64,000 bases of DNA from Luteolibacter luteus (GTDB taxonomy: Bacteria; Verrucomicrobiota; Verrucomicrobiia; Verrucomicrobiales; Akkermansiaceae), in contig NZ_CP051774.1 in NCBI RefSeq assembly GCF_012913485.1, forward strand, positions 2,046,001 to 2,110,000. Direction: 5' to 3'. Below the pieces are notes generated by a model that was not told the DNA's origin, searched no databases, and worked only from the letters and a program-made list of their open reading frames with translations. The first letter of the stretch is position 1; each line of letters starts with the position of its first letter. Shown here one piece after another: positions 1 through 64,000 of this stretch. Made by a program: the position numbers and the translations under genes.

Positions 1-365
1 TTCACCGCGAATCCGCTCCGCTTGAAGAAAGCCTGCAGATTCGGGACCCGGCGATGGTCGATATTCTTGTCCGGCCGGGATAGTCCCCAGTTCTTCGGAT
101 AAGCGGAGAAATTCGCTCGCATGTCTTCATGGACCAGCTTCTGCAAATCCTTGCCCAAGCCTTCGCGAAGGGCGCGGATGATGACATCGGTGCATACGCC
201 GCGGTGCATCGGCAAATCACCTCCCGGATACGCGAGCTGCTCGTAATCCGGCGTGTAATAAAGGGTCACCCCCACCTGCTTGCGAGCAGCGCTCACGATC
301 TTCGAACCACTTTCCGAAGCATGAAGAGGGATGGCAAGGGCGAGCAGAAGGACAAGCAAGCGCAT
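1..365 (-). CDS. DUF1287 domain protein (C-terminus outside window)
   Basis: The reading frame starts at an ATG at 363-365 on the minus strand and runs off the left edge, so only about 121 codons are visible. The first ~17 residues (MRLLVLLLALAIPLHA) form a signal peptide. The mature part carries the pattern of the DUF1287 family: 'GVTLYYTPDYEQLAYPGGD', then 'GVCTDVIIRALRE', a 'VHEDM' segment, and 'NIDHRRVPNL' near the edge. Conserved Cys, Asp and His residues in this family suggest a secreted hydrolase-like fold, but the activity is not established. The gene is divergent from the metalloprotease at 765, with about 400 bases between them. The family call is firm; the function is unknown. Confidence 0.85.
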   Translation of the reverse strand, partial: MRLLVLLLALAIPLHASESGSKIVSAARKQVGVTLYYTPDYEQLAYPGGDLPMHRGVCTDVIIRALREGLGKDLQKLVHEDMRANFSAYPKNWGLSRPDKNIDHRRVPNLQAFFKRSGFAV

Positions 366-651
366 TAGCGGAGTGATAGCGCTGCCATGCAAGAAAGGCA
401 GCTCAAATCTCTTTGCTTGGAGATCCTTCCATCGAAATCCGTACATTCCTCTGATCCGTTTAATCCCCGGTCATCTGCCCGAAGCTCCGAAGGAAGCCCG
501 TCTGGCACCCATTGAGGCAAGCGCGATCCCCCGACCCATTCCGCAAACAGTTGCCCGGACCCCTTTTCTCACGAATCGTTACCTCCCTCGGAAAAGCGCA
601 AAATCGGACATTATGATATATCTGTAAGTTTTCATGTAAACCCCATCTGAT

Positions 652-680
652 TTGATCGAATCCTCAGTCTCAAATATAAA
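652..680 (+). promoter_or_regulatory. Sigma-70-like promoter upstream of the metalloprotease
   Basis: TTGATC at 652-657 and TATAAA at 675-680 are separated by exactly 17 bases, in an AT-rich island within a GC-rich region, 85 bases upstream of the ATG at 765. The rest of the 366-764 interval shows no gene. A short inverted repeat (tcccc/gggga around 'ataaa') lies at about 741-754, directly over the G-rich ribosome binding site, and could partly hide it. Confidence 0.5.
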
Positions 681-764
681 ATGCGTTGCAGACACCGATT
701 CGGGTAGCCAAAGGGTAGATTTCACTTTTTTCATGTTAGATCCCCATAAAGGGGGGACCTCGAC

Positions 765-3752
765 ATGAAACCCAAGAACCCAAAGCAAAGTACTCGTCCG
801 CCGCGAACCCGGCGGGCCCTCCTCGCCACTGCAGCCTTGCTCGGAGCCTCCGGCACCGGGCTGTACTGGCACCAAGCGGCGAACACCGTATCGCCGGAAG
901 TCGTTGGCCAAACTCAGCATCCGAAAGCCTTGGATCGGGCAAGAAACCTCCCCGATCCCGAACAAAGGCGGATGGAGAAGCTGGCGAAGCTCGGCGAAAA
1001 CGCGGTACCTACCGGCATGGAGGATCCCCAGGGACCTCCCGTGGCGGCACTCATTCCTGAACGGGAACTGATCGGCTCCGGCTGGAAGTCCGACCCGGAA
1101 CCTGCCATCGCAAACTTCGCGCAATGGGCAAATGCATATCTATCATCCGCCGCTTCCGACCGACCAAACATGGAAGATCAGGGTGTGCAACTTGCAACTG
1201 CTCGCCGCGATTTCCTGAAAGCCGAGATATCGAAAGATCCACGCCGCGTGCTAGCCGATTCCATTCCCCTAGCCGTACGCCAACAGATGCCAGATGCCGT
1301 CGAAGGCCTCTTGGAAGACCGCGTGAACGGCTACGGTGATCTCTATTCGCTGCACACCACACCCGGGATGGATGGCGAAGGCGGCGCTTCCGTCATCGAC
1401 TACGCACGCGTCGAGGGCCAGAGCTACGAGGCCTTCCGCTATGGCAAGCGAACGAACACGCCCTACGTCAACGGAGCCTCGCTTCACGGCGTCGCGATCG
1501 ACAAGCAGCTGGCGGTCCTCGATAGCCCGCTGCGCTCCCTCGAACCCGGCGAGAAGATCCAAGGGTCCACCGTGAATGAATATTGCCCGGTTTCGGAAGA
1601 GACCGTGGCGAAACCCACGGCCGCCACGGTAGCCGCGGAGGAGAAGACCGTCTTCCAGATCGGCACCGACCTCTACGGGACCTGCGAACCGGCCCACGTG
1701 ACGAACGTGGAGTCCGCCATCGTGGCGGGAGAACAAAACGCCGAGAACACCCAGAAGAAGCTGACCAACCATGACTTGCAGGCGATCTACAAGAAGAGCA
1801 TCGCCGGTGGATCGCAGATCTACGCTTCCGGGGACAGCGGCATCACGGGATCCAGCGGCTACATCGGAAAGCCACCGACCAGCCTCACCCATGGCGGGAA
1901 GAACATCCTCGTCATGCGCGTGCAGCCCACGGACAAGCCTTTCCCCTCTTGGGCGACGGTGGCGTCCTTTCAGGATACGGTGACCCGCTCCGACGGTTGG
2001 GATGTGCGCATGCGCCGCATCTCCTATCAGAAGACTTGGATCAACCGAGCTGACATCACCCCGGTGATGACCTTGCCCCAGAACTCCGCCTACTACACCG
2101 GCAATGGCTACGACTGGGGCCGCTGGGCGGATGACTCGAAGGCCGCGGCGGCAGCCCAAGGCTACAACCTTGCGGACTACTCCTGCTTCGTCATCGCTCA
2201 CGAGGGCTATAGCCAGTTCGGCGCAGCCGGCTGGGGTGGCGGCGGCAACATCTGGTGCAACGGCAACTTCGACGTGCGTCTCTTCGTCCACGAATACGGG
2301 CATGTCTTCTGGCTGCCGCACGCAAACTCCTGGTACAGCACCGACGGGAATCCGATTTCCCCGAGCCGCCAGCACCGCGAGTATGGGGACGCGAACGATC
2401 CGATGGGCAATGCCTGGGGTGCCAACCAGTACAACAGCTTCAACGCCTACTTTAAGAACTTCTGCGGCTGGCTCCCGGACTCGGCCGTCCAGACGGTCAC
2501 CCGCAGCGGAACCTACCGCATCTATCAGGACGATGGAGCGACGGCTCTCAATCGCACCCTGGCGATCAAGTTCGGCCGCGACTACGAGTTCAATTACTGG
2601 ATCTCGGTCCGCGGAGATGCCATCGCCCAGCCGAACTACAACAACGGCGCGGCGGTAATGGCCGTCTCCTCGTGGCGGGCCTCGGACAGCAAGGTCCTCG
2701 ACTTGAACAACCCGGGCGATGACAACCGCGACAACGCACCCCTCGCCGTCAACCAGACCTGGTACGACGCCGCGGCCGACCTGACCTTGAAGACGATCGC
2801 CGTCGGAGGCTCGAATCCGAACCGCTATGCCGATGTCCAAGTGACCTTTGGTCCGCGCAACCAAGGAGGATATCGCCCGTTGGTCAGCGGCGGCGTGTAT
2901 CGCTTCAAGAACCGCCAGAACGGAAAATACCTCGACGTGCCCGGCAACAGCTCGGCAGACAACGTGTCCGTACAGGTGGCAACAGCATCCGGCACGGCCT
3001 CCCAGAACTGGGTGGCGTGGCGCAATGCCGATGGCACCTATAGCTTCAACCATCAGGGCACAAACAAGTGGCTCGACGTGGTGAGCAACGGCGGCGGTGA
3101 CGGCGTGGACGTGATTCAATACACCGGCAATGGCAGCGACGCCCAGAAATGGTGGGTCGCGCAGAATCCGGACGCTCATCTCTTCCTCGTCCACAAGGGC
3201 ACCGACTCCAAGGTGCTCGATATGGACCCGAGCGGGGTGAACGACCTCCACCAGTGGGGCCACAATGACGGCAATTGGCAGCAATGGTATCCGGAGCTCG
3301 TGGGCATCACCCCGGGCACCTATCGTCTCCTGCCAAAGCATGCCCACTACGAGTGCTTGGACATCGCCGGGGTTTCCGCTGCCGATGGCGCGCAGGCCCA
3401 CCTGTGGGAGTATGTGAGCGGTGCGAACCAGAAATGGGAAGTCAGCAACCCGGTCGGAAGCTGGCTCCGCCTGACCCCGACTCACGCCGTCTCGAAGGCC
3501 CTCGATGTGAACGCCGCCGGCAGCGCGAATGGCACCAAGATCCAGCAATGGGCTTGGTTCAACAACAACGCCCAGCACTGGGGAATCAGCCGGACCGATG
3601 GCAACTGGCTGCGCTTCACTCCGGAGTGCGCGTCCGGCAGTTGTTTGGAGGTCACAGGCGACGACGACCAATTCGGCAACGGCAGCATCGTCCAACTCTG
3701 GCAATTCACCGGAGCCCAAGACCAGCAATGGCGCTTCGCGGATGCGGACTGA
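765..3752 (+). CDS. Secreted M11-like zinc metalloprotease with ricin-type lectin repeats
   Basis: This 995-residue protein has an Arg-rich N-terminus followed by a hydrophobic stretch (about residues 16-35), consistent with export. The centre holds a zincin helix, 'HEYGHVFWLPH' (His509, Glu510, His513, His519), followed by 'EYGDANDPMGN', which supplies a Met-turn, and 'FNAYFKNFCGWL'. That order resembles gametolysin-type (M11) peptidases. The usual Gly at the eighth position of HExxHxxGxxH is Trp here. From about residue 707 to the end there are two ricin-B-like beta-trefoils, with QxW-type repeats such as 'SQNWVAW', 'AQKWWV', 'NQKWEV', 'AQHWGI' and 'DQQWRF'; these probably bind carbohydrate. 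A G-rich ribosome binding site sits just before the ATG. Likely role: degradation of extracellular glycoproteins. Confidence 0.8.
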   Translation: MKPKNPKQSTRPPRTRRALLATAALLGASGTGLYWHQAANTVSPEVVGQTQHPKALDRARNLPDPEQRRMEKLAKLGENAVPTGMEDPQGPPVAALIPERELIGSGWKSDPEPAIANFAQWANAYLSSAASDRPNMEDQGVQLATARRDFLKAEISKDPRRVLADSIPLAVRQQMPDAVEGLLEDRVNGYGDLYSLHTTPGMDGEGGASVIDYARVEGQSYEAFRYGKRTNTPYVNGASLHGVAIDKQLAVLDSPLRSLEPGEKIQGSTVNEYCPVSEETVAKPTAATVAAEEKTVFQIGTDLYGTCEPAHVTNVESAIVAGEQNAENTQKKLTNHDLQAIYKKSIAGGSQIYASGDSGITGSSGYIGKPPTSLTHGGKNILVMRVQPTDKPFPSWATVASFQDTVTRSDGWDVRMRRISYQKTWINRADITPVMTLPQNSAYYTGNGYDWGRWADDSKAAAAAQGYNLADYSCFVIAHEGYSQFGAAGWGGGGNIWCNGNFDVRLFVHEYGHVFWLPHANSWYSTDGNPISPSRQHREYGDANDPMGNAWGANQYNSFNAYFKNFCGWLPDSAVQTVTRSGTYRIYQDDGATALNRTLAIKFGRDYEFNYWISVRGDAIAQPNYNNGAAVMAVSSWRASDSKVLDLNNPGDDNRDNAPLAVNQTWYDAAADLTLKTIAVGGSNPNRYADVQVTFGPRNQGGYRPLVSGGVYRFKNRQNGKYLDVPGNSSADNVSVQVATASGTASQNWVAWRNADGTYSFNHQGTNKWLDVVSNGGGDGVDVIQYTGNGSDAQKWWVAQNPDAHLFLVHKGTDSKVLDMDPSGVNDLHQWGHNDGNWQQWYPELVGITPGTYRLLPKHAHYECLDIAGVSAADGAQAHLWEYVSGANQKWEVSNPVGSWLRLTPTHAVSKALDVNAAGSANGTKIQQWAWFNNNAQHWGISRTDGNWLRFTPECASGSCLEVTGDDDQFGNGSIVQLWQFTGAQDQQWRFADAD

Positions 3753-3781
3753 TCCCGAAGTAGCGACGAACCAGCAAAGAG

Positions 3782-3816
3782 AGATCCCGGAGCTTCTGGC
3801 TCCGGGATCTTTCCCT
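3782..3816 (+). terminator. Rho-independent terminator after the metalloprotease
   Basis: A perfect 12-bp stem (agatcccggagc at 3782-3793 with gctccgggatct at 3799-3810) encloses a 5-base loop and is followed by a T-rich tract. It lies about 30 bases past the protease stop codon. Confidence 0.85.
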
Positions 3817-3835
3817 TTCGCCGATGACAACAGAG

Positions 3836-3862
3836 ATGACATTTCGTTGCATCCCTTATAAT
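3836..3862 (+). promoter_or_regulatory. Possible promoter for the PEP-CTERM gene
   Basis: A perfect TATAAT at 3857-3862 is preceded by ATGACA at 3836-3841, with a short 15-base spacer. It lies between the terminator at 3782 and the gene at 3991. The -10 box is good; the short spacing makes the call tentative. Confidence 0.35.
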
Positions 3863-3990
3863 TTAAGTCATCTCTACAATAGCATCTTTGGATGCGTCCT
3901 TGAAACCCACCCCCATCGGAAATGACCATCTCTCCTCAATTCCTGACTTCGCGTGCGCGATCTTTGACGACCTGCTGCAGGTCCGCGATT

Positions 3991-4572
3991 ATGCCTCGTC
4001 TCTTGACCCTCGCGGCGTTCGCCGCCATCGGAGCAAGCGCCCCGGCACAGGCCGCGCTCGTTTTCACCGGCACCTCCACCTTTGCCGGGGGGACTCCTTA
4101 TTCCAACGGAGGCTCCGTCTTGCCGGCACCTCTCCCTGTCGGTGGAGGACTCCAGACCTTCATTTCTTTCAGCGACAGTGAAGGCGTGCCCCCACAAGGC
4201 ATCTCATGGCAGTTGGAAAGGACCTCGACCGCCGGGCCCGTTCCCCTATCTACCGATTTCAGGCTGTCAGTGATCAACGGCGCAAACGCCACGGCAAGCT
4301 CGGTACCTGTGACGGTGCAATTTGATGGGATCAAAACCTACACCTTCAGCATCGCATCCCCGACCCCCACCTTCGTCCATGGAGACGGATCGGCGGTCTT
4401 TACCTACATCCTCACCCCGCGCGACGCCCTCCCCGGCGAGATTCCATTTGGAGAAACCTTGGATTCAATCGTCTACGGGCCACAGACCTTCAACCTGGTC
4501 GCTATCCCGGAACCCGGAAGCGTGCTTCTGAGCGGCATGGGACTGCTCGCACTGCTCCGCCGTCGCCGATAG
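3991..4572 (+). CDS. PEP-CTERM sorting domain protein
   Basis: The chosen start (MPRLLTLAAFAAIGASAPA) gives a clean signal peptide ending near 'AQA'; an in-frame ATG at 3922 would put 23 extra residues in front of it and is less likely. The 193-residue product ends in a classic sorting signal: 'IPEPGSVLLSGMGLLALL' followed by an Arg cluster. By family knowledge this signal is recognised by an exosortase (EpsH type), which removes the tail at the cell envelope, often with surface or exopolysaccharide display. The middle is a beta-rich, Ser/Thr/Pro-rich region with no domain I recognise. No exosortase is encoded in this window. A decayed relative is seen at 20020-20230. Confidence 0.85.
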   Translation: MPRLLTLAAFAAIGASAPAQAALVFTGTSTFAGGTPYSNGGSVLPAPLPVGGGLQTFISFSDSEGVPPQGISWQLERTSTAGPVPLSTDFRLSVINGANATASSVPVTVQFDGIKTYTFSIASPTPTFVHGDGSAVFTYILTPRDALPGEIPFGETLDSIVYGPQTFNLVAIPEPGSVLLSGMGLLALLRRRR

Positions 4573-4808
4573 ATTCTCAGGCCCCCTCTCCACCGGCGTC
4601 CACCATTTCCGGCCGGGAGGCAGCTATGACTGAGCCGGGCCAGACTCTGCCCTGCCTGCGCAATCCGCCACTCAAGCCTTCCTGGGGCGGCTGGCCGACC
4701 GTCCCTCCTCCAATCAGGAAGGCCGGGGTCGCCTTTTCGCGGCACAATCGCGCCTTGCCGCCCGCCGCCGGGCCTGATTCCATCCGCGCCCCTACAACCG
4801 CTAGACCT

Positions 4809-6389
4809 ATGGCCAACAAGGAGCATACCGACCCCGCCCGCATGGAGAAAATCGTTTCCCTGTGCAAACGCCGCGGCTTCATCTTCCAAGCCGGAGAGCT
4901 CTACGGCGGTCTGAACGGTTGCTGGGACTACGGTCCGCTGGGTGCCGAGCTGAAGCGAAACCTCAAGGAATACTGGTGGCGCAAGACCGTCCAGGAACGC
5001 GATGACGTGCTCGGTATGGACGGCGCGATCCTGACCATGCCGCAGGTCCTGAAGTCTTCCGGCCACTTGGACAGCTTCAGCGATCCGATGTCCGACTGCC
5101 TTCTCTCCAAGGCCCGCCTTCGCGCTGACCAAGTGCCAGCCCAGGACGGCACCGCCGTCTATTTCAAGGGAGCCAAGCACGAAGCGACCAACTGGAGCGT
5201 GGAGCGCGTCTTCGCGGTGCTGGTCGCCCCGGGCAAGGACCCGATCGAATCCCACAAGACCGCCCGCAAGTTCTACGGCGACCTGATGCCGGACAAGAAG
5301 ATCTCCCCGAAGGAGCTGGAGCTCATCGAAGACCGCCGCGAGGAAGTCACCGGTACGACCTCCTTCAACCCGGAGAACGGCAGCCTTCTGACCGAGCCGC
5401 GGGAGTTCAACCTCATGTTCAAAACGAAGATGGGCGCCTCCGCGGACGACAACGATCCGTCATCGGACGCCTACCTGCGCCCGGAAACCGCGCAATCGAT
5501 CTTCGTCCAGTACAAGAACGTGCTCGATTCGAACCGCGTGAAGCTGCCTTTCGGAATCGCCCAGATCGGCAAGTCCTTCCGCAACGAGATCAACCCGCGC
5601 AACTACACCTTCCGCAGTCGCGAGTTCGAGCAAATGGAGATCGAATACTTCTGCCGCCCGGAAGACGGCCTGCGCCTGACCGATGAGTGGCTGGAAGCCC
5701 GCCTGAACTTCTACGGCGAAATCGGGATCCCGCGCGAAAAGCTCCATATCCTGGACATCCCGGATGGCGAGCGCGCCTTCTACTCCCAGAAGACCTACGA
5801 CATCGAATACGAGTTCCCCTTCGGTGTGCAGGAGCTCGAAGGCGTGGCCTACCGCACCGACTACGACCTCGGCGTCCACCAGAAGGGCTCCGGAAAGCCC
5901 TTGGAGTACTTCGACGAGGAAACCAAGGAGCGCCTGCTACCCCACGTGGTGGAGCCATCCGCCGGTTGCGACCGCACCGTGCTCGCCCTCATCTGCGAGG
6001 CCTTCGACGAGGAAGCGCTCACCGATGAAAAGGGCAAGGACGACAGCCGCACCGTGCTCCGCTTCGTCCCGCGCATGGCCCCGATCAAGGTCGGCATTTT
6101 CCCGCTGCTGAAGAAGAACGAGGAGCAGGTCCGCATTTCGAAGGAGATCCAGAAGAAGCTCCAGCCATGGATGAATGTCTTCTACGACGAAGGTGGTGCC
6201 GTCGGTAAGCGCTACCGCCGTCAGGACGAGATCGGCACGCCTTACTGCATCACCGTCGACTTCGACACCCTCGGCGAAAACGGCGACGAGAACAAAGGCA
6301 CCGTGACCGTCCGCCACCGCGACTCGATGGAGCAGGAGCGCCTGCCGATCGATGCCCTTCTGCCCTGGCTGCTCGAGCGCGTGCGCTGA
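4809..6389 (+). CDS. glyS: Glycine--tRNA ligase, single-chain (alpha2) type
   Basis: Charges tRNA-Gly with glycine in the cytoplasm. The 526-residue class II synthetase has 'RRGFIFQAGELYGGLNG' and 'CWDYGPLGAELKRNL' at the N-terminus, the motif 2 region 'FGIAQIGKSFRNEINPR', then 'REFEQMEIEYF', and a C-terminal anticodon-binding domain from about residue 430. This is the dimeric single-polypeptide form and not the glyQ/glyS two-subunit form. The frame stays open upstream to 4626, but MANKEHTDPARMEKIV matches the usual N-terminus, so the ATG at 4809 is preferred. The 236 bases before it show no T-box features. Confidence 0.95.
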   Translation: MANKEHTDPARMEKIVSLCKRRGFIFQAGELYGGLNGCWDYGPLGAELKRNLKEYWWRKTVQERDDVLGMDGAILTMPQVLKSSGHLDSFSDPMSDCLLSKARLRADQVPAQDGTAVYFKGAKHEATNWSVERVFAVLVAPGKDPIESHKTARKFYGDLMPDKKISPKELELIEDRREEVTGTTSFNPENGSLLTEPREFNLMFKTKMGASADDNDPSSDAYLRPETAQSIFVQYKNVLDSNRVKLPFGIAQIGKSFRNEINPRNYTFRSREFEQMEIEYFCRPEDGLRLTDEWLEARLNFYGEIGIPREKLHILDIPDGERAFYSQKTYDIEYEFPFGVQELEGVAYRTDYDLGVHQKGSGKPLEYFDEETKERLLPHVVEPSAGCDRTVLALICEAFDEEALTDEKGKDDSRTVLRFVPRMAPIKVGIFPLLKKNEEQVRISKEIQKKLQPWMNVFYDEGGAVGKRYRRQDEIGTPYCITVDFDTLGENGDENKGTVTVRHRDSMEQERLPIDALLPWLLERVR

Positions 6390-6415
6390 TCGGAGAAGCC
6401 TTCAAACAAGTATCG

Positions 6416-6446
6416 AAAAGGGCGCGGGTGACCGCGCCCTTTTCCG
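6416..6446 (+). terminator. Rho-independent terminator after glyS
   Basis: A 12-bp stem (aaaagggcgcgg / ccgcgccctttt) with a 4-base loop ends in a T run, 27 bases after the glyS stop. Because the A/T tails are symmetric it can also serve the converging EF-hand gene. Confidence 0.85.
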
Positions 6447-6466
6447 TATCGGAGAATCACCGCGCC

Positions 6467-6772
6467 TCAGTGGATCTCCGGCACAGGCTTCGTTAGCACG
6501 TGCTCGGATTCCCATCGCGAGATGGAGCCGTCCTTGTTCACGTCGTAATACTTCATCATGGCATCGAGTTCCTTGGGCTCGACGCCCTGGACGCCGGTTT
6601 CCTTGATGCCTTGCTCGATCTCGGCGCGGGTCAGCAGGCCATTGCCGTTGTAGTCGAAGCGGTCGAATTTCTCGATGAGCGCCATCATCTTGCGGCCGTG
6701 GGCTTCCTCGGAATGAGGATCCTGATGGGCACAAGCGACTAACAGGAACGGCAGCAGCGACAGATATTTCAT
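6467..6772 (-). CDS. EF-hand lipoprotein
   Basis: A 101-residue protein with a lipoprotein signal (MKYLSLLPFLLVAC, lipid-modified Cys14) and two EF-hand loops: 'DYNGNGLLTRAE' at about 40-51 and 'DVNKDGSISRWE' at about 77-88. Both loops have Asp/Asn at the calcium-ligand positions and an acidic residue at position 12, so calcium binding is likely. The frame continues upstream to about 6823, but the lipoprotein signal sets the start at 6772. It is divergent from rlmH. The role is unknown; a periplasmic or outer-membrane calcium-binding protein is a reasonable inference. Confidence 0.8.
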   Translation of the reverse strand: MKYLSLLPFLLVACAHQDPHSEEAHGRKMMALIEKFDRFDYNGNGLLTRAEIEQGIKETGVQGVEPKELDAMMKYYDVNKDGSISRWESEHVLTKPVPEIH

Positions 6773-6858
6773 TCTGCGGCCATCTTTCCGAAAGCACCCG
6801 CCGCGACAAGCCGGAAAGCGCATTGACCCGGCATGGCAGGGAGCCAGATGCTGCCTGC

Positions 6859-7299
6859 GTGCGCGTCCGCATCCTTGCCGCCGGAAAGCCCGCCCTCGCC
6901 TATGCGAAGAGCGGCGTGGAAGAATACCTCAAGCGCCTCGGCCGCTACGGCAGCTATGATCTGGAATACCTGAAGGCAGGAGACTCGGAGACGGTATCAG
7001 CCGCCCTGCTGGAGCGGTCCTCAGGAAACTTCCGTATCGCGATGGACGAGCGGGGTGAAGGACTGGCCACCCAAGCTTGGGCAGACAAATTCGCGGCGCT
7101 GGAAATGCGCGGGGACGTGAAAGCAGTGAGCTTTTTGATCGGAGCCTCGGACGGCCACACCCCGGAGTTGAGGAAAACTTGCGATGCGGTGTGGTGCCTC
7201 TCGAAGCTCACCATGCAGCATGAACTCGCCCTGGTCGTCCTGCTCGAGCAACTCTACCGGGTGGCGACGCTGAGACGCGGCGAGCCTTACCATCGGTGA
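6859..7299 (+). CDS. rlmH: 23S rRNA (pseudouridine1915-N3)-methyltransferase RlmH
   Basis: SPOUT-class methyltransferase that methylates pseudouridine 1915 in helix 69 of 23S rRNA using S-adenosylmethionine. The family signatures are present: 'VSFLIGASDGH' (SAM-binding knot), 'LSKLTMQHELALVVLLEQLYR' in part, and the diagnostic C-terminus 'PYHR'. I chose the GTG at 6859 (VRVRILAAGKPAL) because it aligns with the usual N-terminus of about 146-156 residues; an upstream TTG at 6823 is possible. It converges with the small lipoprotein gene ending at 7302, leaving only two bases between the stops. Confidence 0.9.
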   Translation: MRVRILAAGKPALAYAKSGVEEYLKRLGRYGSYDLEYLKAGDSETVSAALLERSSGNFRIAMDERGEGLATQAWADKFAALEMRGDVKAVSFLIGASDGHTPELRKTCDAVWCLSKLTMQHELALVVLLEQLYRVATLRRGEPYHR

Positions 7300-7301
7300 G
7301 G

Positions 7302-7478
7302 TCACCGACGGGGTTGCTGAGGCACCCCTCCAAGCACACCCTGCGCGGGCGGATGCTCCCCCCACGCTCTCTGGCGGTTCGGGGAAACCGGACCCTGCCC
7401 GGCGGCATCCTGCTGCGGGCAAGCGGCAGATCCCAGGACCAACGCGAGGAGCAGCCCCCGAAGGACCAGTTTCATCAT
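7302..7478 (-). CDS. Small lipoprotein, second of a twin pair
   Basis: A 58-residue protein beginning MMKLVLRGLLLALVLGSAAC, a lipoprotein signal with Cys at about position 20. The short mature part ends in 'GVLGGVPQQPRR'. The upstream neighbour ends in 'GGGAFGALPQQPRR', so the two share a C-terminal tail. Its ATG overlaps the TGA of the upstream gene as ATGA, which points to translational coupling. I do not recognise the family; the tail may be a binding or localisation motif. Confidence 0.6.
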   Translation of the reverse strand: MMKLVLRGLLLALVLGSAACPQQDAAGQGPVSPNRQRAWGEHPPAQGVLGGVPQQPRR

Positions 7479-7663
7479 CGGCGTGGCTGCTGCGGAAGAG
7501 CACCAAAGGCACCGCCACCTTGGCCGGAGATCGGCTTGTTCCAAGGAATCTGGCTCGAGGAACTTTGAGGGCCGACCGGCTTTTGCTCCTTCTCCTCATC
7601 GGTGGCGCAGGAAGAAAGAGGCAGGATCGCGGACAAAACGATGGCGGCGAGAGCGAAGCGCAT
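7475..7663 (-). CDS. Small lipoprotein, first of a twin pair
   Basis: A 62-residue protein with a clear signal peptide and lipobox (MRFALAAIVLSAILPLSSC, Cys19), a short charged linker 'ATDEEKEQKP', and a C-terminal tail 'PWNKPISGQGGGAFGALPQQ' plus two Arg. It is the promoter-proximal member of the pair, beginning just downstream of the terminator at 7675-7712. The shared PQQPRR ending and the 4-base overlap with the next gene suggest a recent duplication. No function can be assigned. Confidence 0.65.
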   Translation of the reverse strand: MRFALAAIVLSAILPLSSCATDEEKEQKPVGPQSSSSQIPWNKPISGQGGGAFGALPQQPRR

Positions 7664-7674
7664 GGACGGAACAT

Positions 7675-7712
7675 AAAAAGGCCTCCGCAGCTTGCAAGCT
7701 CGCGGAGGCCTT
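7675..7712 (-). terminator. Rho-independent terminator after the coiled-coil gene pair
   Basis: Read on the minus strand, the stem aaggcctccgc / gcggaggcctt (7678-7688 and 7702-7712) encloses a loop that itself contains agct-tgca-agct and is followed by a TTTTT run. It separates the coiled-coil operon from the twin lipoproteins. Confidence 0.85.
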
Positions 7713-7737
7713 GAAATCAGCGAATCCGTGCGGATCC

Positions 7738-8559
7738 TCAGTTGGTGGCCGGCTCGGCCAGGATCACGGTGTCGCCCGGCTGGATACGCACGCCAGGAGC
7801 GATGGTGTCCGGGTCGATTTCGGCAATCGTCTGGGAAGGCTCGATCGAAGAAGGCTTCACTTCACCGATGCGGCGACCGTCGCGGCTGATGACCAGCTTG
7901 GTGGCCGGGGTGAAACCGGTGTTGCTGCCAGCACCGATAACCACGAAGCCCCAGTCGTCGTTGACGGCGGTGACCACGGACTGCATCGCGTTGCGGCGGA
8001 TGCGGGAGTCACGGGAAGCATCGCGGTCGGCAAGACGGCCGATCTCAGCTTGATTCTTCTCAACTGCCTTTTGGGCGGCTTCGATGTTGCTCTCAAGTTC
8101 GGCGACCTGCTTTTCCTTGGCCTGACGCTCTTCCTCAAGCTTCTGGACGGCTGCCGGGAGAGTTTCAAGGGTGATCGGCTCGCCAGCTTCTGCACCGGCA
8201 CCTTTCACCATCTCCGTGACCTTGTCCTGAGCTTCCTTCAGCTTGGCAAAAGTTGCCTTCTGCTCTTCAAGACGGGAATTTTCCGAAGCGAGATCGCGGG
8301 TCAGTTGGCGACCCTTCGCGACGAGGGAATCGATGTTCTGCTTCACCTGCTCACGCTCGCGGTTGGCGGTCTCAAGATTGACCTTCTCCTCGTCGAGCTT
8401 GGCTTGCTGGTCTTCGATCTCCTTGCCCTTGGCTTTGTTGAGATCGATCGTGGATTCCTTGATCTCCTTCTGGTCTTCGAACTTGCCTTTGTTCGAGAAG
8501 GAGAAGAACGCGGCACCGCCGGTCATCAGGAGGGCCAAGACGTAAAAAACGGCTTTCAT
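7738..8559 (-). CDS. Coiled-coil membrane-anchored protein (paralogue 2)
   Basis: A 273-residue protein with one N-terminal membrane segment (VFYVLALLMTGGAAFFSF), then about 160 residues of highly charged heptad-rich coiled coil, and a C-terminal globular domain from about residue 195. That domain has the pattern 'DDWGFVVIGAGSNTGF', then 'LVISRDGRRIGEVK', then 'IQPGDTVI', suggesting a small beta barrel. The upstream gene has the same plan and the same C-terminal pattern. The 44-base gap and shared strand indicate an operon closed by the terminator at 7675. Probably an envelope structural or scaffold protein; the family is not one I can name. Confidence 0.7.
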   Translation of the reverse strand: MKAVFYVLALLMTGGAAFFSFSNKGKFEDQKEIKESTIDLNKAKGKEIEDQQAKLDEEKVNLETANREREQVKQNIDSLVAKGRQLTRDLASENSRLEEQKATFAKLKEAQDKVTEMVKGAGAEAGEPITLETLPAAVQKLEEERQAKEKQVAELESNIEAAQKAVEKNQAEIGRLADRDASRDSRIRRNAMQSVVTAVNDDWGFVVIGAGSNTGFTPATKLVISRDGRRIGEVKPSSIEPSQTIAEIDPDTIAPGVRIQPGDTVILAEPATN

Positions 8560-8603
8560 TGCGGGCTTTTGGAAAAGTGGTTTGGCTTGGAATCAGGGGC
8601 TGC

Positions 8604-9383
8604 TTACTTGGCGGCTGCTTCCGCACCCGGGACCACGCGGTCACCGACGGAGATGGTCACATCCTGAGCAACGGAATCCGGGATGATCTCGGCCGCAGCG
8701 CGGCCGCTTTCCACGGAACGAACCCGGAGCTTGCCGATCACGGCACCACCGCGGATCACATCAAGGGTGGAACCCGAAACCACACCGGCAGTATTGCCGA
8801 TCGGGAGAGTCACGAACCCGTAGGACGGGTAAACGGAACCGACGCGGGTGGAGGAGAAGAACGAGTGCTTGTTGGAGTAGTTGCTGTTCTTCACCGTGTA
8901 GCCACCGATAACTCCTTCGGTGCGGGTCTTTTCGGAAGTCATGTCCGCGAGCTTCGCCTCGGTGGTCGCGATGCTGAGGTCGAATTCCTCAATGTCCGCC
9001 TTGGTGCGCTGAAGCTTGCCAACGAGACCCTCGATATCACCGATTTCCTTGAGCTGCTCTTGGATGCTGGTGATCTTGGCAGCATTGCCATCTGCCTCGG
9101 TCTTCTTCGCCGAAACCTGGGTCTCGACGTCGTTGTTCTTCTTGGTTTCCGCCGTTTCCTTCTCGCGAAGGCCGACCGTTTCTTCTTCGGCGGTCTTGCG
9201 GGTGGAGGCGGTCTCATCGAAGTCAGCTACCAGGCTCTCGTGCTTGGCCGTACTCGTGGCAAGACGGTCCTGCTCGGTCTTCCGGGCGCTGATCTCATTT
9301 TCGTACGCTTCCTTGTTTTTGAACGCAAGGAATGCGGCGGCTGCGAGTGCAATGGCACTAAGAATGGCAAAAACGTTGGCCAT
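8604..9383 (-). CDS. Coiled-coil membrane-anchored protein (paralogue 1)
   Basis: A 259-residue protein with the same plan as its downstream neighbour: a membrane segment (VFAILSAIALAAAAFLAF), a long Lys/Glu/Ala-rich coiled coil (about residues 25-170), and a C-terminal domain with 'SYGFVTLPIGNTAGVVSG', 'LDVIRGGAVIGKLRV' and 'ISVGDRVV'. Its start is divergent from the ABC transporter at 9523. The paired architecture suggests heteromeric coiled-coil assembly. No catalytic motif is visible. Confidence 0.7.
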   Translation of the reverse strand: MANVFAILSAIALAAAAFLAFKNKEAYENEISARKTEQDRLATSTAKHESLVADFDETASTRKTAEEETVGLREKETAETKKNNDVETQVSAKKTEADGNAAKITSIQEQLKEIGDIEGLVGKLQRTKADIEEFDLSIATTEAKLADMTSEKTRTEGVIGGYTVKNSNYSNKHSFFSSTRVGSVYPSYGFVTLPIGNTAGVVSGSTLDVIRGGAVIGKLRVRSVESGRAAAEIIPDSVAQDVTISVGDRVVPGAEAAAK

Positions 9384-9522
9384 GGGGTTTTGTCAGGTGA
9401 CGGTTGGGTCTTGTTCTAAGGCGCAAGCTAGGGAGGCTCTATCGGACCCGGCAATACCAAATTTCACGATTGTGCAACGTGGATTTACAAAGGATGGACA
9501 GCGCAGCACCCTACATCGGTCG

Positions 9523-11259
9523 ATGAGTTCCATACCCCGCGTTTTCTCGTATCTACGGCATTATCCGGGCCATGCCGCGGCCCAATTGGTCTGTGCCATC
9601 GGGATGACCTTGGCGGTTTTCGTGTTCCCTAACGCGACCCGTCACGTCATCGATGTCATCATTCCAAATCCGGCCCGCCACGGGGAATTCGGATTCTGGA
9701 TCGGGCTGGCCCTGTTGGGCTTCTTCCTGAAGGACGGACTGAATTCTCTCCGGATCTTCGTGAACAATACCTTCGAGCAGAAGGTGATCTATGACATCCG
9801 GGAGGACCTCTATTCGAAGATCCAGCGCCTGCCGCTGAAGTGGTTCGATACCCGCCGCACCGGGGATGTGATGACCCGCGTGGTGGAAGACGTGACCAAT
9901 ATGGAACGGGTGCTGATCGATGGGGTCGAGCAGGGACTGGTGGCCGCGCTGCAGGTAATCGGCGTAGGGATCTTCCTCTTCTATCTGAATGCCGGGGTCG
10001 CCCTCTGGGCCACCCTGCCGGTGCCGCTCCTGGCCATAGGGGCCTGGTTCTATTCCACCAAGGGCCGGGACCGCTACCGGAACCAGCGGGATGCCGCCTC
10101 GGATCTCAATGCAATCCTCCACGACAACATCTCCGGCATCCGCCAGATCAAGGCCTACGCCGCCGAGGAGCCGGAGCTGAACCGCTTCAACCGTTACTCC
10201 GAGGCCCTGCGACGCGCATCCCTGCGGATGATGAAGTGGTGGGCCATCTACTCCCCCACCATGTCCTTCGTCCGGATGACCGGCTATGTCTTCGTGCTGG
10301 CCTTCGGAGGCCGGGCGGTGATGGAGGGCTCCTTGAAGCAGGGCGACTTCGTGGCTTTCTTCCTCTCACTTTCCCTTTTCTACGATCCGATCGACCGCCT
10401 GAACGGTTTGAACCAGATGATCCTCTCCGGCCGTGCAGCGGCAGACCGGGTCTTTGAAATCCTGGATTCCGAGGACGAATTGAACGCTTCGGAAGGAGCA
10501 TCCCTGCCCGCAAAGATCGACGGTCACGTGCGCTTCCAGGATGTTTCCTTCTCCTACGGCGACCAGCCGACCCTCCACAACGTGGACTTGGAAGCCCGCC
10601 CCGGGCAGACGATCGCGCTGGTAGGCTCGACCGGCGCGGGGAAATCGACGGTGCTCTCCATCCTCACCCGCTTCTACGAGCGGGACAGCGGGGCGGTAAC
10701 CATCGACGGGATCGACATCGCGGGACTCTCCAAGAATTCGCTGCGGGACCGACTCGGCTACGTGACCCAGGAGCCCTTCCTCTTCAACGGCACGGTCCGG
10801 GAGAACCTGGCACTGGCAAAACGGCATGCGACAGACGGGGAAATGTGGACCGCACTCGAAGCGGCCCACGCAGCGACTTTCGTGAAGGCCCTGCCCCAAG
10901 AACTGGACACGAATGTCGGCGAACGCGGCGTCAAGCTGTCCGGCGGGGAGAAGCAGCGGCTCTCGATCGCCCGGGCCCTGCTGAAGAATGCTCCGATCTT
11001 GCTGCTGGACGAGGCGACCGCCTCCGTGGACAGCGAGACCGAGCGCCAGATTCAGGACGCGCTGGACCGCCTGATGGAAAACCGCACCGCCTTTGTGATC
11101 GCTCACCGGCTTTCGACGATCCGGAACGCAAACAAGATCTACGTGCTCGAAAAGGGCCGGGTGATCGAGGAAGGCACTCATGAGGAGCTGTGGGCACGTG
11201 GCGGGAAGTATGCCGAGCTGTGCCGGAAGTCCTTCCTCAATCAGGAAGGGATTGCCTGA
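9523..11259 (+). CDS. ABC transporter, fused permease and ATPase (exporter type)
   Basis: A 578-residue half-transporter of the MsbA/BmrA class that would act as a dimer in the inner membrane. Residues 1-310 form the six-helix exporter domain with the coupling-helix region 'QRLPLKWFDTRRTGDVMTR'. The ATPase half is complete: Walker A 'GSTGAGKST', Q-loop 'YVTQEPFLF', signature 'LSGGEKQR', Walker B 'ILLLDEAT' and switch 'IAHRLST'. The start MSSIPRVFSYLRHYPGHAA lies at 9523; upstream in-frame codons are antisense to the coiled-coil gene and are rejected. The substrate could be a lipid such as lipid A core, but the sequence does not decide this. Confidence 0.9.
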   Translation: MSSIPRVFSYLRHYPGHAAAQLVCAIGMTLAVFVFPNATRHVIDVIIPNPARHGEFGFWIGLALLGFFLKDGLNSLRIFVNNTFEQKVIYDIREDLYSKIQRLPLKWFDTRRTGDVMTRVVEDVTNMERVLIDGVEQGLVAALQVIGVGIFLFYLNAGVALWATLPVPLLAIGAWFYSTKGRDRYRNQRDAASDLNAILHDNISGIRQIKAYAAEEPELNRFNRYSEALRRASLRMMKWWAIYSPTMSFVRMTGYVFVLAFGGRAVMEGSLKQGDFVAFFLSLSLFYDPIDRLNGLNQMILSGRAAADRVFEILDSEDELNASEGASLPAKIDGHVRFQDVSFSYGDQPTLHNVDLEARPGQTIALVGSTGAGKSTVLSILTRFYERDSGAVTIDGIDIAGLSKNSLRDRLGYVTQEPFLFNGTVRENLALAKRHATDGEMWTALEAAHAATFVKALPQELDTNVGERGVKLSGGEKQRLSIARALLKNAPILLLDEATASVDSETERQIQDALDRLMENRTAFVIAHRLSTIRNANKIYVLEKGRVIEEGTHEELWARGGKYAELCRKSFLNQEGIA

Positions 11260-11609
11260 GAAAACGCCGAATCACTGGTTACCGGCACTTGGCTGGCACA
11301 AGCCAGCCTTCCGGAGTCCCCAAAGTCAGATCGGGGCCCTCTCTGGCAGTAGAAGGTCCGCCCCAAAACGGGGCATGCTCGCCAGCACGATGTCTTCTCC
11401 GCGCAATTCCCCTCGCAAACCTGCTGGTCGCAGTCAACTCAGCCAGCGCCCCTTGGAATCCCGCCCAGCCTGTTAATTTCCCTGTTTTAACAGGCTTATC
11501 AGGCGACCGGAGCAGCACCTGCTGCCATGTTCACCCGGGGTTCCCGGACCCTCATCTTTACTTTTTCGGGAAGCTTCGCTTGCTGGGGAGCCTCGCACGC
11601 CGCGTTCGC
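11260..11609. other. Intergenic stretch with hairpin and repeat copy
   Basis: No gene is apparent in these 350 bases. A 7-bp hairpin (ggctggc-acaa-gccagcc, 11291-11308) lies 30 bases after the ABC transporter stop and may be a weak terminator, though it lacks a T run. The 26-bp repeat at 11469-11494 is listed separately. The remainder is GC-rich with no convincing coding bias. Confidence 0.5.
11469..11494 (-). repeat. 26-bp dispersed repeat, copy A
   Basis: The reverse complement of this stretch matches 40629-40654 at 24 of 26 positions. The element is built from CCTGTTA/TAACAGG half-sites around a GGGAAA core. It is AT-rich against a GC-rich background and lies in intergenic DNA both times. 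Confidence 0.6.
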
Positions 11610-12017
11610 ATGAAATCATTCCTTCAGCTCAAGTTCATCCCGCTCAATTCCTCGCTGGCCCTGCTGCTCCTGCGCCTCTGGCTGGGTGGCTCGATGCTGG
11701 CGCTCCACGGTTGGGGAAAGCTGCAAAAGCTGGTGAATGGCGAATTCGGGTCCACCGATCCGCTCAAGATCGGTGCGATGCCCACGCTGGTATTGGCAGT
11801 CCTTTGCGAGTTCTTGGGATCGGCCTTTATCATTGCCGGATTTCTCACGCGCTTCTCTGCCCTGATGCTGGCGATCACCATGGGAGTGGCATGGGGAGTG
11901 GTCCACAACATGAAGCTCTCCGGTCCGGGAAGCGGCGAGCTCGCCTTCATCTACCTCGGAGGCTACCTGACCCTGCTCTTCGCCGGAGCCGGAAAATACA
12001 GCGTGGAAAAGGGCTAG
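11610..12017 (+). CDS. DoxX family membrane protein
   Basis: A 135-residue protein with four membrane segments, fitting the DoxX/DoxD-like family: 'LLLLRLWLGGSMLALHGWGK' near the start, 'LCEFLGSAFIIAGFLTRF' in the middle and 'IYLGGYLTLLFAGAGKYSV' at the end. DoxX proteins are inner-membrane proteins linked to redox stress or to quinone-coupled oxidoreductases, but many have no fixed role. The ATG at 11610 (MKSFLQLKFIPL) is preferred over the long upstream open frame, which has no coding character. The next gene starts 61 bases downstream on the same strand. Confidence 0.85.
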   Translation: MKSFLQLKFIPLNSSLALLLLRLWLGGSMLALHGWGKLQKLVNGEFGSTDPLKIGAMPTLVLAVLCEFLGSAFIIAGFLTRFSALMLAITMGVAWGVVHNMKLSGPGSGELAFIYLGGYLTLLFAGAGKYSVEKG

Positions 12018-12078
12018 GAGAACTGTTGGAGAAAAAACATCTGACAGCGGGTGCCGGGGGCGGCAGGATTTTCCGCGC

Positions 12079-13941
12079 ATGAGGCATCACTTCCTCTGGC
12101 TGCTGGTCCCGGCGGCGGCGTGGCTCGGCTACCGGCCCCACACCGCAAAGACGGACCCTGCCGACGCCGCCACCAAAACGTCCCGCGCGGGAGAAATCGC
12201 CGCGGGCATGGAGCGCGCCACGACGGCGGACTTGGAAGCGGAAGCGGCGAAGCTCCGCGGCGCGACCCCGGATCACCCGGACGAGCAGTTGGAGCGGAAC
12301 ACCCGCAGCCGGCTGCTCTGCATCCGCTGGGCGGAGCTCGATCCGGAAGGCGCGTGGGCTCGACTGCAAGGAGAGGAAAATCACGACCTCCGCGCCCAGC
12401 TGACGGCAGAGTGGGCGCTGCGGAACCCTTCCGCCGCCTTCGCCGCGCTCGACACTTGGGAAGGAAGGGAGAAAGGGGCCCTCGATCTGATCGGGAAGGA
12501 ATTGATCACGCGAGATCCGGAGATTTTCGCCGCCTACTACGCCCGCTACTACATGCCCTACCCCGACGGCGGTTCGGCGTGGCTGGCGGTAGTGGAGAAG
12601 AATCCGGCGAAGTTCGAGGAGATCGCCAAGGCACTGCTCGACGAAGGACGCAGCTCCCATTCCAGCGCCTCTGCCATCTACGGGGTGCTGGCGAAGCTGC
12701 GGGCCCAGAAGGACGCTGCCGGGACCTTGGAGTGGGCCATGACCCTTGAGCCCGAGGTGAGTAAAGCCGCGGTCGCGGAAGCTCTGAAAAAGATGGCCGA
12801 AGCCCATCCGGCTGCCGCTTGGAAGGCACTCAACAGCGAGGATCCGCGCTTCAAGTCGCTGTTTCCGGTCGGGGAAAACGAGATGATTTCCGCGGCAATC
12901 CTGCGGCTGGTCGGGAAGGATGATCCGGTTGCCGCCTTCAAGCTTATCAAGGAGAACTCCACGGGCGATCTCTACGACCTGTTCGTCGCCGAACCACTGG
13001 ACGGCCTTCTGATCGGCGCGATCCAAGCCGGAAAGATGGACGTGATGGACGCCTACCGCTTGGCCGGAGAATCCGGAATCGGAAATCACGGCTACGCGAT
13101 GATGAACTCCAGCTTCTGGGGCAAACTTCCGACCGCAAAGCTGGAGGAGACCGCCCGGGCGCTCGCTGCCGAAGCTGGCTCCGACCGCCGGTCGGTCATT
13201 CTGGGCGCGCTGCTCAATGAGTGGAAAGAGCGGGACGAAGGCTCGGCAATCGCCTTTGCATCAACCCTGCCGAATCCGGCACTGCGCGCGGAAGTCTACG
13301 CTCGCTGCTTCACCACGCCGGAAGGCTCGGTAGCGGATTCCGACTACTTCGCTGCCACCCTTCACAAGATCCCGACCCAAGACCGGGCCGCGGCTCTATT
13401 GGACGCGCTCAACTACGTTGATCTGGTGAGAAATCCCGATGCTACCCATGGACCGGCGATGCAACCGGAGGCCTTGGCGGTGGACCTGAGCGAGTTGCCA
13501 CCCTCCGAGGCGGCAAAGAAAGCAGTGCTTTCCAATTCCTCGCGCTGGGGGGCCTCCGATCCCTTGTCAGCGCTTGCTTGGGCCGATGCACAGAAAGATT
13601 CCGAAGCCAAGGCAGCAGGCTACGCCGGTGCCGTGAACGGCTGGGCACTGCATGATCCCTATGCGGCGGCGGAGTGGCTGGCCACGAAACCGGCCGACCG
13701 GGCGCGGGATGCAGGCACCCTCTATCTGGTCAAGCGCATGGCCGCGAGCGATGCCGAGGGCGCTTGGGAATGGACCGCCTCGATGAGCGATCCCACATGG
13801 CGGCTGGAGGCGCGGAGCGAGGCCATGAAAGCATGGCTGGCCGATGACCCGGAGGCGGCACGCGCGGCTTTCAAGAAAATCTCCCCCACCCTGCCGAAGG
13901 CGGAGCGGAGCAAACTAGCTGAAAGCATTTCCCTGAAATGA
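12079..13941 (+). CDS. Secreted helical-repeat protein, first of a coupled pair
   Basis: A 620-residue protein with an N-terminal signal or anchor (HHFLWLLVPAAAWLGY) and then a long run of degenerate helical repeats of roughly 35-40 residues. Typical units contain 'LDPEGAWARLQG', 'RNPSAAFAALDTW', 'DDPVAAFKLIKENS' and 'HDPYAAAEWLATKPADRAR'. The spacing suggests a HEAT/TPR-like superhelix used for protein contacts. No catalytic motif is visible. The last four bases overlap the start of the next gene (ATGA), which has the same repeats, so the two are probably co-translated and may form one complex. I do not know the function. Confidence 0.7.
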   Translation: MRHHFLWLLVPAAAWLGYRPHTAKTDPADAATKTSRAGEIAAGMERATTADLEAEAAKLRGATPDHPDEQLERNTRSRLLCIRWAELDPEGAWARLQGEENHDLRAQLTAEWALRNPSAAFAALDTWEGREKGALDLIGKELITRDPEIFAAYYARYYMPYPDGGSAWLAVVEKNPAKFEEIAKALLDEGRSSHSSASAIYGVLAKLRAQKDAAGTLEWAMTLEPEVSKAAVAEALKKMAEAHPAAAWKALNSEDPRFKSLFPVGENEMISAAILRLVGKDDPVAAFKLIKENSTGDLYDLFVAEPLDGLLIGAIQAGKMDVMDAYRLAGESGIGNHGYAMMNSSFWGKLPTAKLEETARALAAEAGSDRRSVILGALLNEWKERDEGSAIAFASTLPNPALRAEVYARCFTTPEGSVADSDYFAATLHKIPTQDRAAALLDALNYVDLVRNPDATHGPAMQPEALAVDLSELPPSEAAKKAVLSNSSRWGASDPLSALAWADAQKDSEAKAAGYAGAVNGWALHDPYAAAEWLATKPADRARDAGTLYLVKRMAASDAEGAWEWTASMSDPTWRLEARSEAMKAWLADDPEAARAAFKKISPTLPKAERSKLAESISLK

Positions 13942-15503
13942 AGGCGATCCTTCCCATTTCCATGGCCGTGGCCGCCTTCTTCGCGGCGCGGATGTTGCCG
14001 GGCACGCTGGAAAAAGCCACCAGTGCAAGGCAAGCTTCCGGGAAGACGTCCTCTCGCCCCCAGCCGGAAGGCGTGGGGCAGCGAGCGACCCATCTGGCAG
14101 CGATCGAGAGCGTGCGTCCGGACTCTTTCGAGCAGCTCTATCGAAGCGGGAAATTCTCTCGCGACGAGATCATGGACGCGGCTCGCCGGCTCGCGGCCAA
14201 GGACCCGGCCGGAACTTGGGAAATAGTGAAGACCGCGGAATTCCCGATGCAACTGCGCCGCGACTTGCTGACCCTCGTGGCGGGAATGTGGGGCGAGCGC
14301 GACTTGGACGGGCTGCTCGCGAATCCCGAGGCTGCGAAGATGGCCGAAAATTTCTTCTGCAGCGCGGTATGGAAGCTGACCGGAGGAAGCGACGAGCAGT
14401 CGGAAAAGGTGGCCGAGGTCTTCGGCAAACTTTCCCCGATGATCTGCCGCTTCTATTCCTATGCCATCCTCCCGAAGGACCCGGAAATCGGAGCCGGGCG
14501 CATCCAAAGCCTGCCGGAGGGTGAGGCAAAGGACCGGATCGCTTCGGCTTACGCGTCGGCTTGGATAGAAAAGGATCCTCAAGCCGCCATCGTCTGGCTG
14601 CGCCAACTCGGACCGGATCTCCGCGGTCGGGTGATCGAGCGATTCTCGGGCGACCTTCTCGCCAAGCCGGCAGATCATGATCCACAGGCGATGGCCGTCA
14701 CCATGGAGTGGCTGGAGAAGGAGGCGACCCCAACCGCCCGGGCACGCCTGGGTGCCGACTTCTGTGCAAGCTTGGCGGAATCGGACCCGGCAGCAGCCTT
14801 GTCGTGGGCATCCAGCCACTTGTCCTCCGGCCCGCTGGCCGAAGCAACGGGCAAGATCACGGCGCTGATGATGCGCCGTGACCCCGCGTCCGCCCGTGCC
14901 GCGGTGGAAAGCCTACCACCTGGCGGAATGAAGCACCGCGCCGCCTCTGAAGTGGCCACCCGGTGGGCTGGCACCGCGCCTGAGGAAGCCGTATCTTGGT
15001 GGATGCAGAATGTAGCGAAATCCGAGTGGGACCGCTCCTCGGATGGGATCGGAATGGCATGGTATCAAAGTGCCCCCCAAAGCCTGCTGGATCACATCCG
15101 CAATCCCGAGGCCTCCGATCTGCCCGAAGGCATCGCGACCACCGCAGCCCGGGAGCTTTTCCGGCAAGACAAGGTCGCCGCTTTCGACTGGATCGAGACC
15201 GTCCCCGCATCCCGCCGCGACGCCCTCTTTGACGCGGTCTATCATTCCTGGGCCTGGCAAGCACCGGGCGAGGCGGCAGCATTCCTGGAAACCCGCCCGG
15301 AGCTCGCCACACCCGAGCTAAGCCGGAAGATCGTGGAAGCATGGTATGACCGGGAGCCATCGGCAGCGATCGCGTGGGTGGCCCAACTTCCTTGGGGAGG
15401 CACGCGCGAGGCAGCGCTGAAGGAAGCCAAGCAGAAGGCGGAAAGCATGGCTGCCGGAGGCGGGAGCTTTCCGGAGGAACTCCGCGTACTACTGCGAAAC
15501 TGA
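13938..15503 (+). CDS. Secreted helical-repeat protein, second of a coupled pair
   Basis: A 521-residue protein beginning MKAILPISMAVAAFFAARML, a signal anchor. The rest is the same kind of alpha-helical repeat as in the gene before: 'KDPAGTWEIVKTAEFP', 'KDPQAAIVWLRQLGPDLRGR', 'SDPAAALSWASSHL' and 'REPSAAIAWVAQLPWGG'. Recurrent DPxxAxxW motifs mark about eight units. The start overlaps the upstream stop by four bases. It is shorter than its partner, suggesting tandem duplication with loss of repeats. No enzymatic residues are evident; a scaffold role is only an inference. Confidence 0.7.
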   Translation: MKAILPISMAVAAFFAARMLPGTLEKATSARQASGKTSSRPQPEGVGQRATHLAAIESVRPDSFEQLYRSGKFSRDEIMDAARRLAAKDPAGTWEIVKTAEFPMQLRRDLLTLVAGMWGERDLDGLLANPEAAKMAENFFCSAVWKLTGGSDEQSEKVAEVFGKLSPMICRFYSYAILPKDPEIGAGRIQSLPEGEAKDRIASAYASAWIEKDPQAAIVWLRQLGPDLRGRVIERFSGDLLAKPADHDPQAMAVTMEWLEKEATPTARARLGADFCASLAESDPAAALSWASSHLSSGPLAEATGKITALMMRRDPASARAAVESLPPGGMKHRAASEVATRWAGTAPEEAVSWWMQNVAKSEWDRSSDGIGMAWYQSAPQSLLDHIRNPEASDLPEGIATTAARELFRQDKVAAFDWIETVPASRRDALFDAVYHSWAWQAPGEAAAFLETRPELATPELSRKIVEAWYDREPSAAIAWVAQLPWGGTREAALKEAKQKAESMAAGGGSFPEELRVLLRN

Positions 15504-15576
15504 CGGAATCGGTCAATTCTCCCGGCACTCCCCGATTTCCCTTCACAAATCAAAGGCACAGGAACGTTCTAGAAGG

Positions 15577-16713
15577 GTGAAAACGATCATCGCCTCCCTG
15601 CTCCTTGCAGCCTCCGCCACCGCTACTTACGCCCAGAAACCCGGTGACAGCGTCACCCCCGAAACCCTCGGCAAGCTCGAGTGGGTCAAGGGTGAGGCAC
15701 CGAGGGAATGGGAACCGGGAAAAGTTTACATCCTCGAGTGCTGGGCCACTTGGTGCGGCCCGTGCCTGGCTGCGATTCCCCACGTGGACGAGCTTTACGA
15801 CAAGTATTCGGAAAAGGGACTCCGCGTGATCGGCGTGAACGTGTGGGAAGACGGCAAGGACAAGGTCGCTGAATTCGTCACCAAGAAAGGCGATGGCATG
15901 TCCTATCCGGTCGCATACACCGGAAAGGGCGGCGCTTTCGAGAAGGAGTGGCTCACGCCCGCCGGAGTGAAGGGCATCCCGCACGCTTTCGTGGTGAAGG
16001 ACGGGAAGGTGATCCTGGCCACCCATCCGATGCAGATCAGCAACGACGTGATCGAGGGCCTGCTGGCAGGCGGGGAAGCCCAGGAGAAAGTGCTCACCTC
16101 CATCAAGGAAGCCGAAAAGAAGCAGGGCCAGATCGGCGAGACGATGCAGGCTTTCCGCGCCGCCGCGGCGAAGAAGGACACCGCCGGAATGGAGAAGGCG
16201 ATCGCCGACCTGAAGGCTCTGGACGAAACGAGCCGCTATGTTCCGGCAATGAACTTCGAACTGCTGGTGGCCAAGGGCGACTGGACGGGCGTGGAAACGA
16301 ATGTGAAGTCCCTCGCAGGCGACCCGATGGGACGAGTCATGGTAGGATTGGCGGCGCAGCGTTCCGTGAAGGAGCCGCAAGCCCCGGAATCCTTCCGCAA
16401 GATGATCAGCGAAGAGCTTTCGAAGCTGCTGGCGGAAAAGGGCCAGCCTTACGAATTCCAGACGCTGACCCAAGTCCAGTGGTCGCTGGGCGACAAGGAA
16501 GCCGCCAAGATCTCTGCAGCGAAGGCCGCCGACTCGGCCAAGGAACTCCAAAAGACGGCTCCGAGATTCCCGGTAACGCCTTTCGAGCGCTACGCCGAGG
16601 CAGTGGCCAAGGGTGAGCTACCAACGACCGAACAAGTGGGCGAATGGACGCGCGAGGCAATGGAAGCGGCAAAGGCCGCCGAGGCCGCTGGCGAGACCAA
16701 GAAGGAAGGCTGA
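15577..16713 (+). CDS. TlpA-like thioredoxin-fold protein with long C-terminal extension
   Basis: Starts with GTG (VKTIIASLLLAASATATYA is a clear signal peptide). A periplasmic thioredoxin-like domain occupies about residues 25-165, with active site 'CWATWCGPC' (CxxC motif is the second and third Cys), the cis-Pro segment 'KGIPHAFVV', and 'GLRVIGVNVWED'. This suggests a thiol-disulfide oxidoreductase of the TlpA/ResA type, used in envelope protein or cytochrome maturation. The remaining ~200 residues are helical and rich in Ala/Lys/Glu, which is long for the family and probably a separate binding domain. The gene follows the repeat-protein pair on the same strand. Confidence 0.85.
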   Translation: MKTIIASLLLAASATATYAQKPGDSVTPETLGKLEWVKGEAPREWEPGKVYILECWATWCGPCLAAIPHVDELYDKYSEKGLRVIGVNVWEDGKDKVAEFVTKKGDGMSYPVAYTGKGGAFEKEWLTPAGVKGIPHAFVVKDGKVILATHPMQISNDVIEGLLAGGEAQEKVLTSIKEAEKKQGQIGETMQAFRAAAAKKDTAGMEKAIADLKALDETSRYVPAMNFELLVAKGDWTGVETNVKSLAGDPMGRVMVGLAAQRSVKEPQAPESFRKMISEELSKLLAEKGQPYEFQTLTQVQWSLGDKEAAKISAAKAADSAKELQKTAPRFPVTPFERYAEAVAKGELPTTEQVGEWTREAMEAAKAAEAAGETKKEG

Positions 16714-16729
16714 GAAAAGCTATCGGCGG

Positions 16730-16752
16730 GGCCTCATAAGGGTTATGAGGCC
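16730..16752. terminator. Hairpin between converging genes
   Basis: A perfect 10-bp stem (ggcctcataa / ttatgaggcc) with a GGG loop lies 17 bases after the thioredoxin-like gene and 18 bases from the end of the converging GYF_2 gene. It lacks a T tract in both directions, so it is probably a weak bidirectional terminator. Confidence 0.5.
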
Positions 16753-16769
16753 TGTTCCAAGGCTTCCGG

Positions 16770-17531
16770 CTAGCGATCAGGAAGAGCTGCGGAGCGTAGC
16801 TCCTTGAACTGCTTCAGGAGGTCCTCCAGCATGCCGGAATCCTTCATGACGCCAAAGGAGCCGGCCAAGCCCGCAACTACCAAGCCGATGGCAGCGAGAA
16901 TGCCAGCCCAGTAGAGGAAGGCGAGCAGCTTGCCAATCCCATCGAGGCGCTTGACGCCGGCATAACCCGCGGGACAGGCGACGCAGCGGTAGAGAAGCCA
17001 GAGATTGAGGACGGGAATCAAAAGGCCGAGGGTCCACCAGCCGCTCATGCCGAGATTGTGGAAGCGCTTTACCTGAGATACGAGCGCGAGGATGCCGACC
17101 AAGGGCGGGGCAACCATCGGCAGGTAATTCTGATAGGGCATGGGCACGTAGGGCTTCATGAAGCCTATGGCCACTCCCCAGCCGGTGAGGATCAAGGAGG
17201 GCAAAACCACGGTGCCCATGATGTAGCCGATCCGCCCGGTGCCCCCCTGATGCCCCTTTGGCACGATCACCGGCGAGACATACTCCCCGGTCTGAGAGAG
17301 GGATTCGGTGCCTGCCAGGGAATCTTCGTGGCGGCTCTGGACCGCACGGCGCTCGAAAAGCCCCTCGATCTCGCCAGCGGGCTCCCAGTCGCTAAGGCTC
17401 GTGGTCCACACCAGATCATTCCGCGGGTCCAGCTTGCCGGACTGGGAAAGCTCTAGCAAATAGTCGAAACCCACGGGACCGAAACGCTCCCCTTGGGTCG
17501 AATAAAACCACTGCTGGTCTTGGGCGGTCAC
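16770..17531 (-). CDS. GYF_2 (DUF4339) domain membrane protein
   Basis: A 253-residue protein. The N-terminus 'QQWFYSTQGERFGPVGFDYL' followed by 'DLVWTTSLSDWEPAGEI' is the GYF_2/DUF4339 domain, a short peptide-binding module common in bacterial membrane proteins. The C-terminal half has four or five hydrophobic segments, including 'WWTLGLLIPVLNLWLLYRCV', which recalls small DUF805-type membrane regions. The GTG at 17531 places the GYF_2 domain directly at the start; an upstream ATG at 17666 adds 45 residues without domain character. A TTGACT motif lies just upstream on the minus strand. Function unknown. Confidence 0.75.
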   Translation of the reverse strand: MTAQDQQWFYSTQGERFGPVGFDYLLELSQSGKLDPRNDLVWTTSLSDWEPAGEIEGLFERRAVQSRHEDSLAGTESLSQTGEYVSPVIVPKGHQGGTGRIGYIMGTVVLPSLILTGWGVAIGFMKPYVPMPYQNYLPMVAPPLVGILALVSQVKRFHNLGMSGWWTLGLLIPVLNLWLLYRCVACPAGYAGVKRLDGIGKLLAFLYWAGILAAIGLVVAGLAGSFGVMKDSGMLEDLLKQFKELRSAALPDR

Positions 17532-17686
17532 AGCGCTTCGAGTATCTGAAAATTTTAGAAAAGTCAAACTTACTGGATGCGGAAGCAGGAGAGATTTGGA
17601 GGAGATTCCAAGATTTGCCTTGACGCTTGGTCCGTGGCCGCCATCCTCCTCGCCCCGCGCAAGCAACCCTTTCCTATTTTTCCACC

Positions 17687-17950
17687 ATGGCCCGCGTCTG
17701 CAGCATCCGAGGAAGCCGAGTCCGTTCCGGCGGCAAGATCAACCGTTCCGGTCTCGCTAAGAAAAAGGGCGGTATCGGCCGTCACGTCACCAAAGTCGTG
17801 AAGCGCAAGGTGGCTCCGAATCTCCAATCCAAGCGCATCTGGGTTCCAGAGCTGGGCCGTTACGTCCGCCTCACCCTCAGCGCCAAGGCAATCAAGACCA
17901 TCAACAAGAACGGCGCCCACGCCACCTTGAAGGAAGCCGGTCTCATCTAA
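17687..17950 (+). CDS. rpmB: 50S ribosomal protein L28
   Basis: An 87-residue basic protein of the large ribosomal subunit. The pattern 'RVCSIRGSRVRSGGKINRS', then 'VAPNLQSKRIWVPELGRYV' and 'LTLSAKAIKTINKNG' matches bL28. Only one Cys is present, so this is the zinc-free form. The ATG at 17687 has the standard MARVC start. The gene is transcribed alone with its own terminator at 17989. Confidence 0.93.
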   Translation: MARVCSIRGSRVRSGGKINRSGLAKKKGGIGRHVTKVVKRKVAPNLQSKRIWVPELGRYVRLTLSAKAIKTINKNGAHATLKEAGLI

Positions 17951-17988
17951 GCCAAGATTTCAGGTCGAATCTGATTTCATGACCAATC

Positions 17989-18020
17989 GACCCGGGGGAA
18001 ACTCCGGGTCTTTTCGTTTT
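17989..18020 (+). terminator. Rho-independent terminator after rpmB
   Basis: A 7-bp GC stem (gacccgg / ccgggtc) is followed by TTTTCGTTTT, 38 bases after the rpmB stop. Confidence 0.85.
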
Positions 18021-18129
18021 CCGAACCGAGCCTTTTTACGGCAGATGGCCAAGATCATGCGGAGGATTCCATTTTCTTCCGCGATGCCACTTGACGACCT
18101 CTCCCCGCACCGGTTTCTTCCCGCCCGCC

Positions 18130-18477
18130 ATGCTCCATCAGGTGCTCAAATCGAAGCTTCACCGTGCGATGATCACCGCTGCCGACGTCGAGTACGAAGG
18201 CAGCATTGAGATCCCGACCGATCTCATGGAAACCGTCGGCCTGTGGGCAGGCGAGAAGGTCCTGGTGGCCTCCATCACGACGGGTAACCGTCTTGAAACC
18301 TACGCCCAGCCCGGTCCTCCAGGTACGGGCCAGATCATCATCAACGGCGGCGCCGCCCATCGGATCAAGAAGGGCGAACGCGTGGCGATCATGGCCTTCG
18401 GGCTTTCGGAAATTCCGGTAGTTGCAAAGAAGGTAGTCCTCGACGAAGAAAATCGCGTGATTCGCGACGGTCGTTGA
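18130..18477 (+). CDS. panD: Aspartate 1-decarboxylase
   Basis: Makes beta-alanine from L-aspartate for pantothenate and coenzyme A synthesis. The 115-residue proenzyme shows 'MLHQVLKSKLHRAMITAADV', the self-cleavage site Gly-Ser within 'YEGSIEIP' that creates the pyruvoyl group, 'RLETYAQPG' with the conserved Tyr, and 'INGGAAHRIKKGERV'. The length fits the family. The ATG at 18130 is chosen because it aligns with the usual start; the 13 residues before it do not resemble PanD. No other pantothenate gene is nearby. Confidence 0.93.
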   Translation: MLHQVLKSKLHRAMITAADVEYEGSIEIPTDLMETVGLWAGEKVLVASITTGNRLETYAQPGPPGTGQIIINGGAAHRIKKGERVAIMAFGLSEIPVVAKKVVLDEENRVIRDGR

Positions 18478-18646
18478 ACTCCAGTTGTTCGCACTGATCC
18501 GTTCTACGCGTTGCAGCATGCACACAACGCTACCTAAGCGTCATTTTGTTTAAAATTTTTTGCTTGAGATACCTTAAGGATTTTTTTGAATGAGCGACTC
18601 TTTTTGGGTCGCGCACGGGGCAATTTGCTGCTATGATCGGGGCGCT

Positions 18647-18955
18647 ATGGCAACCACCACGAAACGCACCCGGTTCTCACGCCGGCTTCCTGATCATGTG
18701 ACGGATGAACTCTGCAACGTGCTCGCGGAAGATAAGGTGTTTGGCTTCAATGACCTGTTCGAACGTGTGTTCGACAACCTCAAGGTCCGTAATGCTGTGA
18801 GCGGCGGTGAAGAGATGCTTCGCCTGCGTGCTTACGAGAAACTCCAGAACCTGGTGACCCGCGGTCTGGTCGAAAAGATCGGCAAGGAATACAAAGGCAC
18901 CAAGCGCGTCCACGAGGCGTCGAGCGAGTATCTCGCCCAACAGCAGGAAGATTGA
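18647..18955 (+). CDS. Conserved hypothetical, possible winged-helix protein
   Basis: A 102-residue basic and acidic protein starting MATTTKRTRFSRRLPDHVTD. The C-terminal half, 'RAYEKLQNLVTRGLVEKIGK' followed by 'EYKGTKRVHEASSEYLA', resembles the recognition helix and wing of a winged-helix DNA-binding domain, but the match is loose. An AT-rich tract at 18541-18590 and a strong terminator at 19001 make this a single-gene unit. The gene appears intact with typical codon use. I do not recognise a named family; a small transcription factor is one possibility. Confidence 0.7.
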   Translation: MATTTKRTRFSRRLPDHVTDELCNVLAEDKVFGFNDLFERVFDNLKVRNAVSGGEEMLRLRAYEKLQNLVTRGLVEKIGKEYKGTKRVHEASSEYLAQQQED

Positions 18956-19000
18956 AGGCCCAAAGGACGCCAGAAGTCCGTTTGCCTCCCCTTTTGGAAT

Positions 19001-19038
19001 AAACCCGCATCGGTAACCCGGTGCGGGTTTTTCTTTTC
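19001..19038 (+). terminator. Rho-independent terminator
   Basis: A 13-bp stem with one G-U pair (aaacccgcatcgg / ccggtgcgggttt) and a taac loop is followed by TTTTTCTTTT, 45 bases after the gene ending at 18955. Confidence 0.88.
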
Positions 19039-19159
19039 CTGCAAACGAGTTGAGAAGGACAGCCCCGATGAGACTGGTGAACTCCGGGAATGACGAATCC
19101 AGTGGATGCGTATTTTTTTCCTCCCCATGCTGCCAGCCTCCGCCTATCACCCGGGCCGG

Positions 19160-19534
19160 ATGTCGTCCCAATTCCTTCCCGTCTTCGTTCAGATCCTCGT
19201 GGCCATCGGCTTCGCGGCGGTGAGCCTCACCTTGAGCGTGCTGCTCGGGAAGTCCGCTCGTCGGAATGCGACGAAGGATAGCGCGTATGAGTGCGGTATG
19301 TTGCCGATCGGTGATGGTGCGCCGCGCTTCTCGGTAAAGTTCTATTTGGTGGCGATGCTCTTCGTGATCTTCGACATCGAGGTGGTATTCATGTATCCGT
19401 GGGCAGTGCAGTTCCGCGATCTCGTGGCTGGCGGAAACGCAGTGCCGCTTGTCTCGATGGCAGGCTTCGCCGGCGTGCTGGCCTTCGCTTACGTCTATGC
19501 CCTGAAGAAGGGCGCGCTGAGCTGGAAGAACTGA
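19160..19534 (+). CDS. nuoA: NADH-quinone oxidoreductase subunit A
   Basis: Membrane subunit of respiratory complex I. The 124-residue product has three membrane segments and the diagnostic loop 'KDSAYECGMLPIGDG' with the conserved Cys, followed by 'RFSVKFYLVAMLFVIFDIEV' and 'FMYPWA'. The ATG at 19160 (MSSQFLPVFVQIL) is favoured; an upstream ATG at 19106 adds a short unmatched leader. The next gene is on the other strand and is not nuoB, so this subunit is separated from the rest of the complex I genes. Confidence 0.93.
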   Translation: MSSQFLPVFVQILVAIGFAAVSLTLSVLLGKSARRNATKDSAYECGMLPIGDGAPRFSVKFYLVAMLFVIFDIEVVFMYPWAVQFRDLVAGGNAVPLVSMAGFAGVLAFAYVYALKKGALSWKN

Positions 19535-19554
19535 GACTCCAGGTTACTGCTCGA

Positions 19555-19959
19555 TTACGCCAATTTTAGGCAACGAGGCGTCTCATCGGGCCTTGGGGAA
19601 ACCGATCGCTGGATCGATGGATCCAGATCATGGGCTCGGCTTAGCCTTTTGTCAGCATTGCATCCTTCGGGGTAGGAAGCTCCAAACTTCAGGAACTTCA
19701 CCGCGGGGCACCATACAATGCGCACAAACAGGCCGAGAAGCATGATCGAAAGAACGATCATCAGCAGCGCCAGGAGCAAGGTGGAGATGAAATCGCTCAC
19801 CTCGGTCCTGCCTATCATGATCTCTCCTGCCGACCCAATGAGCAGCTCAGCGCAAGGAACGATGATGGTTCGCAGGAAGCTGCCAACGATTGATCCGATC
19901 GCGGAGGCAGCGATCTGAGCGAGCACGAGAACGACAAAGATCGAGCGAAGAGAAATCAT
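19555..19959 (-). CDS. Small membrane protein of unknown function
   Basis: A 134-residue open frame with two strongly hydrophobic segments: 'SIFVVLVLAQIAASAIGSIV' near the start and 'LLLALLMIVLSIMLLGLFV' in the middle, then a polar tail. The hydrophobic pattern supports a real gene with two membrane spans, but there is no family match I can name and no clear ribosome binding site. It converges on nuoA, 20 bases away. Confidence 0.5.
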   Translation of the reverse strand: MISLRSIFVVLVLAQIAASAIGSIVGSFLRTIIVPCAELLIGSAGEIMIGRTEVSDFISTLLLALLMIVLSIMLLGLFVRIVWCPAVKFLKFGASYPEGCNADKRLSRAHDLDPSIQRSVSPRPDETPRCLKLA

Positions 19960-20019
19960 CGCTCCTCCCTCAGCGATCCCGCTACCTAGCCTCAATTCGC
20001 CGCCCGGGCGGATGACCCT

Positions 20020-20230
20020 TCAGGAAGAAGAAGCCCTTCTCCGGCGGAACACGAAGCGGGCCAACCCGAGGCCTCCCAGCACGCAGGAGGAAGACTCGGG
20101 AACGGAGGTGAGATGGAAATTTCAGGCTGCTACCCTCCAGAACGAAACCTCCCGAAAAGAGGCCGCCGTTTGAGTAGCTGAAGTCGGTCCTCGCTGATGT
20201 TCGCGCTGGTATCTCCTGAGCCCTTCTCGC
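20020..20230 (-). pseudogene. PEP-CTERM protein remnant with a frameshift
   Basis: On the minus strand one frame reads 'TDFSYSNGGLFSGGFVLEGS' and then 'SLK'; a second frame continues from near 20115 with 'FHLTSVPESSSCVLGGLGLA' followed by 'RFVFRRRR' and a stop at 20020. Joined, this is a PEP-CTERM tail of the usual order: a last beta strand, VPE(S)SS, a hydrophobic helix and an Arg cluster. One base is lost or gained around 20112-20120. Farther upstream the sequence loses coding character, so the N-terminal part has decayed or been lost. Confidence 0.5.
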
Positions 20231-20549
20231 CGACTCCACCACGCAACCACGCCAGCCAAGCTGATGCTCTCCCGCAGCACCCTCACCATGAGCCATGCGG
20301 ACAATGTCGACCCACAGGGCATGATCCGCTCTGGCGGGTTTTATTGAGCTCCCGCACCAGGAAAGGATGTGTCTCCTCGGTACGCGCCCCATCAAAGTCC
20401 GCTAACAGGTCCCATAGCTCCTGAAGGCGCCCATCCCGCCGAGGGCACGGAGAGTGGAGAAGAGTCGGTATCCGTCGCCATTCTCACGAACCGCAATGAG
20501 TCTAACAGGCCACGGACCTGCTATTCAAAATGGCCTCAATCTGACGTCG
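20231..20549. other. Intergenic stretch without a recognised gene
   Basis: About 320 bases between the decayed PEP-CTERM tail and the end of the DUF1501 gene. Short frames exist on both strands but none has domain character, signal peptide or ribosome binding site. It may contain the eroded front part of the pseudogene. Confidence 0.4.
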
Positions 20550-21977
20550 TCACGCAATGAGATCCTGCACGACATGTCCATGGACGTCGGTAAGCCGGAA
20601 GTCACGACCGGAGTAACGGTAGGTGAGCTTCTCGTGATCGAAGCCGAGGAGGTGAAGCATGGTGGCGTGCAGGTCGTGCACGTGCACCGGCTTCTCGACG
20701 GACTTGAAACCGAAGTCATCTGTCGCACCGTGGACGTGGCCGCCTTTCACGCCGCCACCAGCCATCCACACGGTAAAGCCGAAGTGGTTGTGGTCGCGAC
20801 CCTTCATCTTGCCAGCATTGGAGCCAGCTTGGGGAAGCTCAACCGCCGGGGTGCGACCGAACTCCCCGCCCCAGAGGACCAGCGTTTCATCGAGCAGACC
20901 ACGCATCTTGAGATCAGCAAGGAAGGCACCGATGCCTTGATCACATTCCTTCGCAAGGCGACGGTGATCCTCGATGTCATCGTGGCTATCCCATGGCTGG
21001 CCATTGCCATGCCAGAGCTGGATGAAGCGGACACCGCGTTCGAGCAAGCGGCGGGCCATGAGGCATTGACGCGCGAAGGCACCCGGGCCGTACATGTCGC
21101 GGACATGCTGCGGCTCCTTCGTGACATCGAAGGCGTCGGTCGCCTCGCTTTGCATGCGGTAGGCGAGTTCGAAGCTACGGATGCGGGCCTCGAGCTGTGG
21201 ATCGTGATCGTGGGAAGCCAAGTGGCGCTCGTTGAGACCACGCAGAAAGTCGAGCTGGCGGGCTTGGCGGGAGTCGCGTGCCGAAGGATTCCGCAGGTTT
21301 TGGATCATCTTGCCGACCTGCTCGATCGAGCTGTCGAGGTAGGTGCCTTGGAAGTTTCCGGGGAGGAAGGAAGAGCGCCAGTTCTCCGCACGCTTGATCG
21401 GCATGCCGCCGGGACAGAGCGAGACATAGGCGGGGAGGTTCTCGTTCTCGCTGCCGAGACCGTAGCTGATCCAAGAACCCATGGAAGGACGCGGCAAACG
21501 GCCATCGCCGCAATTCATGAGCATTAGCGATGGCTCATGGTTCGGCACGTCCGCGGTCATAGAGCGGATCACGCAAAGATCATCGGCATGCTGTGCGGTG
21601 TGATGGAAAAGCTCGCTGACCTCGAGGCCGCATTCACCATAGCGCTGGAACTCGAAGGGTGTGCGAAGCGCGGCACCGGTCGGGCGTTCAGTCTTCAGTC
21701 CTTCGAGCGGCATGGTCTTGCCATGGAACTCCTGGAGCTTCGGCTTGCGATCGAAGGTGTCCACCTGCGATGGCCCGCCATTCATGAAGAGATGCACCAC
21801 ACGCTTCGCCTTCGGCGCGAAGTGCGGCTGGACGATCCCGGAGCTGCTGCCCATGGCAGAAGCTGTGCCGGTCATCAGCCCGCCAAGCGCCATGGCACCG
21901 AAGCCCATGCCGCAACGCTGCAGGAAATCGCGCCGGTCGAGCACGACGTCATTCGGAGTGAGCGCGTGGTGGGACAT
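20550..21977 (-). CDS. DUF1501 domain protein (Tat-exported)
   Basis: A 475-residue protein with a twin-arginine signal 'RRDFLQRCGMGFGAMALGG'. The body matches the DUF1501 family, related to sulfatase/alkaline-phosphatase folds: 'KRVVHLFMNGGPSQVDTFD', 'IQLWHGNGQPWDSHDD', 'LVLWGGEFGRTP', 'GRDHNHFGFTVWMAGGGVKG' and 'DLHATMLHLLGFDHEKLTY'. These proteins regularly pair with PSD1 proteins in Planctomycetota and Verrucomicrobiota and are thought to process sulfated or otherwise modified polysaccharides outside the cytoplasm; that role is not proven. Its ATG lies five bases after the stop of the PSD1 gene, so the two are one operon. Confidence 0.92.
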   Translation of the reverse strand: MSHHALTPNDVVLDRRDFLQRCGMGFGAMALGGLMTGTASAMGSSSGIVQPHFAPKAKRVVHLFMNGGPSQVDTFDRKPKLQEFHGKTMPLEGLKTERPTGAALRTPFEFQRYGECGLEVSELFHHTAQHADDLCVIRSMTADVPNHEPSLMLMNCGDGRLPRPSMGSWISYGLGSENENLPAYVSLCPGGMPIKRAENWRSSFLPGNFQGTYLDSSIEQVGKMIQNLRNPSARDSRQARQLDFLRGLNERHLASHDHDPQLEARIRSFELAYRMQSEATDAFDVTKEPQHVRDMYGPGAFARQCLMARRLLERGVRFIQLWHGNGQPWDSHDDIEDHRRLAKECDQGIGAFLADLKMRGLLDETLVLWGGEFGRTPAVELPQAGSNAGKMKGRDHNHFGFTVWMAGGGVKGGHVHGATDDFGFKSVEKPVHVHDLHATMLHLLGFDHEKLTYRYSGRDFRLTDVHGHVVQDLIA

Positions 21978-21982
21978 GGGGA

Positions 21983-24754
21983 TCAATCAATGAAGTGAAA
22001 TTCGTTGGAGGCCCAAAGCATCTGGACCAGATCGGACCAAGGGTCTGCCGGAGCAATGCCAGAGGCCGGCTTGTCCGATGTGGGGAACTGGCTGGCGAAA
22101 TCACCCACTTCCACCACCGGAGAACCTTCGTTCTCGCGACCTTCGACATGGATATTCCAAGCAACCCCGCCGCAGGAATCTCCGTCTGGGGCACGAAGTA
22201 CGAAATCCATGGTATCTCCCGGTTTGACATCGATCCAAGCACCTTCGAGGCGGGATTCCGATTCGGGTCCCAGCTTGGCCTCAGCCAAGATCTGACCTTC
22301 GCCATCAATGCGCCACGCAAGGGTATCGCCACCTTTCTGGGTACGCTTGATATTACCAATCATCCGGACATGACCTGCACCGGTGGCGACCCAGCGGAGA
22401 ACCATCGCGTGCCTCGCAGAAGCATGGCCGCCGCCAGCGCCGGCATTGAGCCAACGGACCGGGGCGGTAGCCGGATCGGGCCCGGTCTTCCAGACATTGT
22501 CCGCGAAGATCGGAAAGCTGGAGAGCTCTTCGGTAGGCTTCCCGACATCGGGACCATGGCGGACTTCCCAATAGCCACCCAGACGCGGGGCGTAATCCTT
22601 CGGGCTTGCGGAAGCGATCCAATCCAAGGCACCGCGGATCTCGTCCTCTGCGGGAACACGGCGGAAAAGCTTGTGATAAACGTAGGTGACCCGTGCTCGA
22701 TCATCGGGCAGGCCTTTGAAGTCGGCATCCTGCGTGAGACGTTCCGCCTGCCGGAGAACGAGCGGGCCGTTGAGGAAATACAGGGCCTGTTGCGGCACCG
22801 TGGTTTCAACGCGCTTCGGGCTGTGATGATCCGGATGCGGAAGATCGAAGGAAACGAAGGTACCGGGAAGATCGTAACGGTCGACGAAAGCGTAGAGACT
22901 GCGGCGTGGATCCGAACCTGCGTTGTCCAGATTCACCGAACGCCCGCCAGTACCACGGGTGTCGAGCGCACCGCTGTTGGCAAGCACGCGGTCCCGCATG
23001 GTCTCGAAGTCGAGACGGCGGCGATTCCATTTCCAGAAAAAGGTATTTGCCTGATCCTTCGCGTCGTTTTCCTTCGCACCCACTGAATCGAGCTTGAAGG
23101 CATTCGAGGTCAGGAGCAGCCGGTGCATCTCCTTGATCGATCCGCCCTTCTCTTGGAATGCTACGGCCAAGGTGTCGAGTAAAGGCAACAACTCCGGTCG
23201 CGGCGTCTGCGGACCGAAGTCGCCTGGTTCCACCAGCGGTGCACCAAAGTGCCATGCCCAGAGGCGATTCACGATCACGCGGGCAGTAAGAGGATTTGCG
23301 GGATCGGCAATCTTCTCCGCGAGCGAGAGGCGTGGGCTCTTGCCGTCCTCATATTTGCCACCGCCAAGGAAGCTAAGCCACTGGCGATCGAAGGTCTCGC
23401 CACGATTCGCAGGATTGCCGCGCAGGAAGATCACCGCCTGCGACCACTCCTTGCGATCACTCAGACTCATCGCACGCGGCGGGGAACCCGGATGCTCTGC
23501 CATCACCTTGCTCATGGCGCTGGCACGCTGGCGGCGTTGATTGCCGTCCTCCTGGTTCATGAATTCGGAAATACGATTCACATCGTAGCTCAGCGGGCAG
23601 CCCCCGTCCTTCGCGAGTCCGGCGAGTTCAGTCCCCTCCCCCGGGGAAATCCATTCATTGGCCAGCGCTTCGCACAGCGCCTTGCGAGCGGCGTCATCAG
23701 GCGCCGCGTCCATTTCCTGCACCCACTGCCTGAGGCGCGGCGGGCCGTCTTCTTTCCAGGCGCGCTCAGCCAGGAAGTCTTTCCAACGCATCAAGGCATT
23801 CGCCCGAAGCTTGCCGCGGTTGAAGCCTTCGGCGGTCGCCTTGCCGCGATCCCAGTCGTCCTTCTTGGCACGCCAGGCGAGTTCGAGATAATTTGGAAGT
23901 GCTTCCTTCGAGCGGACGTGATCGACGATCGCCTGGCGAGCCTGACGATCAATGTCCTCGAGCCTCGCGACCTCCGTTTGATAAGCGGCGAAGGCTCCTT
24001 CGTCCACCGGCTTGCCGATCACCGGCTTGTCTTCCGGCTCGTCGGTATTTTCAAGGATCGAGTACAGCGAGTAGTAGTCCTTCGTCGTGATCGGATCCGT
24101 CTTGTGATCGTGGCAACGGGCACAGGCCACGGTGCTCGACATGAACCCACGTGTAACGACGTCCACGCGGTCATCGATCGTTTCCACCGGGCCATTGCGG
24201 ATTCCCACGGTGAGAAATCCGAGCGCCGCGAGATCGGGATGATCGGGGCGATCCACCATCAGATCGGCCGCGATCTGAAGCTTCACGAAGCGATCATAGG
24301 GAAGATCCTCGTTGAAGGCTTTGATCAGCCAATCCCGATAGGTGTAGGCGAAGGGATACCGGTTATCTTGATCAAAATTGTAGCCGCGGGTGTCGGCGTA
24401 GCGGGCCACGTCCATCCAGTGGCGCGCCCAACGCTCGCCATAAGCCGGACTTGCGAGCAGCTCGTCGATCAACGCGCGCCAAGTGGCGTCATCGGGATTC
24501 TCTTCGAAGCGACGCAACTGCTCATCGGATGGCGGCAGCCCGGTGAGCGTGAAGGCCGCGCGTTCCAGCCACTGGTGTGGAGCGGCCAGCGGGGCGGGCT
24601 TCAATCCGGCCTTCGCCCATGCAGCCGCGAGTAGAGAATCCACCGGATGGGCCTGCACGGGGACCTCCGATTTCACGGGCGAGACATAGGCCCAATGTTT
24701 CTGCTCCGCAAAGGTGCAGGAAACCAAGGCCAGCATGACGATCGGCAATCGCAT
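21983..24754 (-). CDS. PSD1-type protein (DUF1549 and DUF1553)
   Basis: A 923-residue secreted protein (signal MRLPIVMLALVSCTFA). The DUF1549 part includes 'LPPSDEQLRRFEENP', 'SPAYGERWARHWMDVARYAD' and the haem-like 'CARCHDHKTDPI' in which a CxxCH motif is visible. The DUF1553 part follows with 'RVIVNRLWAWHFGAPLVEPG', 'RRLDFETMRDRVLA' and 'FLNGPLVLRQAERL'. The C-terminal ~150 residues form an additional beta-rich domain. No separate N-terminal cytochrome C (PSCyt1) domain is present, so this is a shortened version of the family. It is operonic with DUF1501 and lies downstream of the FecR-like and sigma genes. Confidence 0.92.
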   Translation of the reverse strand: MRLPIVMLALVSCTFAEQKHWAYVSPVKSEVPVQAHPVDSLLAAAWAKAGLKPAPLAAPHQWLERAAFTLTGLPPSDEQLRRFEENPDDATWRALIDELLASPAYGERWARHWMDVARYADTRGYNFDQDNRYPFAYTYRDWLIKAFNEDLPYDRFVKLQIAADLMVDRPDHPDLAALGFLTVGIRNGPVETIDDRVDVVTRGFMSSTVACARCHDHKTDPITTKDYYSLYSILENTDEPEDKPVIGKPVDEGAFAAYQTEVARLEDIDRQARQAIVDHVRSKEALPNYLELAWRAKKDDWDRGKATAEGFNRGKLRANALMRWKDFLAERAWKEDGPPRLRQWVQEMDAAPDDAARKALCEALANEWISPGEGTELAGLAKDGGCPLSYDVNRISEFMNQEDGNQRRQRASAMSKVMAEHPGSPPRAMSLSDRKEWSQAVIFLRGNPANRGETFDRQWLSFLGGGKYEDGKSPRLSLAEKIADPANPLTARVIVNRLWAWHFGAPLVEPGDFGPQTPRPELLPLLDTLAVAFQEKGGSIKEMHRLLLTSNAFKLDSVGAKENDAKDQANTFFWKWNRRRLDFETMRDRVLANSGALDTRGTGGRSVNLDNAGSDPRRSLYAFVDRYDLPGTFVSFDLPHPDHHSPKRVETTVPQQALYFLNGPLVLRQAERLTQDADFKGLPDDRARVTYVYHKLFRRVPAEDEIRGALDWIASASPKDYAPRLGGYWEVRHGPDVGKPTEELSSFPIFADNVWKTGPDPATAPVRWLNAGAGGGHASARHAMVLRWVATGAGHVRMIGNIKRTQKGGDTLAWRIDGEGQILAEAKLGPESESRLEGAWIDVKPGDTMDFVLRAPDGDSCGGVAWNIHVEGRENEGSPVVEVGDFASQFPTSDKPASGIAPADPWSDLVQMLWASNEFHFID

Positions 24755-24857
24755 CAGATGGAAAAACGGGACGGGACTCGTCCGACAAATCTTTCACCGC
24801 TGCGCAAGATCGCCAGTGCTGAAATCCGGCCGCCAAATCGCGACCTATGATTGGAAA

Positions 24858-26228
24858 TCAGCGCTTTGACGAGTCTTCGATCGCTCTCACGATGACGCTT
24901 TTCACCCCAAGGGCGGCACCTGGTCCGGCTCCAATCCGGATCTGGTCGAAATTGAGGCCTGGAAGAAGCTTCGAGCGAATGAGCGGATGCGGCCCCGGCT
25001 CCGCACCTTCATGGAGCTCCACGGAGCCGTCGCGGCGGTCGTAGCGCAGGGTCATGGTGCGCGGCCCCTCCTCGTAAGCGGCCGGCTTGAGAGGGACCAG
25101 ACTGCGTTTCACATCGAGCGACCAAGTTTCCTCGGGGCCGAAGCTATCACCAAAAAAGCAGACCTCGTATCCCTCCTGATAGAGGCTGAAACCGGACCAC
25201 TCGGGGGTGTGAAAGGGCGCTGCCGAGGTCTCCGCCGTTTCCACTCTCACGAGCAGGACCGGCCGGGACACGGAGAGGGCATCCGCGGGCAAATAGAAGT
25301 AAGCTTCGAATTCGCTGCCCTCGAGGTGATTCCCCACAATCTTCGGCGCACCTTTCTCAAGGCGCCAATGGCTGGCCCCCACAGCGGGACGACGACCGGT
25401 TTCGAAGGTTCCCGAGTCAAAATGGTCTTCAAGCATCGGGCGAACTTCCGGGGTCAGGGAAACGAAATCCTGCTCCCGGGATTCAATGCGTTGGATGGAT
25501 CCCTCCCCATTCACGGAAGCGGCCTCTTTCGCCTTGAGGATATTCGTGGAGGCTCCGGCGGCTGCTTTCAGATTGATCTCGCCTTCAAAGACATGGACTT
25601 CATCGAGGCCGCCCGGCTTCGCGAGTACTCCGAAAGATGCGGCTTGTGCATTCGCAACAAGAGAGGGCGCTTTCACCGTGAGAGCTTCAACATCCTGCGG
25701 GATTTGGAAACGAGCCCGGCCGCTTTCCAAGCGAAGGGTTTTATCCGACTCATAGACAATGCTGGCAGGAGCCTGCACCACGGCCACGGTTTGCCGGGGC
25801 AGGCTGAGGCGGACCCAACCGCGATCCACGGTTAGGCGGGAGCCAGGTGCAAAGCCCGATCCATCGACGGCAGGGCGGCCATCGAGATTTGCGGAGGCAT
25901 CGGCCGAGAAGTCGCAGCCCGCCATGAGCCGAGTGGCCTTACCGGGAGAGAACCATTTCCATGCCGCAAGGGAGAGAGCCGCGAGGACGACAAAGGTGAT
26001 GATCCCGGTGATCCAGCGGGGCGCACGGCTGGGAACGGGCGGAGCATCGCCTGCCTGGCTGCGCCCTTCGTATTCCTCACAGAGCGAGTGGTGAAGGAGA
26101 GCGTGCTCGCGGTAGAGGGCCAGCAATTCCGGCTCCTCGCCAAGGCGGCGCTGGAGATCGAGAAAGGCGCTTTCGCCAAGGGTACCCTCGAAGGCAGCCA
26201 TGACGAGCTGGTGGTCGGAAAGTCTCAT
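24858..26228 (-). CDS. FecR-like anti-sigma protein with LamG-like C-terminal region
   Basis: A 456-residue protein. The cytoplasmic N-terminus (MRLSDHQLVMAAFEGTLGES) is followed by one membrane segment (WITGIITFVVLAALSLAAWKW) and a periplasmic FecR-type domain with 'AVVQAPASIVYES', 'ALTVKAPSLVANAQAASFGV' and 'DEVHVFEGEINLKA'. The C-terminal ~180 residues look like a concanavalin/LamG-type beta sandwich that could bind glycans. It starts within the stop of the sigma factor gene (ATGA overlap), the usual sign of a sigma/anti-sigma pair. It probably senses an extracellular polysaccharide and controls the sigma factor, and perhaps the PSD1/DUF1501 genes. Confidence 0.85.
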   Translation of the reverse strand: MRLSDHQLVMAAFEGTLGESAFLDLQRRLGEEPELLALYREHALLHHSLCEEYEGRSQAGDAPPVPSRAPRWITGIITFVVLAALSLAAWKWFSPGKATRLMAGCDFSADASANLDGRPAVDGSGFAPGSRLTVDRGWVRLSLPRQTVAVVQAPASIVYESDKTLRLESGRARFQIPQDVEALTVKAPSLVANAQAASFGVLAKPGGLDEVHVFEGEINLKAAAGASTNILKAKEAASVNGEGSIQRIESREQDFVSLTPEVRPMLEDHFDSGTFETGRRPAVGASHWRLEKGAPKIVGNHLEGSEFEAYFYLPADALSVSRPVLLVRVETAETSAAPFHTPEWSGFSLYQEGYEVCFFGDSFGPEETWSLDVKRSLVPLKPAAYEEGPRTMTLRYDRRDGSVELHEGAEPGPHPLIRSKLLPGLNFDQIRIGAGPGAALGVKSVIVRAIEDSSKR

Positions 26229-26779
26229 GTGGGGGAGGTGCCTTGATCCTGGAAGCGGCGCTCGATGCATTTGCGCAAGGCGCCGCGGAGATTGAAGAGG
26301 GTGGCTTTGAGCGTGCCCGGACTCCGCTGGATGAGCTTGGCATACTCTTCCAAGGGAGCGCCGCTGGCGTAGCGGTGCTGGAGGAGCTCACGGTCCTTCG
26401 GGCGCAGCTTGGCGAGGCAGTGATGGAGGGCCTGATGTCGGGTTTCGAGCTCCTCGGGATCCGCCTCAAGCACGGGAGAGATGCGCTCCACCAATTCGTC
26501 ATCGAACACCAGCCAGCCTTTTGAGGCGAGGCGGCGGCGGTGGTTCATGAGGTGGTAGCGGATCACTTGAAACGACCAAGCTTTGAAGCTGGTGCCTGCT
26601 TCGAAGGTCGCTCGCTTCTGCCAGAGGATGATATTCACCTCCTGAAGCAGGTCGCGGGCGGCCGACGAACCGGGCATGAGAGCACGGATGAAGGCGAGCA
26701 TGGCCGTCTGGTGATCAGTCAACTCGCGGACGAAGTCTTCGGAGACGTCGTTTTCCCCTGGGTGGCGGGCGGGATCCAT
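26225..26779 (-). CDS. ECF sigma-70 factor, Rhodopirellula/Verrucomicrobium type
   Basis: A 184-residue RNA polymerase sigma factor. Region 2 spans about residues 20-90 with 'DLLQEVNIILWQKR' and 'SFKAWSFQVIRYHLMNHRRR'; region 4 spans about 115-170 with 'LRPKDRELLQHRYASG' and 'PLEEYAKLIQRSPGTLKATL'. The sequence fits the ECF subgroup first described from Rhodopirellula and Verrucomicrobium. It is the first gene of a four-gene leftward cluster with the FecR-like, PSD1 and DUF1501 genes. The likely regulation is release by the adjacent FecR-like protein. Confidence 0.92.
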   Translation of the reverse strand: MDPARHPGENDVSEDFVRELTDHQTAMLAFIRALMPGSSAARDLLQEVNIILWQKRATFEAGTSFKAWSFQVIRYHLMNHRRRLASKGWLVFDDELVERISPVLEADPEELETRHQALHHCLAKLRPKDRELLQHRYASGAPLEEYAKLIQRSPGTLKATLFNLRGALRKCIERRFQDQGTSPT

Positions 26780-26885
26780 TGTCCTCTTTTAAGGGGATGT
26801 TGCTCGCGGGCGAAAGGTTTAGATTCGGCGGACAGTTCCCTGCTTTCCCACTGGGAATCCCGCAAACCCTGCCTACAGTTTCCCC

Positions 26886-27149
26886 ATGCCCAGCAAGAAG
26901 GACATCCTCGACCTCCATTTCATGGACGCGCGGTACAAGCTGATCGATCTCGCCGCCTTTCTCGACCGGGTGGAGCGCCATCCCGGAGAAGCCGATTTCC
27001 GGCTGGAGGGTCTGAAGAAGGCCCTGCCGATCTTGCTTTCCGACCAACCAGGACGGGCAAAAGCGGTGCTGGAAGCACTGTCCGATCACTCCACGGAACC
27101 GGCGGAGAAGGCGACGATCCAGTTTGCCTACGGCGCGCCGCAGGCGTGA
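26886..27149 (+). CDS. Small conserved hypothetical protein
   Basis: An 87-residue soluble protein (MPSKKDILDLHFMDARYKLI) with amphipathic helices and the segments 'DLAAFLDRVERHPGEADFRL' and 'VLEALSDHSTEPAEKATIQF'. It is 105 bases upstream of the EboB-like hydrolase on the same strand and is divergent from the sigma factor. The ATG follows closely on AT-poor DNA without a strong ribosome binding site. I do not recognise the family; its conserved position next to the TatD-type gene in related genomes would be worth testing. Confidence 0.65.
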   Translation: MPSKKDILDLHFMDARYKLIDLAAFLDRVERHPGEADFRLEGLKKALPILLSDQPGRAKAVLEALSDHSTEPAEKATIQFAYGAPQA

Positions 27150-27254
27150 GGAAATCATCAACCATCCATCTCCCAATCATCCATCGAAGCGCGGCCTATG
27201 GCCGAAGTTCCTTTTCGGACTCCACGTCTCTCGCCCTGCGCTGCCTGCTTTCCC

Positions 27255-28055
27255 ATGAAATACATCGAGCCCCATGCCCACATGGTCAGCCGCACCACGG
27301 ACGACTATGAAAAGCTCGCCTTGGCCGGTTGTGTCGCACTGTGTGAACCCTCCTTCTGGGCGGGATTCGACCGTTCGTCGCCGGCGGGTTTCTACGATTA
27401 CTACCGCCAGCTCACGGAGTACGAGCCGAAGCGCGCCGCGAAGTATGGCATCCCCCATTTCTGTTGGCTGTGCATTAACCCGAAGGAGGCGGAAGACGCC
27501 GGCTTCGCGCGGGAAGTGATGTCGATCATCCCGGAATTCCTCGACAAGCCGACGGTACTGGGGATCGGGGAAATCGGCCTGAACAAGAACACGAAGAGCG
27601 AGCTGGCAATCTTCGAGGAGCACGTACAACTGGCGCTCGACCGCGACCTGCCGATCCTGATCCACACGCCGCACCTGGAAGACAAGCTGAAGGGAACCCG
27701 GCTAATCCTGGATGCCCTCGGCTCATTCTCCAAGCTGGACCGCGGGAAAGTGATCATCGACCACGTGGAGGAACATACGGTGAACCTCGTACTTGAGCAG
27801 GGCTACTGGGCAGGCATGACGCTCTACCCTGAAAGCAAGTGCACGCCGAACCGGGCGATCGACATGCTGGAGACCACCGACAGCGACCGGCTCTGGCTGA
27901 ACTCGGCCTGCGACTGGGGCGTCTCCGATCCGATGGCGGTGGTGAAGTGCGGCTTCGAGATGAAACGGCGCAAGCACACACCGGAGCAGATCGAAAAGGT
28001 ACTCTACGAAAATCCGCTCCGTTTCCTGAGCCAGTCGAAGAACTTCAAAATCTGA
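27255..28055 (+). CDS. TatD-family metal-dependent hydrolase, EboB-like
   Basis: A 266-residue TIM-barrel hydrolase. Metal ligands can be seen in 'EPHAHMVSRTTDDYEK' (HxH), 'GIGEIGLNKNTKSE' (Glu), 'ILIHTPHLEDKLKGT' (His), 'VIIDHVEEHTV' (His) and 'NSACDWGVSDP' (Asp). The wording is closer to the EboB subgroup of the Ebo system than to the TatD nuclease, judging from 'CEPSFWAGFDRSSPAGFYDY' and 'LYPESKCTPNRAIDML'. Ebo proteins are thought to move metabolites or precursors to the periplasm in bacteria and algal plastids. No other ebo gene lies in the window. The start at 27255 gives the metal motif at residue 5. Confidence 0.82.
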   Translation: MKYIEPHAHMVSRTTDDYEKLALAGCVALCEPSFWAGFDRSSPAGFYDYYRQLTEYEPKRAAKYGIPHFCWLCINPKEAEDAGFAREVMSIIPEFLDKPTVLGIGEIGLNKNTKSELAIFEEHVQLALDRDLPILIHTPHLEDKLKGTRLILDALGSFSKLDRGKVIIDHVEEHTVNLVLEQGYWAGMTLYPESKCTPNRAIDMLETTDSDRLWLNSACDWGVSDPMAVVKCGFEMKRRKHTPEQIEKVLYENPLRFLSQSKNFKI

Positions 28056-28088
28056 CTCCGCCTAAGGCGGGGATAATACCTCCTGGCC

Positions 28089-29387
28089 TCAGACTTTTGG
28101 CACGCGCATCGCGAGGACCTTGTCCACGCGGATGCCGTCCATGTCCACGATCTCGAAACGCCAGTCGCTGGCCTCAATGATGTCGCCCTCGGTCGGCACG
28201 CGGGAAAGCCGTTGGGAGAACCAGCCAGCGAGCGTTTGATATTCGTCGCCCGCGCCTTCGGGTTTCTCAAAGCCCTTCAGGAAGGTCTCGAGCTTCTCGA
28301 TTTCGAAGAGGCCATCAATCAGCCATGAACCGTCCTTGCGCTGCTTGATCGGCATCGAGAGGCGCTCTTCTTTCGAAGGAACATCGCCAACGATTGCTTC
28401 CATCAGGTCGATGAGGGTGACCATGCCAATGACGCCGCCGAATTCATCAACGACGAAGGCCGCGTGATGGCCGGTGCGCCGGAAATCCTCCAAGAGCAGG
28501 CTGGCCTTCTGGACCTCAGGGATCAGCAGGGGCGGCTGCATGAGATTCTGGAAACGGACCTCGATCCCCGCGGCAAGCTGGGCATAGCAATCCTTCACGG
28601 AAACCACGCCCACCAGATTATCCCGCTGGCCGTGATAAACAGGAAAGAAACCCTGGGTGCTCTTTACGATGCGCGGCCAGACATCGGCATGCCTTTCATC
28701 CCGCTCGATCCAGACCATTTTCGGGCGAGGGATCATGATGTCGTAAGCTTCGAGTTTGTCGAAGCCCAGGACGCCTTCCATCATTCGCGACTCCGAGCGC
28801 TCCACCCCGCCAGCGACCATTCCTTCACGGATCAGCACGGTGAGTTCCTCGCGGGAGAGCTTTGATTCTTCGCTTTCTTGGACCCCGCAGAGCTTCAACA
28901 GGCTGCTGGTGGACCAAGAGAGGAGAGTAACGAAGGGCGAGGCGATGCGCGAGAGACCGGACATGGGGCCCGACATCATGCTCGCGATCCCTTCCGGATA
29001 CTGCATGGCGAGCCGCTTCGGCACCAGCTCACCAATCACCAGGGAGAGGTAGGTGAGTGCGCCAATGACGATGGTGAAGGACACTTCCTGAGCCGCGTTT
29101 CCAAGGAAGGGCTCCAGCACCGGGCTCAAACGCGCGGAGAGGCTGGCACCCCCGAAGGCACCGGCGAAGATTCCGACGAGCGTGATCCCGATCTGGACCG
29201 TGGAGAGGAAGCGGTTCGGCGAATCGGCTAGGCGAAGCGCGCGAGCCGCCCCCTTGCTGCCGCTTTCGGCCCGGGCTTGGAGGACGGCGCGACGCGACGA
29301 AACGATCGCGATTTCGGTCATCGCGAAGAGGCCGTTGCAGAGCAGGAGGACGAAGATCAGGGCGATCTCGAACAAAGCGGAAGTCAT
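28089..29387 (-). CDS. CNNM/CorC family transporter (hemolysin-like, DUF21-CBS-CorC)
   Basis: A 432-residue inner-membrane protein. Residues 1-200 form the DUF21/CNNM membrane domain ('ALIFVLLLCNGLFAMTEIAI', 'IGITLVGIFAGAFGGASL', 'LVIGELVPKRLAMQYPE'). Two CBS domains follow (about 210-340, 'MIPRPKMVWIERDE' and 'FVVDEFGGVIGMVTLIDLME') and a CorC/HlyC C-terminal domain (about 350-430). The family handles Mg2+ and Co2+ efflux or resistance; the old 'hemolysin' label is misleading. It shares its strand with the TerC gene 65 bases upstream, which suggests a metal-homeostasis unit. Confidence 0.92.
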   Translation of the reverse strand: MTSALFEIALIFVLLLCNGLFAMTEIAIVSSRRAVLQARAESGSKGAARALRLADSPNRFLSTVQIGITLVGIFAGAFGGASLSARLSPVLEPFLGNAAQEVSFTIVIGALTYLSLVIGELVPKRLAMQYPEGIASMMSGPMSGLSRIASPFVTLLSWSTSSLLKLCGVQESEESKLSREELTVLIREGMVAGGVERSESRMMEGVLGFDKLEAYDIMIPRPKMVWIERDERHADVWPRIVKSTQGFFPVYHGQRDNLVGVVSVKDCYAQLAAGIEVRFQNLMQPPLLIPEVQKASLLLEDFRRTGHHAAFVVDEFGGVIGMVTLIDLMEAIVGDVPSKEERLSMPIKQRKDGSWLIDGLFEIEKLETFLKGFEKPEGAGDEYQTLAGWFSQRLSRVPTEGDIIEASDWRFEIVDMDGIRVDKVLAMRVPKV

Positions 29388-29452
29388 GTGGCCCCCAGCT
29401 TAAGCACGGTTTGGTCTCGATTTCAGCTTACTTTCGCAGGGAGAGAAGAATC

Positions 29453-30454
29453 TCATTTCTCCTCTTTCACTTCCTCCGAGTGTTCTTCCAAGGCCGCTTC
29501 CAGCGGGCTCTCCGGGAGAGGATGGAGCTTGCGATGAATCACCGACGCAATCGTGGAAATGGCGAGCACGCCCCCGATCACACCAAGCGAGACGTTGGTA
29601 TCGATCTTCCAAGCGCTGTGAGCCAGAGACATCTTCACGCCCACGAAGACCAGGATGACGCCCAGGCCATACTTGAGGAAATGGAAGTAGGGCAGGATGC
29701 CTGCGATCGCGAAGTAGAGCGAGCGGAGGCCGAGGATCGCGAAAACATTCGAGGTATAGACGATGAAGGTATCAGTGGTGATGGCGAAAATTGCCGGAAT
29801 CGAATCCACGGCGAAGATGACGTCCGTGACTTCCACGCAGAGCAGAACTGCCAGCAGCGGGGTGGCCATGCGCCGGCCATTTTCCACCACCATGAAATGC
29901 CCCCCGCGGTAGCCCTCGGTCATGGGCATGGTTCTTTTCAGAAGGCGTACGGCGATGCTCTTCCCGGGATCCACCGAGTCTTCATCGTGGAAGAACATCT
30001 TGATACCGGTGAAGACCAGCAGGGCGGCGAAAATATAAATGATCCACGAGAAATTCGTGATCAGGGCGGCTCCGCCCGCAATCATCCCGGCACGCAAGGC
30101 CAGCGCACCGAAAATACCCCAGAAGAGCACCTTGTGTTGGTACTCCCGCGGCACCTTGAAGAAGGAGAAGATCACCGCGAAGACGAAGACATTGTCCACG
30201 GAGAGCGATTTCTCCAGCACGTAGCCCGCGAGGAACTCTTTGCCCGCCTGCCCCCCGAGTTTCCAGCCCACCCAGACGTTGAACGCCATGGCGAGGGCGA
30301 TCCAGACCGCGGTCCAACCGAGCGCCTCCTTCACCTTTACGACGTGGGCCTTGCGGTTGAAGACCCCCAGGTCGAGGGCCAGCATGAATAGCACGAAGCC
30401 ATTAAAGATGACCCACCAGGAGACAGGAATCGACGCGGTCGTTGCAGCAAGCAT
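29453..30454 (-). CDS. TerC/Alx family membrane protein
   Basis: A 333-residue protein with about nine membrane segments, beginning MLAATTASIPVSWWVIFNG. The TerC signature is present: 'FLAGYVLEKSLSVDNVFVF' and, in the second half, 'VEVTDVIFAVDSIPAIFAI', each with the acidic residues and Asn/Asp thought to bind metal. It resembles Alx/YkoY, which move Mn2+ (or Ca2+) and assist secreted metalloproteins. No yybP-ykoY manganese riboswitch is visible in the 120 bases upstream; instead there is a perfect inverted repeat at 30491-30522. The CNNM gene follows downstream. Confidence 0.9.
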   Translation of the reverse strand: MLAATTASIPVSWWVIFNGFVLFMLALDLGVFNRKAHVVKVKEALGWTAVWIALAMAFNVWVGWKLGGQAGKEFLAGYVLEKSLSVDNVFVFAVIFSFFKVPREYQHKVLFWGIFGALALRAGMIAGGAALITNFSWIIYIFAALLVFTGIKMFFHDEDSVDPGKSIAVRLLKRTMPMTEGYRGGHFMVVENGRRMATPLLAVLLCVEVTDVIFAVDSIPAIFAITTDTFIVYTSNVFAILGLRSLYFAIAGILPYFHFLKYGLGVILVFVGVKMSLAHSAWKIDTNVSLGVIGGVLAISTIASVIHRKLHPLPESPLEAALEEHSEEVKEEK

Positions 30455-30490
30455 GAAGCATGGGATGAAACGGTCCGGGAAAGATGCTCT

Positions 30491-30522
30491 CAATTGGAAA
30501 ACCTGCTACGATTTTCCAATTG
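30491..30522. promoter_or_regulatory. Perfect 11-bp inverted repeat between divergent genes
   Basis: caattggaaaa (30491-30501) and ttttccaattg (30512-30522) are exact reverse complements around a 10-base centre. The repeat lies between terC (starts 30454, leftward) and the gene starting at 30578 (rightward). There is no T run on either side, so it looks more like an operator for a dimeric regulator than a terminator. Confidence 0.5.
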
Positions 30523-30577
30523 GCCCGGCTGGAACGAACTCGACTCCTCATTTCCCTCGGGTTAGGGGATATCGACC

Positions 30578-32416
30578 GTGAGAAAACTCCTCGCCATTCT
30601 CATTATCCCCCATCTGGCTTGCGCCGAGGACTTCGAGCAGCAGCGAATCCAGGAACAAATTGATGATCACCGGGTTCTGCATTTGATAAATCGAGGAATG
30701 CTTCCGGATGCTCTGAAACTAGAAGAGCTTCCTCGAGACCTGAAGTATCCTAAAGGAATCGTGTCGGTGATTCCCGACCCAAAAGATCGGGAGGACGGCA
30801 GAATCATTGTTTATCTCATTAACGACACTGATGAACCCCTCAAAGAGGGTCTCTCGACAGTCCGGAATTGCTTTCAGGAAGTGTCAATAGATTCCATATG
30901 GACTCTCTCCTCATCTCCCCGGTGGCAGGATTGTGGTACAGGATTGGTCTTCGAGTCCAAGGATCTCCCGCAGCATCACGCTGCGATCTTCTTCGAGAAT
31001 GACCCCGCGATCGGCGATCTGACTGGATCCCTGCGCTACTGCGTAAATATCCAGGGCTCGAAGGCGATTGCCTCAGCTCCATTTGAGGGACGTTTCAGAT
31101 CGAAGGAGTTCGATAGGGCTGGTGACGGAGTCACAAGTTCAGCAGGCCGCTTTCTCCACGACATCCCACTCGCCGCCAAGGCTCCTGCTTGGAAAGAGAT
31201 TGAAGCCGCGAAAAAGCGTGAAGAGATCGTGGCATCCCTCGAATTACAGCGCCACTACCATGCGGATTGGGCGATCCGCCAGAGGGCATCCCAGTGGGCA
31301 GAGATCCTAGGCAAAGAGAATGCGGACGAACCTTGTCGCAATGCAATCCGGGAAATCCTCTCGAAGCCTTGGAAAAAGGATCGGGATGAAGCGGCGCTCT
31401 TTCAGCGCTGCCGGGAGACGCTATTGGCGGACGAGAAGGACGATTGGCCCTATGGGTCTCCCGAACGTCGCAAGGAGGCGGCGTGGAGACAACTCGCGGA
31501 TCTCAACCCCTCTGAGATGAGAAACCTGTGCAATCCCGAACGTCTCGCCAGGCTCGATGCTATCAATGCATCGGGCAATCCTTGGGGGGCCGCGCGGGAG
31601 GAGGCAGTTGGACTCGCAGCTCTGGCGGTTCAGAGAATCAAATCTGGACCTGCAGATGAAGGGAATGCGGCAGGCTACTTTCTTCAAAGGACTTACATCC
31701 GAGATTTGCCTCCGTTGGAGGATTGGGGCAGGGAGCTGCTTAAGTCCGATTCACCCGTCGCACGCGAAACCGGACTCTCGTTACTCTTGCGGGCCAACAA
31801 GAAAAAAGAGGCTTTGGCGTGGCTTGAGATGCATGCTGAAAGGTTCCGATCCGAGACAGGAACCCTACTGCCGTTGCTCGTCCGAGAGCCCTCGGATTTG
31901 GAGGGCTGGCAGGTTCAGATGATTCTCCATTGGCTGGAGGACGACTATGCCCACGCGGTTTCATATCTTTCGGAAAACTCCTACGCTCCGGGAGAGCGCT
32001 CGAACAGTCTCGCTCCCGCTCTTCAAGCCTCCATCACGCGCTACCTCGAAAACGAAGCCAAGAACCCAAAGGTTATCGAAGAGGCTCCTCTCCAGCGGGA
32101 TGAGGAAGGCAAGATCCAGATAATTGATCGAGGATTCCATCCACGCCTCCACGTTCTCAGGATGTCTATCACCTTGGTCGCCGCTTGGCGTGATCCGGCA
32201 CACACTCCACTGCTGGAGAAATTTCTGCGGCATCCAGCCTGCCAATATTCAATTTCACAGGACAGTGATGGTCGTGAGAAAATTAGCCGGCTCTTTTCAA
32301 TTCGGGAGCAGATTAAAGAGGTTCTACGTGACCGGGAAGTGGTCGTTGGAAAAGACGTCGTCACTTTCGAGGAAGTGCCCTTGAAAGACCTTCCTCCTAA
32401 AAATCCGGAGCGCTGA
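30578..32416 (+). CDS. Secreted protein of unknown function
   Basis: A 612-residue protein with a GTG start behind a good ribosome binding site (taggggat) and a signal peptide (RKLLAILIIPHLACA). The mature N-terminal third has a beta-rich region ('RIIVYLINDTDEPLKEGLST') that may bind a ligand or partner. The rest is mostly helical with repeated Trp and acidic residues ('WAIRQRASQWAEILGKEN', 'EEAVGLAALAVQRI'), suggesting helical repeats. No known domain is recognised. Base composition is visibly lower in GC, with more A/T third positions, than in flanking genes, hinting at transfer or relaxed selection. Its start faces terC. Confidence 0.7.
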   Translation: MRKLLAILIIPHLACAEDFEQQRIQEQIDDHRVLHLINRGMLPDALKLEELPRDLKYPKGIVSVIPDPKDREDGRIIVYLINDTDEPLKEGLSTVRNCFQEVSIDSIWTLSSSPRWQDCGTGLVFESKDLPQHHAAIFFENDPAIGDLTGSLRYCVNIQGSKAIASAPFEGRFRSKEFDRAGDGVTSSAGRFLHDIPLAAKAPAWKEIEAAKKREEIVASLELQRHYHADWAIRQRASQWAEILGKENADEPCRNAIREILSKPWKKDRDEAALFQRCRETLLADEKDDWPYGSPERRKEAAWRQLADLNPSEMRNLCNPERLARLDAINASGNPWGAAREEAVGLAALAVQRIKSGPADEGNAAGYFLQRTYIRDLPPLEDWGRELLKSDSPVARETGLSLLLRANKKKEALAWLEMHAERFRSETGTLLPLLVREPSDLEGWQVQMILHWLEDDYAHAVSYLSENSYAPGERSNSLAPALQASITRYLENEAKNPKVIEEAPLQRDEEGKIQIIDRGFHPRLHVLRMSITLVAAWRDPAHTPLLEKFLRHPACQYSISQDSDGREKISRLFSIREQIKEVLRDREVVVGKDVVTFEEVPLKDLPPKNPER

Positions 32417-32445
32417 GCTGCCACTTCAGCGGACAAGGAACTAGC

Positions 32446-34194
32446 TCATCCCGCTGCAGGCTCGCGGTGAGGGAAGAATTCGCGGCGGACGCGCTCGTTC
32501 TCCCGGTCGAGTTGTTCGCCGGTGGCCCCGAAGCCACGGAGGATGTTCTCGGTCATGGAAAGGGCAACTTCCCCTTCTCCGGAGAAAACCTCGTCGGCAC
32601 CGGCTTCCAAGAGCTGGTCGGCTTCCTGCAGGTAGGCGGTGCGGGCGAGGACGCGGATCGAGGGATTCAAGCGGCGGGCTTCCTGAATGACCTCGGAGCC
32701 CATCGAGACACTGGAGGCGCTCAGGATGAGAATGTCTGCATTTCCGACACCGGCGGTTTTCAGGGTCTCCGGATGGCTGGCGTCGCCATAGAACGCTTGT
32801 TCGCCTTCGGCTTTGAGGGTTTGGACCGTATCGACATTCATTTCGACGATGACGGGCACAAAGCCGTTGTCCTTCAGGAGACGTGCGAGGGTGCGACCGA
32901 CCGGTCCATAGCCAATGACCACTGCTCGACGGGTAAGTCCGTGGGGGTCGCCCGATGGGCTTCCTTCCTCTGAAACTTCGACCCGGTTGAGGAGCTTCCA
33001 TAGTTTCGGGCGCGCGGCGACCCAGCGCTCGATCGGGCCGACCGCACGGTAGAAGAGCGGGGAGAGCGTGATGGAGAGAATCGCGGTCGCAACAAGGGCA
33101 TTGAAGGCCTCGGCACTGACCACCCCGTATTGCGCTCCGATGGTAGCGACGATGAAGGAGAACTCACCGATCTGCGAGAGGACAGCCCCGACGGAGAGCG
33201 CGGTCCGGAGCGGGTAGCGCAGGAGAATCGTAATGAAGATCGCAGCCAAGGGCTTGCCAATGATGACGATTCCCAGCGTCGCCGCTGCCAGCCATGGAGT
33301 TTCCAGCAGACTCCGGAAATCAAAGAGCATCCCCACCGAGACAAAGAACAGCACCGCAAAGGCATCCTTCATCGGCAGCGCGTCGATCGCCGCGCGATTG
33401 CTGAACTCAGAGCGACCCACGACCATGCCGGCGAGGAAAGCTCCGAGCTCCATCGAGACTCCGAAGAGCTTGGCAGACCCGACCGCGATGCCCAATGCGA
33501 GTACCAGGATGGTGAGCGTGAAGAGTTCGCGGGAGCCGGTGCGTGCAATACGCGTGAGCAGCCGGGGAATTGCCCAGCCACCGAAGAGGAAGGTGAAAGC
33601 GACCAGCGCGCCGATTTTCAGGGTAGTCCACAGCAATGCCATGGCGATCCCGGCTCCGCCGGAACTCGACTCCCCTCCCCCGAAAATCGCAGGAAGGAGG
33701 ACCAGGACGAAGACGGTGAAAATATCCTCCACCACCAGCCAGCCGATGGCGATGTGCCCGGTGGGGGTGTGGAGGTGATTATTATCCACGAGAATTCGGG
33801 TGAGCACGACGGTACTTGCCACCGCGATGGCCATGCCGAAGACCGCGCCCTGCGTCCAACTCCATCCAAAGGCCCGCATGAGCAGCATGCTCAACAAGGT
33901 GGCGACGGCGCTCTGAACGATGGCCCCGGGGACCGCGATCCGTTTCACGGCGAGCAGTTCTTTGAAATGGAAATGCAGGCCGACGCCGAACATCAGGAGG
34001 ATCACCCCGATATGAGCCATTTGCTCCGCGAGATGGCGATCTGCCACAAATCCGGGAGTGTGCGGGCTGACCACAATCCCCGCGAGCAGATAGCCCACGA
34101 TCGGGGATAAACCCATCCGATGCGACAGATAACCAAGGAATAGCGCCGCACCAAGGCCGCCGGTGAAAGTGAGGATTAGGTCGAGATCGTGCAT
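32446..34194 (-). CDS. Monovalent cation:proton antiporter, YbaL/KefB-like (CPA2)
   Basis: A 582-residue inner-membrane exchanger. Residues 1-390 form the 12-13-helix Na+/H+-exchanger domain ('GLSPIVGYLLAGIVVSPHTP', 'VILLMFGVGLHFHFKELLAV', 'GWLVVEDIFTVFVLVLLP', 'ALGAFLAGMVVG' variants). A TrkA-N (RCK) NAD-binding domain follows from about residue 410 with 'AVVIGYGPVGRTLARLLKDN'. The order and wording resemble E. coli YbaL. It probably exports K+ or Na+ for protons and is gated by nucleotide binding to the RCK domain. It is convergent with the upstream secreted-protein gene. Confidence 0.9.
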   Translation of the reverse strand: MHDLDLILTFTGGLGAALFLGYLSHRMGLSPIVGYLLAGIVVSPHTPGFVADRHLAEQMAHIGVILLMFGVGLHFHFKELLAVKRIAVPGAIVQSAVATLLSMLLMRAFGWSWTQGAVFGMAIAVASTVVLTRILVDNNHLHTPTGHIAIGWLVVEDIFTVFVLVLLPAIFGGGESSSGGAGIAMALLWTTLKIGALVAFTFLFGGWAIPRLLTRIARTGSRELFTLTILVLALGIAVGSAKLFGVSMELGAFLAGMVVGRSEFSNRAAIDALPMKDAFAVLFFVSVGMLFDFRSLLETPWLAAATLGIVIIGKPLAAIFITILLRYPLRTALSVGAVLSQIGEFSFIVATIGAQYGVVSAEAFNALVATAILSITLSPLFYRAVGPIERWVAARPKLWKLLNRVEVSEEGSPSGDPHGLTRRAVVIGYGPVGRTLARLLKDNGFVPVIVEMNVDTVQTLKAEGEQAFYGDASHPETLKTAGVGNADILILSASSVSMGSEVIQEARRLNPSIRVLARTAYLQEADQLLEAGADEVFSGEGEVALSMTENILRGFGATGEQLDRENERVRREFFPHREPAAG

Positions 34195-34345
34195 GCCGGG
34201 ATGGGAAAAAGCCGCGCAAACCTACGCACCGAGTCCGCCTTGTCTGTGACTTTTTGCCACGGCGACCCCATGTCAGGGATTCCACTACAACCTAGGATCG
34301 GCGGGTGAAGCTTGTGAAACCGGCGTCGCAGGTTAGGAGATGGTT

Positions 34346-34807
34346 ATGGCTTCAGGTGATTCTCCCTTGGTGGTCGTGACCCACATTTACCCCTTCCAGC
34401 GGGAGACGGTCTTCAATGCATGGCTGGATCCGGGAAAGGTCGGGAAATGGATGTTCGGGCCGCCACTCCGGGAGGAGACGATCGTGCGGATGGGCTTGGA
34501 AGCCCGGGTTGGCGGGCATTTCTCGTTCGTGGTAAACCGCGAGGGAAAAGACTTCGATCACGTGGGGGAGTATCTGGAGATCGAGTCCCCACAGCTGCTG
34601 GCTTTCACCTGGGGGATCAAAGGAATGTCGGAGGATCCCGAGAGCCGCGTAAGGGTCGAGATCGTGCCGACCACCGGGGGCTGCGAGCTGAGCCTGCAGC
34701 ATCAGATCCCTGCCGAATGGGCGGAGTTCGTGAACCGGACCAAGGAGGGTTGGACGAAGATGCTGGCATCCCTTGAGAAGACTTTGGCGCGGGAGGGCAA
34801 AGCTTGA
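34346..34807 (+). CDS. SRPBCC (AHSA1-type) domain protein
   Basis: A 153-residue protein with the helix-grip fold of the AHSA1/polyketide cyclase-like group: 'THIYPFQRETVFNAWLDPGK', 'KWMFGPP', 'GGHFSFVV', 'HVGEYLEIESPQLLAFTW' and 'GWTKMLASLEKTLA'. Such proteins bind small hydrophobic ligands; the ligand here is unknown. The ATG at 34346 has an aggag ribosome binding site six bases upstream, so it is preferred over the ATG at 34340, which would overlap that site. The stop overlaps the next start (TTGA), showing coupling to the acetyltransferase. Confidence 0.85.
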   Translation: MASGDSPLVVVTHIYPFQRETVFNAWLDPGKVGKWMFGPPLREETIVRMGLEARVGGHFSFVVNREGKDFDHVGEYLEIESPQLLAFTWGIKGMSEDPESRVRVEIVPTTGGCELSLQHQIPAEWAEFVNRTKEGWTKMLASLEKTLAREGKA

Positions 34808-35322
34808 TCGAGCGACTGGTCATTCGCGGCCTCCGCGAGAGCGACGCCATCCCGCCAATCACCAAGCTATTGCACGAGGCCTATGCGCCACTGGCGGCGA
34901 TGGGCCTGCGGTATACGGCGACGTATCAGGACGACGAGGTGACCCTGCGGCGCTTGACGCGCGGCGTGGCATTCGTGGGTGAACTGGACGAGCAGATTGT
35001 GGCGACGGTGACACTCTATCCGGATGGCGTCGAGGATGGTCCCTGCGAGTGGTATCGGCGGATGGGGGTGCACTACTTCGGACAATTCGCGGTGAAGCCG
35101 GACTTGCAGAGGCAGGGACTTGGCAGGCGCTTCGTCCAGCTCATGGAGGTAGAAGCGGCAAAGCGCGGGGCCGAGGAGTTGGCCTTGGATACGGCCGAAC
35201 CAGCCCATCATCTGCGGGAATGGTATGAACGGCTGGGCTACCGGGAGGTGGAGCTGGTACAGTGGGGCAGCACCAACTACCGCAGCGTGATTCTTTCCAA
35301 ATCCCTCGCACCATGCCCGTGA
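34804..35322 (+). CDS. GNAT family N-acetyltransferase
   Basis: A 172-residue acetyl-CoA-dependent acetyltransferase. The binding motif A is 'GQFAVKPDLQRQGLGRRFV' (R/QxxGxG/A), followed by 'ALDTAEPAHHLREWYERLGY', the usual motif B with the conserved Tyr. It begins with a TTG that overlaps the stop of the SRPBCC gene by four bases, and its end overlaps the next GNAT gene by ten bases. The substrate cannot be told from sequence; small-molecule or protein N-acetylation is possible. Confidence 0.85.
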   Translation: MIERLVIRGLRESDAIPPITKLLHEAYAPLAAMGLRYTATYQDDEVTLRRLTRGVAFVGELDEQIVATVTLYPDGVEDGPCEWYRRMGVHYFGQFAVKPDLQRQGLGRRFVQLMEVEAAKRGAEELALDTAEPAHHLREWYERLGYREVELVQWGSTNYRSVILSKSLAPCP

Positions 35323-35756
35323 CCATCAGACCGGCCGTGCCCGCCGACCTCACCGACTGTGCCTTGTTCTTCACCGAGGTCTTCAATGCGCCGCCATGGG
35401 ACGAGCAGTGGACGAAGGAGAGCTCCTGGCAGCGGCTATCGGACTGCATGCACACGCCGAACTTCCTCGGCCTGATTGCCGAGGATGGCGCGGAGATCGT
35501 AGCGATGGCCTTCGGCTACTCGCAGCGCTACCAAGAAGAGCTCCACTACAATCTGCTGGAGTTCTGCGTAGCGAACGAAAGACAGGGCGAAGGGATCGGC
35601 AGCGAATTGCTCGCAGAGCTTCACTCCCGCTTGCTAGAGGCCGGCGTGGCGCGGGTCTGCACCTTGACCGCCCGCGATACACCGGCACAGGAGTTCTACC
35701 TCAAGGGTGGCTTTTACATCAGCCCCAAGATGATCCTCATGTCGCGACGCTACTGA
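35313..35756 (+). CDS. GNAT family N-acetyltransferase
   Basis: A 147-residue acetyltransferase, MPVTIRPAVPADLTDCALFF. Motif A reads 'EFCVANERQGEGIGSELLAE' (RxxGxG variant) and motif B 'LTARDTPAQEFYLKGGFY'. It is the last of three overlapping genes (SRPBCC, GNAT, GNAT) and is not closely similar to its GNAT neighbour, so it is not a recent duplicate. Its last 20 bases overlap the end of the converging DUF2917 gene. Confidence 0.85.
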   Translation: MPVTIRPAVPADLTDCALFFTEVFNAPPWDEQWTKESSWQRLSDCMHTPNFLGLIAEDGAEIVAMAFGYSQRYQEELHYNLLEFCVANERQGEGIGSELLAELHSRLLEAGVARVCTLTARDTPAQEFYLKGGFYISPKMILMSRRY

Positions 35757-36048
35757 GCGGGGATTGGGAGATCTCGATCAGCGCTCCTTGCTCGATCCCT
35801 TCCGCGACGAGCAGGCCCGGTCCATAGAAGCGGCGGCTGTCGCCATCGCTCAGGTGATGATCATCCGGCGAACCTTCGAAGGTCACCCAAAGGTGGCCGC
35901 TGGTCACACGGATCCGAAACACCTCGTTTTCGAGGATCTGGCGGGAGAAGATCTGCCTGCGCCCGATCTGCGTACGAGTCCAGCTTTCACGGCGTGCCTG
36001 GGACGCCGTTTGCGACATGTAATTCATGGCAGTGGCGTTGGCATTCAT
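35737..36048 (-). CDS. DUF2917 family protein
   Basis: A 103-residue protein. The core 'NEVFRIRVTSGHLWVTFEGS' followed by 'DDHHLSDGDSRRFYGPG' matches the DUF2917 pattern, a small cupin-like beta fold. The ATG at 36048 overlaps the stop of the LysR gene (ATGA), so it is preferred over a frame that stays open upstream. In other bacteria DUF2917 proteins also sit near LysR-type regulators, from memory; function unknown. It converges on the GNAT gene with a 20-base overlap. Confidence 0.75.
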   Translation of the reverse strand: MNANATAMNYMSQTASQARRESWTRTQIGRRQIFSRQILENEVFRIRVTSGHLWVTFEGSPDDHHLSDGDSRRFYGPGLLVAEGIEQGALIEISQSPLSSVAT

Positions 36049-37004
36049 GAGCGATAGCGGGGCTTCCGCTGCGATGGACGGACCGAACGTGAGATGGGAA
36101 GCTCCGGTGGAAGCTTCAGTTGGGCCGGCTGTTTCCAAACTTCGAGGACATGATCGCGAACCGCAGCGATTGCAGGATCGTTCTCGTTTGAGGCAAGGTA
36201 TCCAATGCTCAGCGGCACGGAGGCCCGGAAATGAGGCAGAGGGATGACGCTTCCTTCATAGCCGTTCAGCGCGATCTGATCGACCGAGGTGATGGTCAGG
36301 CCGAGGCCTTCATGAACCAGGTTCAGGACTGTAAGGCACTCGTTGACTTGAAAGCGGCGTGAAAGCTGGAGTCCTTGTTCCTGGCTGATCTGCTGGATGA
36401 TGCGGCAGTATGAGCATCCGGGAGAGGTGAAGATCCATGGCTTGCCTTCGAGGAGCTTCCAGTCCGGCTTCGACAATTCATCGGCCCAAGCCGCTGGCGC
36501 GGCGATGCACAGCTCGATGTGATCAAGCTGATGACAGGTAATCTTGGAAGATTCGCAGGGGCCTTCGAAGAAGCCGATAGAGATCGAACCTTCCTCGATC
36601 CCCTGGAGCACAACTCCGCTGCTGCCATTCACCAACTCGTATGAGAGATCGGGATGGTTGGTGGTGAGGGTGCGGAGGATCTCCACGAGACGGAGAATTT
36701 CCGGCCGGTTGTTGATTCCGAAGATCAGCTCTCCCGAGACGGACCCGCGCAGGCTGTCGGCGCTGTGCTTGAAGTCGCGCGCGGCATCGACAATGCGCCG
36801 GGCCTGTTGCTCGAGGGCTTCACCGGCACGGGTGAGCTTCATGCCCTTGGTGCCGCGATCGAAAAGACGCACGCCGAGTTCATCCTCCAGCGACTTGATC
36901 TGGGAACTCACCGCGGGCTGGCTGGTGAAAAGCTTCTCCGCCGCGCGCGTGAGATTTTGTTCCTCGGCGACGGCGAGAAAGGAGCGAAGCTGATAAAGTT
37001 CCAT
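36045..37004 (-). CDS. LysR family transcriptional regulator
   Basis: A 319-residue regulator with an N-terminal winged helix-turn-helix ('ELYQLRSFLAVAEEQNLTRA', 'AEKLFTSQPAVSSQIKSLED', 'LFDRGTKGMKLTRAGEAL') and a C-terminal effector-binding domain from about residue 90. The ATG at 37004 gives the canonical start five residues before the helix; upstream residues are not family-like. It is coupled to the DUF2917 gene, which may be its target or partner. The next gene upstream on the same strand is an MFS transporter. Confidence 0.9.
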   Translation of the reverse strand: MELYQLRSFLAVAEEQNLTRAAEKLFTSQPAVSSQIKSLEDELGVRLFDRGTKGMKLTRAGEALEQQARRIVDAARDFKHSADSLRGSVSGELIFGINNRPEILRLVEILRTLTTNHPDLSYELVNGSSGVVLQGIEEGSISIGFFEGPCESSKITCHQLDHIELCIAAPAAWADELSKPDWKLLEGKPWIFTSPGCSYCRIIQQISQEQGLQLSRRFQVNECLTVLNLVHEGLGLTITSVDQIALNGYEGSVIPLPHFRASVPLSIGYLASNENDPAIAAVRDHVLEVWKQPAQLKLPPELPISRSVRPSQRKPRYRS

Positions 37005-37106
37005 GGCGATGCGGCAGGCGGTTGAGCTGCCATCATCATTCACCGTGATCGCCGATCCGGCCAATCGGATCTTTCGATGGAGATGATCGGCGAGGTAAAT
37101 GACGCT

Positions 37107-38300
37107 TTATTTCGCTGGTTCTGAAGCCCTCCGGAGCATCCCGGGGCCCATTGTCGCGAGCATGAGGGCAAAAACCACCACCACGCCGAAGGCACCCGGG
37201 AGGCCCACCCAGTGACTGATCGCACCAATCGCGGGCGGTCCGGCGAGGAAGCCGAAGTAGCCGATCAGGGAAACCATGGCGACGCCTTGGCCTACGCTCT
37301 CCTCGTGCGCACGGCCACCGGCGCCGAGAAGGACGGGAACGAGATTCGCCAGACCGAGGCCCGCGAAACCGAGGCCGAGGAAGGTGATCGGCCAATCGCG
37401 GATCAGGATGATCAGCAGCATGCCGAGGAAGGTCAGGACGCCACTGGCACGCAGCACCGCGAGGCCGCCGTGGCGGGCTGTCACACGGTCACCCAGAAAG
37501 CGACCGATGGCCATGGAAAGCGAGAAGACGCCGTAGGCAATGGGGGCAAGCCATTCTTCCGCACCTGCGATAGTACGGCTGTAGACGGCGCTCCAGTCCA
37601 TCATCACCCCTTCGGAGAAAAGCGCGAGGAAGGCCAATGCACCGACGCGAAGAATCCGGCCGTTCGGAAGCTTGAAGCCAGGCTTGCGCTTCAAGGGCGA
37701 AGCATCGCCCCCGGCGAGATTTCCCATCGCAGCGAAGGAGATCGCGATCAGAGCGGCGGAAATGGAAAGAGCAATGGTGGTTCCCGGAATCCCTTGGCGA
37801 AGAGCAAGGCCGACGAGCAGGGCGGCGATCAAACCACCGAAGCTCCACAGGGCTTGAAAGCTACCCATGATCGGCTTGCGACCTGCATTTTCGATCGTGA
37901 TCGCTTGAGAATTCACCGAAACATCGAGCGAGCCCTTGAAGGCACCGAAGATCACGCCCGCTGCGAGCAGCCAGCCGAAGCTCGGCGCGATGGCGATGAG
38001 GGCCAGCGCGATGCAGTAGCCGGGTGCGAGCAGGGAGAGCATGAAGCGGCTGCCCTTGCGCGAGAGGGCTCGTCCGACAAGCGACATCGAGATCAGTGCG
38101 CCCGCCACGATGGAGAGCAGCACGATGCTGAGCCCGCTTTCCGCGAGACCGAACTTCGTCTTGATCGACGGGATCAGCGCGGCCCAGGTGCCGAAACCGA
38201 CACCATCGACCAGGAAAAGCAGCGAGGCGGAAAGTCGGGCGCGAGAATGCTCGCGCGGAGGAAGTTCTGCAACCGTGGTGCAGGTGGCCTCGTGATTCAT
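37107..38300 (-). CDS. MFS transporter, YbjJ-like
   Basis: A 397-residue major-facilitator protein with 12 membrane segments: 'LLFLVDGVGFGTWAALIPSI', 'SIVLLSIVAGALISMSLVGR', 'FSEGVMMDWSAVYSRTIAGA' and 'AMVSLIGYFGFLAGPPAIGA' are typical of the YbjJ subgroup, in which the substrate is not known. The ATG at 38300 is chosen; an earlier in-frame ATG at 38342 lies within the shared control region. A LysR gene begins 71 bases away on the opposite strand, the classic arrangement of a regulator and its target. Confidence 0.88.
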   Translation of the reverse strand: MNHEATCTTVAELPPREHSRARLSASLLFLVDGVGFGTWAALIPSIKTKFGLAESGLSIVLLSIVAGALISMSLVGRALSRKGSRFMLSLLAPGYCIALALIAIAPSFGWLLAAGVIFGAFKGSLDVSVNSQAITIENAGRKPIMGSFQALWSFGGLIAALLVGLALRQGIPGTTIALSISAALIAISFAAMGNLAGGDASPLKRKPGFKLPNGRILRVGALAFLALFSEGVMMDWSAVYSRTIAGAEEWLAPIAYGVFSLSMAIGRFLGDRVTARHGGLAVLRASGVLTFLGMLLIILIRDWPITFLGLGFAGLGLANLVPVLLGAGGRAHEESVGQGVAMVSLIGYFGFLAGPPAIGAISHWVGLPGAFGVVVVFALMLATMGPGMLRRASEPAK

Positions 38301-38370
38301 GTGCGCAGCATGCCGAAAACGGGTCGATTCTTCCAATGGCATGATTTCATGACCGTGATAGCGTGGGGTT
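38301..38370. promoter_or_regulatory. Divergent control region between MFS and LysR genes
   Basis: The 70-base interval between a leftward MFS gene and a rightward LysR gene is where LysR-type regulators usually bind. It contains a short inverted repeat, catga-tt-tcatg (38339-38350). No T-N11-A site can be singled out with confidence. Confidence 0.4.
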
Positions 38371-39246
38371 ATGGAGATGCGCGAACTGAAGTCCTTCGTC
38401 CTGCTGGCCGAGCAATTGCACTTCGGGCGGGCGGCGCGGCTGTTGAATCTCAGCCAGCCCGCACTGACGAAACAGATCCGGCGGCTGGAGGAAGAACTGG
38501 GCGCGGAACTCTTCGAGCGCGGGAGGCACGGGACGACGCTGAGTTCCTTCGGCAAGGAATTCCTGCGGGAAGCGAAGGAGAGCGTGGCGGGCTTTGACCG
38601 ACTGCTGGAGCGAGCGAAGAGCGCTGCTTCCGGTGACACGGGAAAGCTGGAGATCGGCTTCGGCTTTCACACCTTGGACCTCGTGCCGCGCTTGATCGTG
38701 AAGCTGCGCGAAATTGCCCCGGGCATCGAGGTCGCGCTGCGGGACATGTCCACTGCGGAGCAGGTGATCGCGCTCCGCAGCGGCATCCTCGACCTGGGAT
38801 TCGTGCGAATGCCGGCCCCGGCGGATTTCGGATCGATGCCGGTGATCAAGGACCGGCTCGCGCTGGTATCCTCCACGGCCTATCCGCTTCGCCCGGGCGG
38901 GTCGCTCGCGGACTGCAAGGATCGTCCTTTCGTGAGTATTTCTGAGACGCGCTCTCCCGGCTTCCATAGCCACATGCGGCGACTTTGCGCGAAGCATGGC
39001 TTTCATCCGCGAGTGGTGCAGCAGGTTCCCGAGTTCACCACGGCGCTTGCACTGGTGGAGGCCGGGCTGGGGATGGCGTTCATTCCGGAATCGGTGGGCA
39101 ACACGCGCTTTCCAGGGATCAAAGTGCACTCGGTCCGCGACAAGGATGCCGCGTGGTCGGTCGGAGCGGCATGGCGGAAAGGCGATACCAACCCGGCACT
39201 GGCGAAGTTCCTTAAGCTCCTCAAAGACGAGGTGAAGAATCCGTGA
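38371..39246 (+). CDS. LysR family transcriptional regulator
   Basis: A 291-residue regulator with the winged helix 'MREIKS'-like start (MEMRELKSFVLLAEQLHFGR), 'LLNLSQPALTKQIRRLEEEL' and 'LFERGRHGTTLSSFGKEFL', followed by the effector domain. It reads away from the MFS gene with a 70-base shared promoter, so the transporter is its likely target. The C-terminal part has the common 'GLGMAFIPESVGN' segment. A second, different LysR lies 1.4 kb away; they are not close duplicates. Confidence 0.92.
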   Translation: MEMRELKSFVLLAEQLHFGRAARLLNLSQPALTKQIRRLEEELGAELFERGRHGTTLSSFGKEFLREAKESVAGFDRLLERAKSAASGDTGKLEIGFGFHTLDLVPRLIVKLREIAPGIEVALRDMSTAEQVIALRSGILDLGFVRMPAPADFGSMPVIKDRLALVSSTAYPLRPGGSLADCKDRPFVSISETRSPGFHSHMRRLCAKHGFHPRVVQQVPEFTTALALVEAGLGMAFIPESVGNTRFPGIKVHSVRDKDAAWSVGAAWRKGDTNPALAKFLKLLKDEVKNP

Positions 39247-39300
39247 AGGAACGGCTATCCCCTTCCCTTCCGTCAATTCGCACGCTGAAATGAACGCGAC

Positions 39301-40116
39301 GTGGAAACCGTGACGTGGCTCGGCCAGGAGATCCCTCGATGGGTCTTCATGTGGTCGATCGCGGTGGTGATGTTTGCGATGCTGAAGGGCCTGAGCTTGA
39401 TCTGGGCCCGGAATTTGACTCCCAGGCCCGGACGAAAGCTCGCCTATCTCTTTCTGTGGCCGGGGATGGATGCGGCGGGCTTTATAAATGGAAGTCCGGA
39501 TCGCTTGCCGGACCGGAGCGAGTGGGCGATGGCCGCATTGAAGACCTTGCTCGCTGTGGGGCTGATCGCCGCCGCTCCACAAGCAGAGCAAGCGATGCTG
39601 CGAGCGTGGATCGGGATGATCGGGATCGTGTTGTTCTTTCACTTCGGGACCTTTCATCTGTTGAGCTGCTTCTGGCGCTCGCTCGGGATGAAAGCGGCTC
39701 CGCTGATGGACCATCCGCTGGCGGCGACCTCGGCAAGTGCCTTCTGGGGACGACATTGGAACATCGCCTTCCGAGATCTGACGCACCGCATGGTCTTCAA
39801 GCCTGCGTTAAAGCGATGGGGTGCACCTGCGGCGTTGATGGCGGGCTTTGTGTTCAGCGGCGTGCTGCATGAACTGGCGGTCACCATTCCGGCTGGTGGT
39901 TGGTATGGAGGCCCGACCTTGTTCTTCGTGATCCAGGGCTTGGCGGCGCTTGCGGAACGGACGCGGCGCGGGAAAACGATTGGATTGGGGCAAGGAGTCC
40001 GCGGTTGGCTCTTCACGCAAGGCCTCCTGCTGCTGACAGTGCCACTGCTCTTCCCACCGCCCTTTGCTCTCCGGATCATCAACCCCTTCATCGATTTCAT
40101 CCATGAACTTTTCTAA
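39301..40116 (+). CDS. MBOAT-type acyltransferase, wax synthase-like
   Basis: A 271-residue membrane protein with seven to eight hydrophobic segments, GTG start (VETVTWLGQEIPRWVF). The wax-synthase pattern is present: 'LMDHPLAATSASAFWGRHWN', then 'FRDLTHRMVFKPALKRWG' and 'FVFSGVLHELAVTIPAGG', which carries the conserved catalytic His. Family members transfer fatty acyl groups to alcohols or sugars; a substrate is not set here. The gene overlaps the next small membrane gene by 14 bases, so the pair is expressed together. Confidence 0.8.
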   Translation: METVTWLGQEIPRWVFMWSIAVVMFAMLKGLSLIWARNLTPRPGRKLAYLFLWPGMDAAGFINGSPDRLPDRSEWAMAALKTLLAVGLIAAAPQAEQAMLRAWIGMIGIVLFFHFGTFHLLSCFWRSLGMKAAPLMDHPLAATSASAFWGRHWNIAFRDLTHRMVFKPALKRWGAPAALMAGFVFSGVLHELAVTIPAGGWYGGPTLFFVIQGLAALAERTRRGKTIGLGQGVRGWLFTQGLLLLTVPLLFPPPFALRIINPFIDFIHELF

Positions 40117-40519
40117 GATCCCCCTTCCTCTCGCGATCCAAGCGATGGGTGCTTTGCAGCTTTGTATCCTCATCGCTTCGGCTCTGGTGCCGGGGCAGTT
40201 GGATTGGAAGAAGTCGCTCGCGGGTTTGCCGAAGCTGATGAGACAGCTTTTCTGGATCTACGGGGCTTACACCGTGATGGCCATCCTGACGCTGGGGATC
40301 TTCAGCGTGGCGGCCTCCGAGGAATTGGCGGCGGGCGGGAAGCTCGCGAAGATGGTGTGCGGGGTGAATGCGATCTTCTGGGGTGTGAGGCTTTGCCTGC
40401 AAGCGGTCATGGATGCGAAGCCCTTTCTCACCCGCTGGTGGCTGACGGCCGGGTATCATTTGCTGACCTTGTTGTTTCTGGGCTTCACGGTCTTTTACGG
40501 GTGGTTGGCGTGGAGGTAG
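40103..40519 (+). CDS. Four-helix membrane protein, partner of the MBOAT gene
   Basis: A 138-residue protein with about four membrane segments ('AIQAMGALQLCILIASALVP', 'QLFWIYGAYTVMAILTLGIF', 'AGYHLLTLLFLGFTVFYGWL'). The ATG at 40103 lies inside the end of the MBOAT gene, so translation is coupled. I do not recognise a named family. It may be an accessory subunit, by position only. A tRNA-Leu-like fragment begins at its stop codon. Confidence 0.7.
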   Translation: MNFSKIPLPLAIQAMGALQLCILIASALVPGQLDWKKSLAGLPKLMRQLFWIYGAYTVMAILTLGIFSVAASEELAAGGKLAKMVCGVNAIFWGVRLCLQAVMDAKPFLTRWWLTAGYHLLTLLFLGFTVFYGWLAWR

Positions 40520-40576
40520 CGGGATGACGGAATTGGTAAACGCACCTGATTTTGGTTCAGGCGCCGAAAACCGTGG
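40519..40576 (+). pseudogene. tRNA-Leu-like fragment (5' part only)
   Basis: Bases 40519-40576 resemble the first two thirds of a tRNA-Leu: acceptor strand gcgggat, the D arm 'acggaattggtaaacgc', an anticodon stem cctga/tcagg and the start of a long variable arm. The 7-base loop ttttggt gives the anticodon UUG, which is not a leucine anticodon. No T arm and no 3' acceptor strand follow, so this cannot fold as a full tRNA. It looks like the relic of a tRNA gene or of an integration event. Confidence 0.5.
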
Positions 40577-40863
40577 TCCCCGCGCGGCGAGCCCCATGAA
40601 TGCCTGCCTCGAACGGGAGCCTGTTCCGCCTGTTATAACAGGGAAAATAACAGGTGACTTCATCGGGATCGAAGCGCGCGAGCGCTTTGGATGAGGTATA
40701 GGGAAACAGTGACCGCAGAGGAAGCGATCTCAGTGGTCCCCGCCCGGAAGTGGCGGTCATAGCGGGGCCGTTCACGGACGAGCGAGGCGCTCGACCCAAC
40801 CTTCACGATTCCGAAGCCCGCGGTCCCAGGGCGCATGGAGGCGGGACCTCCTTCGGAAAAGGA
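40577..40863. other. Intergenic stretch containing repeat copy B
   Basis: This 287-base interval lies between the tRNA-like fragment and the end of the pdhA remnant. Apart from the 26-bp repeat at 40629-40654 and two short 'gtggtccccgc' matches (about 40573 and 40733), no gene is seen. Together with its neighbours it forms a decayed patch. Confidence 0.45.
40629..40654 (+). repeat. 26-bp dispersed repeat, copy B
   Basis: Matches copy A (11469-11494) in reverse orientation at 24 of 26 positions. It starts with a perfect 14-bp palindrome (cctgttataacagg) and adds a third TAACAGG half-site after a GAAAA spacer, a layout like a binding site for a dimeric or tetrameric protein. It lies 53 bases past the tRNA-Leu-like fragment. 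Confidence 0.6.
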
Positions 40864-41644
40864 TCAATCAAAGAAGTGGCGACCGATCTTGCTGGCAGGA
40901 GTGCCGTGATCGCTTTCCCAGTAGATGTGGGTCATGACGTCATCAACAGCTGGCGGTTCGCTGGCTTCAGCAAAGGTCACCGACTTCTTAGCCTCCAGCT
41001 TCGCTTCCTCCTTGATCGATTGCGCGCTTTGTTCGTCGAGAATCCCCTCACGGGAAAGTTGTTGCAGCCAAAGGGCAATCGGATCCCGGGAGCCCTTCAT
41101 CATTTCGATCTCCTCTGGCGTCCGGTATTTCTTGAAGTTCGAATCTGCAACGTGCGCTCCGTAGTAACGATAAGTGGGAATTTCCACCACGATCGGACGC
41201 TGCTCCCTGCGGATCTTTTCAAGCGCCCCTCCTACCTCCGCCCGCAGCAATGGGTGTGTGGGCCGCCGCCAAGCCATAGGCACCCCAGAAACGATGCTCC
41301 GGGTCGAAGAGGGACATCGCGCCACCCTTGCCTTTGCAGCAACCGGTGGCCTTCCCATAATGCTCCGCCATGCAGGCATCCATTGACATCCCCGCAGCAA
41401 TGGCGTGCCCGATCCCCCGCCAGCCGCAGATCGTGTGATCCTCGGGACCCATGATCGAGCGAACGCCAACCGGAATCGACTCTTGACCGATATCGGGTAC
41501 GAAGAAGCCTCCCATCTTTCCCCCAGTATAGCACCTCAATCCCTCTAGCTCGAAGCGACGGATGCGGACCATCTGCCGGAACAGGTCGATCTTATCCTCG
41601 GCGGTGAGATCGCGGTTGATGGGGTGCTCGCGGTAGGTGGACAT
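40864..41644 (-). pseudogene. pdhA: Pyruvate dehydrogenase E1 alpha remnant with internal deletion
   Basis: The N-terminal part (ATG at 41644, MSTYREHPINRDLTAEDKID) reads normally to 'DPEHRFWGAYGL' and 'HTPIAAG', then a stop follows after six residues. A second frame takes over near 41220-41240 with 'LEKIRREQRPIVVEIPTYRY' and 'KKYRTPEEIEMMKGSRDPIA' and ends normally at 40864. Family members have about 110-120 more residues between these two segments, including the GDGAxNQG thiamine-diphosphate site, which is absent. So there is a deletion plus a frameshift. An intact copy would be needed elsewhere. No E1 beta or E2 gene is adjacent. Confidence 0.75.
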
Positions 41645-41699
41645 GGGAGCCACCGATTTACTTGCAGGATCCCCTGAGGATTGGCGAGCATGGAGCGCG

Positions 41700-42062
41700 A
41701 TGCCGGAAGACAGCCCGATCCGCCTGCTTTTGTCCGGGGACCTTTCCTTTGGGCCCGGGAAGGCGGAGCTGTTGGAGAAGATCCGTGAGCTTGGCAGCCT
41801 GCAAGAGGCGGCGGGGGCGATGGAAATGTCCTATATGAAGGCGTGGAAGCTGGTGAAGGGCCTCAATGCGCGATTCTGTGAGCCATTGGTGGCGATGCAG
41901 CGAGGCGGCAAGGAGCAGGGCGGCGCGACGCTGACGCCGACGGGCGAGAAGGTGCTGGCGCTGTACCATGAAGCAGTGGCGGCGGCCGAGAAGGCGAGTG
42001 CAGCACCGTTGAGGAAGATGCGCGGCCTGTTAGCCAGCGATGAGACGAATTCATCGGGCTGA
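41700..42062 (+). CDS. ModE-like winged-helix regulator (DNA-binding domain only)
   Basis: A 120-residue protein with the ModE N-terminal fold: 'FGPGKAELLEKIRELGSLQE', 'AAGAMEMSYMKAWKLVKGLN' (recognition helix) and 'RGGKEQGGATLTPTGEKVLA'. E. coli ModE has a second half with molybdate-binding Mop domains; these are absent here, so the protein cannot sense molybdate in the same way. The ATG at 41700 is taken; longer starts overlap the pdhA remnant. It sits just upstream of a ModE-box-like repeat and the molybdate uptake genes, which fixes its role as the likely local regulator. Confidence 0.82.
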   Translation: MPEDSPIRLLLSGDLSFGPGKAELLEKIRELGSLQEAAGAMEMSYMKAWKLVKGLNARFCEPLVAMQRGGKEQGGATLTPTGEKVLALYHEAVAAAEKASAAPLRKMRGLLASDETNSSG

Positions 42063-42077
42063 GCCGCAAATGGCGCT

Positions 42078-42101
42078 CGATATACTTTCCAAAATATATC
42101 G
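42078..42101. promoter_or_regulatory. Inverted repeat resembling a ModE box
   Basis: CGATATA (42078-42084) and TATATCG (42095-42101) are exact reverse complements around a 10-base spacer. ModE sites in other bacteria are palindromes of the CGnTATAT...ATATAnCG kind. It lies 16 bases past the ModE-like gene and 20 bases before the receptor start, where a repressor would block the uptake genes. Confidence 0.6.
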
Positions 42102-42121
42102 GTACTGCTGGTGTGGCGGCG

Positions 42122-44062
42122 ATGAAAGCCTTGCCCCTCCTTTGCCTTGCACCGCTAGCCACCTTCGCCGAGACGCCTGAACTGGGCGAATTGGTGGTGG
42201 AAGCGATGAAGCCCGAGATGACCCAGAAGCTGACGACCGAGGAAGCGCGGGACCTGCAACGCCACAACCTCGCCGAAGCGCTGAGCATCTTGCCCGGGAT
42301 CAGCCTGCAACGGATGGGTGCCCGTGCTGAAACGATGGTGACGGTGCGCGGCTTCGACCTCCGGCAGGTGCCGGTGCTGATCGATGGAATCCCGGTTTAC
42401 GTCCCCTACGATGGCTACGCGGATCTCGGCCGTTTCTCGGTGCCCGAGGCCGCCGAGATCGAGGTGGCCAAGGGCATCAGCCCGGTACTGGCGGGGCCGA
42501 ATACCTTCGGGGGTTTGGTGAACGTCTATACACGCCGCCCGACGGAGAAGCTGGAAGGTGACGTGCATGCGGGTGTTTTCACCGGGGATGGCTGGGAGGC
42601 GGGGCTTTCCGCCGGGGGGCGCGAGGAGAAGTGGTATTGGCAATTCGACCTCGCCTGGATGGAGCAGGACGGCTTCGAGCTTTCCGATGACTTCGTGCCG
42701 CGTCCGACGGAGAATGGCGGGCGCCGCGAAAATTCATGGAGCGAGGATTGGCGCGCCTCCGGCCGCATCGCATGGACGCCCGCACCGGATGACGAGTATG
42801 CGCTGGGGGTGTGGATCCAGCGCGGGGAGAAGGGTACGCCGCCCTACACCGGCTATGATCCGACCGTGCGCGCGCGCTTCTGGAAGTGGCCACAGTGGGA
42901 CAAGGATACCTACTACCTGCTGACGCGCACCGCGATCAATCCGGACACCACGCTGGAGACGAAGGTGCACTATGACCGGCATGAGAACACCTTGGTCGCC
43001 TATGATGATGCGACCTACAGCTCACAGAACCGGCCGTCTTCTTTCACTTCATTCTACGATGACTGGACCGCAGGTGCCTCCGCGACGCTGGAGAACCGCT
43101 CGCTGAAGAACACGCGTATCGCCGCGGCGGTGCACTACAAACGGGATCATCACGAGCAGATGGACATCGGCGCGCCGAAGTTCAGCTTCGAAGATGAGAC
43201 GGCCTCCGTGGGACTGGAAGCCGAGTACAGCTTTCCCTTCGGAAGTTCGGTCACGGCGGGCGTGAGCCACGATTGGCGCGAGGTGCGCGAAGCGATCGAC
43301 ACGAACACAGGCGCTCCGATTTACGGCGGCAAAACCTCGTCATGGAATCCGCAGATCGTGTGGAAGCATGAGTTCAGCGAGAATCTGGAAGGCCATCTGG
43401 GCTATGCTCGCAAGAGCCGCTTCCCGACGATCAAGGACCGCTATTCCTACCGGCTCGGCCAGGCGATCCCAAACCCGAACCTGGATGCGGAAACGGTGGA
43501 TCACATCGACCTCGGTCTCGGTGGGAAGGCCAACGACGGCAATTTCGAATGGGAAGCGGGGCTATTCTACTCGCGGATCGATGATGCGATCCAGCGGGTG
43601 GACAATGTCGCCTTCACCCCGGGTGGCGCGGGTCTCTTCCAGCTCCAGAATGTGGGCGAGGTGGAGCACAAGGGCTTCGAACTGGCGCTAGGAAACAAGT
43701 GGAGCGACTGCATCGAGACCGGCCTGCGCTATGCGTGGATCATGGCGGAGAACCGGACGAACCCGGCGATCCATGTGATCGGCACACCGGAGCATGAGGC
43801 CGCGCTCTTTTCGAAATTCACCATCCTCGACAATTTCCGCCTGATCCCGGCCTTCGTGTGGGCGGACTCCCGCGATGTCAGCAGCACCGGCAAGCGGGTG
43901 GGCATCTATGCGAGCGTGGATGTGAAAGCGGAGGTCGAACTCCCCGGCGATGTGACACTGGGCCTGGGCGTGACCAATCTCTTGGACCGGAATCAACAAT
44001 TGGACGAAGGGTTCCCTGAACCCGGACGCAGCTTCTTCTTCGACGTACGCCATGAATTCTAA
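42122..44062 (+). CDS. TonB-dependent outer-membrane receptor, probably for molybdate or tungstate
   Basis: A 646-residue protein with a signal peptide (MKALPLLCLAPLATFAE), a plug domain at about 30-145 ('RDLQRHNLAEALSILPGISL', 'MVTVRGFDLRQVPVLIDGIP', 'GPNTFGGLVNVYTRRP') and a 22-strand-type barrel ending in a C-terminal Phe (FFFDVRHEF). It is closest in style to siderophore and vitamin B12 receptors. The next three genes overlap or abut it and two are modA and modB, and a ModE-like box precedes it, so the cargo is probably molybdate, tungstate or a complex of them. Substrate assignment is by context only. Confidence 0.88.
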   Translation: MKALPLLCLAPLATFAETPELGELVVEAMKPEMTQKLTTEEARDLQRHNLAEALSILPGISLQRMGARAETMVTVRGFDLRQVPVLIDGIPVYVPYDGYADLGRFSVPEAAEIEVAKGISPVLAGPNTFGGLVNVYTRRPTEKLEGDVHAGVFTGDGWEAGLSAGGREEKWYWQFDLAWMEQDGFELSDDFVPRPTENGGRRENSWSEDWRASGRIAWTPAPDDEYALGVWIQRGEKGTPPYTGYDPTVRARFWKWPQWDKDTYYLLTRTAINPDTTLETKVHYDRHENTLVAYDDATYSSQNRPSSFTSFYDDWTAGASATLENRSLKNTRIAAAVHYKRDHHEQMDIGAPKFSFEDETASVGLEAEYSFPFGSSVTAGVSHDWREVREAIDTNTGAPIYGGKTSSWNPQIVWKHEFSENLEGHLGYARKSRFPTIKDRYSYRLGQAIPNPNLDAETVDHIDLGLGGKANDGNFEWEAGLFYSRIDDAIQRVDNVAFTPGGAGLFQLQNVGEVEHKGFELALGNKWSDCIETGLRYAWIMAENRTNPAIHVIGTPEHEAALFSKFTILDNFRLIPAFVWADSRDVSSTGKRVGIYASVDVKAEVELPGDVTLGLGVTNLLDRNQQLDEGFPEPGRSFFFDVRHEF

Positions 44063-44543
44063 ACTCGCCCCTCTAATCGCACTCGTCTGCCTGATGGTCC
44101 CGCTGGCCGCGGAGCCTGTGGTCCGCATCCACGATGGCAGCGCCTGGAAGGAAATCGACGACGCCGCGTGGCAGAAGCTGCCGCGTGCCGAAATCACGGC
44201 CAAGGCGCGCGATGGCACCGACAAGAAGTTCTCCGGCGTGCCCTTCGCCGAGATCCTGAAGCTGGCCGGGGCCCCGGCCGGCAATGCGATCCGCGGGCCG
44301 GAAATGAACCGGGTGGTGCTACTGACCGCAGCGGATGGCTACCAGGTGTCCTTTTCCCTGGCCGAACTGGATGAGAGCTTCCGGAAGCAGAATATCATCC
44401 TGGCCGATCAGGTGGATGGAAAGGCACTGGATGAATTCGAAGGATCGCGCATGGTGGTGTCAGGCGATGACCTGCGCCACTCGCGCTGGATCCGTCAGGT
44501 CAAACAGATTATCCTCACTCGTCCCATCATCCCCGCGCCATGA
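44052..44543 (+). CDS. Secreted SUOX-fold (oxidoreductase molybdopterin-binding) small protein
   Basis: A 163-residue protein with a signal peptide (KLAPLIALVCLMVPLAAE). The mature part resembles the oxidoreductase molybdopterin-binding fold: 'WQKLPRAEITAKARDGTDKK', 'FSGVPFAEILKLAGAP', 'NRVVLLTAADGYQVSFSLAE' and 'LDEFEGSRMVVSGDDLRHSR'. The Cys that binds molybdenum in sulfite oxidases is not seen, so catalysis is doubtful; binding of a molybdenum species is a guess. The gene starts 11 bases inside the receptor gene and ends inside modA (ATGA), which ties it firmly to the uptake operon. Confidence 0.75.
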   Translation: MNSKLAPLIALVCLMVPLAAEPVVRIHDGSAWKEIDDAAWQKLPRAEITAKARDGTDKKFSGVPFAEILKLAGAPAGNAIRGPEMNRVVLLTAADGYQVSFSLAELDESFRKQNIILADQVDGKALDEFEGSRMVVSGDDLRHSRWIRQVKQIILTRPIIPAP

Positions 44544-45280
44544 AACGCACGATATTCCAGTCCTTCCTCGCCCTCGGGCTGGGGCTCGCCGCACAGGCCG
44601 AGGAAATCCGCGTGGCCGCCGCCGCCAGCCTGGCCGAGGCGATCACGGAGATTTCGACCGCCTATCAGCAAGAGACCGGAAACAAGGCCACGCCGGTCTT
44701 CGCCGGATCAAACGTGCTGGCCCGGCAGATCGAGGAGGGCGCGCCGATCGATGTCTTCGTTTCCGCCGACGAGGCGACGATGGAGAAGGTCGAGAAGGCG
44801 AAGCTGGTGAAGGAGCCCGTAAAGCTGCTGACCAACACGCTGGTGGTGGTGGTGCCCGAGGATTCCGAGGCCAAGGTGGGCTCCGCCGCGGACCTGGCGA
44901 ATCTCAAGAAGATCGCGATCGGGGATCCGGCCGCGGTGCCTGCCGGTGTCTATGCGAAGGCTTGGCTGACGAAGGCAGGACTGTGGGAGAAGCTGCAGGA
45001 GAAATTCATCGGCAGCGAGAACGTGCGTGCAGCCTTGGCCGCAGTGGAGGCAGGCAATGCCGATGCGGCGATCGTTTACAAGACGGACGCAGCAATTTCC
45101 AAGAAGGTGAAGGTGGCGTGGTCGGTACCGGAAGGTGAGGCTCCGCCGATCATCTATCCGGTGGCGGTGTGCAGCGGCAGCAAGCATGCCGCGGAGGCCG
45201 AGCGGTTCACAAAGTTCCTGAAGTCGGAGAAGGCATCCACCATCTTCAAATCGCGCGGCTTCGGGTTGAAGGCTGAATGA
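44540..45280 (+). CDS. modA: Molybdate ABC transporter substrate-binding protein
   Basis: A 246-residue periplasmic binding protein for molybdate/tungstate. The signal peptide is MKRTIFQSFLALGLGLAAQA. Family landmarks: 'VAAAASLAEAITEISTAYQQ', 'FAGSNVLARQIEEGAPIDVF', 'NTLVVVVPEDSEAKV', 'IAIGDPAAVPAGVYAKAWL' and 'DAAIVYKTDA' with Ser, Ala, Val and Tyr ligands for the oxyanion. The start overlaps the previous stop and the stop overlaps modB (both ATGA). It would receive the anion from the outer-membrane receptor and pass it to ModB. Confidence 0.94.
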   Translation: MKRTIFQSFLALGLGLAAQAEEIRVAAAASLAEAITEISTAYQQETGNKATPVFAGSNVLARQIEEGAPIDVFVSADEATMEKVEKAKLVKEPVKLLTNTLVVVVPEDSEAKVGSAADLANLKKIAIGDPAAVPAGVYAKAWLTKAGLWEKLQEKFIGSENVRAALAAVEAGNADAAIVYKTDAAISKKVKVAWSVPEGEAPPIIYPVAVCSGSKHAAEAERFTKFLKSEKASTIFKSRGFGLKAE

Positions 45281-45945
45281 GTCCGGAGGATATCAGGCTG
45301 ATCATTTTCACGCTGGGCGTTTCCGCCCTGGCGGTGGCGGTTTCCCTGCCCTTCGGGCTGGCGCTGGGCTGGGTGCTGGCGCGCAAGCAGTGGCCGGGGA
45401 AGGCTCTGGTGGAGACCTTCGTGATGTTGCCCCTGGTGCTGCCGCCGGTGGTGACAGGTCTGCTTCTGCTGAAGCTCTTCGGGAAGAAGGGGCCGCTGGC
45501 AGGCTTGCTGGAGAGCACTGGCTTCGAGGTGATCTTCACGTGGAAGGCCGTGGTGCTGGCGCTGGCGGTGATGGCATTTCCGCTCTTGCTGCGGTGCATC
45601 CGCACGGCCTTCGAGGAGGTGCCGCGGCACTTGGAGGAGGCGGCGGCAACGCTTGGGAAGACGCCGTGGCAGGTCTTCGTGCGGGTGAGCATTCCCCTGG
45701 CGAGACGCGGGATCGCGGGCGGGCTGGTGCTCGGGTTTGCGAGGGCGCTGGGAGAATTCGGCGCGACGATGATGGTGGCGGGATTGATCCCCGGGGTGAC
45801 GGAGACCTTGCCGCTGGCGATCTACCGGAGCTTCCACGCGGGGGACGACTCGCGGGTGTGGATGCTGGCAGGTGTCTCGGCGGTGATTGCGTTTGTGGCG
45901 CTGTGGATGGCGGGGAGGCTGAACAAGGGACGGCATCCCTTGTAG
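45277..45945 (+). CDS. modB: Molybdate ABC transporter permease
   Basis: A 222-residue inner-membrane permease with five or six helices. The coupling EAA loop is present as 'EEAAATLGKTPWQVFVRVSI' followed by 'PLARRGIAGGLVLGFARALG', and the N-terminal half holds 'FVMLPLVLPPVVTGLLLLKL'. It overlaps modA by four bases. No modC ATPase follows; the next genes are on the other strand. The ATPase must come from elsewhere, possibly a shared one. Confidence 0.94.
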   Translation: MSPEDIRLIIFTLGVSALAVAVSLPFGLALGWVLARKQWPGKALVETFVMLPLVLPPVVTGLLLLKLFGKKGPLAGLLESTGFEVIFTWKAVVLALAVMAFPLLLRCIRTAFEEVPRHLEEAAATLGKTPWQVFVRVSIPLARRGIAGGLVLGFARALGEFGATMMVAGLIPGVTETLPLAIYRSFHAGDDSRVWMLAGVSAVIAFVALWMAGRLNKGRHPL

Positions 45946-46057
45946 AGGGAAGCATCAATCAGCCTCCGCTTCGCAAGAGGGAAGGATATGAGAAGCTCTC
46001 ACCAGTGAACCTACCGAGGGGAGGTTCGATGCGTGGTGACCTTTTTGGGGCCACCGT

Positions 46058-46342
46058 TTAACGGTTCGCCATTTGCTTGCGAAAGAGCGGGATGAACTCG
46101 GCATCCATAAAGGCGAAGGCGGCTTCAAGGCCTTGTTCGCGGTAGATTTTCCCGATCTTCGCCTCGACGGCGGTCGGGGCACCGAAAGCACTCAGGAAGC
46201 CATTCGAGGTGAGGCGGGTGAACCACTCGCCGTCCATCGAGCCGCGCTCGCGCAACACCCAGCTGCGGGCAAAGAGCGCCAACACGGCATCTCCGATCCA
46301 TGCGGATTCCCGTTCAAGCCGGATTTCTTCGCTCTTGTTCAT
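46058..46342 (-). CDS. Mini ribonuclease III-like protein
   Basis: A 94-residue protein. 'RESAWIGDAVLALFARSWVL' matches the RNase III signature (LExLGDaVL) in part, and 'TAVEAKIGKIYREQGLEAAF' matches the second acidic helix (FEAlIGAIYLDqGleaA) with the conserved catalytic Glu. The linking region is much shorter than in RNase III and slightly shorter than in Mini-III (MrnC). There is no double-stranded-RNA-binding domain. MrnC matures 23S rRNA in Gram-positive bacteria; whether this protein cuts RNA is unknown. It precedes no obvious partner; a lipoprotein gene lies 18 bases upstream on the same strand. Confidence 0.6.
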   Translation of the reverse strand: MNKSEEIRLERESAWIGDAVLALFARSWVLRERGSMDGEWFTRLTSNGFLSAFGAPTAVEAKIGKIYREQGLEAAFAFMDAEFIPLFRKQMANR

Positions 46343-46360
46343 CTGCGCGGGAGCCTGAAC

Positions 46361-46942
46361 TCAGGGAACGGGGCGGGCCAGCTTTTCCATGCGCTGGCGT
46401 TCGAGCTGATCGCGGAGGCGGGATTCGGAATCGGCATTCCAGTAGCCGGGCTGCAGTTCCATGAAGACGCTGGTGTATGGGAGGGCGGTATTGGTGCGAA
46501 TGACCAGCACCTCGAAGCTCTTCGTGGTGTCCTCCATCAGGGTCATCAGCGACTGCTGCTCGAGCTCGGTGGTCTCATGAGCGTGGATGGCTCCTTGCAA
46601 CTGCTTGCGAAACTCATCGATGCCCGGTGCGTAGTCGTTTTCGACGACCCGCATTTCCCGGGTGACGTAGATGCGCGGGGTGACGTGCTCGGTCTGCTCC
46701 AGGGTGCGCAGGACTTCATCCACGACCACGGGGATCTCCTCGTTGGCATTGATCTGGCGGACACCGGGGCGGCTATGGGCCGGGAACGAGGCCTCTGCGA
46801 CCACGATCCAATTCCGGTAACCGAGCTGGGCAGTCTGGGCCGCAAGCGCAGCTTTCCAGTTATCCCCGCCCTGCTTGATCATCCCGCAGCCCGACAGGAG
46901 GACCGAGGCAAAAATCAGGCAAGCGCGGAGCCACATCAACAT
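46361..46942 (-). CDS. Lipoprotein with RbsD/FucU-like sequence
   Basis: A 193-residue protein with a lipobox (LIFASVLLSGC). The mature sequence 'GYRNWIVVAEASFPAHSRPG' and 'RIYVTREMRVVENDYAPGID' recalls RbsD/FucU mutarotases ('GHGDxIVIADAxFP' in the canonical family). Those enzymes are cytoplasmic and decameric, while this one is lipid-anchored and carries an added C-terminal ~60 residues. The start is uncertain: ATG at 46942 or 46936, or a TTG at 46978 just before the lipobox leader. It is an unusual location for this fold, so function is unknown. Confidence 0.6.
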   Translation of the reverse strand: MLMWLRACLIFASVLLSGCGMIKQGGDNWKAALAAQTAQLGYRNWIVVAEASFPAHSRPGVRQINANEEIPVVVDEVLRTLEQTEHVTPRIYVTREMRVVENDYAPGIDEFRKQLQGAIHAHETTELEQQSLMTLMEDTTKSFEVLVIRTNTALPYTSVFMELQPGYWNADSESRLRDQLERQRMEKLARPVP

Positions 46943-46979
46943 CGGCAGGAGTAAACGACGGACCCGGATGGCTGTCAAT

Positions 46980-47006
46980 CAGGGCGCGGCATTTCACCGC
47001 GCCCTG
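46980..47006. terminator. Hairpin between phoH and the lipoprotein gene
   Basis: A perfect 10-bp GC stem (cagggcgcgg / ccgcgccctg) with a 7-base loop. It lies 17 bases past the phoH stop on the minus strand and lacks a T tract, so it may be a weak terminator or attenuator. Confidence 0.5.
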
Positions 47007-47023
47007 TGACCGTGGAAGCCATT

Positions 47024-48559
47024 CTACATCAACTGCGCACCGGCATCGGCAAGTTCCGAACGTTCACCGCGGCTGAGGGATACGTGAGCGACGAAGGGAA
47101 GGCCTTTCAGACGGTTCCGGGTGTAAACCAAGCCGTTGCTGCGGCTGTCGACGTAGGGGTTGTCGATCTGGGCCGGATCTCCCACGAGCACGAGCTTCGA
47201 GCCACGGGACATGCGGGTCACCACGGTCTTCGCCTCCTGAGGAGTGAGCTGCTGGGCTTCATCCAGCACGAAGAAGCGGTTCGGGATCGAGCGGCCGCGG
47301 ATGTAGCAGAGCGCTTCCACCTCGATGATCCCCTGCTCCATGAGGTGTTCCCATGGCTTTTTGACCGGTCCGCCGGCTGTGGGAGCGCCTTCCTTCTTCT
47401 GCTGCTTACGGCGCGGGCCAAGCGGCGCGGCGGGGCGCATCAGAAGATCAAGCGCATCGTGAATCGGCTGCAGCCAAGGGCGCATCTTTTCATCGAGCGT
47501 GCCGGGCAGGAAGCCGAGTTGGTCACCCATGGCGACGACCGGGCGGCTGACGGTGAGGCCATTGTAGCGGCGATTGAACATTTCGTGCAGGCCGGCGGCG
47601 ACCGCGATGAGGGTCTTGCCGGTGCCGGCCTGACCGAAGCAGGTCACCAAGGAGATGTCCGGATTCAGGAGAGCATCGATCAGGCAGCGCTGGCCGAGGT
47701 TCATCGGCTTCAGTGCGGTGCCATCCTGGATCTTGAGGGCTTCCGGGATTTGCAGGCGGACCAAGCGGCCGTCCGAGGTCATGCGGGCGGGCATGGTCTG
47801 CTTTTCGCCAGCTTCAAGGAGGACGTATTGGTTCACCACCACATCGGGATAGCGCTCTTGATTGATCGCGATCTCACCGGAGCTGGCGAAGCGCTGCAGA
47901 TCGCAGGCCTCCACTTCAATACGACGAACATCGTAGCTCGAAACCTCGCGAGGATCGACCTTGTCGTTGAGATAGTCCTGGCACTCGATACCCACCGAGC
48001 GGGCCTTGAGCTGCATGTTGAGATCCTTCGTGACGAGCACCACCGGCGCCTCGTTGTGGGTCATCAAGAGCAGGGTGCAGGCGAGGATGCGGTGATCCAC
48101 GCGCTCCTTGTCCGGGAAGATCCGGTAGAAGCGGGAAAGCATGTCCGAGTTCTTCGGGCAGATCGTGGGATCATAAATCACCAGGCGAATGCTGCCGCCT
48201 CCTTCGGTAGGCACGCCGCTGGTCACCTTGCGGGCACAGGAAAACATTTCGGTCAACACCCGGTGGACCTTGCGGGCATTTGCGCCGCGCTCCGATTGCT
48301 CGGTCTTGAAGCGATCGAGCTCGGATAGCACATCCACGGGAATGCAGATATGGTTGTCGGTGAAGCGGGTGAGACAGGCGGGGTCATGCAGCAAGACATT
48401 CGTGTCGAGCACGAAGTTCTTCACCGCTTGATTCGGCGCGCGGAATCCGAATTCCGTGGGTTGCGCCTTTTTCCCCGATCCGTTCGACCTTCGACTGGCT
48501 CCTGCTCCGCTTTGGATTTCGATCAGGCGGGCTTGGACGTCCTCGGCACGTTGGATCAT
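47024..48559 (-). CDS. PIN domain-PhoH family ATPase
   Basis: A 511-residue cytoplasmic protein. The N-terminal PIN nuclease-like domain (about residues 40-190) begins 'KNFVLDTNVLLHDPACLTRF' and ends with 'PVVLVTKDLNMQLKARSVGI' with the conserved Asp residues. The C-terminal PhoH domain (about 265-511) has Walker A 'CFGQAGTGKTLIAVAAGLHE' and Walker B 'RFFVLDEAQQLTP'. PIN-PhoH fusions (YlaK type) are RNA helicase/RNase candidates. The ATG at 48559 (MIQRAEDVQARLIEIQ) is used; a start at 48622 would add 21 residues. Confidence 0.9.
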   Translation of the reverse strand: MIQRAEDVQARLIEIQSGAGASRRSNGSGKKAQPTEFGFRAPNQAVKNFVLDTNVLLHDPACLTRFTDNHICIPVDVLSELDRFKTEQSERGANARKVHRVLTEMFSCARKVTSGVPTEGGGSIRLVIYDPTICPKNSDMLSRFYRIFPDKERVDHRILACTLLLMTHNEAPVVLVTKDLNMQLKARSVGIECQDYLNDKVDPREVSSYDVRRIEVEACDLQRFASSGEIAINQERYPDVVVNQYVLLEAGEKQTMPARMTSDGRLVRLQIPEALKIQDGTALKPMNLGQRCLIDALLNPDISLVTCFGQAGTGKTLIAVAAGLHEMFNRRYNGLTVSRPVVAMGDQLGFLPGTLDEKMRPWLQPIHDALDLLMRPAAPLGPRRKQQKKEGAPTAGGPVKKPWEHLMEQGIIEVEALCYIRGRSIPNRFFVLDEAQQLTPQEAKTVVTRMSRGSKLVLVGDPAQIDNPYVDSRSNGLVYTRNRLKGLPFVAHVSLSRGERSELADAGAQLM

Positions 48560-48659
48560 TGCTGGTGGGGTTAGGTTAGGGAGACCTGGCGGATCAAGAG
48601 GGACGAAGAACCGGTCCGCCACCGGGCTCCGTCAAACCGCCACGCGGCGGCAAATGGAA

Positions 48660-48679
48660 GAGTCTTTTTATCAAGACTC
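48660..48679. terminator. AT-rich hairpin downstream of menE
   Basis: A 7-bp stem (gagtctt / aagactc) with a 6-base loop lies 34 bases past menE on the minus strand, between menE and phoH. It has only a poor T tract, so its terminator role is tentative. Confidence 0.35.
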
Positions 48680-48713
48680 CTGAACTATTGCCTCCCCGAT
48701 CAGAATAGCAATC

Positions 48714-49829
48714 TCAAATGCTTCCCTGCGCGATGATTCGCGACAACTCCTTGCGCAATGGCTTGCCCAAGGGGCTCTTCGGAATCCCTTCGACGGCAAC
48801 CAAGTCCTTGATCCTGCAATAGCCGGGACAGCTCGCATGATAGGCTTCAAGCGCCAGCTCCAACAGCTCGCGCTTCACGGATTTTTCATGCGCGAGCACG
48901 AGCTTGTTACCCGCGCGGGTATCTTCGATCGCGACGACCACAGCTTGTCCCGGCGCGACAAGGCCGGCTGCTTGCGAGATCAGCGCCGCCTCCACGGCGA
49001 CGGGGTCTACCAATTCGCCGAGTATCTTCACCAGGGCATCGGTGCGGCCGGTGATACGCAGCTTGCGGCCTTCGACGAGACCGCTGTCGGATGTGGCAAA
49101 CCAGTCACCACTACGCGCTTCGTACTTCCATTGATCCCCGCCATGCTTTAGAATTCCGCTAAACAGCGCATCGCCACGAATCTCGATGCGTCCCGTCTTG
49201 CCGTCTCGTGCTTCCCAGCACGCGAGGAGATCGATCGGCTCTTTGACATACGGCTGATCTAGTAGTTCGAGCCGCTGCGTGGCGATCTGCGTGCCTGCTT
49301 CGGTCATGCCGTAGCTGGCGAGCACCGGCCAGCCGAGTTCACGCGCGGCGCGTCCCGTGTCTTCCATGAGGATGCCGCCGCCAACGACGACTGCCTCGAG
49401 CGAAGCCGGGGCACGCAGGCCGGCAGCCGCGAGATCGTGGACTTGGGTGGGAACCAGCGAGAGATGCGTCCCGCCTTGCCCTACGATCCATTGGACAAAG
49501 CGAAAGGGGTCCCACTTTCCTTCGAAGGACACCATACGGCATCCAGCTTGCCAGGTGCGCGACGCGACACCAAAACCGCCAACGTGATGCAGCGGCAAGG
49601 TAAGCACCCAGCAGCTCTCCCGGGTAACTCCGAGATGTTCATTTACGGTCCTTGCGGAGACTTGAAGTGCCTCGCGCGAGAGGCCGATCCACTTCGGAAC
49701 ACCGGTGCTGCCTGATGTCTGAAAATAAATGAGCGGTGGAATACCCTCCGGAGCAGGATGATCCGCCCCCATCATTACGGGGACATCCACTTCCCAGAAG
49801 GTATCCGAGGTCAGGGCACGCGCTTCCAT
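48714..49829 (-). CDS. menE: o-Succinylbenzoate--CoA ligase
   Basis: Menaquinone pathway enzyme that joins o-succinylbenzoate to CoA with ATP. The 371-residue protein has the AMP-binding P-loop 'YFQTSGSTGVPKW', the motif 'ASYGMTEAGTQIATQ', 'ITGRTDALVKILGELVDP' and a C-terminal Lys in 'KSPLGKPLRKEL'. It is short for an acyl-CoA ligase, as MenE often is. The ATG at 49829 lies 19 bases inside menC, so translation is coupled. The much longer upstream open frame is antisense noise. It is last in the leftward menaquinone cluster. Confidence 0.88.
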   Translation of the reverse strand: MEARALTSDTFWEVDVPVMMGADHPAPEGIPPLIYFQTSGSTGVPKWIGLSREALQVSARTVNEHLGVTRESCWVLTLPLHHVGGFGVASRTWQAGCRMVSFEGKWDPFRFVQWIVGQGGTHLSLVPTQVHDLAAAGLRAPASLEAVVVGGGILMEDTGRAARELGWPVLASYGMTEAGTQIATQRLELLDQPYVKEPIDLLACWEARDGKTGRIEIRGDALFSGILKHGGDQWKYEARSGDWFATSDSGLVEGRKLRITGRTDALVKILGELVDPVAVEAALISQAAGLVAPGQAVVVAIEDTRAGNKLVLAHEKSVKRELLELALEAYHASCPGYCRIKDLVAVEGIPKSPLGKPLRKELSRIIAQGSI

Positions 49830-50779
49830 GGCAGCTTCTCCAAGAGGGCATCGAAGCCGAGGCCATTGCCCGGAGGGGCATGGAACTCGGGCGTCCACGA
49901 GCCGAGTGCCTCGGTGAAGGCGTCCGGCTCGAAGAGATGATGGGTTTGAAGTCCGCAGATGCCGACGAGGCCGGGGAATTGCAGGGCGAGGCGGCCAGCT
50001 TCCCATGCGGCGAAGGCTTGGCCGAAGGGGTGATCCATGTAGCTGGTGACCACCACGCGCTGCCCTCGCTCCATAGCCGCCTCGCCGAGGAGCCATGGTT
50101 CATCGATCGCCGGCTTCAGCACCATGACCTGGGCTTCCGCAAGGTTCGGAGCGGCCTCGCGATCCACGGCCAAAGGAATGCGGCCTTGCTTGTAGAGCTC
50201 CCGCCATTTGGTCCCGGAGAACTCACAGGGATCTTCGAGGAACTCGATCCGGCTCCGTGTTTCGACGGTCATGGCGGTGATCCATTTCGCGAGTTCATCG
50301 GCATCGCCGGTTTCATTGAAATCGAGACGCCACTTGAGAGCGGGATACTTCTCCCCCATCGAGTCGAGGAAGGCGCGGTCCGCAGCGAGATCGAGGCCGC
50401 ACTTGAGCTTCGCCACGGTGAAGCCTGCCTCGACAGCCTGCGCGACGGCGGCTTCATCGCGGAACGGCAAAGTGGCGTGGCTCAAGGGGATGTCCAGGTC
50501 CTCGAACAAGGGATCGGGCAGGGATCGCGCGGCACCATCCATTTCCATGCAGCGCAGGGCGCGCCGGACAATCGGCCAACGGCGAGCGCCCATCAGGTCT
50601 TCCAAGCATTTCTGGAGCGATGGGTCGCCAAGCTCCGGCCACGGGTGGAGGCAGGCGTAGCCGCCCTCTGCATCACGCAGCAACACGCCTTCGAATTCTT
50701 TCCGGGAGGAGCGTGCATTGAGGCTCTTCCGGCTCTTCAGCCGGTAATGCCAGTACCAGATCAGACTCTTGGAAACCAT
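49811..50779 (-). CDS. menC: o-Succinylbenzoate synthase
   Basis: Enolase-superfamily enzyme that dehydrates SHCHC to o-succinylbenzoate. In the 322-residue protein the catalytic residues are visible: 'FTVAKLKCGLD' (KxK), metal ligands in 'WRLDFNETGD' (Asp), 'FLEDPCEF' (Glu) and 'LAVDREAAPN' (Asp), and a second Lys in 'QVMVLKPAID'. It lies between menA (seven bases upstream) and menE, overlapping menE. Confidence 0.88.
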   Translation of the reverse strand: MVSKSLIWYWHYRLKSRKSLNARSSRKEFEGVLLRDAEGGYACLHPWPELGDPSLQKCLEDLMGARRWPIVRRALRCMEMDGAARSLPDPLFEDLDIPLSHATLPFRDEAAVAQAVEAGFTVAKLKCGLDLAADRAFLDSMGEKYPALKWRLDFNETGDADELAKWITAMTVETRSRIEFLEDPCEFSGTKWRELYKQGRIPLAVDREAAPNLAEAQVMVLKPAIDEPWLLGEAAMERGQRVVVTSYMDHPFGQAFAAWEAGRLALQFPGLVGICGLQTHHLFEPDAFTEALGSWTPEFHAPPGNGLGFDALLEKLPWKRVP

Positions 50780-50785
50780 GGCCCT

Positions 50786-51661
50786 TTAAAGTTTCGCGGC
50801 GATGAGATGGAACAGAGCCGCGAAGGCGACGAGCTGCAAGGCGGACATCGCGAGCAGGCGATTCATGCCCTTTCCTTCCGGCATGGTCAGGGCACCCCAG
50901 CTGATGCGAAGACCGAGCGACCATAGAGGCAGGGTCGCGAGCACCAGCCATGGGAGACCGAAGAGGAACCATATGAGCCCTAGCACCGCGGCAGCCTTCA
51001 CCTCCATCCAGATCATGATTCGCGCGGGCTTCGGCCCGAAGCGCACGGCGAGGGTGCGCTTACCGGTGCTGGCATCTTCCTCACGATCCCGGAGGTTGTT
51101 GATCGAAATCAGGACCGCGGAGAGCAAACCAATCTGCCCTCCGAGGAGGAAGGCTTCGGGGCGCCACTGCATCGTCTGAATGAAGACCGTGCCCGTGACC
51201 GCAACGAGACCGAAGAAGAGAATCACGAACAGTTCTCCCATGCCGCGATAGGCCAGCGGGAATGGTCCGCCGGTGTAGCCAAAGGCCAGGTAGAGCGAGG
51301 GAACCCCGATCGCAAGGATCGGCCAGCCGACCGCGGAATAGAGCACGACCCCGCACAGGGTGGCCAGCACCAGGAAAGCAGCGCCCGCCATCATCACCAC
51401 ACGCCGCGGAACGAGACCGCTGGCGGTCACCCGCTTCGGCCCGGTGCGGCGCTCGGTGTCCGCCCCCTTCGCATGGTCGATTGCATCGTTGAAGAAATTC
51501 GTCGCGATCTGGATGAAGATTGCCCCGAAGAAGGTGCAAGCGGCGAGCATAGGATCGAACTTGCCGGTAAGCTTCCACGCAAGCACGCAGCCCGCCCACA
51601 CCGGCACGATGGCGGCGGGCAGGGTCTTCGGCCGGGTGGCCAGCAGCAGCGGTCCAATCAC
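50786..51661 (-). CDS. menA: 1,4-Dihydroxy-2-naphthoate polyprenyltransferase
   Basis: UbiA-family membrane enzyme attaching the prenyl tail to dihydroxynaphthoate. The 291-residue protein has about nine membrane helices, the first Asp-rich motif 'NFFNDAIDHAKGAD' and a second 'NNLRDREEDASTGKRTLA'. The GTG at 51661 (VIGPLLLATRPKTLPA) places RPKTLPA at the usual distance from the start; a TTG at 51697 directly behind a terminator is the alternative. The short leader suggests transcription starts very close by or by read-through from the barrel gene. menC follows after six bases. Confidence 0.9.
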   Translation of the reverse strand: MIGPLLLATRPKTLPAAIVPVWAGCVLAWKLTGKFDPMLAACTFFGAIFIQIATNFFNDAIDHAKGADTERRTGPKRVTASGLVPRRVVMMAGAAFLVLATLCGVVLYSAVGWPILAIGVPSLYLAFGYTGGPFPLAYRGMGELFVILFFGLVAVTGTVFIQTMQWRPEAFLLGGQIGLLSAVLISINNLRDREEDASTGKRTLAVRFGPKPARIMIWMEVKAAAVLGLIWFLFGLPWLVLATLPLWSLGLRISWGALTMPEGKGMNRLLAMSALQLVAFAALFHLIAAKL

Positions 51662-51703
51662 GCCCCGGAACAAGCCCCCGGGCCGCCGCGATGCCAAGCA
51701 AAG

Positions 51704-51735
51704 AAAAAACCCGCCCCGGCAATCACCGGGGCGGG
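51704..51735 (-). terminator. Rho-independent terminator between the barrel gene and menA
   Basis: On the minus strand a perfect 10-bp stem (cccgccccgg / ccggggcggg, loop caatca) is followed by TTTTTTCTTT. It lies 25 bases past the end of the outer-membrane barrel gene and only about 7-45 bases before the possible menA starts. Confidence 0.88.
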
Positions 51736-51760
51736 CATGGGAAAAACGGAAGGGCCGTGC

Positions 51761-52915
51761 TTAGAACTCCTTCCCGACTTTCAGGGAGACATAGTGGCCT
51801 TCGACTTCGCTGCCGATGCGCCCCTCGTAATCGAGCACGGTATTCCAGCCACTATTGAAATAGTAACCGATTCCCGCGCCGAAGACGGCAAGGTCCTCAT
51901 CGCGTTCCCCCAGGGAAATGCCCAGGATCTCGTTTCCGTCGTCCTCGAACTCATGCTCCCAAGCACCGCGGATCTGCGGGACAAGGATGCCTGCCGAAGT
52001 CTTGATCGGGAAGGACAGCTGGTAACCGAGCGTGCTTGCGAGCGACTCGACATCCTGCTCCGGGAAGGAGAGCCCGCCGGGCCCGATCTCGTTGTAGGAA
52101 TCCACGGTGCCATCAATCCAGCGGAGACCGGCGTATGGACCATGGGTCACATTGCCGGACTGGAAGTTGAGACCGGTGTTGAACTCCACCTGATCGGTAT
52201 CCGCATCCGGCGAACCGACAGCGAGCGTACCGCCATTGAAGCGCTGGATATCGAATTCATGGAAGCCATGCGAATACATGACATCCGCCCAGAAGTCGAC
52301 GGAGCCGAAAGCGTCCGCGCGATAGTAGGAGATGTACGGCGTGACCGAGAAGGTATCGACGTCACTGCTACCGGCGAAGGTCATGTCGACATCGGTGGTC
52401 GAGCCACCCAAGGCGAGGCCGGCACTCCAGTTTTCATTGAAGTGGCGCTCGATTCCGACGTTGCCGCCGAAGATGTCGAGGTCCGTGTCCGGATGAATGA
52501 GAACTAGGCTGCCGGCAGGACCACCAACGATGCCGGGCAAGAATCCGACCTGGGAATCCTGCTCTTCCGTGTAGTAGTACAAGGAGCCGTAGACTTCCCA
52601 GCAGTTCAGGCTGGAAATGGTTCGGGTGGTAGTGATGCCACCCTTGCTACCAGCGGCAGGAGCGACTTCCTCGACCACCTGCTCGACCGGACGAAGTGCG
52701 GCGCGCATGCGGAAGAGACGATCACCCACGTCACGGGTCGTGATGCGGGCCGTGGACAAAGCGACATTCCCCGTGGCCGAGGCAACGAGGAGCGGCGACT
52801 GGAGATCCGGTGGTTCCGGTTCCGGAGTTTTGCCCGCGAGGGCGATGGAACTAAGCGATGCGAGTGCCACGATGGAGGCGGCACAGGACATTGGGAGGCG
52901 ACTGTTGTATTTCAT
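51761..52915 (-). CDS. Autotransporter-type outer-membrane beta-barrel protein
   Basis: A 384-residue protein with a signal peptide (MSCAASIVALASLSSIALAG after a short Arg stretch), a roughly 75-residue linker with Pro/Glu-rich and helical parts, and a C-terminal barrel from about residue 100 with alternating strands ('WEVYGSLYYYTEEQDSQVGF', 'SAGLALGGSTTDVDMTFAG', 'HGPYAGLRWIDGTVDSYNE') ending in Phe (VSLKVGKEF). This matches autotransporter barrel domains, but the passenger is almost absent, so it may just be an outer-membrane barrel. It lies between menB and menA in the same direction without menaquinone relevance, and ends in its own terminator. Confidence 0.8.
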   Translation of the reverse strand: MKYNSRLPMSCAASIVALASLSSIALAGKTPEPEPPDLQSPLLVASATGNVALSTARITTRDVGDRLFRMRAALRPVEQVVEEVAPAAGSKGGITTTRTISSLNCWEVYGSLYYYTEEQDSQVGFLPGIVGGPAGSLVLIHPDTDLDIFGGNVGIERHFNENWSAGLALGGSTTDVDMTFAGSSDVDTFSVTPYISYYRADAFGSVDFWADVMYSHGFHEFDIQRFNGGTLAVGSPDADTDQVEFNTGLNFQSGNVTHGPYAGLRWIDGTVDSYNEIGPGGLSFPEQDVESLASTLGYQLSFPIKTSAGILVPQIRGAWEHEFEDDGNEILGISLGERDEDLAVFGAGIGYYFNSGWNTVLDYEGRIGSEVEGHYVSLKVGKEF

Positions 52916-53006
52916 GGGTTAGATGAGCTTTTTACAGCTATCGATTAGATATCGAATTCTTTACGGGCATGCAAGCCCGCTGTCGCCCCCCTCCTGAAGG
53001 GCCGCC

Positions 53007-53822
53007 TCAAGGAACCCGCGGGAACTTCGAGAAGTCCGGCTTGCGACGCTCGATGAAGGCCTGTTTCCCCTCCTTCGCTTCCTCGCTCATGTAGTAGAGC
53101 AAGGTCGCATTTCCCGCCAGATCAAGCAGTCCCATCTGGCCATCGCAATCGGCATTCAGGGCGGACTTCAGGCAGCGCAGGGCGAGCGGCGAGTGAGCGA
53201 GCATCTCCCGGCACCACTTGAGCGTCTCATTCTCGAGTTCCGCAAGGGGTACCACGGTATTCACAAGACCCATATCTAGTGCCTGCTGGGCATCATACTG
53301 GCGGCAGAGATACCATATCTCGCGCGCCTTCTTCTGACCCACGATGCGGGCGAGATAACTCGAACCGAGACCACCATCGAAGGAGCCGACCTTCGGGCCG
53401 GTCTGGCCAAAACGGGCATTGTCCGCGGCGATCGTTAGATCGCACACGATGTGAAGCACGTGGCCGCCGCCAATGGCGTAGCCGGCCACCATCGCAACGA
53501 CAGGCTTCGGCAAGCCGCGGATTTTCTTCTGAAGATCGAGCACATTGAGACGCGGCACCCCATCGGACCCGATGTAGCCTGCGTGACCGCGCACCTTCTG
53601 GTCGCCCCCGGAGCAGAAGGCATCCGGACCCTCGCCGGTCAGGATGATGACGCCGACCTCCGGATCCTCGTGCGCCATTTCAAAGGCGATGAGCAGTTCC
53701 TTCACCGTCAGCGGCCGGAAGGCATTCCGGACTTGGGGACGATTGATCGTGATCTTGGCGATCTGCCCTTCATCCGTAGTTTCATAACGGATGTCCTCGA
53801 ATTCGCGAACGGTGGTCCACAT
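53007..53822 (-). CDS. menB: 1,4-Dihydroxy-2-naphthoyl-CoA synthase
   Basis: Crotonase-fold enzyme that closes the second ring of the naphthoquinone from o-succinylbenzoyl-CoA. The 271-residue protein has '[20 protein letters not shown]', the oxyanion-hole segment '[20 protein letters not shown]' and '[20 protein letters not shown]' with the Asp/Ser/Tyr residues of MenB. Start ATG at 53822 is 18 bases after menH. Same strand as all other men genes in the window. Confidence 0.95.
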
Positions 53823-53840
53823 GGCGGCGGGAGTGTCGGA

Positions 53841-54578
53841 CTAGGACCCCAGCCGCTCAAGAAATTCCCCCAGCTTCTCCCGGAAAGCCGCCGGGCCGTC
53901 CCACGGCAGACGGTGTCCCGCCCCCGGCGCGACCCATAGTTCAGCATTCGGGATCAAGGGCGTGGCCCGCTCGGCGAGCGCCCGGAATTTCGGGTCCAAC
54001 TCTCCCGCTTCCCAGAGGACGGGGCAGGAAATCTCCCCCAACCTGCTCCAAAGGGGCTGCTGCGCGCCGAGCGACCAATCGATAAAGCTCCGGGCTACCT
54101 CGCGGCGTCGGACGGACAGGCCGGCACGATCCGCCATCCCTCCTTCTCCGTCCGGACTCCGCTGGAGGACGGCCTGGTCCTCCCATTTCCGAAGAAACCC
54201 GGCCCACTTCCCGGAAAGGGCCAGACTAGCCCACTCCGCGTCCGAGGCGCGCCGGGCTGCCCGCTCTTCTTCCGACTCCAAGCCAGGGTGCGGGCCGATC
54301 AGCACCGCGGCATCCCAAGGTCCGCCCTCCAGCAGGGCATGAAGCGCCAGCCGGGCACCCATGGAATAGGCGACGAGCACCCGCTTCCCCGGGGTCTCCC
54401 GATTTCCGCTCTCCGCCTCGCGGTTCAAGGCGAGGCCGAACTCCGGCATCGTCATGGGGCAGCAGTCGAGGAAGCGCCAGAGATCCACGCGTTTCACGCT
54501 CCATCCCGGCACTGATAAGCCGCGCCAATCGGCCGCCATGCCGACTGCGCCGTGGAGACACCAGAGCGTTCCTTTCAC
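53841..54578 (-). CDS. menH: Alpha/beta hydrolase, probable SHCHC synthase MenH
   Basis: Alpha/beta-hydrolase predicted to release pyruvate from SEPHCHC. The 245-residue protein shows the early oxyanion motif 'LWCLHGAVGMAADWRG', a nucleophile elbow 'VLVAYSMGARLALHALL' (Ser in YSMG), and a C-terminal 'LWVAPGAGHRLPWDGPAAF' with the catalytic His; the acid is probably Asp in 'GELDPKF'. MenH assignments are often uncertain, but the place between menD and menB supports it. It ends 18 bases before menB. Confidence 0.82.
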   Translation of the reverse strand: MKGTLWCLHGAVGMAADWRGLSVPGWSVKRVDLWRFLDCCPMTMPEFGLALNREAESGNRETPGKRVLVAYSMGARLALHALLEGGPWDAAVLIGPHPGLESEEERAARRASDAEWASLALSGKWAGFLRKWEDQAVLQRSPDGEGGMADRAGLSVRRREVARSFIDWSLGAQQPLWSRLGEISCPVLWEAGELDPKFRALAERATPLIPNAELWVAPGAGHRLPWDGPAAFREKLGEFLERLGS

Positions 54579-54687
54579 TTCCTGCGGGTTCTAGCGGATG
54601 CAGACCGCGGGCTACGAAGGAAAATCGCGATTTTAGCGGCCTCGCGGATTCGCTGGCAGTCCGGAGCGGGGTCGCTAGGCTGCCGCC

Positions 54688-55065
54688 ATGCTCGCTCGCC
54701 CTGCCCTAGGCCTGACCTTCGCACTCGCTCTCAGCTCCTGCGGGCTGGTGAAGGTGCCTTTCAAGGTAGCCGGGGCCGTGGTGGAAGGCACGGCCCACGT
54801 CGGAAAGAAGGCTTATGACGCTTCGGCGGACGCCTTTGGCGACACCGAGGAAGAAAAGAAGGCAAAGGCGAAAAAGAAGAAAGAGGAAGCCGCCAAGAAG
54901 CAGGCCGAAGAGAAGGATGCCCGGAAGAAAGAAGTGGATGCCCACGCAACGGCGACAAAGGAAGCTGCCGAAGCAACGACTCCGCCGGCTGAAGACTTCC
55001 TTCCTGATCTACCTGATCCGAACAAGCCGCTGCCGGACGATCCGGTGCCCTACCAGAATCAGTAG
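54688..55065 (+). CDS. Small lysine/glutamate-rich lipoprotein
   Basis: A 125-residue protein with a lipoprotein signal (LARPALGLTFALALSSC, Cys about 18), a short valine-rich stretch ('LVKVPFKVAGAVVEGTAHVG'), a strongly charged Lys/Ala/Glu helix (about 57-95) and a Pro-rich tail. The helix looks like a coiled coil or linker. It lies on the plus strand inside the leftward menaquinone region, opposite in direction, and its stop overlaps the end of the converging hydrolase gene by seven bases. No known family. Confidence 0.7.
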   Translation: MLARPALGLTFALALSSCGLVKVPFKVAGAVVEGTAHVGKKAYDASADAFGDTEEEKKAKAKKKKEEAAKKQAEEKDARKKEVDAHATATKEAAEATTPPAEDFLPDLPDPNKPLPDDPVPYQNQ

Positions 55066-55991
55066 ACTTCCCAAGACTGGCCGACAGATCCGGCCACGAA
55101 GGAATCGAGATCGATCCCGGCCTCCCCGAGAGCAGCACGAAGCTTGAGCGGAGGCTCGCCCATCGGCTCGTCCGTGAGGCGGAAGGTGCCCCAGTGCATC
55201 CCGATCGCCTTCTTGCAGCGGGTCTCTTGGAAAACCTTCACCGCTTGCTCCGGATCCATGTGGATCGAGCTCATGAACCAACGCGGCGCATAAGCCCCAA
55301 TGGGAATCATGCCGAGGTCGATGGGCCCGAAGCGCTCTCCGATTTCTTCGAATGCAGGACAGTAACCGCTGTCTCCCGCGTGCCAAAGTTTCAGACCACC
55401 GGCATCTAACAGCCAACCGCACCAGTGTGCATGATTGCGGTCAAAAGGGGTGCGCGCCGTGAAGTGCTGCGCGGGAGTCGCTGTGACGGTAATGCCGGGA
55501 GCAAGTTCCGTGTCCTGGTACCAGGCAAGTTCGCGGACATTCTTGAAGCCCTTTTTGGCGAGCCAGCGCGCATGGCCTTCCGCAATGATCAAGGGTGTCT
55601 CCATGCCAAGCGCTCTCAGGGCATCCAGGTCCAGATGATCATAGTGGGAGTGACTCAACAACACGGCATGGATCTTCGGCAGATCCGACAAATAGCAGCC
55701 CGGAGGAACCAGGCGCCGCATCGACTTCATCGGAAGGGGCGCACAGTATTCGGAGAAAACGGGATCAATCAGCAGGTTCAGGCCCTGCCCTTGGATGAGA
55801 AAGGAAGAGTGCCCGAGCCATGTGACGCGGAAGCCTTGCTCCGGCTCCGGCTGTGGAAGCATCCGCTGGTAGGGTGCCGGTGTATCCGGGGCGGTAGAGG
55901 GTTCTTCCTGGGGGCCGCGCCCGAATTTCCATTTCAGGACGTCCAGAAAGCGCCCGTCGTCCTGGATCCAGGGGTTCGAGAAAATCGGCAT
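55059..55991 (-). CDS. MBL-fold metallo-hydrolase (UlaG/NAPE-PLD-like)
   Basis: A 310-residue cytoplasmic metallo-beta-lactamase-fold hydrolase. Motifs: 'VTWLGHSSFLIQGQGLNLLI', the di-zinc site 'LLSHSHYDHLDLDALRAL' (HxHxDH), 'ATPAQHFTARTPFD', 'LWHAGDSGYCPAFEEIGERF' (Asp) and 'AIGMHWGTFRLTDEP' (His). It resembles UlaG and NAPE-phospholipase-D-like enzymes and has a long N-terminal extension with 'FSNPWIQDDGRFLDVLKWKF'. The substrate is unknown; a lipid or a phosphodiester is possible. It sits between menH and menD, so may belong with menaquinone synthesis only by position. Confidence 0.88.
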   Translation of the reverse strand: MPIFSNPWIQDDGRFLDVLKWKFGRGPQEEPSTAPDTPAPYQRMLPQPEPEQGFRVTWLGHSSFLIQGQGLNLLIDPVFSEYCAPLPMKSMRRLVPPGCYLSDLPKIHAVLLSHSHYDHLDLDALRALGMETPLIIAEGHARWLAKKGFKNVRELAWYQDTELAPGITVTATPAQHFTARTPFDRNHAHWCGWLLDAGGLKLWHAGDSGYCPAFEEIGERFGPIDLGMIPIGAYAPRWFMSSIHMDPEQAVKVFQETRCKKAIGMHWGTFRLTDEPMGEPPLKLRAALGEAGIDLDSFVAGSVGQSWEVY

Positions 55992-56043
55992 GTCTGGCGC
56001 AAGCTAGCCGCCTTCCGCAGCGGCGCCACGGGAGAGTTGGGCA

Positions 56044-57603
56044 TTAATGCGGGCTGTCCCATGCCTTCCAGAAAGCGGCGCTTTCCCCGGCATTCGGGAG
56101 GACTTCGACGAGCAGCGCTCCTTCACCCGGCTCCAGTTTGTCGAAGCCATTTTCATCCTGGATGCGGAGATAGCCCATGCTCCACATGGCGGCCCAGCCA
56201 TCGAGCCGGACTTCGTGGGAATTCAGCATGAGGTCCTTGGCACGCTCGCTCATCGACTCAAGCCGTGGCAGTCGGGAGAAGATCTGACCGCCGCCATTAT
56301 TGATCACGACGAAGACCCGGCCCTTGGTCTCGATCTGGCCGAGCCAAGCGGGTGCCGCAAGATCATAGAGTGCGGTGAGATCACCGACGAGGCACCAGGC
56401 GTCCTCCAGATCCGCGGTCCAGCCGAGCCAGGTCGAAAGCTGGCCATCGATGCCATTGGCACCACGGTTCGCGCGGACATCGGTGACGGGCTTGTCGTGC
56501 TGGGCAAAGAGATTCCACTCGCGGATCGGCAGGCTATTGCCGAGGTAGAGCGAGGAGCCGGTGGAGGCATAGGCAGAGAGGATGCGGAGCATGCCCGGCT
56601 CGCTTTCGGGATAGGCCTCCAAGAGGTTCTCGATTTCCGAGGCGCGGCGCGAAGTACGCCGGAAGTAGTCGAGAGCATCGCCCGCCTTCTCAACCTTGCC
56701 GAGCCCCTTCATGACTCGCCCCACAGGCGAGGTGATAGTTTTGCACTCGCGGGCCAGTCCCGGCAGGCCGGTGCGGGTGATATTGTAGACCTCGGTCTCG
56801 GGCAGATCTTCGAGATCCCGCCAGAAGCGGCCGCTCGGCACTCCGCCGATGCGCAATACCTTGCCCGGAGGATTCTGCCGCAGCATCCGATCGGGATCGG
56901 GAAGAGCCATCTCGACCAAGGCTTCGCGCAGTCCGCTGGTGGCCTCCACCGCCACGGGCACGCCGAGATCCAGGCAAAAGTGGAAGACGTGCTCCTGGTC
57001 CTCCGGCTCCAGATCACCGATCATCACGACAAGTCCGCGATAGAGATCCTCACGCAGCCAGCGGGACAGGTCGGCAACGGAAAAATTCGGCAAAGGGATG
57101 CGCTGCGACTTGTCTTCCGATGGCGGCGACCATTCGCCCGGCTGGAACTCTTCCTCCAATTCCACGTTCCAATGCCACGGGGAACGCTGGAGCCATTCGG
57201 CAATATCGCCGCTACCGGCATGCTCGCCAAAGATTCCGGGTTGGGAGATCGCCTGTGGCGCACCGGTGCCGCGGAAGCGCTCCGGCCGATCAGCCGTAAG
57301 GGCAAGAAGCGGGCGCCCTTGGTAGAAAGCTTCGATCATAGCGGGCAGCAGTTCGGCCACCGCGGTGCCGCTGGTGGTCACGACGGCACAAGGCTCGCCC
57401 GTGGCCATCGTCCGCCCGAGCGCGAAAAAGCCTGCGCTGCGTTCCTCGAAATGCCGCCAGACCCGTGCCACGCCCGCGGTCTCGGCCCGTGCCAGAATTT
57501 CCACCAGAGCCGCATTCCGCGCTCCCGCGCAGACGACGAATTCGCGGATGCCGTGGGAGAGGCAGGAGTCGATGATGGCGCAGGCCGATTGCCAAGTGGT
57601 CAC
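56044..57603 (-). CDS. menD: SEPHCHC synthase (2-succinyl-5-enolpyruvyl-6-hydroxy-3-cyclohexene-1-carboxylate synthase)
   Basis: Thiamine-diphosphate enzyme of menaquinone synthesis that condenses 2-oxoglutarate with isochorismate. The 519-residue protein has 'CAGARNAALVEILARAETAG', the ThDP-fold Glu in 'HFEERSAGFFALGRTMATGE', 'ALTADRPERFRGTGAPQAIS', and a C-terminal ThDP site 'CLVGDLTALYDLAAPAWLGQ' plus 'VFVVINNGGGQIFSRLPRLE'. The GTG at 57603 gives the usual length and N-terminal start; 36 residues upstream do not fit the family. It is the first gene of the leftward menaquinone group. No menF is present. Confidence 0.93.
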   Translation of the reverse strand: MTTWQSACAIIDSCLSHGIREFVVCAGARNAALVEILARAETAGVARVWRHFEERSAGFFALGRTMATGEPCAVVTTSGTAVAELLPAMIEAFYQGRPLLALTADRPERFRGTGAPQAISQPGIFGEHAGSGDIAEWLQRSPWHWNVELEEEFQPGEWSPPSEDKSQRIPLPNFSVADLSRWLREDLYRGLVVMIGDLEPEDQEHVFHFCLDLGVPVAVEATSGLREALVEMALPDPDRMLRQNPPGKVLRIGGVPSGRFWRDLEDLPETEVYNITRTGLPGLARECKTITSPVGRVMKGLGKVEKAGDALDYFRRTSRRASEIENLLEAYPESEPGMLRILSAYASTGSSLYLGNSLPIREWNLFAQHDKPVTDVRANRGANGIDGQLSTWLGWTADLEDAWCLVGDLTALYDLAAPAWLGQIETKGRVFVVINNGGGQIFSRLPRLESMSERAKDLMLNSHEVRLDGWAAMWSMGYLRIQDENGFDKLEPGEGALLVEVLPNAGESAAFWKAWDSPH

Positions 57604-57739
57604 GGGCGGAGCGTGGGGGAAGAATCGACAGCCGCCAAGGCGGCACTTCCCTTTATCCGCCCAGCCGGCCGCGGTAGAGCTTTCAACCCACTTTGTAATT
57701 CGACGATGCACGAAGCCGTGTTAGGACTTCCTTTGTCCT

Positions 57740-58183
57740 ATGCCTCTCGACGCCGAAACTCTCTGGCTCCTCGCCGGGGTCCTCCTGATCCTCGTGGAAT
57801 TCTTCATTCCGGGAGTGATCATCGTTTTCTTCGGCATCGGAGCCATTCTGACTTCCGTCACTACTTGGGCGGGCTGGACGCCGGGAGTTGGCTCTCAGGC
57901 GGCGGTTTTCGGGGTGAGCTCGGTGATCCTGCTTTTCGGTCTGCGCCGCTACGTGAAGAAATGGTTCGTGGGGCATTCCTCGAATGCGGGGATGACCGAT
58001 GACGATTTTACCGGTCGCGAGGCCCGGGTGGTAACCGCCTTGCCCGGTCATGGCGGCGATGGGCAGGTGGAGATCAAGGGTGCCAATTGGAAGGCCCGTA
58101 GCGAGGCCGCGATTCCCGCCGGCTCCACCGTGATCATCGAGCGCCGCGAGGGACTGACTTTCCACGTCCGCCCGCGCCATTGA
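57740..58183 (+). CDS. NfeD-like membrane protein (short type)
   Basis: A 147-residue protein with two N-terminal membrane segments ('LWLLAGVLLILVEFFIPGVI', 'AAVFGVSSVILLFGLRRYVK') followed by a small OB-fold NfeD domain ('TGREARVVTALPGHGGDGQV', 'ANWKARSEAAIPAGSTVIIE'). Short NfeD proteins act with SPFH/stomatin proteins, and here the SPFH gene starts 22 bases downstream. Role: a membrane-domain assembly with the SPFH protein. Confidence 0.88.
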   Translation: MPLDAETLWLLAGVLLILVEFFIPGVIIVFFGIGAILTSVTTWAGWTPGVGSQAAVFGVSSVILLFGLRRYVKKWFVGHSSNAGMTDDDFTGREARVVTALPGHGGDGQVEIKGANWKARSEAAIPAGSTVIIERREGLTFHVRPRH

Positions 58184-58205
58184 GCTTCATCCCGTACATC
58201 TTCCC

Positions 58206-59207
58206 ATGAACATCCCGCTCCCTCACTCCGTGCTCGCTGCCACCAGCGGCAACTTCGGCACCATTCTCGTCATCTTCCTCGTCGTGCTCCTGGTAGTGGC
58301 GCTGATCAAGACGGCGCGCATCGTACCGCAGCGGCAGGCCTACATCGTCGAGCGGCTTGGCAAGTATCACAAGACACTGGAGGCAGGCTTTCACATCACG
58401 GTGCCTTTCATCGACCGGATCGCCTACAAGCACTCGCTGAAGGAAGTGGCGATGGATGTGCCACCGCAATTCTGTATCACGAAGGACAACATCGCGATCG
58501 AGATCGACGGCCTGCTCTACATGCAGGTGCTCGATCCGAAGCTGGCTTCCTACGGCATCGACAACTATTATTTCGCGGCCTCGCAGCTCGCACAGACGAC
58601 GCTCCGCTCGGAGATCGGCAAGCTCGAGCTCGACAAGACCTTCGAGGAGCGTGACACGATCAACGCGGAGGTGATCGCCGCGCTCGACAAGGCCTCAGAG
58701 CCTTGGGGCCTGAAGATCACCCGCTACGAGATCGCGAACATCAAGCCGCCGCAATCCGTCTCCGACGCACTGGAAAAGCAGATGCGTGCCGAGCGTGAGC
58801 GCCGTGCCCAGATCGCCCTTTCCGAAGGTCAGCGCGAGGCGCAGATCAACGTGGCGGAAGGCCAGAAGCAAGAGGTCATCAAGCAGTCCGAGGCGAAGAA
58901 GCAGAGCCAGATCAACGAGGCCGAAGGCAAGGCTCGGGAGATCGAGCTGCTCGCGAACGCCACGGCCGAGGGGATCATCCGCATTGCTCAAGCCATCCAA
59001 CAGGAAGGCGGCAAGGACGCCGTGAACCTGCGGATCGCGGAGCAGTATGTGACGCAGTTCGGCAACCTCGCCAAGCAGACAAACACGATGATCCTGCCGC
59101 AAAACCTGAGCGACATCGGCGGCACCGTGGCGGCGCTGGCGAAGATCCTTGATACGGCAAAGCAGAACCCTGCCAGCTCCATCATTCCTCCGCCGCTGGG
59201 CCGCTGA
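58206..59207 (+). CDS. SPFH/stomatin-like protein (paraslipin)
   Basis: A 333-residue protein with one N-terminal membrane helix ('ILVIFLVVLLVVALIKTARI') then the SPFH/band 7 domain (about 45-215, 'VPQRQAYIVERLGKYHKTLE', 'GFHITVPFIDRIAYKHSLKE', 'RSEIGKLELDKTFEERDTIN') and an Ala/Gln/Glu-rich coiled coil (about 215-265), typical of QmcA/HflK-like and paraslipin proteins. It pairs with the NfeD gene upstream. The last two bases of its stop take part in a CTGA overlap with a possible small gene. Confidence 0.92.
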   Translation: MNIPLPHSVLAATSGNFGTILVIFLVVLLVVALIKTARIVPQRQAYIVERLGKYHKTLEAGFHITVPFIDRIAYKHSLKEVAMDVPPQFCITKDNIAIEIDGLLYMQVLDPKLASYGIDNYYFAASQLAQTTLRSEIGKLELDKTFEERDTINAEVIAALDKASEPWGLKITRYEIANIKPPQSVSDALEKQMRAERERRAQIALSEGQREAQINVAEGQKQEVIKQSEAKKQSQINEAEGKAREIELLANATAEGIIRIAQAIQQEGGKDAVNLRIAEQYVTQFGNLAKQTNTMILPQNLSDIGGTVAALAKILDTAKQNPASSIIPPPLGR

Positions 59208-59455
59208 AACGAGACATAGTTTTCGAGCCTCCTCCACCGGAAGGCTACTGTTCCAGCGCATCGCGGATACGGGAATGGATTCAGAAATACATTCCCGGCC
59301 CGATCCGGAGGCTCATCCGCGATCTTGTTCTCATTCGCGACGGTCGTATCCCTTGGACCTATCGCGAGGAAAGGCCTGCGCCCCATCCGAAAGAGCCATG
59401 GGCGAAGCGCACGCGGAAGCGACAAAGACGAAAGATGGACCCCGAGGAGCCATGA
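59204..59455 (+). CDS. Possible small basic protein with CTG start, coupled to the SPFH gene
   Basis: A frame overlapping the SPFH stop as CTGA encodes 83 residues, LKRDIVFEPPPPEGYCSSAS, then 'RIREWIQKYIPGPIRRLIRD' and 'LVLIRDGRIPWTYREERPAP' and a Lys/Arg-rich end, stop at 59453-59455. The protein-like middle (Trp, Ile, Tyr spacing) and the overlap geometry favour translation, but CTG is a rare start and no ribosome binding site is obvious, so this could also be chance or a decayed gene. No other gene is visible between here and the RNase P RNA. Confidence 0.4.
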   Translation: MKRDIVFEPPPPEGYCSSASRIREWIQKYIPGPIRRLIRDLVLIRDGRIPWTYREERPAPHPKEPWAKRTRKRQRRKMDPEEP

Positions 59456-59605
59456 GGATGAGGACCGCGCTCCCGGCGCGCCTTCCGCAACTGGGCAGGA
59501 TCACCCCAGAGTTCATCAATTCCGAGCCAGAGCGATCTCCCGGGCCTAGCCCGATGGGTCCGGCCCCAACATTCTTCACATTCTTCCAGAACCGGAGAAA
59601 GAGGG

Positions 59606-59992
59606 CGGCCGCTCTCCTGTAAGCCAGATTCTGTCCCCCCTGCCTTTGCAGGGATGGGCGATCATTTCTCTCCCCGCTTGCGCGGGAGTCCGCTTGCACG
59701 GACTGCGACTAATACCCGGGGATTCGACGGGCGGGCACCCTTCCCCTGTTCTGTCTTGCACCACGCGAGGTTTGCCGTGCCGTGGCGGTTACCCGTCACG
59801 CGGTGGGCTCTTACCCCACCCTTTCACCCTTACCTGATCCCTTGCGGGCCATCGGCGGTATACTCTCTGCTGCACTGTCTGTCCGGCAGCCTTGACGCTG
59901 CCGTCCCCCTTTTTCAAGAGGCACGTTGCCCTGCGGTGTCCGGACTTTCCTCGACCTTGCAAGCAAGGCCGCGATCACCCGGAGAGCGGCGG
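59606..59992 (-). ncRNA. rnpB: RNase P RNA, bacterial type A
   Basis: The catalytic RNA that trims tRNA 5' leaders. On the minus strand the 5' and 3' ends pair as gccgctctcc / ggagagcggc (P1, near 59981-59990 and 59608-59617). The universal core sequences follow in order: 'gaggaaagtccggac' (about 59952-59938), 'ggtaagggtgaaa', 'ggtaagagcccaccg' (about 59822-59800), 'gacagaatctggcttac' near the 3' end. Length about 385 nt. No protein gene overlaps convincingly. The exact ends are within a few bases. Confidence 0.93.
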
Positions 59993-60036
59993 GCGGAAGC
60001 TAAACGCGAAAGTTCGGGCTGAAAAGGGCCAAGTGA

Positions 60037-61596
60037 TTACTTCCCGGCTTGCCGCTTCGGCAGCTTGCCCAGAAAGAGACAACGGAGGATTACGGAGCGC
60101 TCCACGGCCACGTAGATTCCCATGGTGATCCCGGCAGTAAAAAGCGTGACCAAGAGCGAAAGCATGAAGTCATCGTCGATCCCCACCCAATTGCGCAGCC
60201 ATAAGGCATTCAGGTAGATCACCAGGTAGTGGAAGAGATAAACGCAGAAGGCAGATTCCGCGACGAAATGCATCGGAGCTCCCGCTTTTTTGATGAAGCG
60301 CTCGAAAAGGCCGAAGATCACGAGGCAGACCATCACGAAAAAATAGCCTTGTGCGGCGAGCATGAGCCCGGATGAGAATCTCGCGGGGGTGAGGCCGATT
60401 TCCGCCACGAAAGCCGGAAGACCGACATGAATCTCGCTCCACGTTTGAGCATGGGAAGGCAGCAAGTGCCCAAAGCGTGTAGCGATGGCGAGAATCACCC
60501 CGCTTGCCAGAAGATGCAGCCCATGGCCGGGCGAAAGCCGCATCGTTCCCTCGGTCCCCGAGCAGAAGCGCTTGAAGAAGGCAAAGAGCACCGGGACGAA
60601 AGCCACAGCCACATAGACTTCTGCGGAAAGAGCCGTGACTTCGGAGATCTTCTTGGCGAGGGAATGGGTTCCCGGCGTGAAGCCGGCCTGCCAAAGGCGC
60701 GCCGCCCAGAGAAGCAGCCCGGCAAGCGCCAACTGGAACCAATGGCAGTTGGTGAAGATCCTCAGGAGCCGCGGCGAACAATACATCGCCATGCCCAAGG
60801 CGAAGAAGGCGAAGTAATAGCCGACCATGCGCAGGGGATAATGGAAAGAGGGCGAGGTGAAGGGCTTGATCGCAGCCTCGTAGCCCAAGCGAGCCACGAC
60901 GCAGAGGAAGACCGCGGCAGCCGCCGCCAGGGAAAGGATCATCCAATCAGGAAGACGGGAGGGCAGGGACCGCAGGGCTTTCTTGGTCCGATCCAGTGCA
61001 TGGATGATGGGCGAGGAGAGCGAGGCCAAGCAGAGCAGCACGGCCAGGAACCAGATGTGCAAGTGCCAGTTCCAAGTGATCTTGGCGCGATCATCGAAGA
61101 ACTGCCACGGAATCTTGCCGGTGAAAAATTCCCCGAGCGTCGGCGCCACCACCTTCAGCTCCGGCGTCAGTGCGGCAGCCTTGTCCACCTGATAGTGCAG
61201 GATCAGCCAGTTCGTGACCGGATTGAGAAGGAGGACCACCGTGAGCAGGGGAATGCCGGTCGCGATCACCCGCTTGCGCATGATCGTGGAGGCGCCGTAG
61301 CGCTTCACCAGCATGTAGGAGAGGAAGCCGGAGATCATGAAGAATGCCTCCATGCGCACGCAGTTCGAAATATCCGACACGAGGTGGAAGAACGCTGAGT
61401 GACTGATCACACAGGCATGCACGGGGATGCCCCAGAGGATCATCACACCCTTCATCGCATCCAGGTAGACGTAGCGCTCCTTGGGTTTGACCGCGGAGAC
61501 AGGGATGACAGCAGCCTCTGCAAGGGGGCGCACGTCGGGAGCGGGGCTGATGACGGCGGAATCGCTGGCGACCAAGAGGTCGGGAGGGGTGCTCAT
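60037..61596 (-). CDS. Acyltransferase family 3 membrane protein
   Basis: A 519-residue integral-membrane O-acyltransferase with about ten to eleven helices. The family start 'ERYVYLDAMKGVMILWGIPV' with 'HACVISHSAFFH' contains the conserved His, and 'RMEAFFMISGFLSYMLVKRY' carries the Arg/Glu pair. These enzymes move acyl groups to sugars of O-antigen, exopolysaccharide or glucans. The downstream gene end (60037) is near the RNase P RNA. An AMP-forming ligase gene lies 54 bases upstream on the same strand, so the two probably form a lipid or polysaccharide acylation unit. Confidence 0.87.
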   Translation of the reverse strand: MSTPPDLLVASDSAVISPAPDVRPLAEAAVIPVSAVKPKERYVYLDAMKGVMILWGIPVHACVISHSAFFHLVSDISNCVRMEAFFMISGFLSYMLVKRYGASTIMRKRVIATGIPLLTVVLLLNPVTNWLILHYQVDKAAALTPELKVVAPTLGEFFTGKIPWQFFDDRAKITWNWHLHIWFLAVLLCLASLSSPIIHALDRTKKALRSLPSRLPDWMILSLAAAAAVFLCVVARLGYEAAIKPFTSPSFHYPLRMVGYYFAFFALGMAMYCSPRLLRIFTNCHWFQLALAGLLLWAARLWQAGFTPGTHSLAKKISEVTALSAEVYVAVAFVPVLFAFFKRFCSGTEGTMRLSPGHGLHLLASGVILAIATRFGHLLPSHAQTWSEIHVGLPAFVAEIGLTPARFSSGLMLAAQGYFFVMVCLVIFGLFERFIKKAGAPMHFVAESAFCVYLFHYLVIYLNALWLRNWVGIDDDFMLSLLVTLFTAGITMGIYVAVERSVILRCLFLGKLPKRQAGK

Positions 61597-61650
61597 CGAA
61601 AGGGGGAGGGGTGAACAGGAAGCGACGGGGAGTCGGGTGACGCAGGAAAT

Positions 61651-63168
61651 TCAGACGGCTTGGGCCATGGGGTCTTCGCCCGGGAAGGAGACGATCTCCA
61701 CGTCCCGGAGGTGGATCACTTCGTCCGGCGCAGCTGCGGGCGGGGCAAAGGCGAAGGAATGAAGCGCCCCGTAGTCCACCTTTCCGGTAGGCATCACGGG
61801 GATCTCATCGATCACGGAGAAGCTGCAGAGCCTCCTCGAAATGTGATAGGTGTTGCGGATGAATTCGATGGCTGCGTCTTCCACGCTGCAATCGGTCGAG
61901 ATCACCCGGAGAGAGGAATCGGTGCCAACTACCACCACGCGTTTCTGGAGATGGGCGGCCAATTGGCGCTCTACATCATCCAGATTGATCCGCAGGCCCA
62001 TCGGCTTGATGAAGCGCTTTTTGCGGCCCACAACATAGCAGAAGCCATTGTCGCCAAGGCGGGCCATGTCGCCGGTAAAGAGACGCCCGCCCAACTCATC
62101 GCCCTTCGAGAGATCCCCGCGGCTTTCCGCATAACCGAGCATTACGTTCGGACCACTGTAGACAAGTTCGCCGTCGATGATCTCGAACTTGCCTCCGGGA
62201 ATCGGAACGCCGATCGAGCCCGCTCCTTCTTCTGCACGATGACTGGGCACGTAGGAAATTCGGGCGGTGGCTTCCGTCTGGCCGTACATGGTATAGTAGC
62301 GGATGCCCTTCCGCTTCGCGAGGCGGATGAAATGGTCCTGCAAGGCGAGATCGAGATAACCGCCCGCCTGGGTCATGGACCGCAGCGAGGGCAAATCCAT
62401 CGATTCAAAGCCAATCTCATGGAGGATCTGATAGACGTAGGGAACTCCGGCAAGCGAGGTGGCTCCGTAGGTCCAGGCAAATTGCCAGAATTCCGGGCTG
62501 CGGATTTTTTTCGCAGTCTGGATCAGCGTCGCCCCGCGCAGCAGGTGACTGTTGATCACGGAGAGCCCATAGGAGTAGTGCATGGGCAGCGAGGTCACCG
62601 GCCTGTCGCGGGGCCCGATCTCCAGGTACTCCGCAATCGATCGCGCGTTCGCCTGAAGATTCGCATAAGACAGGCGCACCATCTTTGGATTGCCGGTGGA
62701 TCCGGAGGTCGTGAGCATCAGCGCCAGATCCGGGGAGATGGAAACTTCCGATGCCTCACCTTCACGGCGATACATGCGGTATCCTTCAGAGCCAAAGCCG
62801 GAATCACCATATGCACCTTCCCCGATCTCGCGTAGCGACCAGATGAAATCCGGGTGATAGGCCGCCAACAACGGGGCTAACAGCGCCGGCTCCATGTCAT
62901 GCGGCAAGAGGACCGCGGCATGTCCGATCTGAAGACAGGCAAGATACGCGGCCAAGGACGGCACGCTCTGGCTGCACATCACGAATACCAATGACTTCAC
63001 GGGAGCCGTGAGAGCCTCCTTGATCGCATCGACTTCCTGCTGGAGAGAGGAATAGGAAAACCTACGGCCGTCGTCGGTGACGACGCAGGTTGAAGAGCGA
63101 TGGTTCAGGTACCAGAAAGGCGCTGGCAGCTGGGGTGCGGCTTCCAAGCGGGGGAGATTGGAATACAT
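61651..63168 (-). CDS. AMP-binding acyl-CoA/acyl-carrier ligase
   Basis: A 505-residue member of the adenylate-forming family. Landmarks are 'LALMLTTSGSTGNPKMVRLS' (P-loop), 'VTSLPMHYSYGLSVINSHLL', 'RYYTMYGQTEATARISYVP', 'GGRLFTGDMARLGDNGFCYV' with 'GRKKRFIKPMGLRINLDDVE' and the C-terminal catalytic Lys in 'PVMPTGKVDYGAL'. It activates a carboxylic acid, perhaps a fatty acid, for the acyltransferase encoded next. The upstream region on the minus strand contains a 'ccccccataaat' stretch between two arms (atcgg/ccgat). Confidence 0.88.
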   Translation of the reverse strand: MYSNLPRLEAAPQLPAPFWYLNHRSSTCVVTDDGRRFSYSSLQQEVDAIKEALTAPVKSLVFVMCSQSVPSLAAYLACLQIGHAAVLLPHDMEPALLAPLLAAYHPDFIWSLREIGEGAYGDSGFGSEGYRMYRREGEASEVSISPDLALMLTTSGSTGNPKMVRLSYANLQANARSIAEYLEIGPRDRPVTSLPMHYSYGLSVINSHLLRGATLIQTAKKIRSPEFWQFAWTYGATSLAGVPYVYQILHEIGFESMDLPSLRSMTQAGGYLDLALQDHFIRLAKRKGIRYYTMYGQTEATARISYVPSHRAEEGAGSIGVPIPGGKFEIIDGELVYSGPNVMLGYAESRGDLSKGDELGGRLFTGDMARLGDNGFCYVVGRKKRFIKPMGLRINLDDVERQLAAHLQKRVVVVGTDSSLRVISTDCSVEDAAIEFIRNTYHISRRLCSFSVIDEIPVMPTGKVDYGALHSFAFAPPAAAPDEVIHLRDVEIVSFPGEDPMAQAV

Positions 63169-63345
63169 TTTTCATCGGATTTATGGGGGGGACCGATGAT
63201 TGCGCACGAAGACTCCGCAGAGGGAGGCCGAGATTGCAATGCAACTCCGTTTAAGTTTGGGGGGATTGGGAGGGGAGCGCCTGACGTGATATCGGATCTA
63301 GCGGGAATGTTCAAACTTTAAATCTCAAGCGTTTATAACCCGAGT

Positions 63346-63882
63346 TTATCCCACCCAGAAGCAATCGATGAAGAACCAGAGGATCATCACGATCCCGATC
63401 ACCAGCTTCATCCCCATCCCTGCCACGGTCCCGACGACCGAGCCCACTCCTGAAACCGCCGCCGGCTTCAGCTCCTGCTTCGCGAAGCACTTCTCAAAAA
63501 CGAACGCACCGATCAGAGGACCCGCAATGAGGCCTACGGGAAAGAAGAACATGCCCACGAGGCCACCTAACAGTGCACCCCAAGCGCCCCACTTCGTACC
63601 GCCGAACCATTTCGTCCCTGCTGCTCCAGCCGCAAATTCGAGTGCTTGGGAAAGGGCCATCAGGGCTGTCAGGATCACGAAAGACCACCACTCCATGCCT
63701 GAGCCTTCCCGGCCGAGCATCAACCGGTGAGCCACCGCCGCAAAAAGCAGGATCAGATGCCCTGGCAGGATGGGGATGATGCAGCCAATGAAGCCGGCAA
63801 TCAAAAGACAGGAAGTGATGACCCACGCGGCGCCGGTTCCCACCGTTCCCCAGCCGCCCCAATGAGTGATCGTTTCCCACAT
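63346..63882 (-). CDS. DUF456 family membrane protein
   Basis: A 178-residue protein with about five membrane segments, DUF456: 'LIAGFIGCIIPILPGHLILL', 'EFAAGAAGTKWFGGTKWGAW', 'GALLGGLVGMFFFPVGLIAG' and 'PLIGAFVFEKCFAKQELKPA'. Glycine-rich helices are typical. Function is unknown; some relatives are near cell-envelope genes. It ends 177 bases from the ligase start. The 118 bases to the right edge hold no gene I can support. Confidence 0.88.
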   Translation of the reverse strand: MWETITHWGGWGTVGTGAAWVITSCLLIAGFIGCIIPILPGHLILLFAAVAHRLMLGREGSGMEWWSFVILTALMALSQALEFAAGAAGTKWFGGTKWGAWGALLGGLVGMFFFPVGLIAGPLIGAFVFEKCFAKQELKPAAVSGVGSVVGTVAGMGMKLVIGIVMILWFFIDCFWVG

Positions 63883-64000
63883 GCCGGCGGGACACTAGGA
63901 GTGCCCCCGGCGGCTGTCGAGAGGGGCCCGCGGGATTTGCCGCCGCTCCGGGTGTTTCTTGACCCACGGCGGCGTTTCTGTCGCTTGGAACACCTTGCCA

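Follow-up and report, generated by a model that had tools for sequence, protein, structure and literature searches.

Gene content of the locus

Within the window, a stretch of 64,000 nucleotides of Luteolibacter luteus DNA, five genes and one operator-like site follow one another. The first gene (41700 to 42062, plus strand), running from the ATG at 41700 to the TGA at 42062, encodes a ModE-like transcription regulator of 120 amino acids with a helix-turn-helix (HTH) domain only. It is followed by a ModE-box-like operator, CGATATACTTTCCAAAATATATCG (42078 to 42101, no strand assigned), which lies 20 bases 5' of the ATG at 42122 of a gene for a TonB-dependent outer-membrane receptor of 646 amino acids (42122 to 44062, plus strand). 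The remaining three genes, also on the plus strand, encode a small secreted protein with a predicted SUOX fold and without catalytic cysteine (44052 to 44543), the periplasmic molybdate-binding protein ModA (44540 to 45280) and the molybdate ABC permease ModB (45277 to 45945). All six elements lie where the sequence-only reading had placed them on the plus strand, and the overlaps of 4 to 11 bases that it had claimed from the receptor onward measure 11 bases between the receptor and SUOX-fold genes, 4 between the SUOX-fold gene and modA, and 4 between modA and modB. The identical five genes in identical order are found in a locus of the same genus (L030), in Haloferula sp. BvORR071 (L042) and in Luteolibacter pohnpeiensis (L043). 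The 11-base overlap between receptor and SUOX-fold genes is common to these three loci and the window, while the later junctions differ.

A clade of receptors linked to molybdenum genes

Profile searches recovered both domains of a TonB-dependent receptor, the plug (PF07715, 61 bits, E 1e-16, cut-off 23.9) and the TonB_dep_Rec beta-barrel (PF00593, 109 bits, E 5e-31, cut-off 27), and no specific NCBIfam family above its cut-off. The 22 matches to NCBIfam receptor families (B12, siderophore, heme, PqqU and others) are all below cut-off, the best reaching 92 bits against 317. The AlphaFold2 model of the receptor (pLDDT 88) resembles solved TonB receptors, with OprC as the top solved structure, and the nearest sequences in a profile search of the PDB include CirA, BtuB and the ferric enterobactin receptor. 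The window receptor shares plug and barrel with BtuB, CirA and FepA/PfeA, but it falls in a separate clade with conserved residues of its own (for example R68, E70, R104, E145 and R440, with K431 and K438 conserved as well) and lies in a molybdenum-linked context. OprC and MnoT (copper and manganese, respectively) are precedents for metal ions entering through TonB receptors, although both handle cations; a passage of PMC10482370 describes MnoT as a TonB-dependent manganese uptake receptor that works with a secreted manganese-binding protein. The likeness to the OprC fold alone says nothing of the substrate. The window operon encodes no TonB system, and an ExbD gene is found within 8 kb of the receptor in 10 of the 44 members of its clade.

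This clade (support 1.00) groups receptors from Verrucomicrobiota, Proteobacteria and two Desulfobacteraceae. We scored as molybdenum markers a gene for a ModE-type HTH protein, for ModA or for an XRE-PBP_like regulator within 8 kb of the receptor, or a box, allowing up to one mismatch, at the start of the receptor. Overall, 40 of the 44 clade members have a marker (ModE-type HTH in 25, ModA in 13, XRE-PBP_like in 4 and box in 17), and the four without are L062, on a 4.8-kb contig, L071, L077 and L098; loci on identical contigs were counted once, and the counts are not independent, since L072 and L073 are separate sites on a single contig and Pandoraea contributes four loci. Of 21 loci of other TonB receptors that served as controls, just 2 have a marker, in each case a ModA-like match alone. 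None of seven other receptors of the same genome has a marker, and neither do 12 of the 14 loci of another receptor family, two of the 14 being contigs shorter than 7 kb. With relatedness uncorrected, Fisher's test returned P-values of 1.3e-10 for any marker, 3.9e-6 for ModE-type genes (none in the 21 control loci) and 5.5e-4 for the box (also none). Among the more distant, truncated or unplaced receptors outside the clade the link is weaker, with a marker in 13 of 31; eleven of the 31 had been left out of the tree (L066, L091, L093, L099, L102, L103, L109, L110, L111 and the two short ones L068 and L104) and may in part belong inside.

Marker counts come from a six-frame recount with rebuilt HTH and SUOX models. 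Gene orders follow an earlier labeling, whose models had absorbed fused domains, so that TOBE-only proteins were labeled ModE and a precorrin-type methylase in L092 was labeled SUOX. The HMMs for ModE, ModA and other proteins were seeded from the loci themselves, and samples were checked against NCBIfam. A full ModE (HTH plus Mop) lies directly upstream of the receptor in L067, L068, L069 and L081; the one in L067 is above the Mop cut-off and scores 97.1 with ModE_repress against 98.5. In Oryzomicrobium (L060) the order is ModE-ModA-ModB-ModC-receptor, with ModE, ModA and ModC over cut-off, and in Derxia gummosa (L107) it is modE-SUOX-modA-modB-modC-modD-receptor, with ModE_repress (98.7) and ModD over their cut-offs. 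The sequence-only reading had proposed a dedicated receptor for molybdenum-type uptake, and had named homologs consistently sitting beside other substrate systems as the observation that would speak against it. The neighborhoods, 40 of 44 against 2 of 21, do not have that pattern and support the proposal, while the cargo is still something that we infer.

Regulator and operator box

The regulator matches TIGR00637 (ModE_repress) with an E-value of 2.5e-17 and 62.8 bits, below the cut-off of 98.5, and Pfam and NCBIfam profile searches with its 120 amino acids found no Mop/TOBE match. On these profiles it is a ModE-like relative rather than a ModE by the curated cut-off, and it carries no known molybdate-binding domain. 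According to a passage of PMC545781, two Desulfovibrio species and D. psychrophila have genes that encode the DNA-binding domain of ModE alone. In 20 of the 44 clade members, the receptor is preceded on the same strand, at a distance of at most 400 bp, by a ModE-type HTH gene. Judging from its family and position, the ModE-like protein is a probable molybdenum-responsive repressor of the operon.

The ModE-box-like repeat of the sequence-only reading is indeed present, as the palindrome CGATATA-N10-TATATCG at 42078-42101. With the pattern CGNTATA-N10-TATANCG, it is the sole zero-mismatch place in the 6.4-Mb genome, and there is one other place with one mismatch. Since the same pattern read backwards returns equally many matches with at most one mismatch (two per strand), the count within the genome alone proves nothing. 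Searched within the window, a pattern with 8-base arms matches here with one mismatch, with 0.26 matches expected at up to three mismatches. Across loci, a ModE box with no more than one mismatch precedes 14 of 70 receptors (64 of these upstream regions had at least 200 bases). Among the remaining gene starts of these loci the frequency is 11 of 785, and among shuffles it is 3 of 7,000. The motif is also detectable upstream of receptors in other phyla, and in Pandoraea, Solimonas and Hydrocarboniphaga it precedes receptors that have neither a ModE-type gene nor ModA within 8 kb.

These upstream controls, together with the control receptors (none of seven in the same genome and 2 of 14 in the other family, ModA-like only), led us to reject a chance neighborhood. 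They also bear on whether the receptor serves an iron siderophore, cobalamin or heme and lies beside modAB by accident. Such a role would fit the siderophore, heme and B12 models among the 22 matches, each far below cut-off, and the FecCD and BtuF neighbors of some relatives. We hold it to be very improbable, given the markers in the clade as compared to the control loci and the boxes that precede receptors even where ModE-type genes and ModA are lacking nearby. Some relatives adjoin FecCD-type transporters, DUF364 proteins and SAM methyltransferases, with DUF364/FecCD genes beside clade receptors in L054 and L078, and neighbors of this kind would fit a metal chelate as well.

ModA, ModB and the search for ModC

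ModA scores 199 bits with TIGR01256 (cut-off 62.5) and ModB 215 bits with TIGR02141 (cut-off 182.6), and each is the sole match over cut-off in its genome; ModA passes in 9 of 14 control genomes. At what we take to be the numbering of the molybdate-contact positions of E. coli ModA, all five residues (S12, S39, A125, V152 and Y170) are as in the E. coli protein. The locus thus resembles the ModE-ModABC system of E. coli in the contact residues of ModA, in ModB, in the ModE-type HTH and in the E. coli-type ModE box. It differs by the added receptor and SUOX-fold protein, by the lack of modC beside modB and by a regulator without Mop domains.

As a rule, systems with ModA and ModE accept tungstate as well as molybdate, and tungstate could accordingly be the true cargo, with molybdate a bystander. 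We consider this improbable, as the molybdate models far outscore WtpA, WtpB and TupB on the window ModA and ModB; the contact residues point the same way, although they do not exclude tungstate.

Inspection of the gene order in the window revealed no modC beside modB, a point that the sequence-only reading leaves unmentioned, and no ModC over cut-off is found in the whole genome, where the best match has 201 bits against a cut-off of 285. This cut-off is strict, being passed by 1 of 14 control genomes and by 2 of 60 genomes of the receptor family, and hence a loss of ModC is not proved. The best 3 of 75 matches to the ModC model belong to clusters that, from gene order and a reading of the sequences, resemble a spermidine/putrescine importer, a sulfate importer and a third ABC importer, and none of these three was taken for a hidden modC. 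Because the nearest paralogs of ModB are two permeases of the sulfate-like cluster (G000:C1:4.79 Mb), our guess is that the ATPase of that cluster may be its partner.

The SUOX-fold protein and the form of the cargo

The SUOX-fold protein scores 22.0 bits with PF00174, just below the cut-off of 24, and its predicted fold is clear (pLDDT 87). When its model was searched with Foldseek, PruR pterin-binding proteins ranked first among solved structures, while in VIA-align the best Z-scores put sulfite oxidases level (17.2, and 16.5 for PruR). The sole cysteine, residue 13, lies by eye in the signal peptide. The molybdenum-ligating cysteine of SUOX-type molybdoenzymes is therefore missing from the protein, and for this reason we set aside as unlikely that it is a molybdoenzyme. 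In the proteobacterial relatives L064, L065, L070 and L107, the SUOX-fold protein has, by eye, a cysteine near the usual place.

A passage of PMC13259868 defines PruR by a SUOX fold, about 170 amino acids and no catalytic cysteine, and the window protein agrees in all three as well as in its secretion signal, seen by eye. It differs from PruR in being encoded in a molybdenum operon, with the receptor and modA as neighbors and no DcpA or DTB sensor kinase gene beside it, and in matching sulfite oxidases equally well. Ten aligned proteins show an invariant Y97 and a near-invariant W146, which may be compared to Tyr104 and Trp160 of the PruR pterin site; no single-sequence alignment to PruR was obtained, and the N-terminal profile alignment reaches only chain position 87 of 7kos, leaving these residues unplaced. 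The predicted structure makes the protein a candidate periplasmic pterin- or molybdenum-binding protein.

The present evidence does not distinguish free molybdate, tungstate and a chelate. As a special case of molybdenum acquisition, the receptor could take up molybdenum or tungsten bound to a metallophore, for instance of catecholate, flavin-like or pterin-like type, rather than the free oxyanion. The chelate would be split in the periplasm with the help of the SUOX-fold protein before ModA takes over the oxyanion, and we give this special case slightly less than an even chance. It is consistent with CirA, BtuB and the ferric enterobactin receptor being among the nearest PDB sequences, with the resemblance of the SUOX-fold protein to PruR, with the FecCD and DUF364 neighbors of relatives, and with methyltransferase genes 3' of the receptor in the MTase-MEM355-ExbBD subclade. 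In a passage of PMC2954201, the authors connect the DUF364 family with genes for molybdate/tungstate transport and with possible flavin or pterin chelators. On the other hand, the surroundings of the window operon, which has ModAB and no DUF364, showed no gene for chelator biosynthesis, and the top fold match, in itself no guide to substrate, is titled a copper transporter. More specifically, and in our opinion unlikely, the clade may import a molybdenum-pterin or small organic molybdenum complex, either a molybdophore or a scavenged molybdopterin-type compound, from which a PruR/SUOX-fold acceptor would hand the metal to ModA or to FecCD-type pumps. If true, this would be a TonB-driven route of metal-pterin salvage common to several phyla.

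A probable molybdenum-acquisition operon with its own outer-membrane step

Taken as a whole, the locus is quite likely a molybdenum-acquisition operon with its own energized outer-membrane step, in which the receptor, judging by sequence and context, probably serves to bring in molybdenum. The sequence-only reading gains from the molybdenum link of the clade and has to be tempered on several points: a ModC was not recognized, the regulator scores below cut-off and consists of the HTH domain only, the SUOX-fold protein is unlikely to be a molybdoenzyme, and of the 31 receptors outside the clade just 13 have a marker. By analogy with E. coli ModE, the ModE-like protein would quit the box upstream of the receptor gene when molybdenum is scarce, and the operon would be transcribed. 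The TonB-powered receptor would then let molybdenum into the periplasm in the form of molybdate or perhaps of a chelate, with tungstate as another potential cargo, and there ModA, with its five molybdate-holding residues, would capture the oxyanion. Fold and position suggest for the SUOX-fold protein a place between receptor and ModA, where its probable ligand would be pterin-like or carry molybdenum. ModB would move the oxyanion across the inner membrane, driven by an ATPase from another locus; the most plausible candidate is the one in the sulfate-type cluster.

Molybdate is usually assumed to enter the periplasm via general porins. Among the matches listed from the open-access literature, no title or abstract start names molybdate or tungstate as the substrate of a TonB-dependent receptor. 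A dedicated outer-membrane molybdate step is described for P. aeruginosa, where a secreted ModA acts with the outer-membrane protein IcmP (PMC11734730); there ModA is secreted by the T6SS and the outer-membrane protein is a different one, the passage naming no TonB receptor. If our reading is true, many bacteria spend energy on moving molybdenum across the outer membrane via a conserved, ModE-controlled TonB receptor, and scarcity of molybdenum, or its occurrence in bound form, would shape those processes in nature that depend on molybdoenzymes, among them nitrogen fixation and the use of nitrate. The analysis yields a family of genes with its operator motif, sequenced hosts (Luteolibacter, Haloferula and Derxia) and a likely annotation for those receptors that no specific NCBIfam model covers. 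The genome of the window, with its single ModA, encodes one MoeA and has three PF00384 frames, a family that also covers NuoG.

Operon structure and genomic setting

The genome of Luteolibacter luteus is a single contig of 6.4 Mb (97.6% complete), and the window corresponds to G000:C1:2046001-2110000 (own genome, contig 1). On its forward strand, a gene for a ModE-like HTH protein (41700-42062, below the curated cut-off) is followed by the palindrome CGATATA-N10-TATATCG (42078-42101), a TonB-dependent receptor (42122-44062, both Pfam domains passing), a SUOX-fold secreted protein (44052-44543, family score below the cut-off), ModA (44540-45280) and ModB (45277-45945), the last two passing their curated cut-offs. 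The sequence-only reading had every junction from the receptor onward overlapping by 4 to 11 bases, and our measurements of 11, 4 and 4 bases agree with it.

We searched the whole genome for further molybdenum genes. The ModA and ModB of the operon are the only ones recognised (one each over the cut-off). One MoeA is present, and three frames match PF00384, a family that includes NuoG, so that not all of them need be molybdoenzymes. None of the ATPases exceeds the ModC cut-off, which is strict: it was passed in only 1 of 14 control genomes (ModA in 9 of 14) and in 2 of 60 genomes of the receptor family. The three top-scoring ATPases in this search appear to be members of other transporter clusters.

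A pyruvate dehydrogenase E1-alpha-like gene, recognised by eye, runs divergently to the ModE-like gene (40864-41653, reverse strand) and is split into two overlapping frames, one of 144 amino acids and the other part of a 201-amino-acid ORF. Its middle part is apparently missing, and it looks like a decayed gene.

The putative ModE box

The palindrome resembles the Escherichia coli ModE consensus, given as atCGnTATATA-N6-TATATAnCGat (PMC545781). It is the sole place in the genome that matches CGNTATA-N10-TATANCG exactly; one mismatch adds a single further place, a stringency at which the reversed pattern is equally frequent. Given its position 20 bases before the receptor ATG, a repressor could act there.

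We scanned 70 named loci with receptor relatives, from 300 bases before to 50 bases after the receptor start. The exact box was found at 8 of the 70 receptors, compared with 1 of 785 starts of other genes at these loci and none of 7000 shuffles; with at most one mismatch, the counts were 14 of 70, 11 of 785 and 3 of 7000, respectively. The box also stands at several receptors, for example in Pandoraea, Solimonas and Hydrocarboniphaga, that show neither a ModE-type gene nor ModA up to 8 kb away; the link between receptor and molybdenum is therefore supported by more than gene order.

A receptor clade in molybdenum context

At an E-value of 1e-40, a protein search across 288 genomes of the phylum found relatives of the receptor in 12, own genome included. 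The nearest named ones are those of Haloferula sp. BvORR071 (72%) and Luteolibacter pohnpeiensis (60%). The 70 loci came from a profile scan of named genomes and lie in Verrucomicrobiota, Alpha-, Beta- and Gammaproteobacteria, Desulfobacterota-type genomes and a few other lineages. We built a tree of 64 of the 75 distinct receptors together with BtuB, CirA, FepA and seven further receptors from the own genome. In this tree, 44 receptors form one clade with support 1.00, composed of verrucomicrobial and proteobacterial sequences plus two from Desulfobacteraceae (L077 and L079). Support is 0.77 for all 64 receptors together and 0.98 for 63 of them.

Neighbourhoods were counted by comparing rebuilt models with six-frame ORFs within 8 kb of each receptor. 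Within the clade, a ModE-type HTH gene occurs in 25 of 44 loci (20 of them on the same strand and at most 400 bases upstream of the receptor), ModA in 13, a SUOX-type gene in 15, a regulator combining XRE-HTH and PBP_like in 4 (PF12727 confirmed in locus L037) and the box, allowing one mismatch, in 17. Overall, 40 of the 44 receptors have ModE, ModA, the XRE-PBP_like regulator or the box. Such markers accompany 13 of the 31 receptors outside the clade, which are more distant, truncated or unplaced, and none of seven further receptors encoded in the L. luteus genome. Another receptor family of the class, represented by 14 loci (two on short contigs), gave a ModA-like match in two and neither a ModE-type gene nor a box. 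The difference between 40 of 44 and 2 of 21 has a P-value of 1.3e-10 (Fisher's test), with relatedness left uncorrected.

In Oryzomicrobium (L060) the gene order is ModE, ModA, ModB, ModC, receptor, with ModE, ModA and ModC over their cut-offs; in Derxia gummosa (L107) it is ModE, SUOX, ModA, ModB, ModC, ModD, receptor, with ModE_repress at 98.7 against a cut-off of 98.5 and ModD also over its NCBIfam cut-off. In a Lysobacteraceae genome (L058), ModE, receptor and SUOX are divergent from ModABC. Locus L039 (7489-10632, reverse strand) encodes ModE-like and SUOX proteins 68% and 64% identical to those of the window around a receptor of just 32% identity; judging from these identities, the receptor may have been swapped within a retained cassette.

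A Kiritimatiellae MAG and related genomes share a conserved block of ModE, receptor, methyltransferase, membrane protein, ExbB and ExbD (L033 4426-10335, reverse strand; also L050, L052, L053, L056 and L059), which recurs in L071, where the ModE gene was not found. Pfam identified TonB in L033; the 355-amino-acid membrane protein could be assigned to no family in Pfam or NCBIfam. A di-haem oxidoreductase (PF06537) comes after the receptor in a group of loci, most of them proteobacterial; between the two stands either a binding protein (SBP_bac_6; L046 10989-13837, L061 11071-13664) or an unnamed protein (L055 10992-12781, L067 10974-12724). This arrangement suggests a periplasmic redox step.

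The SUOX-fold protein

The model of the SUOX-fold protein (pLDDT 87) retrieved PruR pterin-binding proteins as best Foldseek matches, one of them with neopterin, ahead of sulfite oxidases. This ranking is not decisive, because a second aligner placed chicken sulfite oxidase (Z 17.2) and PruR (Z 16.5) about level. The protein has no cysteine outside its signal peptide, and PruR proteins are likewise described as having no molybdenum-ligating cysteine (PMC13259868). A pterin-binding role would fit this likeness.

Some Desulfobacterota-type relatives carry, next to the receptor, a fusion of a SUOX domain with a tetrapyrrole methylase domain (TP_methylase, PF00590; L088 8294-10072, L101 7185-8846, L077 10823-12736). 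By eye, the L077 fusion has a signal-like stretch near its N-terminus, and its methylase domain may therefore be extracytoplasmic and serve for binding.

The receptor and its probable cargo

The receptor model (pLDDT 88) is closest in fold to OprC, whose structure title names a copper transporter, and then to siderophore and B12 receptors; by sequence profile CirA and BtuB are closest, and none of the NCBIfam receptor models was passed. R68, E70, R81, R104, E145, K261, K438 and R440 are among the residues that 85% or more of the clade conserve and that no more than 3 of 10 other receptors share; the basic ones would suit an anionic cargo.

Most likely, a molybdenum species would enter through the receptor driven by TonB, be captured by ModA and then cross by way of ModB, which would work with an ATPase from another locus; the operon would be repressed by the ModE-type regulator. 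The cargo could be free molybdate, tungstate or a chelate. A chelate or pterin stays viable because DUF364 has been tied by its authors to genes for molybdate/tungstate transport and to flavins or pterins as possible chelators (PMC2954201). In Opitutaceae EW11 (L054, apparently the same contig as L037), an XRE-PBP_like regulator, receptor, DUF364, FecCD permease with ATPase and binding protein, TrmO_N and CobW lie together. We observed this set with a second ABC ATPase in L054/L037 and L078, as a candidate cluster for uptake of a molybdenum or tungsten chelate.

Open-access titles and abstract openings among the matches listed named no TonB-dependent receptor for molybdate or tungstate. The receptor type itself is known, and we infer that the clade represents a new, molybdenum-type, cargo class. 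For the outer-membrane step, Pseudomonas aeruginosa is described as using secreted ModA and IcmP for molybdate (PMC11734730), and a TonB receptor for Mn is described in Burkholderia (PMC10482370).
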